Source: Ceratodon purpureus (lineage: Eukaryota; Streptophyta; Bryopsida; Pseudoditrichales; Ditrichaceae). From it: 64,000 nucleotides of DNA. The notes under the pieces were generated by a model, which had not been told where the DNA came from, searched no databases, and worked only from the letters and a program-made list of their open reading frames with translations. The number at the start of each line of letters is the position of its first letter. Position 1 is the stretch's first letter. The translations under genes were made by a program, and so were the position numbers. Location of the stretch: NCBI GenBank assembly GCA_014871385.1, contig CM026428.1:15982162-16046161 (forward strand), in the 5' to 3' direction. Below are positions 1-64,000 of the stretch, in pieces.

Positions 1-6
1 GATTAC

Positions 7-3404
<3,398 letters not shown>

Positions 3405-4330
3405 CCTCCACTAATGTCTCCCCCGCGGCCCACTCAAGAGTGCATTCTCTCCACACTAACGCACCATCACCCCCTCCTCCTGCCAGCAAAACAAATGCCC
3501 CCTCACCCTCGCTCACACACTTCCTCTCGCTACCTTGCCACGGATCCAGCAAAAGAAAACAGAAGCTCCGACTCCTTCTCACTCCACCTCTACCTCAGAC
3601 ACCCACACCACACCACACCAGTGCCCTTCCATGCACTACAAAAGCGCCCGCATTCTCACTCCTCGAGGTGAGCTGCAACGAACTCCACGTGCTGATACCT
3701 TCAAACCTCGCAACAGTGCGCAACGCTCAGCCGCCACACCTTCGCAGCATCATACAAGCTCCGGAACCAGTCCTCGCACCTTCCACCAACCACAAAGCCA
3801 CACTCTCCTCCTCCAGGCTCCTCCTCCTCCTCCTCCGGCTCTTCACGCACTACAACCGACACCAGTCGAGAAAACTAATCATTCCACAACCGCAGACGAA
3901 GCTACCTTCAAAGGCCCGCCAGCACCTTCCAAGGCCTGAGCCGGGCCCCCCTCGCCACAGAACCCGACGTAGCTCCGCCGACAGTGAGCGGTTTCCTGCA
4001 ACAAATGGCTCGTTGCAGAGGTCGTTCGGCGGTGGTGCATTCTGTCGAGTCTCGACCCAGCGGCGGTGTCGGCGTCGACGTCGGCGTCAGCACATCGACG
4101 CTGCAACAATGCCCCCTCCCTCCCTCGTCGTCGTCGATGCCTCGCAACACTGCTTGTCTCCTTTCTCTTTCGCTCTCTCTCCTCTGCGACCACACTCTTG
4201 CCTCTCTCATTGTCCCACATTGCGTCGCCCTAGAGCTCACATCTACGTCCTGCTTACACCATATCTCTCTTTTCTTACATTCTACTTTTCCTCTCGTAGA
4301 TCGCACCAAGATCTGAGCCTCCGACAACGA
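3405..4330 (-). promoter_or_regulatory. GC-rich leader/promoter flank of the kinase gene
   Basis: This stretch directly upstream of the kinase ATG is C-rich on the plus strand and has no stop-free frame that resembles a protein family. Its composition changes to AT-rich intergenic DNA near 4330. I infer 5' UTR plus core promoter. I see no convincing TATA box, and an intron in the leader is possible. Confidence 0.4.
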
Positions 4331-7300
4331 CCCCTAAACCGTCACTCTACATAAAACCAACGCCGTTTGTAGATTTGGCTGTGTTTTATGTACTCGTACT
4401 GTGGATGTTTCTGGTTACAGAATTCTTGTTTCAGTCGAACATGAGCGGGTATCAAGGGGGTAACGGAGTAGTGTAACCTGAGTATGTTGCGGGTATTTAC
4501 AGGGTAACTGCATGGTATTGAATAGGTGTCATTCGCGAAGATGCACATCGTGAGCTGCCTTCAGTTGGCTTGTTGTGTCCAATTTGTTAACAACTGTTCA
4601 GTGACGGTTTTGGGTATTGGCTTTCTTGAGAGATCTACGGATGGTAAGATTTCTCCGATGGACGGAATGGCGAGCGGGTCGTTGAAAGGTGGTAAAATCA
4701 GGCTTTATTATAATACATATAAGTTATTATTGGGGCGTTTCTTTTGTAGCAATGATATTATTGAGTCACCATATCTACTTGTTTGTGGGGCTTTGAGGAA
4801 GTTGTGTCTGTAATTTGTGTAGGTTTTTTACCTTCTTTTTTGAGCAACAATTGATATTTATCTCATTGTTGAAGAAACTCCTATGCAAGGAATATATATC
4901 AGAAGTTAAGTGTTAGTTTTTTGTTTCCAGAATGTAGGTTATGTGTGGGATATTCCTTGTGGCATAATGCATGGGAATGCTTAGAACATGAGATGTGGGT
5001 GCAGATTTGAGGTTTTTATTCTATATTCTTTTTTCTTTTTTGTTTATTTTTCATCAGGTAGAGTTGAGATTTTACGGCCGGAATCGGCATATTTGAGTAT
5101 TTGAGGGGTTGGGGCCTCTTTGGTTTTGATGAGAGTTCCTTCCAGGTTCCAGAATTTCTTGAAATTATATGTCCATGATAACCAGGGTCTTGTGGGTGTT
5201 TCTTGACCATGTGTCACTTCATTATATTGCAAAAGTTCTCTCCTCGACATACCCGTGATGAGGACCTTCTTTGAATCTTTCTATTTTTGGGACTTCAAAA
5301 CCCTCTTATTTATTTTTATATGTAGAAATATAAATGAAATATTACATTTTAGCTGTTAAATATTTACTTCGGTTCCTGTTGACATTCTGAAGCCATCAAA
5401 GAGCTGAATACAAGACTTCACTTTGCCATGGCAATTCCAAATGTTATGTTTGAAAATCTGTATTTGATTGTATGCAAATACACAATTGCAACTTCAACAG
5501 AAAACGATTCCTAAAAATCATGTTAAACAACAATAAAAGCACAGTGGGTCGCATGCTTATCAATAACCTGTGAAACATATTGTCACGTACATGTAAAATT
5601 TGTGGTAGGCAATTGAACGACCACATAAAATAGTGTAATTCTTAAAATATTCAAATAAATAAGATAAAATTACATGGTTACATTGTGAAGAATATGCAAG
5701 CAAATCTACCGTGCATCAATAGCAGTTCACCCTTGAAAAAATATTTATTATATTTGAAAAATAAAGTTTGTCTCTCCAAAGTTTAATCCATTAGTTTTTA
5801 TCTTTTCAACAAACTAAAAATAGCATTAAATGGATAAAAACAAACAAGTATCACATACAATGGTTTTTCATATTTTTGTCTTTCCATCTTTATAATTTCA
5901 AAACTTTTTGGTTCTCTTTTTTTTTAATCATTTATGAACAAACATGCTATCAATGTATGGTCTTTGATTGTATGTTACACATTAATTAAATCCAAGGAAA
6001 ATTTTAGGGTTATGAAAAAAAAATAGTGGTTTAGCATAGGCTAACAAATATATGAGAATTCTGTTTTATTTAAATAGATATGAAGTTTCAAAATATATTT
6101 ATAATCATTCAATCAATAATATAATGACTTTGAATAAAGAATCTTTATCATTATGTTCAAATCACCTCAACGGCATTTACTATTAGCATATCATTCTTTT
6201 TTCTACATGAAAGATTAGTTCAATCCGATTAACCCCTAAAATTGAAAGGCTTCAAAATTGTCAAAAGCACTCAAATCTTGCCTTTTTCAATACAAAGTGT
6301 AAGTTTTCAAGTGTTGATGTATTCTCAAGGAAACCAACTATAGAATCTAGTACTTTACTCATACATGTATATATACTCCAAATCTTAGATTCAAACTCCT
6401 TACTGTTTGTGAGATCATAATGTTCAAAGTTGGAAAAAAAAAGTTTTTTTCTCTTGTTGCATATAGATTTGAAGTGTATTTCAAAAGTAAATCAATTTCA
6501 AAAGTAAATTTGACTTGAGGCTCTTCAAATTCTTGTTCCTAAGTAGTATAGGAATATGTCTTGGCACTTTCTATCCTCATACGACCTATAAAACCTAAAG
6601 AAATGCTTGATTTTTCACATGAAGGTATGTTGAAATTCAAATACAAAGGCCAGTATTTGATAATAGAAAAGGCATGTGGAGAAATTTTGGATTGAAAATC
6701 CGAGCGGTGGTATCATGTTTTAAAACTGTATTTATTTGTACAAAAAAAAAAATTAAAATCTCAGTTTTAGGTGAGTTTTTGAAGTTTTTGTGGTCTTGTT
6801 AAAGTTAAGGAGGTTTTGAGGATAAATGAGCATATACTACAGTTTTGGGCAGATTTTAGCATGCCTTAATAGTGTTTTAAACTTTGACTACAATTATCTC
6901 CCAAAGTATGAAGAATTTTGAAGCATGAACGGTCTTGTTGAAAAGGTATGAAAGGTCTTGAATTTGGACTTTCTCATAACCTAATTTTTGGAATTTGAGA
7001 TACTCTTAACCATAGGCCATATTGTAAGTTGATAGTAGGTTTGTTTATAAATAATATAAAAAAACAAAAAACAAAAAAATTGAAGATTCTCCAGATGGAA
7101 AGATAAAATTATGATAAATTATTTCATGTGATATGTGTCTAATTTTAATCCATACAACACCATTTCTAGTGTTTTCTATTTGAAAATAAAAAAACTGAAT
7201 AAATAATATTTTTGGGAGACGAACATTATTTTTCGAAAAAATTTAAATATTCCTTCAAGAGTAAACGAACCTGTTATTGATCCACCCCTAATTTCGGTTG

Positions 7301-8700
7301 TTATCCATGTCTAATTTTAGATGAGAGTTTAATTTTGGTGGGTATATAAAAATCTTGAATAGGCCAACAAGTTTTGATGATGATCTTAGCTTGTTTGGTT
7401 AGCTTGCCTGGCTAATAAGCTAGCACTTTCAGTGTAAGTAAGGAGTGACTTAATTTCAACATCATCAGTGATTGTCCCAAAGTCAGAGAAGCGCCTGAGA
7501 CCAACATTGTAGCAATGAATTAATTAGTTCACCTACCAAGTGCTACTAAATCTTGACTAAGGTGTAGACAGATTGCAGTGCAGAGCTTATTCAAGTGGAG
7601 GTGACTCAACTCAACTTACATGTGTTCCGTTTGAATTGTATTGGATGGTGATCATGATTTCAAATGTGCTGAGAGATTGGAATTGGGGACTACCGAGGAT
7701 TTATCATTTATGACAAAGTTGTTATAGGATGGCAATTGCCTTGTATGGATTATTGGTATGGTTTATGAGCATGCCTCCTGCAAGGTCCTAATGGAAAACA
7801 ACTAAACAGCAGTGTTGAATTGATGACATATTGTACTGAAGGGCACCGGGGTGACACATCTATTGTGATGTTACAGAACAGTTTCATTCATAAGTGCACG
7901 AATGTGGGTGTCGGAATCCTACCCAGCACCGGCAACAAAAGACATATATCTGAAAGAGATACAGTCCGCGGCTTTCAACACCAAAACAACTTGAAATTGT
8001 GAAACACTGTAAGTGGCCAGGTTTGCCAGTTCCTTGCAGACAAAATATCAGCACAACAATGTCTTTCCTACCAAAAAGACATAGAAAAGCAATTGGATCC
8101 TTGAGGAAAAATTAATCAAAACATTGGACATAGGGGCATAGTTAGAAGACCCATATGGAAACTTTGACCATTTCCATTACAACTACTATTTTTTTTTAAA
8201 TGAATGATGAAAATATTTTAGAATGACTATCTATTTTTAATGTTTTTATATGAATACAAGTGAGAATGTTGTAGATGTGCCAAGTAAATTTATGTGTAAA
8301 TACACCATAACTTCAATTTTACCTTTTTACCAAAATAAATTTATATTAATGTAATCTTCAAATAGATGCAAGGATGTCCTCACTCTAGTAGAAATAATGC
8401 TGCAAATCTTGAACACCAACTTACTGCATCTGAATATATATGATATCATGATATTATATAACAGTAATTTAGACATTTTTTTTTTTACCTATGATTTTTA
8501 GACATTAACTTAATTATTTTTATCCTTCATAATTTGAAAATCTCTGTTGTTGTTAGTATAGAGTATTAAAACAAGTTTAAGCCAATAATAGTTTGTTGAA
8601 TGGATCAATTTTGAATGAACTAGATTATGCCCTGATAAAATCACAGTATGTGCATTGATGCATTCAAAGTTCAATCCATGAGTTAGAACCTAGTTCTAGA
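4331..8700. other. AT-rich intergenic DNA
   Basis: I see no gene, tRNA or structured repeat that I can support here. The stretch is A/T-rich with homopolymer runs. The short open frames, such as 4526-4813 on the plus strand, look random and match no family I recognise. Confidence 0.6.
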
Positions 8701-8707
8701 ATTCAAA

Positions 8708-9207
8708 CTAATTAATTATGCAGAGGCTGAAGTCCAAGGTCATCTCTATGTATAATTTAATTATACATAAACATATAAATACTACTACTAAAGTATTATA
8801 TAATATCATATGTATCAACATTGTTCTTCAACTATAAGTACTACTCCCTCCGTCTCACTAAAAGAGCATGGTTTGGTAAAATAATCTATCTCAAAAAAAA
8901 GTGGTTTCTAAATTTGGCCAAAATATTTCTAAGTTTAACCAACTTGTTTCTAAATTTGGCAACTTATTTCTAACTTTGGCATTTTTTCTAAATTTGTCCA
9001 ACTTTTTCTAAATTTAGAAATATCCTTAAATATGCTATTATTAGCAAACCATGCTCTTTTAGTGAGACGGAGGGAGTATATAATATCATATGTATCAACT
9101 TTGTTCTTCAATTATATACGAATGTATCATAAAATATCATTCGTCACTGTAAATGCGAAGAGTAGCAAAACCCTAGTTAATTATGCAGGGGCTGAAGTCC
9201 AATGTCA
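8708..9207. repeat. Two pairs of direct repeats bracketing the Stowaway MITE
   Basis: Pair A is a 35-bp segment around TTAATTATGCAGAGGCTGAA at 8708-8742, repeated with a few changes at 9173-9207. Pair B is a 38-bp segment around TATAATATCATATGTATCAA at 8799-8836, repeated at about 9077-9115, starting right at the MITE edge. The order is A-B-MITE-B-A with all copies in the same direction. The two pairs have different spacings, so a single tandem duplication does not explain them. Confidence 0.7.
8844..9076. mobile_element. Stowaway-type (Tc1/mariner-like) MITE, 233 bp
   Basis: The element starts CTCCCTCCGTCTCACTAAAA and ends with the reverse complement. The arms match over about 31 bp and are flanked by TA on both sides (8842-8843 and 9077-9078), the target duplication of Tc1/mariner elements. 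CTCCCTCCGTC is the well-known Stowaway terminus. The interior is AT-rich, with four or five degenerate repeats of a TTTCTAAATTTGG-like word and no coding capacity. It is non-autonomous; any mobilising transposase would come from elsewhere. Confidence 0.93.
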
Positions 9208-10221
9208 AAGTTGGGTGGGGGCAAATTCTAAAGGACAATTGTACATTACATAAGAGATTCTATACTATGACCCTCTGCTATCTCAAGGATTTGAGAAATG
9301 ACTAATTACATGATTTTTCTTACCTTTGAAAATTTTATTTCTAATTTCACAAAAATAAATCAATATTAATGTTGACCATTTGGATTGTGATTTTGAAAGA
9401 AAAAAATCATAAAAAAATAAAAGGTCTGATGACATGAGTTTGAAAATCCTTCCATGACATGATATTGAACATCCCTCCATGACATGATATTTTTGAGATT
9501 CCTACACGTGTCATACACATCTAAGGTCTTAAAAAAAAACCAACTAAAGTAGTCTCTATTGTGATGGAAAATTACCTCCACTTTGTATTGTGCAAAAATC
9601 TCATTTCACAAGAAATCAAATTGAGATTCTTAATTTTTTTTTCACTTCTAATTTCAAACTTATTTTCATTAGAAATGATATTTTTAAATGGGAGATGTCA
9701 AGGATTCAATCTCATTTATTGTATCAAACTACATTTTTTTTCTTTTGAAAGATTAGTGATGGAAAATGTGTAAATATTCATTAAATTATTATAATTGACC
9801 ACTCAATTTGCAAGAAAAAACTTTTATCGCAGAAATTTTGAAGGTACCATGGGATTCACTGGGCGTATCCACAAGCATAATCTAGCCTAATGATCTTAAA
9901 GTTCATAATTTACAAATACTTAAGGGATTTGAGGAGAAGACAATTTTGTGCATATATAATTCAAAAATTGATGAAAAGTGCTACATATTATTTATTGAGT
10001 ATAATAGTTTTTTAACAATGATGTGGAAATTCAATTTTGACATTAGTTTGTTGAAAATGGCTTCTTAGTATAATACTATGTCCTAAAAACTTGGTGGTCT
10101 CAAAGTAGTGAATCTCTATGTGTATTCACAAAATCAAACTCATCATGGAACCTCTAAGTTTTCAAGGCACCTCGGTTATGTAACTCCTTTAGAGGATTTC
10201 TCCATTCTCCGAAACAAACCT
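9208..10221. other. AT-rich intergenic DNA up to the CACTA element
   Basis: Apart from the 25-bp tandem repeat, I see no gene or mobile element. Short open frames are AT-driven and unsupported. Confidence 0.55.
9447..9496. repeat. Two-unit 25-bp tandem repeat
   Basis: Two adjacent 25-bp units share the core CCATGACATGATATT, with small differences at their ends. No function is suggested. Confidence 0.6.
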
Positions 10222-10252
10222 CACTAGTGGAAATTGGCCACAACTACACTGA
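10222..10252 (+). repeat. CACTA left terminal inverted repeat
   Basis: This about 31-bp terminus starts CACTAGTGGAAATTGGCCAC and ends in ACTACACTGA. It pairs with 23035-23065 with a few mismatches and is the expected transposase-binding end. Confidence 0.93.
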
Positions 10253-11054
10253 GGGAGAACACCAGGAATTCGAAATGGTGCTCATCTATTAAAATTAGAG
10301 CCCATTCATTGGAGAATGAGATTTTTTGGTGTACATGGTTTTAATACGCCATGGTCAGCGAGTGTTGGGCACAGTAGCAGATTCCCCCAAATGCATTGGC
10401 CAATCAGGGCACGGGAAGTTTTCTGCGGCTGTCAGGGGACGCACGTTTTGGGGCTGCAAGTCCGGGAAATGACTTCAGTTTAACTTTCTCGTGTAACCGA
10501 GTCTGTTGGAAGTAAAAGTTTGGAAAATTACAATATGGTTGTATGAACCCGAGACATTCGATGGATGAAGTTCGAAAAGTGGGTGCGGTTAAGGTAAATG
10601 GAACATTACCGATGTTGGGTTGGGGGTAAACTGGTTGGATGGTCGCTACTTTCTTTGGTTATGGGATATTGGCTGTTTCAAAGAAAAATCATGGACATTG
10701 ATGATCCAATAGGAGAAATGTAGGGCTGGGTAGATTGAAATGCATACACGTCAAAGTTTTAAATGTGTCCACTTTAACAGTTTGAATGTACGCGATTAGT
10801 TTTGAGATTCTCAGTTCGGATTTCAAGGTTGTCCATTTTTCTTGCATAATATTATCTGAATCAAGCTTTGCCGCGGCACAAGACACAAGAGATGTCTAAA
10901 CTAACGAAGCATCATCTACCCTCACCGAACGATACTACACTTTGCTCTCACCCTTCCTCTACATACTGGCCCGAAAGTTGCAAGCAGTACTTCGACCAGC
11001 CTGCGTATTTACAAACGTTCGATCACTATTACGCTGCTTAAAGTTCCCACATTC

Positions 11055-11360
11055 CTACAGATCCTCCAGCAAATCGGCTACTGCTTGCAGGTGACTCAGC
11101 TCCGTGGTTATCTTCGCCTTAGCCTCAGTGGCCTTCTTCTCTGCTGCAGCTAACGAGACTGAAAACCAGCAACGAACCTGCAAGGAGCTGATGAGAAGGA
11201 GACCAGACGAGAACGGTGAAGACGCAAACACAAAGAAACTGATTCCTGCAAATGCATTCCAGACACTTATATGGTTGGGAGCAGGGAGAAATGGCAAGTG
11301 GGGGAGAGAGCGGGAGGGGGGGGGGGGGTGGGCCGTCATTGTGGGACGAGACTGTCCCAT
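11055..11360 (-). CDS. Small open frame near the CACTA left end, unrecognised
   Basis: A 101-codon open frame opens with Pro-rich sequence, has a hydrophobic middle (about residues 35-70) and ends in an Ala/Glu/Lys-rich helix-like tail. Internal CAG-GT sites suggest it could be a terminal exon of a longer transcript. I recognise no family. It may simply be chance coding in a GC-richer patch of the transposon. Confidence 0.2.
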   Translation of the reverse strand: MGQSRPTMTAHPPPPSRSLPHLPFLPAPNHISVWNAFAGISFFVFASSPFSSGLLLISSLQVRCWFSVSLAAAEKKATEAKAKITTELSHLQAVADLLEDL

Positions 11361-12428
11361 CTCATAAGGCTAAAAAGTGGTGGACATGAATCAAATCATA
11401 ACAAGTGTGTCACATTGCATAACCAACATTATGATCCTTTCATGATGACTGTGATACGCCCATTACTCTGGGATACACATATCATCTCACTGTCACTACT
11501 GATGTGATGCTCTTACAACAAAGTAGTAAGTTACGATAGGGCATTAGTGAAATGCAAATAAGTTGGGACCATGGGTCTAGGAATTAAAAAATAAGTTTGT
11601 CACATACCTCTATGCTGCGTCCAAGCAGCGGACCATGCAAGTCCCGTTCTACAATGACTGTCATCTAAAATTGTGTAAGTCTAACCCCGGAGAAACCTTG
11701 ACAATGTATTGCTCAGTCCTCATAATCCACGAGCTCGCTTCAGCACAGAGTGTGTGAATAATGGTACTCAACATTCATTGTTTCATCTACATAGCAAAAC
11801 GGATGGAAGATAATCAGAGTCGCTGAGGAGGAGGGAATGGAGTACAATCCAGTCTTAAGAGCCCTAGGCAAAGAAAATCACGAACATGTGAATATAACTG
11901 ACAATACCCGTCAAAGAAAAAACAGCACCTTATTAGAGAAACCTGCGAATGACCCTGTCGTGCAAGTCCTGTAAATTCATGAATATTTCAATCAGCATAG
12001 CAAAACGGGAAGGTATCATGGAAACGCTGACAAGAACCAGACGAGAATGGAAATCTAAAAAAAACAGAGACGGTTTAGGTGATTCTGTATAACAAGCACT
12101 CTAAACTACCACGAACAAATAAAGAATCAAGCCTCTACCGAACTCAGATGGTAGACACCTCGAACTAATGATCAAGTACAGTGAGGTAGCTATTTAGAAG
12201 ATAGTGAATTAGATTCAAAGTTTATTGTGTGAACGACCTGGTTTCAGAAACAACATAATGAAATTGAGGCAAAAGTTGAAAGAAGGCCCTAACTATATAA
12301 TTGTAAAAACTGACTGGAAGCGAAATACATTGAATAAAAACTAGAGCATTTGAATCGCAGGGACTATAAAATAGAGGACATAGGCATCGGCATCCCTACT
12401 TACCAAGGTTTAGGTGTTGTCCAGGCGG

Positions 12429-15400
12429 TTACTCCACGTACTGGATCTCATACTCGTCCTCGAACTGAGTGTCATCTAGGTGGCGTTCGTCTTCTGGGTG
12501 CTCGCCCTCGTGAATGAAGCGATTAACTTGGTCTGCGACAAATACCTCGGGTGGATCCTCTTCAGCTGCTGCCTGTGCGGAACTCAGACCCGGAATACCA
12601 ACAGACCGCGTGCTCAACGTTGGTCTTCCTAATCCAGTGGCTCCAAAAATACGTACATCACGGTGTCCTTCGATTCGCTTACTCCTGGGATCATGACGTA
12701 AAACGACTTTCCATGCAGGGTCGCTCTGATCGTCCATGAAAAAAACTTGAGAGACAGTAGAAGGGAAACCGTAAGGATTGTCCTTATCGGCAGACTCTCT
12801 TGATGAGTAATTTACGATCCAGAATCCGTTTCGATCTTTCTTAACCACTCTGCACCCTTGATCTCGAGATTTAATCCAAGATCCCTCCATAAGGACACAG
12901 TTTACGCCCATGTATGTTACAAGAATGATGTTCCTCAAGATCCCAACATCTATCTTTGTGCAGATTGGTGTTGGGGGGATTGTAGCAATTCCGCAGTCAA
13001 AGGCTACTGTAGATGGAGAGGTCTCATGATTGCATGTATAATGACAACCATATGCCCACATTGAGTTGAAAGTCCACGCGTGTTGAGAAGGAGAGCAATG
13101 CAAGGACTCTAATTCGCGTGACACTGGAAATCCGTCATCCTTAAGCCTTCGCACATGGTCGTTCAGCCAGACTGCAAATTTTGGGAACGGATCAGCAAGG
13201 TGAGCAGGGTATACTACCTGAGTTCGCAGGTTCCTTGCGAGGGAGTTCAAGAACGCAGTCCTCTGAAGCTTATATCCACGCCGCTGTTCTGACCACTCCC
13301 TGGTCCACCATTGCAGCCAACATGTTAATTGTAAGCTATGTCACTTGTAATTAAAAAAACTAGCACAAATACCAGCGAAAACATAACTGAAGATAGAGGC
13401 GGCATAATTTACTCACTCAAGCAACTCCTCAGTATGGACGCTGTGCCTGATCACATAATCGTGGATTTTGTCAAGCTCCAGATCACTCAGCCTTTTCGGT
13501 GTTGGTTTACCCAACAAACACTCTCCAGAGTCTCGTAATTCCTCCTCAGGATCCCAAACTCTACTCTTTGTGTGTTCGTATAGAGAAAAATACTCAGTGC
13601 AGAAGCCTTAGCTTTCGTCTATCATGTAGCCACTAGCCATTCCAGCTTCTGGTTTCGATTTATCCCTTACATATCTAGTCAAAACCCCCAAGTATCTCTC
13701 TATAGGATAACACTAGCGGGCATGGACAGGACCACAAATTTCCAACTCGTCTACTAAATGCACAACTAGATGAGTCATAATGTCAAAAAATCCTGGCGGA
13801 AAATTAAGCTCCAAGAGGCAAAGTACCTCGGCTGCATGTGTACGGAGCAGTTCAATTTCGGAGGTCTTTATCACCTTAGCACAAATGCGCTGGAACAGGT
13901 GCCCAAGCCTAATGATTGTTTCTCGAACCCCCCTGGATAGACTGTTTCGTACCGCTGCAGGTAAAATTTGTTGGATCAGAATGTCGTGGTCATGGCTTTT
14001 TAAGCCATGCAATCTTTTCTCACCAACATGTCTCGTCAGTGTGCTACTATACCCACTAGGAACTTTGGTATCAGACACAAGAGTGATGAAGTTGTTCTTT
14101 TCTGACTCGGTGAAGACGTACGGAGCTTTTGGTTTGATGTACGTCCCTGAATTGCTCTGTCTAAGATGCAAATTCCTCATCTTCCCCGCTTCAGCCATAT
14201 CCAGACGCGTTGAGAGTGCGTCCTTGTCCCCAAACAGATGCTTGATTAGGTTGTCGCTCACGTTGCGCTCGATGTGCATTACATCCAGCGTGTTCCGAAT
14301 TCGCAACTCCTGACACAATACATAACAAAAAAACACCATTAATTTAGTCATGGTTTCAATTTACTATGGTCTTTCACCAAAGCCAGACCTCGGTGTTTTG
14401 ATCAACAATCATGTACTCTAAATAAATGCTACAAGCCAAGCCTGCTTCTTGTACACTCCTAGGGATCATGGAAGGGATGACGCATGGTTGTTTCCCTTCA
14501 GTACCTGGACAGCCCTTGACTGTGCACTCTGTCGTCCAAGTGTGTGCTACAAGTCGAATTGACTCGGCAGTGTCACGAATACAGGCAAGGTAGAAAGGTC
14601 TCCCAAAAAAAACATGTAACGGGTGAATCCAATGAGAGTTAGCATATCAGGTATAACAACGTAGTGGTGTCATAGTATCTCTGTCATCGGTGTGCAGGCA
14701 CAAACACTCGAAGGTTTCGCGATAGAGGAAAGGTGATCGGTTTGTACATATTTCGGTACCATCATGGCACTATAATCATAGGATCTCGTTCACATGTTTG
14801 CTTACGACTACGTTACTCACGGCCACATCAGATTATTCCAAACGGAGAAACCTCACGGCATTCTAAAATGTCCACAAGACTAGATTACAAAGCCACAACC
14901 AACTCTACGTTACAAGCAATCTGCTTGTGCCATGTTCTCCATAGCTCTGAGACTTTGATTACCGAAGCCATTTATTTCACGTGATTCAGAATCGAGCCAA
15001 ATCTAGAATGACAATCCAAAAAACAGTAATCGGGATAGACCACTATCACAGACGTTCAGAAAATGAAAATCAACGAGGCCCCTCTAGCTTACTTAACCGC
15101 AATCCGTTAATCTCTACAGTTCAAACCTAGAATTTTGACCACTCAATCAAGTTTCACACTTCGAACACGAAAGGCGATGAATTGATCTTAAACAGAGTTA
15201 GAGGAGCTTACAGGACACATCTCATGCACAGACGACATCCGAATGGGCTTCAAGCCGAACAGGCAACGAGCGAGATGCGACAATTTCAAGAATCAACTAG
15301 CGATAAATCAAGAAATCCTCTTGGCTGTCCAGTTGATTCCACAAAGCAGGGCTGGATCAGGTGGTGACTTACTTTCCAATAAGGTAAGCGGAATAGGCAT

Positions 15401-17330
15401 GAAATCCTCTTGATGCCGAAACGACGTGCTGGGTCGGAAGACGCTGGAGTAGCTCCCAGATGCACCCAAGACTCCCGAAGTCCTCCCCAGCTGATAATCT
15501 CCTCTGATGTCACTTTGTTGGGCGGCCCCTGCAGTTCTGGCACGCCATGAAATTCAGCAGTAGGTGCTCTCCAGGGGTGCCCACAGGGAAGGAAACGACG
15601 ATATTGATTATCATACACATTCTTGTGTAACGCTAATGATCTTCTTGAAATCGTGTTTTCTCCACATATGAGACAGCCTCTATATCCCTTTGTAACACAG
15701 CCAGCCACTATACCATTTGCAGGAAAATCATGCATGGTCCAAAGCAAAATAGCTTTCATGTTGAATTGTGCACTTCCTTGATAAATTGCAGCATCATCCG
15801 TGGGCACTCCAGTGTTCTATAGAACCTGCAATTCCTCGAGTAATGGCTGAAGATAAGTGTCAAAGTTCTCCCCCGTGACACTCTTCTTCTGAGGAATTGT
15901 GAGGCTCAACATCATGAAGTGCTTCTTTGTCGTCATCCAAGGAGGCAGATTATAATTCAGTAACAATACGGGCCACGTACTCCAAGTGGAGCGCTTGATT
16001 GAGAACGGATTTACGCCGTCTGTAGCCAGTCCAAGACGCAGATTTCGTGCTTCAAAGGCAAATTCACTATGCCATTTCCAGTTCACAAACTTCCATTGAT
16101 GAGAATCAACTGCCCCGCGCATGATCCCGTCCTCACTTGTGTGCCTCTGGTGCCAGGTCATAAACGATGCTTGCAACGGCGTGCTGTACATGCGTTGCAA
16201 TCTGGGAATCAACGGAAAGTGTCGAAGTACCTTGACTGGAACGAGCGATTTCCCCACGCGCTTGTATCGTTCAGCGTTACAAACTGGGCAAAGCACTAAG
16301 TCTTTGTACTGATCCCCTCTAAACAGAACGCATGTGCTTGAACCGGGACAACAATGAATTGTCTCGTAAGCTAGACCAAGCTGCTTCAGTATCTTCGAGG
16401 CCTGATACTCGTTGGGTGGAAGAGAGTTACAAGAGGGCAGCAAATTCTTATTCAGAATTGCAAATATCTCATTGATCAACATATTAGACGCATTGTGCGT
16501 TCGCAGGCAATTCAACAATAGCAACGTATCCCCCAGCTGAGTCAGTCCGGACCCTGCGAACAATGGAGTACGTGCACTGTCCTCTAATACCTGTTGGCGT
16601 GTAGGTGGCACATTCTCCATAGCTGGTAAGTCGTCGTCTGCCAGTGCATCATCACAGCCCATGTTTTCCTCTTCGTTCATTTCTTCGCGTCTCTCTCTAT
16701 GAGCTCCCTCCATCTCCATAGGGTCTTCGGCTACTCCTGGCATCCCCTCATCTCTCCCTTCGTCCTCATGGACTGACTCGCCCTCAACCTGATCATCCGC
16801 GTTGCCGATTTGTGCAACTAATCCATCATACACATGGAAGGTGTGCTGCACCATTCCATGCATATCCATCCCGGCATCGAGTTGCCTATCATGTTCCAGC
16901 ACGAAACCCTCACCACGCTGCCCGAATTTCTCTCTGATGTTAGTGTCCCACTCAATGTCGGAGTCATCAGCATCGAAGCCCTAGCATGAACATTCTTTGT
17001 TAGATCAGACGCATGTACATTACAACTTGACATAAACAGGTACAACCTAACAATTCAAAAAATCATTATGCAACGAAACCAACGCACCTGCGTCGATCCC
17101 CTGTTTCTCGGATGTCTGCCGTATGTCTTGAGGTGCTCACGAACTACTCCACGGTACCGCAAAGACCTAATTGAAGAACAACAGACGTTGCAAGGACACG
17201 TTCTTTTCCATGCACAATTACGACCACCTAGGAGCTCCTCCCGGAAGAGCAGTTTCGCATCGCGTTGTGCACATCGTCTCCTGTCATGCAACGGCAGTCT
17301 CAATCCCGCATCCATTGCCTCTAACACCGC
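12429..17330 (-). pseudogene. CACTA transposase (TNP2/TNPD type), interrupted by stop codons
   Basis: Segments in transcription order: 17330-17088 has a Cys/His transposase-associated motif (CPCNVCC...VREHL); about 16980-15817 and 15807-15373 carry the TNP2 catalytic region; 14309 onward begins ELRIRNTLDVMHIERN and continues into the DUF4218 region; 13250-12429 is a DUF4216-like C-terminal part ending in an acidic tail. One clear intron is 14310-15372 (AAA|GTAAGT ... GTCAG|GAG). Two in-frame stops break the DUF4218 end: TAG at 13713-13715, after GPVHAR where the family has Trp, and TAA at 13608-13610, just before GFCTEY. Coding similarity continues through both and resumes in the exon containing QWWTREWSEQRRG. 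The family cuts and pastes CACTA DNA in the nucleus. This copy should be inactive unless the stops are bypassed. Confidence 0.85.
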
Positions 17331-17716
17331 GGCTCCGCCCCCTCCGTCATAAACATGTTCTCCTCGAATTACAAGTACCTAAAGCACATGGTTCCGGATC
17401 ATGACTGGAGATGTCTTGCGGGTTCATGATGTGGACACTGACAGAATACATCCACATCCAGAGTAAATCCTCAGCAGTCACATCCCACATCAGACTGTGG
17501 ACAGGTACACTATACACAATTGGAATCCGCAGAAAATTGCAACAAGCTTTATTAATAACATCAGCGACTCGTCCCCGATGAGAAACTCAAGTGGCGAGAC
17601 TCAAACACTCTTTTGCCTGAATCAGATGCCATCGATCTAATGAGTCCCCCATAATTACTGCTGCTCCGTCACATTTCTAGAGACTTCGCTATCCACGGTG
17701 AGTAGACTGCACTCCC

Positions 17717-18331
17717 TCACTCTCTCCCTAACATATAATCGTAACAAACTCCATCGAAGCTATGCATCATTACATGCACCACAAGATCCCTCCTAGCCTC
17801 GTCAAGAGAGATTTGTTCCGCCCCTCCATCATGAACAGTACTGGAATTGCTCTCTACATCGATATGTGATTCCGGTGGTGATTCTTCGAACAGCCTGTCT
17901 AGTGCGCTCTGTCCGAGGGAGGGACAAGCTGGATTCACTGCTGATACAGTCACGTCGAGCTCGCCGGTACCACCATCTTCACGTTCAAGCTCCGGAAGCT
18001 CGTTGTCGACACAATGCTCTGGACACGGAATGGCGATCGCTGCTATCACCTGATCCGGCACCACAATCTCAAGCGAACTGTCCTCCAGGATGTTCCGCGG
18101 CGAGATCTTGTGGTCACAGTCGGTGATAACACATAAGCTGCAACTAGACGTAACTCTCTCCCCTTCATCGAAAGGTGTTCTAGGCGACTCGATATCTCTC
18201 AGTGCCTCCTCGAGATCCCCAAAGTTCCAAATACTGACAATCTTCCCTCCTGAGTCGACTCGGCATAAGCCATACCTCACCTTCGTCTTCGGGCTCAAAT
18301 TCTCCATTGTCAACACTTCCTCCCAGACCAC
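17717..18331 (-). CDS. Unrecognised 204-codon acidic open frame in the CACTA element
   Basis: This long open frame lies between the transposase 5' end and the start of the divergent TNPA-like gene. The product is acidic, rich in Glu, Asp and Ser, with a few Cys residues (SSCSLCVITDCDH) and no motif I recognise. It could be a 5' exon of the transposase transcript or a non-coding stretch that happens to be open. Confidence 0.3.
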   Translation of the reverse strand: MVWEEVLTMENLSPKTKVRYGLCRVDSGGKIVSIWNFGDLEEALRDIESPRTPFDEGERVTSSCSLCVITDCDHKISPRNILEDSSLEIVVPDQVIAAIAIPCPEHCVDNELPELEREDGGTGELDVTVSAVNPACPSLGQSALDRLFEESPPESHIDVESNSSTVHDGGAEQISLDEARRDLVVHVMMHSFDGVCYDYMLGRE

Positions 18332-18734
18332 ACACTCTCGAATTCCTACTGTCCGTAATGTCTTGCGGATTCTCTACTTCGACTTACACCTGAGACTCAA
18401 CGCATTAACATTCCCGCATATTGACTGTTCCCTCGTTCCCATATACGCCGCCCAGATCTAACCACCCTAGGCCTACATTTCCCTACATCCTCACTTCGCA
18501 ACCATGCACATCAGAGATAAGACGTGTGAAGATGCTTACCTGAACGCCACCGCTCCAGCAAATAGACTAGATTAATTTCGTCCCATCCCCTTGCGTTCTG
18601 ACACATCTGCAGTCAAGATTAGAACTGGATTCACTTTTCGCAGATCGCACCCCGTGTCCACCCTTTTTGAGATCTATTTCAGAATTGAGGCTAAGTTTGC
18701 CTTCAGAATAGATCGCCGTCATCCAGAAACCCTA

Positions 18735-21688
18735 ATGGATCCCACTGGTAATCGAGAAATGAAACGCAGGTACAGTGACTTCGATCCTTCGAACTGCTGT
18801 GGACCAGAGTCTTCCACCACTTCCACATTGAACTCTCTCGGATTCGGTAAGTGTTTCTTCACATCGACTCCAAAGCAGTACCGTAGGTCGCTTCTGCCCT
18901 CATCTACGCGGGCCAACGAGGTGATGGCGTTTCCAGCCCGTATGGCTCAGGGTCCAGTCGTGGAGGGACGGCTGACTGATCTGGATAGACTTAGCGAGGT
19001 AATCCAGGACTCTCTATTTCCTCCACTGTAATTTGATTTTGGAATTCTGAATGACCCCTCCCCTCAACCAGATACTATTACCTGCAATCTTCGATGTCTA
19101 TTCCCTTGACTTTTCACAGTATTCACTATCAATCCCTAGTCGAGAAATGCCCAAATGTGCAGTCCATATTCAAACATAGTTCTGTTTCGGTACATACCCC
19201 TCCTCATGTGTTCAGTTTATTACAAACGCTTACATGTGCACATTCCTTTCCGACAGCAATACTCAGTGGGAGCTGGACCTTCATCGATACACAGCCTACG
19301 TCAAACGCAGGAAACTAGGCCGTATCATGTGCAGAGGAGCCCCCCTCCACAGCCACCTCGGCTTCCAACGCAATTTGGAAACAATGTAGCACAAGGATCA
19401 TGGAGCGAGGACCCGCGGTCCCACACTCCTCACCATCCTCGCGAAGGTAGTATGCAGCCGAGGATGACCCAAACTGGATCAGGACAGAGTCATCGTCCTT
19501 CAGCTTATGGCGGCTATGAAGGTTGCCCTCAAGAACCACGTTATGCTCACGATCCTCCCGCCGAACAGATACGCTGCAGCAGAACAGTAAGCGGACAATA
19601 GCACGCGACTTTCACCGTCCATATGTCAAGGAGATGGCTGCAGCCCACGCTGAAAACCGCGACCCTGTCATCCAAATACCAGTTTGTGAATCAGGTACAG
19701 TGCTTGGACTCAAGAGCCCATGGCATCGGGCAGCAAGGTTATGCGCCCGTCAAACCCTCAACTTCAAAGTTAGAAGCTATAAGGCTAAACGCAAATACTG
19801 GATGTCTCAAGTTCATGTAATTGCTCAGAAGCTTGATCATCAGTTTACATATTCTAGACCCCTAGATATAAATTACCTAGCTGAATTTCTGAAAAACACA
19901 CTCAAAAATGATAGAAAATGCTGGAAAAAATATTTTTTTAGAACCAGTGGTGGTAGACACCATCAGTGTCCAATAGAGGCCTTCACCGAGTGGCGCAAAT
20001 ACTGGTTGAGTGCAGAAGGTAAGGACGAGTCTATATTGATGACTGAGATGAGAAAGGGGAAGAACAAGGCACAGCGAACAGATAACTCATCAGGAGATCA
20101 AGGCAATTTCGTTGCTTCACCATACCAGGTACTGTGGTTCCACCAATCGGTTCGTCTTGGCATTGCTCTGAAGCTCATTGATTGCCGTTTCTGATATAAC
20201 TCCAATCGATTTGCTCAAGCCTCCTTCGTTGCATCCTAAACCAAGCATGAATCTGTTTTGAAGGTGTTCCCTGCACATACGAATCCAGACTTCCCGCCCC
20301 GAATGCAAGGAGCTTTGACATACTACTCTGACTCAAATCACAGTCAAAGTACAGAGTTCCAGCATAGCACGCCTACTAGTGGTTTCCAACATGTCACTAC
20401 GTGTGCATCAATTGGAGGCCCACGGTACGAAGATAACACCCCGATATTCCCACATGTACACTTCTATGCTACATTCATGCAACAGTTATTTTCTCAAGCT
20501 CATTTCTCAACTTATGTCGCATTCTCAGTCTTGAATTACCTGATCTTGATGTGCATTAAAAACCCCGTGTACATCGATCTCCTCAGCAACGCCCGGCCAC
20601 CCGACCATACGTGATAAGGAAGTCAACGAGAATTCACGCGTTAGAGTCAACTGTGGAGCGCATGGCTTCAGATTTATCGAGCAGTAAGGAGCAAATCAGG
20701 GAAGTAAAGGAGCTTCTTCTTCGCCTTGTCAATCCAACATGTACTCCAGAGTCCACACCACCGGTTCCACTTCATGGTCCCATTGCTGCTCCACCTGATC
20801 CGACATCTATCACCGTCCGTGTCGACTGCCACATTGCTCCAGATCCAACTCAGCATGGCTCGACAAATCATTGCGCAGAGGCTCGCTCTTTCACGCAGCG
20901 GCACCCTGTACATCAAACCGACCTCAACAATCTATCTGATCAGAACATGCCCAACCAACCAGACTCAACGTTGCGAACTCCGTTGACAACGCCCATCGCC
21001 ATCGCCAGAGGACCAGAGCCTCTCTCACCATCATGCCCGAGCGGGGATACGGTACCCCTAAACCCCCAATACTCTCCTTCAAAATTTTTCTAATAAAATG
21101 CCCATTGGTGCAGCTGTCTCCACAGACGTGTCTGCTTCAGCCGGGACTAGGTCAATCTCGCTGTCACCGCTTCTCAACCGACTCAGCACACCTCAATCGC
21201 AGATGACTCCTCCTGCACCACAGTGCTCTGCAGACACCGTCCATACGGAATCAACATCTCACGATGGAGTGACAACTCGAGGCATGGCCACCATGACAGA
21301 TTCGTCCGCAAGAGTGAGAGGGCCTAGGGAGAAATTCCCACTCACTCTACTGCCGCGACTCTCGAGTGAAGCGATTGCAGCGAATACGCTCTGTTTCATC
21401 CTACACCCGGATCATGGAAACAAGATAGTTGCAGAAGAAAAATCTGGGGGTTCGTGGAAGTCACCATCGTCTAAATTCGGGAAGGAATGCTCAGAAGGAC
21501 AACAAATGGTTCAGATTCACAAGATAATCATATCTGGAGTACCTCTTCTCTTCATCGAAGATCGGCATCCGTTCACCATTCTGGACCATGCGCTTGTCAA
21601 ATCCTCTCGCTCCAGTGTTTACGTGAAGTGGCACAGCAATCTTCTTGTGAGGAAGACTAAAAACATTCTTCCAGTGAAAGTAACCTAG
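18735..21688 (+). CDS. TNPA/Ptta-like second gene of the CACTA element (multi-exon, borders approximate)
   Basis: The proposed first exon starts MDPTGNREMKRRYSDFD at 18735 and ends at a GTAAGT donor (18847). A Pro/Gln-rich segment follows at about 19257-19590. Next is the most diagnostic exon, about 19600-20128, with LDHQFTYSRPLDINYLAEFL, FFRTSGGRHHQCPIEAFTEW and AKRKYW-type basic stretches; it ends in a CAG|GTACTG donor. This resembles the plant Ptta/En/Spm (PF03004-type) region of TNPA proteins. Later open segments at 20611-21093 (helical, then Pro/Thr-rich) and 21098-21688 look like its C-terminal half. TNPA proteins bind subterminal motifs of CACTA elements and assist TNPD. Exon joins other than those named are uncertain, and I cannot say whether this copy is intact. 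Confidence 0.6.
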
Positions 21689-22194
21689 TTATACCACATT
21701 GTTGCAACAATGCTCATTAGACTCTCACTTTAGTTCTCCTCTTGGTGACTTATAGTGTAAAACGTGTGCCTGCTGAATGCTCTCAAGGAGCAAGAGAGTC
21801 TAAACCACGTCGTAGTTCCTTCTTGCATGGCACAAAATCCTATGTCTTCACAGCTACATACACCCCAAATCACACTCCCTCGCTGTGTCTGTCTACACTG
21901 TAATACAATCCCGGAAAGGGAAATTAAACATTCTCAATTCATCAGCACTCCCCTTCTTAGTGAACTTCCTCCCACAGCCCGATAATTGGAGTCGCATCAT
22001 ACCCACCATTGTTTACCGCATTTCATTACACCCCCATCCCGCATCCGCAAATTGTAATTCCAAATTTGCATTATCCACCTGATCTGATACCTGTGAATAT
22101 TCGCTACCCCAAATTCGGAAAGTCCGTATTAATATAAATGGAAAACTAATTATACACTTCCGACATAACACCCAAACCGCTAATTGAATCTGTT

Positions 22195-22560
22195 GTAAAC
22201 CCTAAAAGCAGCTTTGTAGAATCCCTGATTTCAAATATTTGAATCCGATGCAAAAATCCCTGATCACTGCTTGGCTAAATTTAGGTACCCTAAATCCACG
22301 ACATTAATAACATGACCCTAAAACCGTTACTCAAATCCCTAAATTCACAAATTACCCCAATCCGGATGCAACCACCCCCAACCCTTCAAATCCCTAAATG
22401 CGACCTCAAAATCCCTAATTGGAATCCCTAAAATCCAAACCACAGAATCCCTAAATGTGTCTCATTGATCCCTAATTCTCAAACCTAAATCCCTAACATT
22501 GAAATCCCTAAATGTGACCTCGAAACCCCTATTTTGAATCCCTAAATTCCTCATACCCTA
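22195..22560 (+). repeat. Cluster of telomere-like CCCTAA motifs near the CACTA right end
   Basis: About a dozen copies of (A)ATCCCTAAAT or CCCTAAA occur in some 365 bp, irregularly spaced and partly degenerate (CCCTGAT, CCCTAATT). The cluster lies 0.5-0.9 kb inside the right terminus. Subterminal clusters of short motifs are TNPA-binding sites in En/Spm. Here the motif equals the plant telomere unit in the plus direction. No matching cluster is seen near the left end. Confidence 0.75.
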
Positions 22561-23034
22561 AACCACCCTATGCATACCCGGAACGCAGTCCAAATCTCAC
22601 CATGTCGATACCCGGCCCCTAGTATTTATTGTTTATGCCGATGACCGGCACAGTGCGCTAGTCTATACCTTGATCAGCAACCCGGGTAACAGCTAATGTC
22701 GATCTCAACCACGAGCCCGGGTACATGTAAAACTGCGCAGTGAATAAAAAGTTATCCAGCATGAGTTATCAAACCAACAGAGGATGGCCCACTGCACATC
22801 CCTTTGCATCATCCGCTTGAAATTACCAGCTCGGTCCGGAAAGCGAAGGTCTGTACACGGGACCCACGTGGTTGATAAATCACGGAAATAGTCATGCGGG
22901 GGACCAGAGGGACAGCCTGCAGTGCTCGCTTCGGATTTCTGAAATTGGAAAAATACGTGCCCTAGTACACCGAGCTGCTACCCCTCTACACCATTTCTCA
23001 AAGCCCTGAAATATACCGAAATCCAGTTTACAAT

Positions 23035-23065
23035 TCAGTGTAGTTCTGTCCAGTTTCCACTAGTG
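23035..23065 (-). repeat. CACTA right terminal inverted repeat
   Basis: This is the reverse-complement partner of the left end. It is followed by CCT, matching the CCT before the left end. Confidence 0.93.
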
Positions 23066-23080
23066 CCTCTCGTGGCGTTA

Positions 23081-23340
23081 TTCAGTGCTCATGACTTTTC
23101 CCGGATTTTCAAGTGAAATTCCTTCCACAAAGAAAAAACTACCCCGCAAAAAAACCTAGGCAACATGGGCAAGAGCGATGAGTCGATGACACAGATGTTA
23201 CGCAGGAAGAACGCCTGCCCGTTGGGGCTCCCGGGCATGTACGTCGCCCTTTGGCTCGGGACGGACTTTGCTCCCACCTCCCACCCTATGAGCCCCTCCG
23301 AGCAAGGCTCTTCCTTTACATAAAAGTAATGAGCACTGAA
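23081..23340. mobile_element. 260-bp inverted-repeat (MITE-like) unit abutting the CACTA element
   Basis: TTCAGTGCTCATGACTTTT at 23081-23099 is mirrored by AAAAGTAATGAGCACTGAA ending at 23340, giving about 18-bp arms with one mismatch. The interior is GC-rich and non-coding. No clear target duplication is visible, so element status is inferred from the terminal repeats alone. Confidence 0.45.
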
Positions 23341-24048
23341 CTGAGGAATTTCAATTATCCCCAGAGGTATTGCTCTGATAAAATAACCTCATCAGCATTG
23401 TAATTTGCTTTGGACAGTTAGAATCTGGCTTCCAGATTTTTTCCGGGATCACAATCTGAAAGTCACCTCTTGAACCACAATGAAATCTTCTAAATCAGCC
23501 TTGAATTGGGGAGCCAATGATTCACCCCAAATTTCTGCCGTAGTATCAAATTACTGTACATTTATTCATCTAAAATAACATCAACAGTAATAGTTTATAC
23601 ATATTATTATTAATATAAAATGTGTCTCGATGGAATTACGTCGGATACCAAGAACATTGACTTATCTTTATAATTGTGGCCATGGCCTTCTAAAGACTTT
23701 TATTGTGTGAAAAGCGGTTTGCTGGTCCAAGTCAGCAATGGGTTTGAGTGTTCTTAAGTCGACTGAAATTGCTGACTTGTCGCTCATTAGGATAGCTGTT
23801 GTAGATTCTGGATTTGTAATTCGTATGTAAAACAAAACTACAAAACCTGTAATAGAATTTCATTTGAAAGTAAAGGATGACTAATTGATATTGTAGAATC
23901 CCAATCATATCTTGACTTCTCTTTTAATACATTCACAATGTGTATATGACTTGAGGTACGTTACTTCTTGCAAAGTCTCGTGCTCACTTGCATGAGCTGC
24001 AAGTCTTCAAGGCATGATCAGTGATCTCAAAACCAATACACCAGAACC
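23341..24048. other. Intergenic DNA, no feature seen
   Basis: AT-rich sequence with no supported gene, RNA or repeat. Confidence 0.5.
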
Positions 24049-24062
24049 AAAAACATATGAAT

Positions 24063-25078
24063 CCAGGCGAGGATTATCATGGAGGGCGCTGGCCGCCCAC
24101 AGCCTCGCCAAATGCAGCATTACTACTTGGCTCCTTTGGCCCAGTTGGTCTTCGACCCGGGACGCTGGGTGTGGTGCAATGGCGATCCCCTATACAACTA
24201 TACTGCTACCAAGGGCCGCTTGCTACTAAATCCCCGCATTCAACTCACACGCCTAATCAGCGAGAAATGGGTTGGCGTAGTCGCGGTGGGCTTCATTCCT
24301 AATTGGTGCGTAGTGTGGTCGGCCTCCCGCTTGCTTAGGAGGCAACATTCATTTGGAGTCTATATCATTGAATAGTGGCTGTGAACAACTGGCGCCACAA
24401 CGTGGTCTATGTCGTCTCCGAGCTATGCAATTGTTGCAATATGGGCATTTTGGAAACGCTTATACATTGTTTTTACGACTGCAAATCAACCAATCTTGCC
24501 TAGCGATTCGTAGCTTCAATCCTTCATCATCCAGCTCGCACACAGTAAGACGCGGTGCCATGGCCCCCGCTCTCACAGGAGAAATGCATCCTTAAGATGG
24601 CCATCCTCTCTATTTTTAGGACTTTAGCCAACTCTGGTCTCTTCTGAGAGGGGCTACACTCGGGACCATCTAGATCCAATACAATCACTATGTATTTCAT
24701 GCTCAACGGTGGCCTGATGCGGTCCTATAACAACATTGTGGGATGCCTTCCTCAATCTCGCTTGCTTAGTTTAAGCCAACATTTCGTGGTGCAAACAGAA
24801 CCAACCCCAAGGCCTTTAGAAGGTCCAACATGACTTTACCGCGACATGAAACCATGCGGGAATATTCTTCACGCTCGATCCGTGGTACGGTGGAATTATT
24901 AACGACCTCATACGGAGAGGTTTGGTTACATGTAGGTAGATAGCATTTAAGTCCACTAGGTTTGTAATTGGTATTGTAAGATAAGGTGGTATTTGCTGGT
25001 TGCCTTTGGGCTTCTTAGTTGTGCGGCGGTGTTTTTTGCTTTTCTCACCATTTGCATCAAAAAGTGAGGAAAAAAAAA
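24063..25078 (+). mobile_element. 5'-truncated LINE insertion with poly(A) and target-site duplication
   Basis: AAACATATGAAT occurs directly before (24051-24062) and directly after (25079-25090) this stretch. The right copy follows a run of about 12 A, the classic picture of target-primed LINE insertion. The body encodes a decayed reverse-transcriptase zinc-binding (zf-RVT) region. A stretch ending VWSASRLLRRQ shifts frame to TFIWSLYH. After a TGA comes WRHN and the Cys/His cluster ELCNCCNMGILETLIHCFYDC. A TAG then stands where the family has Trp. Only the 3' part of the element is present. It differs from the LINE at 33.5-59.7 kb. Confidence 0.85.
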
Positions 25079-25188
25079 AAACATATGAATAAAGAACAAA
25101 GTTATATTGTAACAGGGTAGCTGGCTAGTGTGCCTTCAAACAAGTATATAATTATTTTTGAAAAAATAAGGTTTGTTTCTAGAAATTT

Positions 25189-26372
25189 AGAGGACTTCTA
25201 AAAGAGCCTTGATATTTTTGGAGCCAAAACTGCCATAAACATATCTATACTGATAGAAACCTACTACTTTTTCTAAATCTAGACATCAAATTGAATATGT
25301 AACCATAGAATCTTATAATTACGTTGTAAAAAAGGTGTATACCAATTTTGAGGACAATTTGCCGTACAGATTGCGAGATTATAACATTTGAAATCATTGT
25401 AAAAGTTTTTTTTGACACTGCCCCATGAGTAGACCTAAGTTTTGATGCCCAAAAACTATACTTTGCAAACACATATGATTCATAGATGATCATCAATTTC
25501 ATTGGATATGGAAGTTAGATTTAAGCTCACAAAGTTTGAGCCTCATACAGGCTTGGGAAGGCAAAAAATCCTTGATTTTGTGAAAGGGATGTGCTGAAGT
25601 TGCCTTACATTCTCCAAAATTAAAAGTGCTTAAAGGATAATCTAAAAATATCCAACTGGGAATCCGAACGGTAGATATGTTGGAGTTAATGAAAGAAAGA
25701 ACTACAAAAAATCTCAGTGCAATCGGAGTAGATCTCAAATTTCTATAATATTTTGAAGTTAAAATTGTATATTTAGCTTTTATTTCAAAAGGAAGTTTTG
25801 GTAAAACGGGGTCATGTGGATGGACCCCTGCCACGTCATAGATATTGGATGAAATTTATTTAGTTTGAATGACAACTGAAGATTGGATGAAATATTTTAT
25901 ATGGATGCAAAATATATATTGGATGAAAACTATGCTCTGGACAGTAATTATCAGTTTGATGAAAAAATCAGCAACCTCTTTAGATGGAAATGGTTAGTTA
26001 GATGAAGATTTTATGTTGGATGAAAACCGTCATAAATGTGTATGGATGAAAAAATATTGGGCCCATTATTTTGCAAGTGCCCTTTGAAAATTTGTCTTGT
26101 CACTTTCTGTCCTATTGAATGATGGGCAACTTGGGAAGAAAATGGGAGATTTCCATTGGTTATTGGCTGCCCCGATTTGAAGCAAATTCTTCTAAAATTC
26201 ATAACTTTTGCATTGTAACTCCAAATGCTTTGAAATTTGCACCTTTGGAAAGCTATCATTGAGAGCTACATGGAATGAAAATTTCAGAAAATAACAAAAT
26301 TCTAAAACCTTAGGATAGGCCGCCCAGAAGTGCTGCGACCCGAAACTGGTCTCAAGGGCCTTTAGGGGTTAA
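25189..26372 (-). mobile_element. 1.2-kb TIR element, copy 1 (inverted relative to copy 2)
   Basis: This is a diverged reverse-complement copy of 60621-61793. The right end CTCAAGGGCCTTTAGGGGTT matches the left end of copy 2. The left end (about 25189) is a more degraded match to the copy 2 right end. The interior has many GGATGAAA words between 25850 and 26060. Short peptides conserved between the two copies come from nucleotide similarity, not a recognisable protein. It is likely a non-autonomous DNA transposon. No target duplication is evident. Confidence 0.7.
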
Positions 26373-26430
26373 ACTAATGTTATTGTTTTTCAAGAACTAC
26401 AATAAACAAAAATAATCCCTTGCATCATGG

Positions 26431-26676
26431 TAAAGAAGCCTCATAATATATACTTTATTATAAAGGTGATCCATTAGAGCTTACTAATCACAAACCTATT
26501 CCGCTAGCTAATACCATATACAAATTCTACAACAATACTTTGACATTCATCATTTTTGACTATGGAGAAAAATATTAAATACTACATGGCAATCTAGAAG
26601 GATCTAAAGCAAAAATAAGCACATCTAGACAACTCCAAGTACTTATTGCCGCCTTAAAAGATGCAAAACTTACAAA

Positions 26677-26716
<40 letters not shown>

Positions 26717-27010
26717 TCAACTACTCATACAGTTACATGTCCAATACAACTCAATCAATTCCACTCACCATTGTCACGTGATAGAATATTTGGATTCTTA
26801 GGAAAAGCCTAAGTTGACCATAAATAGAAGGGAATCGGCTACAGGCACCCATACAATGTAATATATTTACAACAAACCATACATTGGGCTTGCCTAGCTG
26901 CAAAAAATGATCAAAATACTACTACAATACTCATTTTCCCTGACACTGATTGGTACCAAAACTTCAATCTACATATTGGCCCATTTCCAAACATAATCAC
27001 ATTAAATCTT
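26431..27010 (+). pseudogene. Relic of the long LINE family (RT and pre-RNase H fragments)
   Basis: Plus-strand translation gives an RT fragment with NHKPIPLANTIYKF and RQLQVLIAALKDAKLTNQ. These match NHRPIALANTIYKF and RQLQLLIAALEDAKFTNQ of the LINE ORF2 at 38.1-37.9 kb. After a (TA)n tract, a second fragment around RIFGFLGKA, KGIGY and WYQNF matches the ORF2 region just before RNase H. The roughly 2 kb of ORF2 between these parts is missing, and several stops are present. It is an internally deleted, old copy in the opposite orientation to the large LINE. Confidence 0.8.
26681..26713. repeat. (TA)n microsatellite
   Basis: An uninterrupted TA dinucleotide run of about 33 bp sits inside the LINE relic at the junction of its two ORF2 fragments. 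Confidence 0.95.
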
Positions 27011-27434
27011 TGTATAGAAATCTAAGAGGCAGTAGATGTGTGTATAAAATTCTCTGTAGTAGATTGTCCAAATTCTCAAAACACCCATTTCAAGGGAAAA
27101 CATATCAGAGATTATGAAAACTTTATTATTTATCTTACTGGTTTTTCTTTTTTCCTTTTTGTATCTTATAGGGAGCTAAGAAAATCTTTGTAAACACTTT
27201 CTTCAACCTTTGAGATTTGATGTACTTACATGCCAGTAACATGATATTTTTGAGATTGTGGGAAATCTCATGTAAAGAATTGTGTCTTCAAATGTGAAAA
27301 GACCAGTAGTATCTTTACATAATATGTGTTATGTAAGAACCTGGATATTTTATTATTTTTTAAATTTATACAATGACACATCAGATTGTATAATTCATGT
27401 GCATTTTTTTAGTAGATGGTGCAAGGCACTTGTA

Positions 27435-27854
27435 CTGTTTTAGCAACAGTTGCTAGTTTGCAGCACAAAGCAAAAAAGAAACTAAAAACAATATAAAACA
27501 GAACAAAAGAGTTTGACTTTTTAAAATAAAATGTATTTGGACAGTAATTGAAGAATAATTGGGTCAAGGAAAGACAGTGACTTGAATTTTTTTTCTTCTC
27601 CATATTTCAGAACATAACTGCAAGTGTGTTGCGGGTGTGGTGTAAACATCATAAACAGAAGTATTGACCTAGTTTGTTGATCAGGGTGTGTATTTTGGAA
27701 GATGTTTACACAGAAACTTATTGTTTGCACAATAGAAACCAATAACTTAGACATTCTGAATTCATAAATGGTTATGAATTTGTAGACCTCGCTGAGTCAA
27801 CAAGCATTTGAACAAACCTTCCAGCGGTTGTGCTGTTTTAGCAACAGTTGCTAG
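27435..27854. repeat. Duplicated 21-bp motif around GCAACAGTTGC
   Basis: CTGTTTTAGCAACAGTTGCT occurs at about 27436 and again at about 27833, about 397 bp apart, within otherwise dissimilar AT-rich DNA. The core GCAACAGTTGC is nearly palindromic. On the minus strand both copies read LATVAKT in short open frames. No gene is recognised. Confidence 0.5.
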
Positions 27855-30072
27855 CATTTCTTTGCAAGCAGTTGGGATATTTGCAGAAATTGCTGAGGTG
27901 TCTAGCATGTAATCTCCGTTTGTGGGTCCTTTATGTGGTTCGTACATAGAGCTCTCGCATGATCTTTGTGTAAGTTACAGGATGTTTGTTGTCTTGGTCC
28001 CTCTTCTAGATGCTAAATGTCTTCTCTTGATGAAACACCCTTTTTGATGTCCTCCAAAATCTGCCAAAAGGTTGGCTGAATTCTTTTTCCAATAGCAGTT
28101 GGCAACTTGGCATCCAGTACCAACCGGGCATTAAAATAAATTTAACACCAGGAGAGTACATTGTCTATGTAGACAATGTCACAATGTCCAGACCAGACTC
28201 TTTGGACAAAGCAGCTTAAAAGAATGTTCTAGCACCACATGATACTTTTTCCCATTGAATTCATCCTGAATTTCCTTCCCTTCCCACCTGCACAATCCAT
28301 TATCTTGCCAGATTCCACAAGTCACTCTTTCCATATTCTTAGCCATAGAAACCTTCTTCTAGAAAAGTTTTCAACCGTAGGGGAAGACAATTCAACTGCC
28401 TTGATATTCCATTGTGAACACAAGATAGTTACAAATTCAGATAACAAAGTGAAAGGGCTGTTTCATAGGAAAGCAAATCGGGTCAAGGAGATTATGTATA
28501 TTTGAAAGCGATCCCATGCCTACGATTTACACAAGTCTCTCAGGATTTGCTTGAGAAGGACATCAGACTTGTCTGCAACACCCTGTCCCTTTGGGGCTCA
28601 GTTGTAGTTCATGTTACAGCAGGGATGTACAATTTTGCTAGTGCTTACAAAAAAAAGGTTAAACTTACCTACAATTCTCATTTCTTCTGCTCATGCTCTA
28701 CATTTCAAGGCCGTTCACGAAGTTTGCAAGGTTTAGGGTTTAGGCATACTTCATGTTATTTCTTATACTCATTTGATAACTATTTTTTATCTTATAGAAT
28801 TTGAATCCATACAACTATATAACATGTCTATACTTAGAGTATTACCAAAAAAAAAAAGGAAAAAGAAACCTCTACTTTTTCTGTGAATAGAGGGGGTTAT
28901 TTTCATGACCTAGAATACTTCAACTCCACAAGGCAAATCCCCAATAGAGACATCAATTAAGCAAGAGAAGAGATAAGCAACAATTTATTAGAGCTCATTG
29001 ACAAAAAATGACTACAAGAAACAAACTTACATTTCACTAATGACTCTTCAAAGGGAGGAAAATATGTTTGCACAAATCTCATCAAAATCCACCAATCAAC
29101 AATTATTTTTTCAGATTATAGGACGTGCCCAAATCCCAAGTGAAACAATGATCTTTTCCACAATAAAACTTTGAAAGTACACTGTCAAGCTACATGACAC
29201 AAACAACATGACGGCCTTCGGTTACCACATGACCTCTAATACGTACACGTGGACAAGTCACTCTCTGAAATTTTCAGCGATTTTCCAGAACATGTTCTCC
29301 ACAAGATCCAAGCCTCAGTAAATCATCCTACTCCAACGTCCAGAAAAGAACGTGCAAATATACAGAAAGCGAGTGGGTACACTCTGGTCTACACAGAACT
29401 ACGTTCATGTTTAAGCACATGTTTAACACGACAATGGACTACGTTCATGTGTCCAGATAACGATCACACATTTCCTGCCACTTGTAAACGAGCAGTACCA
29501 TAAACTCATAAACTCTCACACCGTATTTCAGATAACTTCTGCTAGGTAGAATCCAGCAGAGCGCTGTGAAAGATTAAAGCCCTGCACTCGCATTATCTCC
29601 TGCCAGGTGACAAGAATCGTCATCAAGCCAACGATCCAGGACTTATCTCACACAAGCCTCCCACATTTACAGCAAACAACTCGTACAATTTAACACAAAG
29701 TTCCGATGGAGATTGCTCTCGTCATGTTTTATCGTCTGTCGCAGTGTACACGGCAACCACAGGGTCCGAGTTGCTCCACCTCCTACACCTCTAGCACTCT
29801 CACTTGCTTGTGAATTAGTGCATCCGGGACTGCCCATGTCCCATCGCCTCCTACGACGACGGACACCAGACCGGCTCCCAACTTGCTCTAGGCTTCTTTC
29901 CTTCACCGTCGGCTCTACAAAGTAAATCAACTCCACGAGCTCAATTCGTCCCGCCCGTTCCTTCGCAACTCCTCCCGAGTGCCACCTAACAACTACCACT
30001 ACAAATCCTCCTACATACGTCATCGGCCGGCAGCTATGCTTGAGAGGGAACTAGGTTGTTAGCTTCCGTGTG
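27855..30072. other. Intergenic DNA and 3' flank of the deubiquitinase gene
   Basis: No supported gene. From about 29600 to 30072 the base composition rises in GC, which suits the 3' UTR of the minus-strand gene ending at 30073. Open frames here (28239-28505 plus, 29667-30023 minus) match nothing I know. Confidence 0.5.
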
Positions 30073-32317
30073 TTAGTTCTTCTGTTCCAAGCTCTCGTAA
30101 AACAGAATGTACCCATGATCCGTGTTGTTAGAATATTCTTGAGTGGATCCAAAAAATGTCTGTACGATGGACTCATCAATAATCTCCACATTCTCGTCGT
30201 CGAAGAACAGCCAGTGGTTGTGGCTCTTCACCAGGCTCACGTAATGCCCGTGGTTTGGGCCGCTCCCCACATGCACCACCACGGCGAACAGCGAGTACTC
30301 TGCCTCGGACCCGGGTGCGTCATCCGTCGTATTACACAGCTTCAGTTCCAGCGGGAATACTACACGGTACGACAGCTTCTTGTAACGACCCAACTGCTCG
30401 ATGTACTTGAACCGCTTCAGGTGGAGTGCCAAGATGCGGGGCGGTGACTTGATTTTCATCCTCTTTTGAGCCTCCTGCAGACTGATCACAACAACTCCGT
30501 GTCAAGATCCAACCATACACACATACAGACACTATCTACGCTTCCTGTGCTGCATGAGCACTCTGGCAGGTACAAGTCAGGAACTAGCACCCTGGTATCA
30601 TCCAACAGTGCCTTGCTGTCATGATCTCAGACAGCCCGAACGACTATATCAGAAATGACCCTGCACAAGACCTTCATACAAGAGTGCCGATAGCGGACCC
30701 ACCTGCAGCATTTGTCACAGAAGAACTTGTCCTCTGCGTTCAATGTTTCCGTGGAACTGAAATTGCGGAGGCAACTCGTGATGGAGCTATTCTGCTCAAT
30801 GTCGAGGCTGAGGTCCAAGAAAGTCTCATCACGGGCAGTGATCGTTTCACACCGCAAGCATCTCGTTTCATTTGTCAGTGTGCCCTGCACGGCACACAAT
30901 CACGTGTCTGTCATATCAGTTGTCAAACGGCCTCCTAGCCCATCCGGAACACGGTGACTACTTGTGTATTATGCATGCCACGATATTGCACAGCAAACCA
31001 GAAAGCCACGCATCCAGCACTAACGATTGTCGTGAAAACAGTCGTACCTGAAAAATCTTGTGCACCCAGGTGACGATCGGTTCCTTGTGGTTTCCGTTGG
31101 ACAATCCATTGACCGACCCATTCGCAACAGCTTTCTCTGGAGAAGCCTGAGGACCTGAATTGGACTTGGCTGCTTTTGCCTCCTTTTCGAGGATGTCGAC
31201 CAGCTCATTCAGCAGAAAGTTCAGAAACTCGTGAGCATCCTGTACGAGCAGAAACAGGGTTTAATACGTGCATCATCCGCCAAGGGCAACATCTCCGAAC
31301 ATCACTGTTCAAGCATTCCAGGCATAGAATGTGGAACAAGCCCTTCACATTGCAAACAGATAGACACGTCACCTGATGCATGTAACTCCGAAACAGCTCA
31401 TTCTGCTTTTTGACCCTTTGCACAAACCGCTTCGGGGCAATTACACCAGTCTTCTTCTTTTGCGAGTTTATCTACACACACCCACCATGTTCGCATGTGT
31501 TACTTGCACTGCGACACGTTTACACTGCGTCCGTCCCTCGTCAAAACCGGCGAATGCAAATGAAACCCCCATCGTACATTTCCAACATTCTCGACGAGCA
31601 AGTCCCACATCAATCTAATGACACGAGGCTGAAACGCAACACCACCGCATCATTTTAGCCCACATCACAGATTCACGAGGAAAAAGAATCAATCACCTGT
31701 GTGAACAATTCCGACAAGCACGTCAAAAGGTTCTCCTCTGTTTCTTGAACAGCTTTGTTCTGACCGCAGTACTCCAACAATTGATCCCTAAACGGTACGC
31801 AGAAATACAGAGCCTACACACAAACGAACCATGCACTTAGGTCAATCTCACACGCTCGCGCCACACTCTCACCATGCCCCTCCAACCTGCAAAACCCACG
31901 CAACAGAGAAAAATCCGTGCCGGACCTCCTAACTCCGACACCAATCTCGACTACACCAGTATCCAGGTAGAGCAATCATCGCATCGACCCACCACTTCCC
32001 CTGAAGCTTCAACCCCACAGCACCCAGAAACCCTAGAGAGCGCAATCTCCCGATGCCCTAATCACGACACGATCTCCGACAACCCTCACTCATCCTCCAC
32101 GGCCACATACACACACATACACACACCCTGCCAGCCCGCCATGGCCCCCGGCAGCTGCAAGATCCCTGGTGCAGGAATTGGCAGCCCAGTCATCGCATAC
32201 CTGCAAAACGCTGTTACAGTAGCAGGTGTTGCCGAAATTCTCGAGACCGAAGTAGCGCTCTCCCTCGGGAAATTGGTCGCCCAATGCCTTCTCCAGCTTC
32301 GAACCCGAGCTTCCCAT
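30073..32317 (-). CDS. UBP3: Ubiquitin-specific protease, UBP3/UBP4 (USP12/46) type
   Basis: Six exons on the minus strand: 32201-32317, 31697-31813, 31373-31471, 31048-31239, 30703-30884 and 30073-30481. All have GT-AG borders and matching phases; they total 1116 nt and encode 371 aa. This is the usual family length. The start [13 protein letters not shown] is chosen because the family begins this way, although a frame-matched ATG exists at 32362. Visible sites: catalytic Cys32 in GNTCYCNS, His315 in NHGHYVSLV with the Asp in WLFFDDEN, and a zinc-finger set Cys184/187/231/234. The family removes ubiquitin from substrates; Arabidopsis UBP3/UBP4 are nuclear and needed for pollen development. 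All catalytic residues are intact, so this is probably a working host gene. The Gly2 context MGSSGS also allows N-myristoylation, an inference only. Confidence 0.97.
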
Positions 32318-32558
32318 GACCATATGTGTGCCAGCGGCGGTGGCTGCTCCCCGGGTGGCCAAAACCCTTCCGATCTCGTGCGCGGGGGCTCCGTCACAGC
32401 ATGGCCAAGGAGTTGGGGGATCGCGTGGGAGGGGCAGTGATTCGGGGTCCGTCCGTTTGGGTGCAGAAGAAGCGCCTGCGGTGCGGTGCGGCGATCATGT
32501 GCATGTGATGGAGCGGGGCGATTGGGGACCCATTGGTGGCAAGCAACGCTAAACCACG

Positions 32559-32640
32559 ACACCAGCAACAGCAGCAGAAGCAGAAGCAGCAGCAGCAGCA
32601 ATACCAACAACAGCAACAGCAACAGCAGAAGCACAAGCAG
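32559..32640. repeat. CAG/CAA triplet repeat in the deubiquitinase 5' leader
   Basis: About 80 bp of CAG, CAA and AAG triplets, reading as CTG/TTG repeats on the transcribed minus strand about 240 bp upstream of the start codon. It probably lies in the 5' UTR or core promoter. A short CGTT tetranucleotide repeat follows at about 32766-32790. Confidence 0.8.
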
Positions 32641-32799
32641 AGTGAGTGTGACCGCCTCAGCCTGGCTCCCCCACTGACTGGGCCCCACTGCCCCCGAGTC
32701 TCGTCGGAAGGTCCCCGAACGAACGGACTCCTTCGTCCGTCACTGCTTTCGTTCATGTTGGATTCCATTCGTTCGTTCGTTCGTTCATTCCTTACTAGT

Positions 32800-33304
32800 T
32801 TTGTCACTGGTGTGCAATTCGTCGCTGGTGCAATCCCACACACAAGTTTCTCATCGGCTGATATCGTTTGTATTTCTGATGTATACAGGTCATGAATGTT
32901 TTGTTTGTGTCTAATCCTGAGATGTGGAGGTGAGATACATAACTTAGCAGGTGTTGTTTGTCATTCTGGACCGTTGTAATTTTGCATGGGTGTGGTCGGG
33001 CTTATATGAATCTAAAGCGGTTTGTCTGCGATGCAGTATGTATCCATGCGAAGCAGGATTTTTGTACTCAGTGTTTAGCAGTACGGATAGATAGATAGAA
33101 ACACCAACTCAATAAGGGCCGGCGTGAATAAAGTGTCCGTTCGTAATGTCAAGGACCCGGTGTCCACAGGACAGAGGGACATTGAGACAAAACTACTATT
33201 TCCTTTCGAGAATGGACACTATAGTAACCAGGGAACAAGTAACCAGTCTTTTTATTTTAAGAGAATATTGGTAAAGTTTATATAATTACAATTTTGAGGA
33301 AAAC
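32800..33304. other. Upstream flank of the deubiquitinase gene
   Basis: Presumed promoter region with no clear TATA box that I can place. A short GATA repeat lies near 33088. Nothing else is supported. Confidence 0.4.
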
Positions 33305-33533
33305 ACTGTCACCAAGTCATGACATCAGTGGTTGGTTGGAGTGGGGTGTAGTATCTCATTTAATTGGTCCGGGTTCGAACCTTGCTGGGCTCGTTTGAGC
33401 GGTGATGTGATACACATGACTTGGTGCTGCTAGTGAGTGGTCATGGTAGGAAAGTTTGTGGCAACCAACCGGCTCCCTATCCCTTTGAGACAAGTTGAGC
33501 TAGTATGAGAAAAGTAAAATAAAATAAAAAAAG
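33305..33533 (+). mobile_element. tRNA-derived SINE-like element
   Basis: A box A-like stretch (TGGTTGGAGTGG, about 33333-33344) is followed about 40 nt later by a good box B/T-arm core, GGTTCGAACC (33372-33381). The sequence ends in an A-rich tail of AAAAT-type repeats (33507-33533). This is the layout of a plant tRNA-derived SINE. Its 5' edge and target duplication are not clear. It stops within a few bases of the LINE's 3' side. Confidence 0.6.
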
Positions 33534-33604
33534 AGTGGCTAGCAGTGGTTGTTACCACTACTCTCACTTTTACAGAGTGATGTTTTATTGTTAGAGTGAT
33601 AAAT

Positions 33605-36600
33605 TTATTCTGTTGGTAGTGGTTGGTTATTTTCTATTCGGCGTTTATGTAGTAGAATTGAGGGTGCATGTTGGATGGCAATGGTATTGATTGCTTTGAA
33701 TGTATGTCTAATAGAGTTCTCACCAATTTTGAATGTTTTTTCAAGTTGTTGCATTGGGGGAATGTGTGTGGTGCCTCGGGCTCCGGCTGTGACAATTAGG
33801 ATAGGGTCAACTTTCCATCCGTAATTAGTGATGTCATTGATAAGAGGTAGGTATTTTATAATTTTTCTACCAATTGCTTCGGGTGAGAATCTGTCGTTTG
33901 TATAGGTGAATTCGATAAATTGTATGGTCAAGTTTTTGTCAGGGCGAAGTGGGGGTAGGCTTTGGTAGGGGAGGCCTTTGATGCATAGTAAATCTGGTTT
34001 AAGTCTAGCATTGCATTTGCATCTACGTTGATGGCATGTGCAGGGTAGTAACCAAGGAGGTACTGTATTTTCTTGTGGGGTGTTGTTAAATGTTCCCGCA
34101 TTCATAAGGGTGTAACATCTTGATTTTTGGGAGGAGAGTATGAGTTCTCTTAATTCCCATACGGCTTTGTTATGTCTTTTTATTCGAAGTGCATGAATGT
34201 GGTGATGTTGACATAATAATAGTACATGTAGCTAGGTATCTGCATCTTGTGTATTACAGATGGAGCAGGTTTTTGAGGGGAATCGTTGTATGCCAAATAT
34301 TAGTTGTTTGCGGGCGTTTCCCATGTACTGACCGGTTCTGAATTTGAGTATGCTTGTCTTCTGGGAGTCGGTTATTTCGGGGATTTTCCAAAAGTCATTA
34401 GATAGTGTTTTTTCAATAATGGGATTTGATGTCCATTTGTTTATATTAGGAAATTTCAGTGCTAACTCTATGAGGTTATTGTCGCGGTCGTATTTTTTTA
34501 TATATTCTTCTAAGTTGCGGACTGGTCCTTTATCTGGTCGTTTGTGTGGACCGGGCCATGTGTCTTTATGAAAGTAGTAGGGTGTTGTATGTGCAAATTC
34601 GTGTGGTTTAGCAGCTTTTTGATAGTTGCGTTTCATAGTACCGGCTTTTGCTAGTTTATCTGCTTGTTCATTGCCGTCAATTTTGGAGTGTGCTTTGACT
34701 TTGTATATTGTCGTGGGTTGTGTACGTTTTTTGAGCATATCAACCATTTCTTGTAGGATGGTTTTGTCTGCATGGTTATTCTGCTGAGTGGGGTGCTGGA
34801 GTTGTGTGTTGAGAACATGAATGCAGTTGAGACAATCAGTGAAGATATGTGCGGGTTCATTATGATATTTAGTTGTAAGTATTAAGAGTGTTTCATGTAT
34901 AGCCATGAGCTCTGCACGAAAACATGTTAGGAGTCCAGGTAATCTTTTTGATATTTGTATGTCAGGTTTAGATGGGTTGTATATTCCGTAGCCTGCTTTT
35001 TCTTTTTTCCAATGTCCGTCATCTGCTTTTTGCGGTGGTAGGAAGGAGCCATTTGTGTAGTAGCTGTGAAATGGTAAAAATTTGAGTGTAGTAGGGGTGT
35101 CATAGGTTGGTATGGGTGGTATGCGATGATGTTGTGGATTTTGGTATGGAGGGTATAATGATGTGTTCCATTTTTTGTTTTTGTTGACTTGTGTGTTGGG
35201 TGGTGTTGGTGGTATGATTTGGGTGTGGTAGTGTGGGATGTGTAGAGTATTTAGGATTGTATTTAGTGTATTGATTTGGTTGGCGTTAACAAGAGTGTTG
35301 TGTTGGTGGTGAATGCACCAAATATGTATTGCTAAAGGTTCGGGTGTCGTTTTGTCGGGAAGTGGAGTGGGTTCGACATATGTGATGGTATCAGCGGCAA
35401 AGTGGATTAAGGCATGTGTATCCGGATAGGGGCCTATGTATGGTGATAGGTTTTGGTACCAGTTAGAGTCTGGGAGAGCCAAGATGGTGATGGTATTAGG
35501 ATCATGTTTTGCTGCTAATCGGGCCCAGTGGATGGCGTGTTGTGCTGTTGCAGCATTGTGAGGGTGAGCATATCCAATGCCTTTCCATTTATATTCAAAG
35601 GCAGTGCCTAACGAGCCAAATATTTTATCTCGTGGGAATTGTGAGTAAAATTGGGTGTGTGTAGTGGAGCATGTAATTGGTGAGGAGAAGTATGAGTGAG
35701 TGATTTGAAAGGTTGTAATGAGTGTCTAGAATTGGGGATGGAATGGAATGATGTGGCGTTTGTTTAGGGTTTGTTTTGCTGGTTTTGTGTGCGTATCTTT
35801 GATATAACCAAGCTACTTCTGTTTCAAAGTTTTGTATGGCGGGTATGATTTTGTGGTTCTTGTGTTTGTTGGTGTTATATTGTTGCCATAGCCAGGCTAT
35901 CCTTGTAGTAGGGATGGTGGTGAGATACTTTCCAGAGTCGTTGTATATGTGGGTTATGTCGGTTTGTGTGTGGAGGGTACATTTTGTGGCAACGATGTCT
36001 CTTTCAGGGTTACATTCGATTGTGGAGGTTTTGATGTTAGAAGTGATAGTTGGCGGGGGGATGAATCTTGTGTCTCGGGGTTGAGCAAGTGTAAATAATG
36101 TGTTTATAATATGTTGATAATGTTGATTTCTGTGTTGTGTGTAGTAATTGGTGAGGAGGTGTTGGTTGTGTTGGATTACTAGTGGTCGGTTTAATGGGAA
36201 CAATTGCCGTTGGGCGAGCCATTTTTTGTATATGATGTGGTTTGTATCAATCCATTGGCATAAATAAGAGTTATATGTTCTGGAAATTTTATATTTGTCT
36301 TTTGTTGTGGTTGTTTTATGTTTTAGTATTGTATAGATGGGGTATTTAATGGGATCTTTTAGTATTTTTGGGGGAGGCTTTGGTGTAGGTGTTTGAAGAT
36401 TTAGAGGGTTTTGTATCAGTTGGACAGGTCTACGTGGGATTATTTGGTGGTTGTCTAGTTTGTATTTGTCCTTTAATGTGTATGGGGGTGAGTGTGATTG
36501 GCAAGCATCTGGGCAGAGGGCAGTGCATTTTTGTTTACAAAAGAGTTGTTCTGCTAGATTGAGGGCGCTTTTTTCTAGTCGGGTAGGTTTTTGGTAGTAT

Positions 36601-39600
36601 ATTGTAAAGTTTTCTGGGGACATTAGGTGTGTGCCATTTGGGAGGGTAAGATGTTTTATTGTATGTATGTTTAGGGCTAGAAGTTTATATAAGAGTTTGA
36701 GAGAGAGTTGGGGGTCTAAATGTGGGAGTTCAGTGGTTGTAGTAGACGTCCATTCTAGTTCTAATTCGGTTTGGTGTAGCGGAAAAGTTTCTTCTGTGCT
36801 TTTGAGATGTATACCACTTGCTGTTTTTGTAAGGTAAAGTGTGCGTGTTGTTGGAGATCGTACGCAGTCTTGAGGTTTAATTCTTGGGATATCTTTGGCA
36901 CCGCCTGCTTTGGCAAGTATGTGGTGAATTAATCCTTTATAGATTATTCCGAGGCGTCCTTTGTCGTTTAGTGCATTACGAAGTTGTTCACTAATGCATC
37001 TGAGGTATGCGTTTTTTAGGGAGAAGGCTTCCAAGCCAAAGAATTCGTGGGGGAGTTGTGTGATTATGTTGGCCGTGCTTCTGGGGAGTCCACATATTGT
37101 TTTTTGGATGGCAATAATTTTTTTGTCAAGTTTTTTAATGGTTGGTAGTGAGTATGGAACTGCAAAGAAGCTGTAGGCAATGCCAGCTCGGATGACTGTG
37201 TCAATCATGCTAATTCTTTGTTTTATTGAGGCTGGACATTTGGTTAGTTGTTTGCATTGGTCGATGACTTTAGTAGTAGTAATATGTGTTTGAATTTTCC
37301 ATTTAAGAGAGGGGACTAATTGTATGCCTAAGTAGGTATAGGGTTCGTTTTGATGAAGTACTGGGAGTAGTTGATTTCTATATGTGATTTGGTAGTTTTG
37401 TATGTGGGTTTTGAATGTAGTGGGTTGCATTTTGGTTTTGTTTGGGCAACCAGTGACAGCACATTTTGTAACTCCGAGATCCATTCCTGCCCATTTGCAG
37501 AATCTGTCAATTTTGTTGAGTTGGGTTTGTAGAGAATTTAAGGTGTGTGTCAAGGCAGCAAGGTCATCTGCATAGGCTGCAGAGCTAATGTTAATTTTAG
37601 ATGTTCCAAATGTGTAACCATGGTTCCCTTTTTGTAGCTAGCGAAGTAGTGGTTCAAGAAATATAAGAAAAAGATAGGGGTTGAGTGTGTCTCCTTGTAT
37701 GGTGCCTCTTTGAATCGGTATTGGTTTTGTTTTACCAAAATGTTCACTGGAGATTATTGTGTGAGAGTGGGAGTATATGTTTCCAATTAGCATGATTGCG
37801 TCGATTGGGTAACCGAGGTCTTTCATAACAGCAAGGAGTCTGGCATGGTCGAGGGAGCCAAATGCATTTTTAAAATCGATATAGAGCAAGTATATATCTT
37901 GGTTGGTGAATTTTGCATCTTCTAGTGCGGCAATGAGAAGTTGTAGCTGACGGGCTGTGCTTCGTTCGGCTCTGAAGCCTTCTTGGCTATCATGTAGTAT
38001 CTGATATTCTTCCCCATATGCTGATAATATATATGTTAAAGTACTTGTGAAAAATTTGTAAATTGTGTTTGCTAGGGCAATTGGTCTATGGTTAGGCAGT
38101 TGGGTAGGGTCTCCTTTTTTCATAGAGTAATATGGTGAGACTTGTTTTCCATGAGGTGGGAATTTGTTTTTGTTTGTAGGAGTGGGTAAAAAAGAGGAAG
38201 AGTAGTTCGTGGAAATTTTCTGGCATGTTTTTAAGAATTGAGTTTGGGATTTTGTCTGGGCCAGGAGTTTTGTTGCTAGATAGGTTTTTAAGACATGTTT
38301 CAAATATTTCTTTAGTAAAATGTTTGTGTAATGGGATATGGGGGTTTCCGCGTTTTTCTAAGACGAAGCCATCTAGGTCGTGCCAGGGGTATTGTCTGAC
38401 TCCACAGGTGCATTGTGGGGGGTGTTCAGGTTGGAAATAGCATGTAGGTACTGTGGGTCGGTTACTAATGGATTGTTGAGTGTGGATTTCAATTGCGATA
38501 TCTTCTAGGTTGGTGAGAATGTTGTTATTACGGTCTAGAATGCAATCTAATGGGGGTGTGTCTTGGTTTTTGAAGACCTGTTTGTTTATCTTTTTTGGGC
38601 TTTTGTCGTATAGTTGTCTGTATTTAAATATTGCTTTTTTGACACATTGTTGGGTATGTTTAGTAGTGATTTTTCGAGTGTGGAGTTTTGATTGTTTGGC
38701 TATGTCAGCTATGGTTTGGATCCAAGCTTGTTGGAGGGCTTCGTTAGTTGGCAGTGGTGGTATTATGGTATTGGTGTGGTTATTTAGTTCTTCTATTATG
38801 GGGTGTGTTTGCCAGTTTGGTGAATTTTTTGTTATATAAATGGTTTTACGGATGAGGTGGTATGTAGCTAGATGTTTCTTCCATGTTTTTTGTAGTTTTC
38901 GAGGGAGGAAACCTCCTTGTGAGGATGTATGGGCTGTTAGTATTGGGAGGGTGGTGCACTACAAGTTTCTTGGATTTTGTCAGATATGTTGTGGATTAAT
39001 TGATCTAATTGCGTGCAGGAAGTTTGCCATTGGTTGTCTGTAAGATGTTCTGTGGAAAGTAGTGTAGTGAGTTCATTTATAAGCAGGGCATTTTCCTCAA
39101 AATATTCTAGTTTGAATTTATCCATATTCTCTTGTGGGATTGGGTTGAGTAGTCTTGAAGTTTGGTTTATTGGGAGACTGGGTTTTGCTAGTAGTATGTT
39201 CGGTGGGATGTGTAACGTGACGGGAGAGTGGTCGGAGTTGAGGTTATGGTTGTTGTCTGTAGTGGAGGTAAATATTGTGTTGTTTGTGGTTTTTATGTAG
39301 AAGCCGTCTATAAGGCTAGTGTGAGTATAGTTATTTCCTCCTTGTCTTGTAAATGGGCGATTTGTGGGGATGTATTGGAGTTGGAGGTTATCTGTAAAGG
39401 TTCGCCATTCTAAGTCTTCTAATTGTGGGGGTGTGGTGTTGTGTTCAGTTTGCCTCCCACAAAGAGCAATATCTCGATTGAAATCGTCGCAAAGAATGTG
39501 GGTAACAGTTGGGTGTGTATTGAGTTGTTGTGTGATGTGTTGTTGAATGATTGGTATATATTGTATGTCTTCTACGTGGGATGGCATGTATATATGTAAT

Positions 39601-40343
39601 ATGAGGAGTGTTTGTAGTGGTTTGTTAGTAATTTGTATTATTTGTAGGTAGGGAGATATTTCTTTTGGGGTGGGGATTTTAGTGATGTTGCCTGGGTATG
39701 CATATTTTTTGTTGATCATTGTGAGAAGACCGCCTCTTGTCGATGTATATGGCATCCGTCGTTGTATGCAGCGTGTCAAGGCATGTGTGTTATTAAAGAA
39801 TAGTTTATAATTTGGAAATAAGCGTTGTATATATTTTGTGGATTTTGAGGCAGTGAGTTTGGTTTCTTGTATTGTTATGATGGCAGGTTCGTCTGTTGTG
39901 TTGGTGATTAATTCTTGTAAGTTTGGAAGGGCTGTATTGAGTGATGCGGCGTTCCATGTAATGAATTTTGTAGTATGCGCGGTTGTGGGGGTTTGTTGTG
40001 GTAAGACGTGGGGTATGTTTGGTAATGGTGGGGGGTGTGTGTATTCTGGCATGGGTTCATATATACGAAGTATTTCTTCTAATAATGTAATTGGGAGGAA
40101 TGGGAATTTTTCTGTTAACTGTTGAAGGTTTATTGAATCATGATGTTGATGTACAAAGTTGTATACGTCCGTATGTATGGTGTCTGGTGGTTTTATTAGT
40201 GGAAAATTGTTTTGTGTGAATTCTATGTAAGGGTGTTTGGTGAGAATGTGGCGTTCTGGAGGGTTAGGTAAATTGGACATTTTTTCCAGATGAAGGGATG
40301 TCCAGTCTGGGTTGGGGTTCTCGCTGAGTAGTTGGTCGCACAT
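33605..40343 (-). pseudogene. LINE ORF2: AP endonuclease, reverse transcriptase, RNase H, zinc finger (decayed)
   Basis: Endonuclease (40343-38937) shows ITWNAASLN, IQETKL, CDDFNRDI and SDHSPVTLH. RT (about 38120-37300) shows LYIDFKNAF, RGTIQGDTLNP and AYADDLA. RNase H (about 35050-34600) shows CFRAELMAIHE, IFTDCLNC and KIDGNEQADKLAKAG. A Cys/His end follows (CSICNTQ ... CQHHHIH). Lesions: frame changes near 38940, near 38120 in an A-run before KKGDPTQ, and near 35630 before RDKIFGSLG; TAG at 37638-37640 and 34232-34234, both at expected Trp codons. The first RNase H aspartate reads Asn (YTNGS). The endonuclease motif usually GDFN reads DDFN. ORF2 proteins nick target DNA and reverse-transcribe the LINE RNA in the nucleus; this copy cannot make a full protein. 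Confidence 0.88.
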
Positions 40344-41059
40344 TTCAGGTGATGGGCTAAGAGTGGTGATGAGTGCGTATAAGATTCTAGGTGATGGGTG
40401 ATGTTGTATTTGTAGAATGTAATGTGAGAGGTGGGGGTAGTCAGTATTAACTGTGATATGATCTGGGTGCGTTGTATTGAGGAGGGGTGAAAAGCGGTTT
40501 GCAAGGTGTTGATATTCTGGTTGGAGTTTTATGGTACAGGGTAAGAAGTAGGTTTTACAGCGTCGTTTGTGTACATGTGGGTGGTTTTTTAAGGAGATCT
40601 GGCATTGGGTCCTGGGTTGGTCTCAATAATCACCACTTAGTATGAGTTTCTTGGTGTAATGGGGGTTTCTTTTTAGAGGGTGTTTTAGAGAGAGCGTGAT
40701 AGTGTGTAGTGCTTATATGAATCAGGAATAATGTAAGAATGGTGGTTATAGTTATTTTGTAGCAATTGTGATTTTGTTTTTAGAGAGATTATTGGTTGAA
40801 GGGTGTAGGGTTGGATATTGTGGAGATAGAGAAGGAGTGTAGGGGGGGAAGAAGGGTGCCAACGGGATAGATAGAGGTAGGTAGGGAGGGGAAACAATAA
40901 TAGGGTTACGGACAAGAGATGAGAGGGGAGAGACTAATAGGATTTGATAATACGAAAGTATGAGACGTATAAGAAAAGTAGGCGAAGACCAATGTCAAGA
41001 AGGGAGAATAGAGATAAGAGACCGTTTGAAAGGAGCAACATAGACGGTGGGAAGAAATG

Positions 41060-42286
41060 TTAATAAGGGATAGAGAGATAAGAAGTGTGTAGAGAGATCA
41101 ATGGTGTAGATAGTGTTTCTGTAACTTCTAATTTTTGATTTATATTTTGGTGTTGTTGAAGTATAACATCTTTTGATAAGTGGTATCGGGAGTTTAAACG
41201 TAGGAAGGGATTTATAGGATGGGGTGTGGTAGATGTGTGTCGAAATTGTTTTAGGAATTTTGATGTTTTATGATTTTTGTGAGAGTGTGGTTTGGCAGGT
41301 GGGGGTGTTTGTGATTTTTTTGGATTTAAGGAAATGGGAGTGGGTGTATTAACTTGTTGTAAGAGGGTGTGGAATTTTGGAAATGGAGTGGTTTGAATTT
41401 GTCTATATTTAGTTATAGTATTTAGTAGTGGTTTGTATGTTATTTGGTACTTTTGTTTTGTATTATGGCGAGGCCGGTAGGCCGAGGCCATTTTATGGTT
41501 GTATTGTTGTATTTGGAGGTGGTGGTTTGTACTAATGTTGTGTCTATGTGGGGTGTAGAGTCTTATTTTTGGGTAGAGAGTAATTTTTGGACGACGTATG
41601 AATTTCGAAAAGACTCTAGCATTTGTAAGAAATCTGAATTTTGAGGGAAAACTGAATTTTGGATGAGATCTAGATTGTGGATGAAATCTGGATTTTGGAT
41701 GAAATCTGGATTTTAGATCAAATCTGAATTTTGGATGAAATCTGGATTTTGGATGGAATCTGGATTTTAGATGAAATCTGAATTTTGGATGAAATCTGAA
41801 TTTTGGATGAAATCTGGATCTTGGATGAAATTTGGATTTTGGATGAAATCTAAGTTTTGGATGAAATCTGAATTTTGGATGAAATCTAAGTTTTGGATGA
41901 AATCTGAATTTTGGATGAAGTCTAAATTTTTTATGAGATCTAGATTTTGGAAGAAAGCTAATTGTTGGATGGGATAGTAACTTTGAATGAAATGTTGAAT
42001 TTGGATGAGAACTAAGTTTTAGATGAAATGTAGATTTTGGATGAACTTGTAAAGTTGGTTGGAAATTGAGTTTTGAATGACTATTTGTTTGGTAATTACA
42101 TTTACACAAGTGTAAAGTAAAGTAATTGTAATTGTATTTCAAATCGTATTCAAAATACGGTAAAAACAAATATTTTCTACTATAGGAAAAAATATTTACC
42201 TCACGGTAAAAACTAAGTAAAATACTAAGCCAATGCACTAATAAGTATTTCAGTAAATACTGTTTACCTCGGCAATTTGTGGTCAA
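41060..42286 (-). other. LINE spacer with open frame through a minisatellite
   Basis: A 408-codon frame with no ATG start (it begins at TTG, overlapping the ORF1 stop) spans the ORF1-ORF2 spacer. Its middle translates as repeats of RFHPKS or RFHPKF, and its ends are Lys/His/Thr/Pro-rich with no recognised domain. The 18-bp repeat period keeps any frame open, so openness is weak evidence for a protein. Confidence 0.4.
41640..41965. repeat. 18-bp minisatellite in the LINE spacer
   Basis: About 17 tandem units of GGATGAAATCTGGATTTT (plus strand) vary mainly at GGATTTT, GAATTTT and AAGTTTT. On the coding strand it reads as a six-residue repeat, FHPKSR. More degenerate GGATGA units continue to about 42060. 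Confidence 0.93.
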
Positions 42287-43940
42287 TCCACATTTGACTT
42301 GTCTTGTAGTAAAAGTCCCCCGGTAAATTGTTGCATTCCGGTAAGTGCCAAGGTAAGAGTAGTTTGGATGTCTAACATCTGCTTCTTCAACTTCTCATTA
42401 ATATCATCCACATAATGGTGGGCCTCCTTGATGATGTCCTTCTTTAACTCAGTCATTTCCTTGTGTAACTCCACCTTCAACTTCTTGTTACCTTCCTCAA
42501 TTGCCTCCTTCATAATGGTAAAAACCTCACCTTTAGTGGCACTTGCTTCTCCTTGGTGTTGGTTTTGAATGGCTTCCACAGTATTAACCAAACACATGTT
42601 AGGGTCAGTAAAGTCAAATTTTTCTAACACTTCCTTGGAGGGTTTTTCACTTCCCTCAAGGCTTCTACGGTGGGGGGTAATTTCCACGTGGTAAACTCCG
42701 ATTTTTACCTCTTTGCCCACCCATTTTTTATAGACAAATGGACTAAGGCATTCCACATTAGCACTACCATTATGCTTAGTGCCATCTTGTTTATGGAACC
42801 AAATGCTTACCACATTTTTGGTTCCAAAAACATTGTAAATTTCAAGTGATGTAGCATCAATACTCATAAGAATTGGAAGATTGTAGAGGGTAAGAGTGAG
42901 GGCTTCTTTCCTTTGCTTTTGCTCCAAGGTAAGTGATGGGCCCTTCTTCATTTGCCCTACTAGCACCTCATGATGAGTGGTCACTTGGTTCTCTTTAATT
43001 CTCTTGGCTTGAAGAGGGGTGGGTGCAACTATGTTGGCATAGTTAAGAGGAGTGCTCTTTTGCACATCCACCACCTCAAAATCGAGGCCCCTTCTAAAAC
43101 TACTCTCCAACACATCAAAGAAGAGGGCATATGGAGACACATTCACCAAATTCTCACTTGTAATTTTAACAGATAAGTTATTATTTCTTGCAATGGCATG
43201 GTAAAACTTACATACCTTTCCCAAAGTGCCCACATTTGATGAAGGGTCAAGTAGCAAGATAAATGGCCTTAAGCCCTTCAAAAGAGCAATAGCATCGATT
43301 TCGGGGTGGAGGAGATGTAGCTTGACTATGCTAGCCCACACCCCCTTCTCTCTACCCCGTTTTACACTCATACACATAACTGAAATGGGTTCAATAAGCT
43401 TAGTACCAAGAGGGATATTCATATATTCTAATCTTTTTCTTACAAGTTCTTTGACATTGTTGTGGAAAAGGGGAGTATTAGGGAGTTCAAAATGGATTGA
43501 AACTTGAAAATCCAAAGAGAGAGAGGTGATGGGGTCAATGGATATGTCACACGGTACCTGCGTAAGGTTGAAGTGCTGTCCTGCAGTACCATCTCCTCTG
43601 GTACTAGGATATAGCAGCTGTGGAACTCGTGGAAAAGAAATGCTTACCTCTTCTATTTCGGCAGCTTCTGCCTGGAGCATGCCTCTCGTTACTCTGTCTG
43701 CCGTCGTTTCATCGGTGAAGAGGGGTTCGCAGCCACGTTCCAAGGCCAGTTTCTCCATATTCTCAAACCCCAGCCAGAGATGGCGCTGGATGGCCTGAGA
43801 CGGCGCACTGACGTGAAGAGGAGGCGTCGGGGAGATGAGTGATGTCGAGGCTGAGGCATGCTTCTCTCTTGGTCGTTTACTAGCATTGTTTACTCCAGCG
43901 CCGCCTGCTCCAGAGCTACTTGTTCGAGCGCTACTCACTC
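42283..43940 (-). CDS. LINE ORF1, 3' part (split by the gypsy element)
   Basis: This 550-codon segment ends at TGA 42283-42285 and has no ATG at its left-over 5' edge. Its true start lies beyond the gypsy insertion (see 56841-56987). It shows a Ser/Gly/Ala-rich N-terminal stretch, a globular middle, an RRM-like stretch (LTLYNLPILMSIDATSLEIY ... NVVSIWFH) at about residues 345-430, and a Lys/Glu-rich coiled-coil near the C-terminus. ORF1 proteins of LINEs bind and package the element RNA in the cytoplasm. The RRM assignment rests on pattern only. This half has no internal stop, unlike ORF2. Confidence 0.7.
43936..43940. repeat. Gypsy target-site duplication, left copy (CACTC)
   Basis: Matches CACTC at 56841-56845. 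Both lie in LINE ORF1 sequence. Confidence 0.95.
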
Positions 43941-44998
43941 TGTAGTACGACGTGGTATACGTATTCCTCCGGAAGGCACTTAATTCACACTAACTACCCT
44001 CCAAAGTAAACCACTCCGTGTTCGTTCCCACGAAGACCTATAGTTTTCTTTCTTTTAGACTTTAACGGAAATCACCACCAGTGTCCGACCGTACTCCGTC
44101 TTACAGACGGTTGGACGAATCCGGTAGTTTTTGCCTCGTTCCTATTTTCCGGCTTTTTAGACTAGTGGCCGGTTCCCACTGATCCGTCTATCCTTTAAAG
44201 TGGCTGGATTTTCCACCGTCCCGTAACTTATAGTGGCTGGACACCCCACTGTTCCTATCTACCACCCGAGAAGTGGAGTAATAATCCTTCCGTACGGCTA
44301 GGGACCGGTCCGGATAACTACTCAGTGCCGGTTACGGATACGGAAATCATACTACAATGACATCACCTTACGGCTGCGCAGTATTCTACTATACTATCTC
44401 CCTTCCGGATTGGTTCGCAGTAGGACATCCGGCTTTTATCCCATCTACAGGAAGCGACCGGTCCGTTTCCGGATCCCGGTGTACACACGGCTCTCCGTGT
44501 CCTTGAGACTACCAGCCCTGCTGCAATACGTCTCTCCTTCCCTACGGGCTCCTTCCGGGACTGGAAACCGTCAACACTCGACGCTTGACACCTCCCCAGT
44601 CTCTCCGGGCGCTCTCCTGACCTTCCTACTGTTCAACACTCCTCCAGAACACTACTGAAGACAATAGAACCACAAACCATACGGCAACGGACCCGTCAGC
44701 AGCCGGTTGACACAACAAATCCAAAAGTATATTCTCAATTGCAACAACAAAACGGCGTACAAAAACAAGGCCCCGGCCTTGGAAAAACGTCTATCTTAAA
44801 TACTAAAACCTATCGGTTCCTAAAGCGACCAAGTGGCCCACCGAGATCCAGAAATTCCGGATCTTGGATCCGGAAATCCCGGACCGGTGGCCGCCTTCTA
44901 TTCCTAGTTACTGCTGCTATCTATCCGGATTGGCAGCCGGGTGCACTGGAGCCCCATCGTTAGTCGCTGCCATTTTATCCGGTCCTTATCCTAAAACC

Positions 44999-46867
44999 CT
45001 ACTCCTTGTGCTTATCGAGCCGGGGACTGTGCCGGGTTCCGTCCAACCGTTCCTTCTTCTGTACCCGCTTCAGTTTCTTCAACGGGGGGTCTTCTTCCGG
45101 AGCCGCAGATGCTGACGGCTCACTGGACTTCCGGGATCGTTCTGCTTGAGCTGCCGGAGATGGAGATCGTGCCGCCACCGGAACTGCGCTGAGATCCACC
45201 TGGAGCGTTTCCGGAGATCCCTGTACCGGTATAAAATCTAACGGTGGTGGTCTCTGGTCCGGTTCCAAGGGAATGTTTCCGGGGTTAACAGCCTCGACTC
45301 CATCCAAGTTGGGTAAAGTGTGCAGACTGCTCAAGGTGTCCGGAATAGGATCCTCCAGCGGGTGTCCTATCTCCTGTTGGGCGGGCCGGATGGCCGACCG
45401 TATCGGAGAGGCTGGAGGTGGCACCGGTGCCGGTTCCCTGGTTGGGGACGGTGGTCTGGGATCCTCTTGATTTGCCGGTGGCCCTGATGAAGGACCGGCC
45501 TCTGCGTAACCGAGGATTTCCACCAGGTTCTTCATCATCGTCCATGTGTCCCTCATCACCTGTGTCCGGTCGTGCATGAACTTTATAATATTCTTCGTAG
45601 TCGGATCCGGTTGACGGGTCAGGAAAGCCTGGTAAACGGCGCACTGATTGGCCACATCTACCGGAAGAGCTAAAGTGGCCTTGATCTCAGCGACCGACCG
45701 GATGGCCTCGACTGCCCGGTCACGGGCGTCATTGAAATCCTTCCGGGCATCACGCACCTCCTCCTCGAGCTTCCGATTCGTCTCCCGGTACTTCGCCAGC
45801 CGGTCCATGTGCTTCTCCTGGAGACCGGCCAAGTCCCGGTGCTTGCGAAGAATGCTCAGGCAATCCTCCAACTGGTCCGAACCCGTAAGGATCATTACCT
45901 CCCTAGCCAACCGGCCCTCCGCCTTCCTAGTCGACTGTAAGAACCGGGCATATGTCGTTGCCTGCTCCGATAGGTTAACTAAGTCCTGGTACGGATCTCC
46001 GGTGTGCTCCGGTGGTCCGGTGGGCTGTTGGATCTCCGTGTTCAGGGTTCGCTTGGCCGGTGCGGGAGTCCGAGGTGATCCGGATGGCTGTCCCTTTTCC
46101 GGGCTAGGACGGGGTCTCTTAGCCGGCGTGGGGGAGACCTCAATAACATCATCCTCGTCGTCCTGGTCGGACACTTCTTCCGGCTCAGCGAACTGCTGAT
46201 AGCTTAAGAGCATATCGTACTCCCGGACCTCTTCAGCACTCAACAGTCCCTTAGTACGGTAGAGGTGAATGAGGAAAGACGGAAGGCAGGTGGCCTGCTT
46301 CTTGGTCTTCCGGAGATTGGCCACCTGTCGGTCGACTATCGTCTTCATCATGACCCCCCAGTCCACCGTGAATTCACCGATCATGGCTCCAATGAAAACG
46401 GACGCCCACTTGTTGGTGATCCGTTTGGGCTTTTCCGGATGGAAAATAGGGTTCATAAACCCTACTACTCTCCGGGCCTCCGGATCCGCAATGTCATCCA
46501 GCCCCCATCCTTCTCTCGGGTCTCCGGTCCCCTTGAGATACTGATGTATGAAGTCCCGGGGCTCCGGCGTCGAGACCTCGCCGCCGGAGTTCTTGAAACC
46601 ATACGTCTCCCTCCAGAGTTGTGCCGACCACTTATCCGGCTCTCCTCGGATGGTTCCTCGATTCTCAGGATTCTTGACGAGGATCTCCTGGGCCGGAAGG
46701 GCAAGCTTCCAACCCCATGCCTTGTCCAGTAGGACCTCACAACCCATAGACTCTAAGGCGGTCCGGAGGAGCTCCTTCTCCTTCTCTCCGGCCGGTATCA
46801 ACGGCATTACCCGTTGTACCCTGAACGACTGTCCTTCCGCCGCCGGTTCCTTCCCTTTCCTACCCAT
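44999..46867 (-). CDS. LTR-encoded 622-aa protein (3' LTR copy)
   Basis: This copy has the same amino-acid sequence as the 5' LTR copy at 54381-56249. In the 3' LTR it also has its own TATA box upstream (47072-47078). It could therefore be transcribed on its own, reading outward toward the LINE ORF1 remnant. Confidence 0.75.
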   Translation of the reverse strand: MGRKGKEPAAEGQSFRVQRVMPLIPAGEKEKELLRTALESMGCEVLLDKAWGWKLALPAQEILVKNPENRGTIRGEPDKWSAQLWRETYGFKNSGGEVSTPEPRDFIHQYLKGTGDPREGWGLDDIADPEARRVVGFMNPIFHPEKPKRITNKWASVFIGAMIGEFTVDWGVMMKTIVDRQVANLRKTKKQATCLPSFLIHLYRTKGLLSAEEVREYDMLLSYQQFAEPEEVSDQDDEDDVIEVSPTPAKRPRPSPEKGQPSGSPRTPAPAKRTLNTEIQQPTGPPEHTGDPYQDLVNLSEQATTYARFLQSTRKAEGRLAREVMILTGSDQLEDCLSILRKHRDLAGLQEKHMDRLAKYRETNRKLEEEVRDARKDFNDARDRAVEAIRSVAEIKATLALPVDVANQCAVYQAFLTRQPDPTTKNIIKFMHDRTQVMRDTWTMMKNLVEILGYAEAGPSSGPPANQEDPRPPSPTREPAPVPPPASPIRSAIRPAQQEIGHPLEDPIPDTLSSLHTLPNLDGVEAVNPGNIPLEPDQRPPPLDFIPVQGSPETLQVDLSAVPVAARSPSPAAQAERSRKSSEPSASAAPEEDPPLKKLKRVQKKERLDGTRHSPRLDKHKE

Positions 46868-47071
46868 TCTGCTAAGTCCTCCTCTCCGTCACTCCGGTAA
46901 CACCTGCACGCACGATCCTCACCACAATCTCTCGCCTAACGGAAACACTTCCGTCTCACCGTCTCTCTCTCCTACCGTCTAACCCTAACTGCGCCCACCG
47001 CCTTAGAGCGCAAGGACCCGTCGTGCCACAAAATGACAAAGAGAAAGGAAGAGCATGGCGGTCCTTCCTCC

Positions 47072-47078
47072 TTTTATA
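47072..47078 (-). promoter_or_regulatory. TATA box of the 3' LTR
   Basis: Identical TATAAAA in the 3' LTR. It could drive outward transcription across 46.9-43.9 kb. Confidence 0.75.
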
Positions 47079-47458
47079 CCTGCCCTCGCGCCCACCCGTT
47101 CGTAGCTCATCATGACGGACGGTCGTAGCCCCTCATCATTGGACGGTCGCGACCGGCGGCGTTTTAATGGTTGCAGCCATTATCCCCGTGTGCGTTGTAC
47201 CTTTTGGTGGTTATCCTTAAGTCTGCCGGGTCAGGGCTCTGTCATATGGACTGTACCCGTCTCTCCTCCACCGCAGACGACCGGATCTCACCCGGCTGGC
47301 CTTCCGGTCACTTATTTATTCAGCCGACCGGCTTAACTGGTTGTTTTACTTATAGGCTTAGTACTTCCGTATTTCTAACATAAAATTTTTAATTTTTTTA
47401 TCATTTTCCTACCGGAATTAGTATTCCGGTGTGTCAACCGTGGAAATCACTTTCCACA

Positions 47459-47475
47459 TTACCCCTTTTTCACCC
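47459..47475 (-). other. Polypurine tract overlapping the pol stop
   Basis: GGGTGAAAAAGGGGTAA directly precedes the 3' LTR on the minus strand. The pol TGA stop (47470-47472) lies within it. Confidence 0.85.
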
Positions 47476-50400
47476 GTGAGCGTCCTCGCGAACGTCATCC
47501 GGTCTGTACAGTTTGACCCGGGATCCATTCACCCTAGTATCCATTGGATATCCTTCTAGGTCTGAAAGTTGTAATGACCCATTGGAATAAATCTTATCAA
47601 CCCGGAACGGTCCCATCCAGCGAGTATGTAACTTACCCGGGAAATTCTTGTACCGGCTGTCATAGACTAGAACCAATCCTCCTTCTTCGATTCCTTTATC
47701 CGTTGTGATTCGCTTGTCATACACTTCCTTCCTTTTGGCTTGGACCTCCTTTGTCCGTTCCAATGCCTCCATCCGGTCTTCCTCCATCCGGTCGATGACC
47801 TGTAGACGGTCGTCGAGTGCATCCGTTTTATCTCCGTGGTTGGCTGCGAGTACCCTTAACGTCTCTACTTCCGTCTCGATGGACTGAAGTACCTCCTGTC
47901 CGTATACCAGGTAATACGGAGTCCGTCCGGTTGTACTCTTGTGTGCCGTGTTGTACGCGTAGACCGCCGATGTCAGTTTCCGGTCCCAGTCCGTCTTATG
48001 TGAGGTCACCACCTTGGTCAGAATCTTACAGATTATTCCGTTGGCACGTTCCGTCAATCCGTTCGCCTTAGGATTGTACGGTGTGGTCTTCCGGTGTTTG
48101 ACCTCGTACTGGTTGGTCAGACCGGCCACCACTTCGTTCAGGAAATGTGTTCCCCGGTCGCTCACTATCTCCAACGGATGGCCAAATCGCATCATTATCC
48201 TTTCGAATATGAACCGGGCGGATGTCTCGGCATCATTCTTCCGGGTGGCTCTGGCTTCTACCCACTTCGTGGCGTAGTCCGTCGCCAAAATGATGTACCG
48301 GTGCCTCTGAGTGCCTACCGGTTGAATTGGTCCAATAAAATCCACTCCCCATTTTTCAAACGGTGCTAGTGGAACAATGGGAGTTAACGGCCAGTGATGC
48401 CGTACGGCCGGAGCTCCTATCCGTTGGCAGGGATCGCATTCTTTTATAAATTGATGAACATCCCGGTGAAGGTGTGGCCACCAGTATCCGGCCTCGCGGA
48501 TCTTCTGTACGGTGATGACGGATGCATAGTGTCCTCCGGCCGGTCCATCATGCAAAGCCCGGATGACCTTCCGGCGATAGATGGGTTCTAGGCAGCGTCG
48601 GAGTTTTTCATCCGCCCCTAGTTTGAAAAGCAATTCTCCGACGAGGAAGTACGGTGCCACCCGGTGCTGAAACACACTCTTCTCCTCCCTACTCAGTCCT
48701 TCCGGATACCTCTGAGTCTGGAGATAGTTCTTAATCCGCTGAAGATCCTGGTCCTCCCCTTCGTCCTCCTGAATTCGGTAGACGGAAGACGTACCTCCTA
48801 CGACCGGAAGGTCGCGGGGGTCCGGTATATCCTGTATACTGGTACCAACCGGGTATTCTTCAGGGAATTCATCCGGAAACTCTGAAGATATCTCCTCCTT
48901 GCTCTCCTTCCCCCGTTGTCGCGACAAATAATCTGCATTGAGGTTAGACTTCCCGGATTTGACAATAACTTCGTAGTTGAACTCCTGAAGAAGTAATATC
49001 CACCGGGCCAACCTTCCGGACAGATCCGGTTTGTTGACTAGATACTTCAGCGAGTCATGATCCGTATGGAAGATGACTTTGTACCCCAATAGGTAATGGC
49101 GAAATTTCTTGCACGCATAAATGACGGCTAGAGCCTCCCGTTCGGTTGTCGTGTAATTCTTCTCGGCCGGATTCATCTGCCGGCTGGCATAATAGATGGG
49201 TCGTTCCCGGCCCTCGTCATCCAATTGCCATAGGATAGCTCCCACACACCAACCGGATGCATCCAAAGTGACATGAAAAGATTTCGACCAATCCGGTGGG
49301 GCTAGTATAGGGGCTGTGACCAACCGTCTCTTCAGTTCTTCAAAAGCCTGTTGACGGATTTCCGTCCAGAGGTACTCTTCTTCCTTCTTGAGCAGCTCCG
49401 TTAGTGGCATTGCCAACCGGGCATAATTCTCAATGAACCTCCGGTAGTATCCCAAACACCCCAGAAATCCTCTGAGTTCCCGGAGGTTGGTGGGGGCAAG
49501 AAGGGCCAACATGACTATTACTTTTGCTACATCCACTGCTATTCCCTTCCGGCTGACTATGTGTCCGAGCAATAGTCCGGCTAACATACCGAAAAAACAC
49601 TTGCCCGGATGGAGCTTGAGTTTAGTCTCCCGGCATCGCTGGAACGTTTTCCGGAGATAGTCCAGATGTTCCACCCACCGGCTGAACACCGCAAAGTCGT
49701 CAATGAAAACTTCCAGGAAATGTTTTAAGAAATCCTGAAATATGTCCATCATCAACCGTTGAAACGTTCCGGGAGCATTGCACAATCCGAAAGGCATCCG
49801 GTTGAAAGCGTAGGTACCCCAATCGGTGGTAAAAGTAGTTTTCAGTTGGTCCTCCTTCCGGATGGACACCTGATTGTATCCGGAAAACCCATCTAGAAAA
49901 CTGAAGCATTCCTGACCGGCCACGTGATCGAGCACCATGTCGATGAAGGGTAAAGGGAAATGATCCTTCTTCGTGGCTGCATTCAGCTTCCGGAAATCCT
50001 GACGTACCCGGATTTTGACTTTACCATCCGGACCCGTTTTCTTTGGTACTACTACAATCGGTGACACCCACTCGGAGTTATTCACTGGATAAATAAAACC
50101 GGCTTCCAGCAGTTTATCTAGTTCCTCCTTCACCATCATGGAGTACTTTGGGTTGAGCCGGTACTGCCTTTGGCGAACCGGAACCGCTCCTTCCATTAGG
50201 TCGATGTGGTGTTCGCCCAGTTCCGGCGGTATACCCACCAGATCCGATGGAAGCCAGGCGAAGACGTCATCATATTCCGTAAGCAGTTCCAAATACTGTG
50301 CCCGCTCCCGGTCCGTCAGTCCTTTTCCCAAATAGAAAGTCCTACCGGTTTCCGTCTTCACTGCTTCGTAATCTTCCGGTGCTACCACATTCTTGACCGG

Positions 50401-50850
50401 TTCGCTAGCATCCGTTTCTACGGACCCCGGAAGGGCTGACCAGGGTAAGTCACTGGTCCTTGACCCGGATATCCCTGTTTTGATTATCCCATCTGCGAAC
50501 TGTCCTTTAATCCATTCGGAGGTCAACGGAACGCTTGCTTCTCCTAGGGCCCGGTCATCGTCCTTCCTGCCTTCCGGTGGTCGGTTCGGTACTTCGGTTC
50601 CATCCGGCTTCTGTTCAGGTACCGGGTTACGGAATCCCAGATCTTCTTCTGATACCTCCCGGAATTCTTGTACATGATATGACTGCAGGGAATCCGAGTT
50701 TTCTGAACTTGTCCAATCGGAAGTGTAACCATCCGTCTCACTTGTTTCCCCCAGATGGAGCTCCGGTTTCCACGATAGCAAAACAGCCGGATCCCCGAAG
50801 TAAAAGCCTTCTTCGCCCAATTTACCTTGACTCCGGCTAGATATAGCCAC
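47470..50850 (-). CDS. pol: Gypsy Pol: reverse transcriptase, RNase H, integrase
   Basis: This 1126-codon frame lies in the -1 frame relative to protease and overlaps it by 307 nt; no ATG start is evident (it opens upstream of 50850). RT has FLDGFSGYNQ, MPFGLCNAPGTFQRLM and FIDD at the catalytic site. RNase H has TLDASGWCVGAIL, TEREALAVIYACKKFRHYL and FHTDHDSLKYL. Integrase has an HHCC finger (GHYASVITVQKIR ... CDPCQR), the DDE core (WGVDFIGP, IVSDRGTHF, ANGLTERANG) and a C-terminal GPF-type module (RWMGPFRV). No chromodomain follows. No stop or missing catalytic residue is seen. It copies element RNA to DNA and integrates it. Confidence 0.95.
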   Translation of the reverse strand: MAISSRSQGKLGEEGFYFGDPAVLLSWKPELHLGETSETDGYTSDWTSSENSDSLQSYHVQEFREVSEEDLGFRNPVPEQKPDGTEVPNRPPEGRKDDDRALGEASVPLTSEWIKGQFADGIIKTGISGSRTSDLPWSALPGSVETDASEPVKNVVAPEDYEAVKTETGRTFYLGKGLTDRERAQYLELLTEYDDVFAWLPSDLVGIPPELGEHHIDLMEGAVPVRQRQYRLNPKYSMMVKEELDKLLEAGFIYPVNNSEWVSPIVVVPKKTGPDGKVKIRVRQDFRKLNAATKKDHFPLPFIDMVLDHVAGQECFSFLDGFSGYNQVSIRKEDQLKTTFTTDWGTYAFNRMPFGLCNAPGTFQRLMMDIFQDFLKHFLEVFIDDFAVFSRWVEHLDYLRKTFQRCRETKLKLHPGKCFFGMLAGLLLGHIVSRKGIAVDVAKVIVMLALLAPTNLRELRGFLGCLGYYRRFIENYARLAMPLTELLKKEEEYLWTEIRQQAFEELKRRLVTAPILAPPDWSKSFHVTLDASGWCVGAILWQLDDEGRERPIYYASRQMNPAEKNYTTTEREALAVIYACKKFRHYLLGYKVIFHTDHDSLKYLVNKPDLSGRLARWILLLQEFNYEVIVKSGKSNLNADYLSRQRGKESKEEISSEFPDEFPEEYPVGTSIQDIPDPRDLPVVGGTSSVYRIQEDEGEDQDLQRIKNYLQTQRYPEGLSREEKSVFQHRVAPYFLVGELLFKLGADEKLRRCLEPIYRRKVIRALHDGPAGGHYASVITVQKIREAGYWWPHLHRDVHQFIKECDPCQRIGAPAVRHHWPLTPIVPLAPFEKWGVDFIGPIQPVGTQRHRYIILATDYATKWVEARATRKNDAETSARFIFERIMMRFGHPLEIVSDRGTHFLNEVVAGLTNQYEVKHRKTTPYNPKANGLTERANGIICKILTKVVTSHKTDWDRKLTSAVYAYNTAHKSTTGRTPYYLVYGQEVLQSIETEVETLRVLAANHGDKTDALDDRLQVIDRMEEDRMEALERTKEVQAKRKEVYDKRITTDKGIEEGGLVLVYDSRYKNFPGKLHTRWMGPFRVDKIYSNGSLQLSDLEGYPMDTRVNGSRVKLYRPDDVREDAHG

Positions 50851-51662
50851 GGCCGTCCGAGTAACAGGGGAAACGGATTTCCTTCCTCCACCCGGATAAC
50901 CAAATAGTTGAGCGGGTAAGTGAGTCCGGAAATCTTTGTCGGTACTGCCGACAGTTTTCCCACTGGTACAACTCGAGACTGGTCTGCCATCCGTAGAGTC
51001 TGATTGGTAGGCTCAAAGACAGTGTACCCTAAATCATTGGCCGTACTCTCCAGTAGTAGATTTACTCCGGATCCTCCATCTACCGGTACCTTCTGGATAA
51101 GGCATCCGTCGATCTCCACAGCTATTTCCGGAGCCCCGAAATCCTCCATCTCGGCGAAATTAACTGCGACGGAAGGCAGCTTAATCTTCCGTTTACGGGT
51201 CCGGATTAAACCGGACTTAACCTGCTTCTGATAATTAGGATTATCATGTAACAGTTGTCCTATGGTGACATTGGCCGGCTGGGCCTGAATATCCTGGAGG
51301 ATGTCGTACCTGTCGGCTTTCGCCCGGACCTCCGGTTGGATAATTTCCGGAATCTCGCTGAATGTCACCTTCCGGCCCTCCTGTACTTGAGGTAACCCAG
51401 CAATTACCTCCGGTCCAATATCCGGCATAGTTGGTAGGGTCTTGACCCCTTTTTCAACCGGGACCGTCTCCGGGGGCACCTCCTTCTCTGATTCCCCGGA
51501 AGTTTCTGAAGATTCCGGTCGGCTACTCTCTTTCCTCTGTGACCTGGTCCGAACACCAGATGTCCTCTTCTTCTTTTCTGAATCCTGTCTCCGGGTGGAA
51601 CTACGCGAACTGACCTGATGGATACCCACGCCGGTCTCTCCTCGTGGTTCCACCGGTAACCG
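50544..51662 (-). CDS. pro: Gypsy protease region, in frame with gag after one UGA
   Basis: The frame continues directly from gag through TGA CGG. No ATG stands at its start, so it is most simply made as a readthrough extension of Gag. A basic/Ser-rich linker (about 100 residues) is followed by a retroviral-type aspartic protease with VPVDGGSGVNLLLES as the active-site loop, where most families have D-T/S-G. A conserved end reads PFPLLLGRPWLYLAG. Homology stops near VNWAKKAF; the remaining about 85 codons of this frame overlap the start of pol in another frame and are probably not the main product. Confidence 0.85.
   Translation of the reverse strand, partial: RLPVEPRGETGVGIHQVSSRSSTRRQDSEKKKRTSGVRTRSQRKESSRPESSETSGESEKEVPPETVPVEKGVKTLPTMPDIGPEVIAGLPQVQEGRKVTFSEIPEIIQPEVRAKADRYDILQDIQAQPANVTIGQLLHDNPNYQKQVKSGLIRTRKRKIKLPSVAVNFAEMEDFGAPEIAVEIDGCLIQKVPVDGGSGVNLLLESTANDLGYTVFEPTNQTLRMADQSRVVPVGKLSAVPTKISGLTYPLNYLVIRVEEGNPFPLLLGRPWLYLAGVKVNWAKKAFTSGIRLFCYRGNRSSIWGKQVRRMVTLPIGQVQKTRIPCSHIMYKNSGRYQKKIWDSVTRYLNRSRMEPKYRTDHRKAGRTMTGP
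50801..50808 (-). promoter_or_regulatory. Candidate -1 frameshift site between protease and pol
   Basis: Protein homology switches frame where the minus strand reads GGCTTTTA: protease frame AAG GCT TTT ACT, pol frame GGC TTT TAC TTC. The A-site UUU can re-pair perfectly after a -1 slip; the P-site cannot. It is thus not a canonical X-XXY-YYZ site, and a simple 1-nt indel is the alternative. Confidence 0.4.
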
Positions 51663-51665
51663 TCA
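51660..51665 (-). promoter_or_regulatory. UGA-CGG leaky stop candidate between gag and protease
   Basis: The minus strand reads AAT TGA CGG TTA at the gag end, with the downstream frame open for 372 further codons. UGA followed by CGG is an established readthrough context in several plant RNA viruses. Its use here is inferred. Confidence 0.65.
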
Positions 51666-53228
51666 ATTTGGCGGATTCTCTACCCCGTCTTTGTGACCGT
51701 AGTTGAGCCCGGTACGCTCCCGGGGAGGTTCTTCCACTTGCTTATAGATAGCCCTAGGTCTAACCGGTTGTTGGCATTGGGGTGACTTATGGCAGTACTG
51801 ACCACAGTTTTGACACGGAAGTTCCAACGGTGCGCCTTGACCTCCTCGGTGTGGACAATTGTTAGCATAATGACCGGCTTCTCCACAAATATAACAGCAT
51901 CCAAACTGCCGTTCCACCGAGACGGGTGGTCGTGCCGGCGGGGCCGGATGTCCACCGGATGGATAGCCCATTCCGGGTCGCGGTCTGATAACCGGCTGCA
52001 TCATCCGTCCACGGCCATAGGCCGGGTTTACCTGGTAAACCGGTAGCATCTCCACTTCCTCCTCTTCATAAGCAGGTTCCGCAAAGAATACTGACCCCTC
52101 TTCATCCACAAACTGCACTCTCTTGGGCGCTCCGTGTGGGCATTCCCGGTTGTAATGTCCCGGCTTTCCGCAGTTGGTGCACCACACATTGTTCTGGACG
52201 GTGGGCAGCGCTTTCCGTGCTTTCTTCTCTTCCGCCATCTGGACTTTGAGTTCTTCAATGCTGTTCACCAGATCTTTGATCATCCGTTTCTCCGATGGGT
52301 ATTCCTCCTTTACTCGGACTATCGTCCGTTCTTTGTCCTTCCGGTAGCCCTTGCTACCTGACGCCTTCCGTCGTGAGCGGTCCTCCTCACTGCTGCTGCT
52401 TCCGGTTTCCGAGCTATCTTCGGAGCTGGATCCACTGGATTCTGAACTAGAATCCCGGCTCCTCCGGACCTTTCGGAGACGTCTAGAGGTCTTCCCTGCC
52501 TTACGGTACTGTCGTATGGACTGCTTGGAGTTTTCATAGTTCTGGGCGGCCTCCATGGCCTCCGGTAAAGTCTGTGGCCGGGTCTGCCTTACTTGGAACC
52601 CCATCCGGTCGGGTAACCCAGCGACGTACCATTCTACCTGGATACTGTTTGCAATTCCGGGACTTAGTTTATGAATTAAACTCCTAACCCTCTGTCCGTA
52701 CCGGCGGACCGACTCTTCCGGCTCCATCCGGATTTTACTAAGTTTTCCCAATGTGCGGGCTTCTCCTCCTACCTCCCGGAAGGCCCTCCGGAAGGCATCG
52801 GATAGCAAACCCCAACTCCTTCGCACGTTGTCCGGTTCCTCTTGGTACCACTGGAGTGCCTCCTTCTTGAGTAATCCCTGGAACAACCGTAACTTGATTG
52901 CTTCGTCCTCTTGGTTGGCAGCAGCCGTGGCGTTGAACTCGCTTAGCCATTCGTCCACGTCCTCCCGGCCATCGCCCCTGAACTTCCGATACTTCAGCCG
53001 GGAGAACGTCCGGGCCATAGGAAGACCCGCTACCGGTCCTCCGGTCACCGGCCCGGGTGGTACTGTCCCACCCTGACCTCCGGATCCGGAAGTCCCGGCT
53101 ATCTCTTGATCTGTGTCTTCAATGAACTCTGCTCTAGTAGTGACGAATGGTCTGGCTTCCGTCTCCTGATCACCCTTCTTCTTTCTACTAGACCTCCGTA
53201 CTCCTTCCGGCTCAGAATTCGGATTCAT
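51663..53228 (-). CDS. gag: Gypsy Gag polyprotein
   Basis: ATG 53228 starts 95 nt inside the 5' LTR, just past the PBS. 521 codons. An Arg/Lys/Ser-rich N-terminus is followed by a Retrotrans_gag core at about residues 70-240 (KFRGDGREDVDEWLSEF, WYVAGLPDRM). A charged Ser/Arg/Lys linker follows, then three zinc knuckles: CTNCGKPGHYNREC, CYICGEAGHYANNC and CQNCGQYCHKSPQC. Gag forms the cytoplasmic particle and binds element RNA. It ends at TGA 51663-51665, after which the same frame stays open into protease. Its start codon is about 3.2 kb from the predicted transcript start, behind the LTR ORF, which raises the question of how it is reached by ribosomes. Confidence 0.93.
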   Translation of the reverse strand: MNPNSEPEGVRRSSRKKKGDQETEARPFVTTRAEFIEDTDQEIAGTSGSGGQGGTVPPGPVTGGPVAGLPMARTFSRLKYRKFRGDGREDVDEWLSEFNATAAANQEDEAIKLRLFQGLLKKEALQWYQEEPDNVRRSWGLLSDAFRRAFREVGGEARTLGKLSKIRMEPEESVRRYGQRVRSLIHKLSPGIANSIQVEWYVAGLPDRMGFQVRQTRPQTLPEAMEAAQNYENSKQSIRQYRKAGKTSRRLRKVRRSRDSSSESSGSSSEDSSETGSSSSEEDRSRRKASGSKGYRKDKERTIVRVKEEYPSEKRMIKDLVNSIEELKVQMAEEKKARKALPTVQNNVWCTNCGKPGHYNRECPHGAPKRVQFVDEEGSVFFAEPAYEEEEVEMLPVYQVNPAYGRGRMMQPVIRPRPGMGYPSGGHPAPPARPPVSVERQFGCCYICGEAGHYANNCPHRGGQGAPLELPCQNCGQYCHKSPQCQQPVRPRAIYKQVEEPPRERTGLNYGHKDGVENPPN

Positions 53229-53295
53229 GCGTTTTCTACACCCTGACTTGGGTTAGTGACAACCGTAGAAATCCGGAGAAAGAAAATCATATAGA

Positions 53296-53313
53296 TCCCC
53301 GGCAGCGGCACCA
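53296..53313 (-). other. Primer-binding site, tRNA-Asp type
   Basis: Nine nt inside the 5' LTR the minus strand reads TGGTGCCGCTGCCGGGGA. It starts with TGG, as required to pair with CCA, and closely resembles the tRNA-Asp-complementary PBS known from Athila/Tat elements (TGGCGCCGTTGCCGGGGA). It should prime minus-strand DNA synthesis. Confidence 0.85.
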
Positions 53314-54380
53314 AAAATCACATGTAGCACGACGTGGTATACGTATTCCTCCGGAAGGCACTTAATTCACACTAACTACCCTCCAAAGTAAACCACTCCG
53401 TGTTCGTTCCCACGAAGACCTATAGTTTTCTTTCTTTTAGACTTTAACGGAAATCACCACCAGTGTCCGACCGTACTCCGTCTTACAGACGGTTGGACGA
53501 ATCCGGTAGTTTTTGCCTCGTTCCTATTTTCCGGCTTTTTAGACTAGTGGCCGGTTCCCACTGATCCGTCTATCCTTTAAAGTGGCTGGATTTTCCACCG
53601 TCCCGTAACTTATAGTGGCTGGACACCCCACTGTTCCTATCTACCACCCGAGAAGTGGAGTAATAATCCTTCCGTACGGCTAGGGACCGGTCCGGATAAC
53701 TACTCAGTGCCGGTTACGGATACGGAAATCATACTACAATGACATCACCTTACGGCTGCGCAGTATTCTACTATACTATCTCCCTTCCGGATTGGTTCGC
53801 AGTAGGACATCCGGCTTTTATCCCATCTACAGGAAGCGACCGGTCCGTTTCCGGATCCCGGTGTACACACGGCTCTCCGTGTCCTTGAGACTACCAGCCC
53901 TGCTGCAATACGTCTCTCCTTCCCTACGGGCTCCTTCCGGGACTGGAAACCGTCAACACTCGACGCTTGACACCTCCCCAGTCTCTCCGGGCGCTCTCCT
54001 GACCTTCCTACTGTTCAACACTCCTCCAGAACACTACTGAAGACAATAGAACCACAAACCATACGGCAACGGACCCGTCAGCAGCCGGTTGACACAACAA
54101 ATCCAAAAGTATATTCTCAATTGCAACAACAAAACGGCGTACAAAAACAAGGCCCCGGCCTTGGAAAAACGTCTATCTTAAATACTAAAACCTATCGGTT
54201 CCTAAAGCGACCAAGTGGCCCACCGAGATCCAGAAATTCCGGATCTTGGATCCGGAAATCCCGGACCGGTGGCCGCCTTCTATTCCTAGTTACTGCTGCT
54301 ATCTATCCGGATTGGCAGCCGGGTGCACTGGAGCCCCATCGTTAGTCGCTGCCATTTTATCCGGTCCTTATCCTAAAACC

Positions 54381-56249
54381 CTACTCCTTGTGCTTATCGA
54401 GCCGGGGACTGTGCCGGGTTCCGTCCAACCGTTCCTTCTTCTGTACCCGCTTCAGTTTCTTCAACGGGGGGTCTTCTTCCGGAGCCGCAGATGCTGACGG
54501 CTCACTGGACTTCCGGGATCGTTCTGCTTGAGCTGCCGGAGATGGAGATCGTGCCGCCACCGGAACTGCGCTGAGATCCACCTGGAGCGTTTCCGGAGAT
54601 CCCTGTACCGGTATAAAATCTAACGGTGGTGGTCTCTGGTCCGGTTCCAAGGGAATGTTTCCGGGGTTAACAGCCTCGACTCCATCCAAGTTGGGTAAAG
54701 TGTGCAGACTGCTCAAGGTGTCCGGAATAGGATCCTCCAGCGGGTGTCCTATCTCCTGTTGGGCGGGCCGGATGGCCGACCGTATCGGAGAGGCTGGAGG
54801 TGGCACCGGTGCCGGTTCCCTGGTTGGGGACGGTGGTCTGGGATCCTCTTGATTTGCCGGTGGCCCTGATGAAGGACCGGCCTCTGCGTAACCGAGGATT
54901 TCCACCAGGTTCTTCATCATCGTCCATGTGTCCCTCATCACCTGTGTCCGGTCGTGCATGAACTTTATAATATTCTTCGTAGTCGGATCCGGTTGACGGG
55001 TCAGGAAAGCCTGGTAAACGGCGCACTGATTGGCCACATCTACCGGAAGAGCTAAAGTGGCCTTGATCTCAGCGACCGACCGGATGGCCTCGACTGCCCG
55101 GTCACGGGCGTCATTGAAATCCTTCCGGGCATCACGCACCTCCTCCTCGAGCTTCCGATTCGTCTCCCGGTACTTCGCCAGCCGGTCCATGTGCTTCTCC
55201 TGGAGACCGGCCAAGTCCCGGTGCTTGCGAAGAATGCTCAGGCAATCCTCCAACTGGTCCGAACCCGTAAGGATCATTACCTCCCTAGCCAACCGGCCCT
55301 CCGCCTTCCTAGTCGACTGTAAGAACCGGGCATATGTCGTTGCCTGCTCCGATAGGTTAACTAAGTCCTGGTACGGATCTCCGGTGTGCTCCGGTGGTCC
55401 GGTGGGCTGTTGGATCTCCGTGTTCAGGGTTCGCTTGGCCGGTGCGGGAGTCCGAGGTGATCCGGATGGCTGTCCCTTTTCCGGGCTAGGACGGGGTCTC
55501 TTAGCCGGCGTGGGGGAGACCTCAATAACATCATCCTCGTCGTCCTGGTCGGACACTTCTTCCGGCTCAGCGAACTGCTGATAGCTTAAGAGCATATCGT
55601 ACTCCCGGACCTCTTCAGCACTCAACAGTCCCTTAGTACGGTAGAGGTGAATGAGGAAAGACGGAAGGCAGGTGGCCTGCTTCTTGGTCTTCCGGAGATT
55701 GGCCACCTGTCGGTCGACTATCGTCTTCATCATGACCCCCCAGTCCACCGTGAATTCACCGATCATGGCTCCAATGAAAACGGACGCCCACTTGTTGGTG
55801 ATCCGTTTGGGCTTTTCCGGATGGAAAATAGGGTTCATAAACCCTACTACTCTCCGGGCCTCCGGATCCGCAATGTCATCCAGCCCCCATCCTTCTCTCG
55901 GGTCTCCGGTCCCCTTGAGATACTGATGTATGAAGTCCCGGGGCTCCGGCGTCGAGACCTCGCCGCCGGAGTTCTTGAAACCATACGTCTCCCTCCAGAG
56001 TTGTGCCGACCACTTATCCGGCTCTCCTCGGATGGTTCCTCGATTCTCAGGATTCTTGACGAGGATCTCCTGGGCCGGAAGGGCAAGCTTCCAACCCCAT
56101 GCCTTGTCCAGTAGGACCTCACAACCCATAGACTCTAAGGCGGTCCGGAGGAGCTCCTTCTCCTTCTCTCCGGCCGGTATCAACGGCATTACCCGTTGTA
56201 CCCTGAACGACTGTCCTTCCGCCGCCGGTTCCTTCCCTTTCCTACCCAT
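54381..56249 (-). CDS. LTR-encoded 622-aa protein (5' LTR copy)
   Basis: An intact ATG-to-stop frame lies wholly inside the LTR, about 205 nt after the TATA box, and would be the first ORF on the element transcript. Regions: globular N-domain at residues 30-225 (with WASVFIGAMIGEFTVDWG and CLPSFLIHLYRTKG); acidic patch DQDDEDD near 234-240; NLS-like AKRPRPSPEK at 249-258; coiled coil at about 295-400; a helical stretch to 455; a Pro-rich region; and a basic tail LKKLKRVQKKERL. The N-domain faintly resembles the 'putative plant transposon protein' region (Transposase_32) found with some Athila-like elements. That call is tentative. Function is unknown; nuclear signals plus a coiled coil suggest a nucleic-acid- or chromatin-associated oligomer. 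Confidence 0.8.
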   Translation of the reverse strand: MGRKGKEPAAEGQSFRVQRVMPLIPAGEKEKELLRTALESMGCEVLLDKAWGWKLALPAQEILVKNPENRGTIRGEPDKWSAQLWRETYGFKNSGGEVSTPEPRDFIHQYLKGTGDPREGWGLDDIADPEARRVVGFMNPIFHPEKPKRITNKWASVFIGAMIGEFTVDWGVMMKTIVDRQVANLRKTKKQATCLPSFLIHLYRTKGLLSAEEVREYDMLLSYQQFAEPEEVSDQDDEDDVIEVSPTPAKRPRPSPEKGQPSGSPRTPAPAKRTLNTEIQQPTGPPEHTGDPYQDLVNLSEQATTYARFLQSTRKAEGRLAREVMILTGSDQLEDCLSILRKHRDLAGLQEKHMDRLAKYRETNRKLEEEVRDARKDFNDARDRAVEAIRSVAEIKATLALPVDVANQCAVYQAFLTRQPDPTTKNIIKFMHDRTQVMRDTWTMMKNLVEILGYAEAGPSSGPPANQEDPRPPSPTREPAPVPPPASPIRSAIRPAQQEIGHPLEDPIPDTLSSLHTLPNLDGVEAVNPGNIPLEPDQRPPPLDFIPVQGSPETLQVDLSAVPVAARSPSPAAQAERSRKSSEPSASAAPEEDPPLKKLKRVQKKERLDGTRHSPRLDKHKE

Positions 56250-56453
56250 TCTGCTAAGTCCTCCTCTCCGTCACTCCGGTAACACCTGCACGCACGATCC
56301 TCACCACAATCTCTCGCCTAACGGAAACACTTCCGTCTCACCGTCTCTCTCTCCTACCGTCTAACCCTAACTGCGCCCACCGCCTTAGAGCGCAAGGACC
56401 CGTCGTGCCACAAAATGACAAAGAGAAAGGAAGAGCATGGCGGTCCTTCCTCC

Positions 56454-56460
56454 TTTTATA
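56454..56460 (-). promoter_or_regulatory. TATA box of the 5' LTR
   Basis: TATAAAA on the minus strand in a GC-rich context (GCAGGTATAAAAGGAGG). It predicts a start site near 56425 and a leader of about 175 nt before the LTR ORF. Confidence 0.8.
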
Positions 56461-56840
56461 CCTGCCCTCGCGCCCACCCGTTCGTAGCTCATCATGACGG
56501 ACGATCGTAGCCCCTCATCATTGGACGGTCGCGACCGGCGGCGTTTTAATGGTTGCAGCCATTATCCCCGTGTGCGTTGTACCTTTTGGTGGTTATCCTT
56601 AAGTCTGCCGGGTCAGGGCTCTGTCATATGGACTGTACCCGTCTCTCCTCCACCGCAGACGACCGGATCTCACCCGGCTGGCCTTCCGGTCACTTATTTA
56701 TTCAGCCGACCGGCTTAACTGGTTGTTTTACTTATAGGCTTAGTACTTCCGTATTTCTAACATAAAATTTTTAATTTTTTTATCATTTTCCTACCGGAAT
56801 TAGTATTCCGGTGTGTCAACCGTGGAAATCACTTTCCACA

Positions 56841-56987
56841 CACTCCAACGCCGTTTACTCCAATATTTGCAGCATTCTGGTTTGCTACTGCCACTGATCG
56901 CTTGTTCAGACTTTGAGTAGGAGTGTCAATCTCCATGCACTCCTCCTCTGGTCCAAAACAAGACAGAAAAGCAGCCGAATTCGCCAT
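56841..56987 (-). CDS. LINE ORF1, 5' part (start codon side of the split gene)
   Basis: The frame runs from ATG 56987 (MANSAAFLSCFG) to the gypsy insertion point. It rejoins the 3' part in frame when the gypsy element and one CACTC copy are discounted (147 nt + 1653 nt, about 599 aa in total). The Met at 56987 is the first ATG in this frame for about 2.4 kb. Confidence 0.7.
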
Positions 56988-59690
56988 CGGCAAGGGTGGA
57001 GAGCTTGCTGGCGATGTGGAAGGTTTCGGCTCTGCAGGCTTGGAGTTTTGCCGATGTGACACCGTTGAACAATTTCTATTTTCTATGTTGTGGAGCTTTG
57101 GCTGGTGGCGGATAGACGATGTGGTGAATAGGGCAGAGGCGCGCTGGTCCGTATGCTGGGGGCAGACGGTAGAGCTTCTGCAGATTCCTGGACACCGGCC
57201 GAGTAGCTTCCCTCGGCGCTGAAGGAGTGAGAGTGGCGTCTTCAGCAGGTTTGTACTCTCTTTGTCGCTTGGGTCTGTGCGGCTGCTGCTGATAAGAGGG
57301 AGTTGTTTCGTCCTGGCCCACTCCCACAAACAAACATGGACTACAACGACACGGAGACAAGGTAGGTGTGCGAAATGGCAACTTAAGCATTCATATAATG
57401 TAGTTCTGAAAATTAACCGTAGGAGAGTTTGGTTGTTTTTTAAAGATTTCACACGAGATGTTGGGTTAGGGTTTATTGAATGTATTCTATGTTGGAGAAA
57501 AACAGGGTGATTGGCTATGTAGGGTTCGTTGTTTAGTTTATGCGAAAATTTATTGAGAGGTAGACTTACTTGTGTTTTTGTTGGTGTCGATGCAGGGTCG
57601 AAAATGGAGAAGGTGACAGCTTCAATGCTAAATTGTGGGCGTGTTGAGCAGCACTCGCGACTATCGTGCTCCCGCTGTGGGCGACTCCAGAATGGAACAC
57701 TGCGATCAATGTCGCATGTCCCACGAGGTTCGGAGGTATCTGTCTTGGCAAACTTGTTCTCAGAATCTGCTTTCCAGAATGCCGCAGCCACCGCTGGTCC
57801 GAAGGCTTGGGACAGGTCGAAACAATTGCGGTTTGGTTTTTTATGGGGTTTGCTGCAATTTAATTGACGAAACGGAGAGAGAGGAAGGAGACTTACCTGA
57901 GATGATGCGTGCGCAGGGTTGAGGGTTTGAGGCACTACGACTGGCGTGTTGTGTCCATCCGCTTGTACAGCAGCACGCTCGGACTGATTTCCTTGGAGAT
58001 CTCGTCGTGCGAGACCACACTGCTGGGAGAGTCTCGGATGGGAAGAATGTTTCAGTTGCCCCTTCGGAAGGGTGCCTATCTTGATCTCCTTACGAATTGT
58101 GAAGTAGCAGCAGTGACGAAGTGGTAGAGTTGTGTATAGGTCGGTGAAGAGATAAGTTATGTTAACGAGCAGGGAGGGGTGTAGGCAGGCGAAGAAATTC
58201 GCTGTTGTTAGTTGAGAAGTAGAGGGGTGTTCCAACGTTTGTACTCTAAAGTAGCATCTGGTTATGTCCCTCAAGTCTGTTGTTAAGCTGCAATTCTTCG
58301 GTTTTGAACTCCATGTGCAAGGTGGCTGGTTGGACAGAGCATTGTCAGGAGAAGCGGACACTATTGGGAGCTTGGAGGTGGCCGGGTGGGCTCGGCACTG
58401 TCCGGCAGCACCAAACTTGCTGGGCTTCCGAGGTGCAGACGTCTTCAGCAGGGTCGTGTGACTCGCGCCTCCGTTGGTGGTGATGCGCAGCTCCGCTTCG
58501 GCAGAGTAGAATTTCGAGTTGGTGCGGGCTGAACCTGTGAGCGTACTGGTCGTGGAGTGGATGTGAGATCCGCAAGGTATGCCGCTTGTCCTTGGAAAAC
58601 TGGTACTGTCGGAGTGATGGTGGGAATGGAGGGGGCACTGTGCCCAGCCGTTGACAGCTTGTTCTTCCAAGCACCAGGTCTTGTGTGCACGAGTTGTCTT
58701 CGGTCTTGGTGAAATCTGCAGGTTAGTATTGCAATCTGACAAGCTACTATGACCTGATGTGCAATTTTTTATTTTGTTTTTGAACAATTGATTTCTATCT
58801 AGTTTGAGAGTCTGACTGTTCGTGTATTGAGGGAAAAGAAAATGGAAAACATGTGTGAAAGGGGAGTATTGAGTTGTACAACGTGTGTGTTGATTAGTGA
58901 AGTGAAGTTGTAGGAACGTACCTGAAGATGGCGGTGTGCCGCTGGTTGCAGAGGAACAGATTGTCGCTAGTGGTAGCCTCCCACCTGAGTGTGCAGAGCA
59001 CCGGAGAGAGTCCGAGAAGGCTACGAGCAGTGGTCTGCAGTCAGGTGTGTGTGAGCTACTCTGTCTGGATGCTGGTCGAAGTTGAGTTCGAGACCCGAAA
59101 ATATCGGATCTGAGGCCAGTTTTGAATCTGGGGCAGCAGCGGTGTCTTGACTTGGTGTGGAGCTCCGGCAATGATCTGGTGTCTACGGAGGGAGAGCTAT
59201 CAGTGGTGACTACAGACAGGGTGATGAGGGTAACGAGCAAGAGGAGTGTGTATGAGTAGCGGAGCGTGAGCTCCTGGTTGAGATATAGAATGGCGTCTAA
59301 AGTGAAGTTTCCGGATCTGGAGGCAGGAACAGAGTTGCGGCAACTGAGGTCCTTGGCTTCAAGCTTTCCCTCCGACTTGTGTTTCTGCAAATCTACGGTG
59401 TAACAGGACTGTGTGTGTGCTTTCAGAATGCCAACGGGAGCCCCAGCTCAACAGTCTACTCCTCCTGAGGCACCCACACAGCTCGTAAGACACCGCAAAT
59501 CCCAACACCACAGGTCGTGTATCCCTTGGAGGCCTCTCTCAGTGTGCACAGTCTAGCCGCTCAGTGTGTGCGGGGGATAACGGCAAGCCCAGCCTCATGC
59601 CGTCCACACACACATGAGCGGTGAGACTAACTCCCTGCTCTCCTCACCGGAATAGACGGAGCTACTCTCTGGACCTCATCGAACTGCATC
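56988..59690 (-). other. LINE 5' leader with an ATG-free, stop-free frame
   Basis: Upstream of ORF1 the same reading frame stays open back to 59390, about 800 codons, but contains no Met codon at all. The translation is Ser/Thr/Pro/His-rich and matches no domain I know. The likeliest reading is an untranslated leader whose composition avoids stops and AUGs. A non-AUG N-terminal extension of ORF1 is the alternative. Confidence 0.55.
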
Positions 59691-60498
59691 AATAAATTGT
59701 TAGCAGTACGGAAGTCTAATGTGAACTTGTGTGGGTGGCAACTGTTATGGGATGTGATGTAGGGCGTAGTACCAGAAAACGACGTATGATAAAATATTCA
59801 AATGACAATTGTAGAGAATATGACTATAAATGTACTTAATTTTTATGGAGTGGTAGTGAATATTTGTCGAATTGTTAAAGGTTTAACGAAGAAAGTTTAA
59901 ATCAACAATGATAGGACCTGCGTGTAAGATTTTAATTACTTTTTGTCTAATTGGTCATTGCTTGGTGTTCATCTTTGGTGTAGTTGTACACTGTTCCCAT
60001 TAGTGTAGTAGGCGAATGAAAAGTTGTTAATATTGACCATGAAGAGTTATTAATATTGACCATGAAGAGTTTCAAACACTGACAATGATGAGTTTTTAAT
60101 GCTGAAGAGTTGAATAGTCAACTTATTGTCTCTTCTTCATTTGTCCACCATGTCCTCCGCATGTGACTTTGAATGTAGTCTTTGTTGACTAAATGTTATA
60201 ACTTATAAAGTTGTTATGCTTAGAACCGGGCTCTACATTGCAATCAATGCATTGTGTTCATTTCCTGGCTAAATCTTGAGATCATAGTGTTATTAGGTTG
60301 GTTGTCGAAGACCTAATTGGCTTGATCAATCAGACAATTTTGCAAATTCTCTGGTCCCCAACATATTTGGGTAACAACTACGCTTCGAGGTAAGTCTTAT
60401 ACTCAAGTGTTGCTATACACATAAAATTACAAATATGTTCAAAGAAAACATACTAATGAATTGCAATAGAATTTAGAAGCAACTCTTTTCATCTACAC
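59691..60498. other. AT-rich intergenic DNA
   Basis: No gene is seen. A short tandem repeat of ATTGACCATGAAGAGTT-like units lies near 60030-60075. Confidence 0.5.
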
Positions 60499-60501
60499 TT
60501 A

Positions 60502-60620
60502 GAGCATCCACACCGGTCCGCAGCAAGCTGGGACCAGGCTTCATTATCAAGGGTGTCAACCAATGGCACCTCTGAAAATGAAGCCCGGTCCCGGCTTGCT
60601 GCGGACCGGTGTGGATGCTC
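60502..60620. mobile_element. 119-bp hairpin MITE, PIF/Harbinger-like
   Basis: The arms GAGCATCCACACCGGTCCGC and its reverse complement fold the whole unit into a near-perfect hairpin of over 40 bp per arm. It is flanked by TTA on both sides (60499-60501, 60621-60623), the usual PIF/Harbinger target duplication. It sits exactly at the terminus of the adjoining 1.2-kb TIR element. Confidence 0.85.
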
Positions 60621-61793
60621 TTAACCCCTAAAGGCCCTTGAGACCCGTTTGGGGTCGCAGCACTTCTGGTCATGCTATCTAAGGTTTCAAAATTTTATTA
60701 TTTTCTGACATTTTTACTATGTGTAGCTCTCAACGATAGCTTTCCAATGGCGCCAATTTTAAAGCATTTGGAGTTACGATGCAAAAGTTATGAATTTTAG
60801 AAGAATCTGCTCTAAATCCGGGGAGCCAATAACCAATGGAAATCTCCCATTTTCTGCCCAAGTTGCCCTTCACTTAATAGGGCAGAAAGTGACAAGAGAA
60901 ATTTTCAAAGGGTGGGCACTTGCAAAATGATGGGCCCAATATTTTTTCATCCATACACATTTATGACAATTTTCATCAAATAAATATTTTTCATCTAACT
61001 AACAATTCCTATCTAAAAATGTTGTTGATTTTTTTCATCCAGATTAAAATTATCATCCAAAATCTATTTTCATCCATATTAAATATTTCATCCCATCAAA
61101 TTTTTTCATCCAAATAAATAAATTTCATCCAATATCTATGACGTGTTAGGGGGTCCATCCACAGTACTCCCTCTTACCAAAACTGCCCTTTGAAATAGAA
61201 GGGAAATATACAATTAACACTTCAAAAATTTGTAGAAATTTGAGATCTACTCCGATTGCATTGAAATTTTTTGTGGTTCTTTTCCTAAACATCTTCAACA
61301 TATCTACCATTTGGATTTTCAGTTGGACATTTTTAAACTACCCTTTAAGCAGTTTTAATTTTGGAGAATGTAAGGCAATTTCAGCACACCTCCTTTCACA
61401 AAATCAAGGATTTTTTTGCCTTGCCAAGCCCGTATGAGGCTCAAACTTTGTTAGCACATTGTATACCTAACTTTCATACCTTAAGGAATTGATGGTCTTC
61501 CATACATCAAATGTGTTTGCAAAGTATAGTTTTTGGGCATCAAAACTTTGGAATACGCACGGGGTAATGTTAAAAAAAACTTCTTGTTGTGACTTCAACT
61601 GTTATAATCTAGCAACTTGTACGGCGGATTGTTCTCAAAATTGGTATACATCTTTTTGAAGAAGGTATATACAAGATCTTACGGTTAAATGTTCATTTGT
61701 ATGTCTAAAATTAGAATTCAGTACGTTTTTATCAGTAGGGGTATGTTTTTGGCAGTTTTGGCTCTAAAAACACCAAGGGCCTTTAGAGGTTAA
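60621..61793 (+). mobile_element. 1.2-kb TIR element, copy 2
   Basis: The ends TTAACCCCTAAAGGCCCTTG and CAAGGGCCTTTAGAGGTTAA form about 20-bp inverted repeats. The interior matches copy 1 (25189-26372) in the opposite orientation over nearly its whole length, including the run of TTTCATCC words at 60940-61130. There is no convincing protein. It is likely a non-autonomous DNA transposon. Confidence 0.75.
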
Positions 61794-63659
61794 GTAGCAA
61801 ATTTTGTTGAGAGTAAAAAAAAAACATGTCATTAGAAACGAAAATGCCTAAGTAGTTGACTATAAAAAGTAACGCATGATTGAAGGACATGATACTCTTT
61901 TGCAACTAATGATATTGTCAAACTTGCAAAAACACCAAAATTATAATTATTGATATTTCTTTAAAGAAGTTGTGTATTTTGTAACCAAATTATAGAGAGT
62001 TTTCAGGTGTTGCTTGGTGGGGTTGCGCATAGTTGATACTAGACATTTTTAGTAATTGAAAAGTGATAAGAAAAAATTGAGTATAATGTTTTGAGCATCT
62101 TTCAACATTCTTATTTTGTAAGTTATTGTGTTGTATTCAATTTCCATTTGCCATCAATAAAAACAATCTTATTTTCTAGATGCTTGTCAAAATTGGTGCT
62201 GAAACACCATATTCGTTAAATTGAGACTTTTTATAGTCTCAATTTAATGCTTGACTGTAGATTTTTCATTGATTTTTTGATTGATTCTATATTTGTCAGA
62301 AACTTTTGGACTATATATGGGAAGATCATCCTTGAGTCAAGGATACTCTACAAATAGAAAGTCAGATTTTTTTTGCTAAAATTGTAGGCAAAAGTCTCAA
62401 AGTTTTAAAATTGTTTCAAAATAACGAATATGGTCATTTGGGAGATTGATGTTGGGAAGCCTCCAATATCTATAGCTTTTTATGCAACTTATTCCACTTT
62501 TGCTTTAGTTGGAACACACAATAGTGCACATCCTTCCTCTAAAGACATGGGTAGTATCATATTTAGCTTAAATTGTCTATCCTAGATTGTTGTGGAAAAA
62601 TCTTCCAACACATCTTCGTGTGAATGAGCCATCATAATTCTACCCAATAGCGAGTGCATACCAAGTCGTGTATCATCTCTGACAACAAGAGAAGTTATGT
62701 GTTGTTTTGATACGTAATGAGGATTTCCCTATTTAATTGTCATATGTATAAGGGTGGTATTCTGTAATTACACCTTAATTTCTTTTGCTTTAAAATTTAA
62801 CATGTTTACTAATTGCTTGGGAGCATTGTATTATTTTTGTATAAATTGTACAATTCTTGCCTTATTCTTGCCATAAGCTTTGTATCCTTCTTGCCTTATT
62901 GAATGCAATGGCTAAAATCAAGGTCCATTAAGAAAAGTCTAAAGTTGTGATAAAGAACGGATCATAGAAACCATCCTTATTTAGATTAAGTAGTGCTGAG
63001 CAGTCTCAGGTTGTAATAAGCTTATGAATCAATCATATGTCAAGTTCTACCCATGGTTGCTTGCACCAGAAGAAAGGGTGCAAAGTTGCAAACAATGAAT
63101 CGCTACATACAAGTGCCAACAACTTTGGTGCCTATACATTCTCTTTTCCAAGTGCACGTGTCAAAGATAGCGAAGTTCATTTAAAAAGAGATGGACGTTC
63201 ACTACTAATGTGTTGAGCATTTGTGCACTTTATGTGTTGTATTTTAATTATTATAAATGATAATTTCATGTACACTTTCATGATCTATAGATAAGTTGGG
63301 CTTATTGTAAATCTAATATAAATCTAATTCATGATTGTACATGGTAGCCTTAGTCATGTATTCTTGGTCTATTGTCCTTTGGATATAAATACGAGTCACT
63401 TAATTCACGTTGACTCTTTCAATAAAAGACTACAATTCTTTTTCTTCATATTTTTCCTATCCTTGTATTTTGTAGCCATTGTAGTCAATGGATTATGTGG
63501 TATATGTCATGTTTGTTTTTTACAAAACAACCAAAATCATCACTACTTAATACTCAAATGAACCAATTAGTATCTTCATAAATTCACTCAACTTGCTACA
63601 CTTTTTAATTAATCAAATGAAGAAATCTACATTACATAATAACTACTCATGTTAACTTA
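61794..63659. other. AT-rich intergenic DNA
   Basis: No supported gene or RNA beyond the small inverted-repeat unit at 62206-62434. Confidence 0.5.
62206..62434. repeat. Inverted-repeat unit with an internal hairpin, 229 bp
   Basis: ACCATATTCGTTA (62206-62218) is mirrored by TAACGAATATGGT (62422-62434). Just inside the left arm is a second perfect hairpin, TAAATTGAGACT with AGTCTCAATTTA, around a six-base loop. It may be a tiny MITE; no target duplication is clear. Confidence 0.4.
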
Positions 63660-64000
63660 TACTAAAAGAAATGATGACAATAATGAAAAATAAAAGCCAA
63701 TTGTTTACACTACAAAAAGTGCAAGCATATGCACACATATATGGCAACCTACAAGCGGATAAACTTGCCAAAGTAGGTAAACTTACCAAAGTAGGTAAGG
63801 TAAAAAAATAATCATCCAAAAAGACCAATTTATCTCTACAAAACAGTCACTCTGCCTCATATTACATGCAGAAAAGCTCATGGCATTCAATGGAAGATAC
63901 TTCATACAAAAAACTTATAAGAAATCTTATCATCAAGCATGATAATAAAAACACATTGAAAATATTCACAAAACAATTCCTCAGTATACAAAAATGGGTA
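63660..64000 (+). pseudogene. Relic of the long LINE family (end of RNase H), cut by the window edge
   Basis: Plus-strand translation gives LQKVQAYAHIYGNLQADKLA, matching YKVKAHSKIDGNEQADKLAKAG of the LINE ORF2 RNase H (about 34640-34720). It then continues through positions that match the downstream HTTPYYFHKDTWP and KYDRDN regions. A stop and a small duplication of KLAKVGK/KLTKVGK show decay. Confidence 0.75.

Follow-up and report, generated by a model that had tools for sequence, protein, structure and literature searches.

A selected protein gene inside the LTRs of Ty3/gypsy retrotransposons of the moss Ceratodon purpureus, and a CGGA-core word spread over the element

Long terminal repeats (LTRs) of retrotransposons are usually taken as regulatory only. 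The 64,000-nucleotide stretch of the Ceratodon purpureus genome analysed here (the window; contig CM026428.1, positions 15,982,162 to 16,046,161) contains an element with a long open reading frame (ORF) in each LTR, and we asked whether this frame is a genuine gene and, if so, what its protein might do for the element that carries it.

Structure of the element

The element spans 56840..43941 of the window on the minus strand and is a Ty3/gypsy LTR retrotransposon, with paired TG..CA LTRs, a target site duplication (TSD), a primer binding site (PBS), a polypurine tract, gag, and the domain order reverse transcriptase (RT)-RNase H-integrase. Its 5' LTR (53323..56840, minus strand; the range given by the initial annotation) and 3' LTR (43941..47458, minus strand) are both 3,518 bp long with ends TGTG...TACA, show 2 differences over that length, and are bordered by the 5-bp TSD GAGTG (56841-56845 and 43936-43940). 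The PBS, TGGTGCCGCTGCCGGGGATC (53294..53313, minus strand), directly follows the 5' LTR where the other 5' LTR copies inspected have TGGCGCC, and the polypurine tract, AAAAAGGGGTAA (47459..47470, minus strand), precedes the 3' LTR and has its first base in common with the pol stop codon. The internal part consists of consecutive minus-strand ORFs: gag (51663..53228; Pfam Retrotrans_gag, Ty3_capsid, and zinc knuckles), a middle ORF with no Pfam hit (50544..51428; presumed protease side from position alone), and pol (47470..50196; RT, RNase H, and integrase). As the pol stop is 11 bases from the 3' LTR and the gag ATG 94 bases from the 5' LTR, there is no space for an extra gene at either internal end. 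The pol frame of the window is broken at 50196-51428 into ORFs of 294 and 908 codons, and a single open pol frame of 1,397 codons was found in many of 81 scored relatives.

Assignment to the chromoviruses was rejected: a Pfam search of the 908-aa pol ORF, with hits considered up to E 5, found no chromodomain. For the additional RNase H of the Tat/Ogre/Retand (OTA) group, Pfam models alone were applied, and in the window ORFs these gave just the RT-linked RNase H. The Phygy gypsy clade of the moss Physcomitrella is similarly non-chromoviral, with a polyprotein that nearly fills the internal part, but the available portion of its description mentions no LTR ORF and reports an NCGN target preference, which the duplication GAGTG does not show (PMC6317226).

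Each LTR contains a complete ATG-to-stop ORF of 622 codons, located at 54381..56249 in the 5' LTR and 44999..46867 in the 3' LTR (both minus strand). The two translations are identical, in agreement with the initial annotation, which had placed one such gene in each LTR, and hence two per element, between the TATA box and the PBS. The TATA box is at LTR position 381, the ATG at 592 (591 bases from the LTR start), and the PBS beyond the 5' LTR, with 1,058 bases from the ORF to the LTR end. Among 300 dinucleotide shuffles of the LTR, the longest ATG-to-stop ORF had 480 codons and the mean was 124.

The LTR ORF is a conserved gene

Copies of the LTR ORF were sought across the genome (362 Mb, 151 contigs). 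Of 2,838 candidates, 71 were scored, and 57 of these have no internal stop. Twenty-two pairs of scored copies sit 9.30-9.45 kb apart, as expected for the two LTRs of one element. Where stops occur they are mostly TAG (11/14, the others TGA, 3/14), an excess that decay of methylated CAG sites to TAG would produce. We aligned 38 LTRs of the window family (family A), leaving out two incomplete places (L030 and L059) from 40, and 32 of the 38 have open, full-length frames. Three indel events fall within the ORF (3, 6, and 1 nt), compared with 13 in one noncoding part and 8 in the other. Variable sites of the ORF are distributed over codon positions as 90/67/161, and the pooled dN/dS is 0.33, an uncorrected value flattered by the selection of copies by protein similarity. 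Element-private variants are even more conservative than shared ones, in line with that choice of copies. As a check on this bias, a 281-base noncoding LTR query recovered 40 copies, 28 of them in the ORF lists (21 without a stop, six with one stop, one partial) and the remaining 12 outside those lists. Within 13 single-element LTR pairs there were only 3 synonymous, 5 nonsynonymous, and 16 noncoding differences, implying that the insertions are young and that the sample is too small to address selection after insertion.

A second family (family B), its copies selected with a protein only about 34% identical, has LTRs of approximately 3.65 kb with the ORF at the same place (one element, both LTRs read). 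The ORF of that element has 729 codons and starts 525 bases after the LTR start, and the 5' LTR is followed by the PBS TGGCGCCGCTGCCGGGGATTCG. The search for this family gave 87 matches, including 23 pairs 9.6-9.95 kb apart, and the ORF is 729-731 codons long in 19/20 copies. The N-terminal domains (N-domains) of the two families share 33% identity over 217 residues (E 5e-30), and the position of the gene within the LTR is thus conserved between them. The family B ORF has an uncorrected dN/dS of 0.163 over 20 copies (0.126 without L013), variation by codon position of 56/61/212, and indels of 6, 3, 15, and 6 nt, against lengths of 1-4 nt for those in noncoding sequence. A third family in the same genome, of which 781 bases were read, has by eye the end of the N-domain, an acidic stretch, a KKRK patch, and a heptad-like helix, and more distant relatives of the LTR ORF were found on public contigs.

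The initial annotation had proposed comparing dN/dS in the ORF with the noncoding LTR, and named frameshifts at neutral rates in related copies as the observation that would count against a gene. In the copies collected, the ORF indels are multiples of three in all cases in family B and mostly so in family A. A non-functional or recently captured reading frame could account for the 14 of 71 scored copies with a stop, but it is scarcely credible given the dN/dS of 0.16-0.33 and mostly frame-keeping indels, and it is contradicted by the family B data and by conservation between families this far diverged. The LTR ORF is therefore a real, selected protein gene and not a chance frame.

Several further observations concern how these copies are distributed and exchanged. 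The 38 aligned family A LTRs include two solo LTRs, L032 and L037, each flanked by a target duplication of its own; the ORF is open in L032 and not in L037. Two others (L065 and L054) share 22 upstream bases and have different downstream flanks, as after duplication or ectopic recombination. In most of the 81 scored copies pol is 98-100% identical, and some LTRs differ more; the LTR at L038, for example, is 92.4% identical to the window LTR in DNA, next to a pol 97% identical in protein, and the LTR gene may evolve faster than pol or be exchanged. Judged by eye, contig C6 (110 Mb) has 39/71 of the more diverged LTR ORF copies versus 11/71 of the close ones.

Layout and predicted fold of the LTR protein

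The initial annotation described the protein as an N-domain, an acidic patch, a motif resembling a nuclear localization signal (NLS), a coiled coil, and a basic tail. This layout, with a basic NLS-like patch and a long helix in the place of the coiled coil, fits the structure model, and the alignments agree by eye. The N-domain (residues 13-226; 55572..56213, minus strand) has a modelled fold (pLDDT 84.5) with a remote match to VANC21, the only PDB match that stands out. At the sequence level, hmmscan of the proteins of A, B, and relatives gave no Pfam model above cut-off, and DUF1985 and DUF287, the VANC domains, were absent from its hits. The suggested kinship with PF20167 or Athila found no backing, as neither was among the hmmscan hits of the LTR ORF proteins; a genome-wide search for PF20167 gave 20 matches, all below cut-off and none at the listed LTR ORF places, and PF03078 (Athila extra ORF) was likewise absent from the hits of the LTR ORF proteins, by hmmscan only. 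The long helix probably oligomerises. The nuclear targeting proposed in the initial annotation is likely only insofar as the protein has basic NLS-like patches, which would suit a nuclear location.

Long helices and basic tails are common among RNA-binding and particle proteins. The protein could accordingly act on RNA or particles (in packaging, nuclear export, or as a capsid accessory), with the DNA word described below unrelated to it, and a place as first ORF on the genomic RNA would suit such a role, as would its own long helix and basic tail. We consider this unlikely: neither capsid nor RNA-binding families were matched significantly by hmmscan, the LINE-1 ORF1 coiled coil reached only a non-significant E of 0.047 in a PDB sequence search, and the word is enriched on both strands, which suits double-stranded DNA. 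For the packaging role put forward in the initial annotation, nothing was found in its favour.

A CGGA-core word covers the element

From one LTR end to the other (43941..56840, both strands), the element is carpeted with CGGA/TCCG at about 29 per kb. Counted on both strands, CGGA occurs at 29.1 per kb in family A and 30.3 in the family B pieces, compared with 3.98 in the rest of the window, while the reversed word AGGC is at 5.3, 5.7, and 4.75 per kb, respectively. The carpet stops at the ends of the window element, where 200-bp bins holding 6 and 5 occurrences are each followed by an empty one, and at one family B LTR end 15 occurrences in 452 bases inside give way to 1 in 649 bases outside. 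Over loci L009-L068, the density of CGGA is 29.5 per kb in 225 kb of element sequence and 5.0 in 25.6 kb of flanks (32 loci), and that of the reversed word 6.2 and 5.4. The longer words TCCGG/CCGGA number 33-43 in each 2-kb bin wholly inside the window element and at most 8 in bins wholly outside, including those with CACTA and LINE sequences. Both orientations are enriched in family A (CCGGA 101 vs 20.6 expected, TCCGG 67 vs 15.2 expected). Codon usage does not account for the carpet, since synonymous-codon shuffles that kept protein and codon counts, applied to the LTR ORF, gag, and pol of family A and the LTR ORF of family B, never reached the observed CCGG (0/500 each).

Flanking preferences are family-specific: family A favours C ahead of the core and G at the second base past it (CCGGAWG), and family B favours C or T ahead of the core and C at that second base (YCGGAWC). 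In each of four strata (two families, each split into noncoding and ORF sequence), CpGs within the word are less variable than CpGs elsewhere (odds ratios 0.44, 0.53, 0.67, and 0.39), with a pooled odds ratio of 0.47 (p 0.0006) and p < 0.05 in one single stratum only. Conservation at fourfold sites was negative in family A and had p 0.028 in family B. Genome-wide, three-word clusters of CCGGA number 5,593, against 1,348 for the reversed pattern. Among 100 clusters listed, all on contig C1, several lie in family A elements and others in other repeats; those at C1:494430, 505515, 8961755, and 8967886 lie in repeats unmatched to family A, possibly further families that share the word.

With the gene being real, the carpet might still derive from context-dependent copying bias or avoidance of a host factor instead of binding by the LTR protein. 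The random spacing of the word in the element fits this explanation, as do the clusters in other repeats, the weaker CGGA excess in the third family, and the weak word conservation in single tests. We nevertheless regard it as distinctly unlikely, given the differing flank preferences of A and B, the pooled conservation of CpGs in the word, and the sharp stop at element ends with flanks and reversed word near background.

Leader and candidate splicing

The TATA box TATAAAA (56454..56460, minus strand) predicts a transcription start near LTR 406-411. From LTR position 406 to the ORF (the leader, 56250..56435, minus strand) no ATG is present in any of the 38 family A copies, and in family B the final 131 bases ahead of the ORF are ATG-free in 19/19 copies (L013 dropped), with probabilities by mononucleotide shuffle of 0.03 and 0.06, respectively. 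Given this leader, the LTR ORF should be translated first. The expectation in the initial annotation that it is the first ORF on the RNA is thus borne out as far as the leader goes, and otherwise depends on the start predicted from the TATA box, just ahead of which, at LTR 403, there is an ATG. The LTR ORF that literature searches brought up, the Sag/Naf gene of mouse mammary tumour virus (MMTV), also is a protein ORF within an LTR, and hence present twice, but it is described as lying in U3 (in the available part of PMC9412291), and host and role differ. The MMTV type, with the ORF in U3 upstream of the main start, was rejected for the window, as the ATG of the LTR ORF is 211 nt downstream of the TATA box.

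Nine ATGs opening frames of at most 21 codons separate the LTR ORF stop from gag, and gag therefore probably needs another route. Perhaps this is splicing, for which the sequence offers a lead. Candidate 5' splice sites GGTGAG are in the leader at 56337..56342 and 56300-56305 (minus strand), and GGTGAG is somewhere in the leader in 38/38 family A and 19/19 family B copies, a lead weakened by the leader being G-rich. A candidate 3' splice site of the form CACTAAC..CAG, CACTAACCCAAGTCAG (53243..53258, minus strand), lies just ahead of gag and recurs with small changes in the 13 family A copies inspected; an equally clear acceptor was not seen by eye in family B. Splicing from the leader to just before gag would remove the LTR ORF and PBS and leave a Gag-Pol mRNA, and unspliced RNA would be the genome and encode the LTR protein.

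A possible anti-silencing system

VANDAL DNA transposons accumulate a short family-specific word (PMC5735166, as far as its available text shows), and those of Arabidopsis encode VANC21 and VANC6. A transposon-encoded protein together with a family-specific word in its own element is the likeness to the present case, to which the modelled N-domain adds its remote resemblance to VANC21. An accumulated word of this type was found in families A and B, and more weakly in the third. The systems differ in that the host here is an LTR retrotransposon with the gene in its LTR and no DUF1985 hit, and in that the VANDAL word, as described, is tandem and mainly noncoding, whereas here the spacing is random and the word is also in coding DNA.

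These parallels lead us to the following proposal. The LTR is a protein gene in its own right, and transcription from its TATA box would yield an RNA on which the first ORF specifies an accessory protein of the nucleus, built of a globular N-domain, acidic and NLS-like basic segments, a long helix, and a basic tail that is disordered. This protein would bind double-stranded DNA at the CGGA-core word (CCGGAWG-like in A, YCGGAWC-like in B), which has built up to hundreds of copies across the element, in coding and noncoding parts alike. Coated with this protein, the DNA of the element would stay unmethylated and outside heterochromatin, as that of VANDAL transposons does through their VANC proteins. 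With the gene in the LTR, a full element has two copies, and a solo LTR can retain the promoter and the gene along with target sites; for Gag-Pol another route would be required, perhaps the spliced RNA considered above. That an LTR-encoded nuclear protein binds its own element and counters silencing, as suggested by the co-occurrence of gene and word, the remote fold match, and the NLS-like patches, we judge about evenly balanced. The anti-silencing role anticipated by the initial annotation thus gains two leads, the VANC21-like fold and the carpet, with a mechanism that is itself conjectural. More tentatively, and with somewhat less than even confidence, a plant gypsy lineage may have relocated an anti-silencing gene to its LTR and written the word element-wide, in gag and pol by synonymous choice, so that a solo LTR would be a free-standing anti-silencing gene able to protect relatives in trans, with the differing words (CCGGAWG versus YCGGAWC) each protecting its own kind only.

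The nearest alternative is a protein that recognises specific DNA sequence and regulates its own element, for instance as a transcription activator or as a guide of cDNA or integrase, without anti-silencing. Carpet, fold, and NLS-like patches would fit any factor that binds its own DNA, and the accessory protein of Grande is described as nuclear with a role unknown (PMC7264820, available portion). We consider this rather unlikely, because a promoter regulator would not need sites throughout gag and pol, and because VANC21, the one standout among the PDB matches, is an anti-silencing factor.

Extra proteins are known from other plant gypsy elements without a chromodomain, where their role is unknown or nuclear. 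These aORFs/eORFs include Athila ORF-1, the Ogre plant mobile domain, Retand Transposase_28, and Grande gene23, and in the available portions of their descriptions they sit in the internal region, up- or downstream of gag-pol, in contrast to the LTR position found here (PMC6317226, PMC11963269, PMC7264820). The LTR ORF protein gave no hmmscan hit to any of their Pfam models. Against these, what stands out here is an accessory gene of an LTR retrotransposon that is located in the LTR and possibly paired with a self-marking word. With a conserved LTR gene, a solo LTR can be a small gene with promoter and coding sequence and not a relic. Besides VANDAL, the DNA transposons Spm and MuDR are named as having counter-defence (PMC10398659, in the part available). 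If the anti-silencing reading is true, counter-defence of VANDAL and a few other DNA transposons would extend to LTR retrotransposons, each of two families would offer a directly testable protein-word pair, and selection for a DNA word would be acting through transposon coding sequence.

Sequence next to the element

Immediately outside the 3' LTR is a 491-codon ORF (42283-43758) with a weak Pfam hit only. Beyond it, at 41504-42097, 23 overlapping copies follow one another in register every 18 nt; this tandem repeat lies in strongly skewed sequence that adjoins a LINE-like block.
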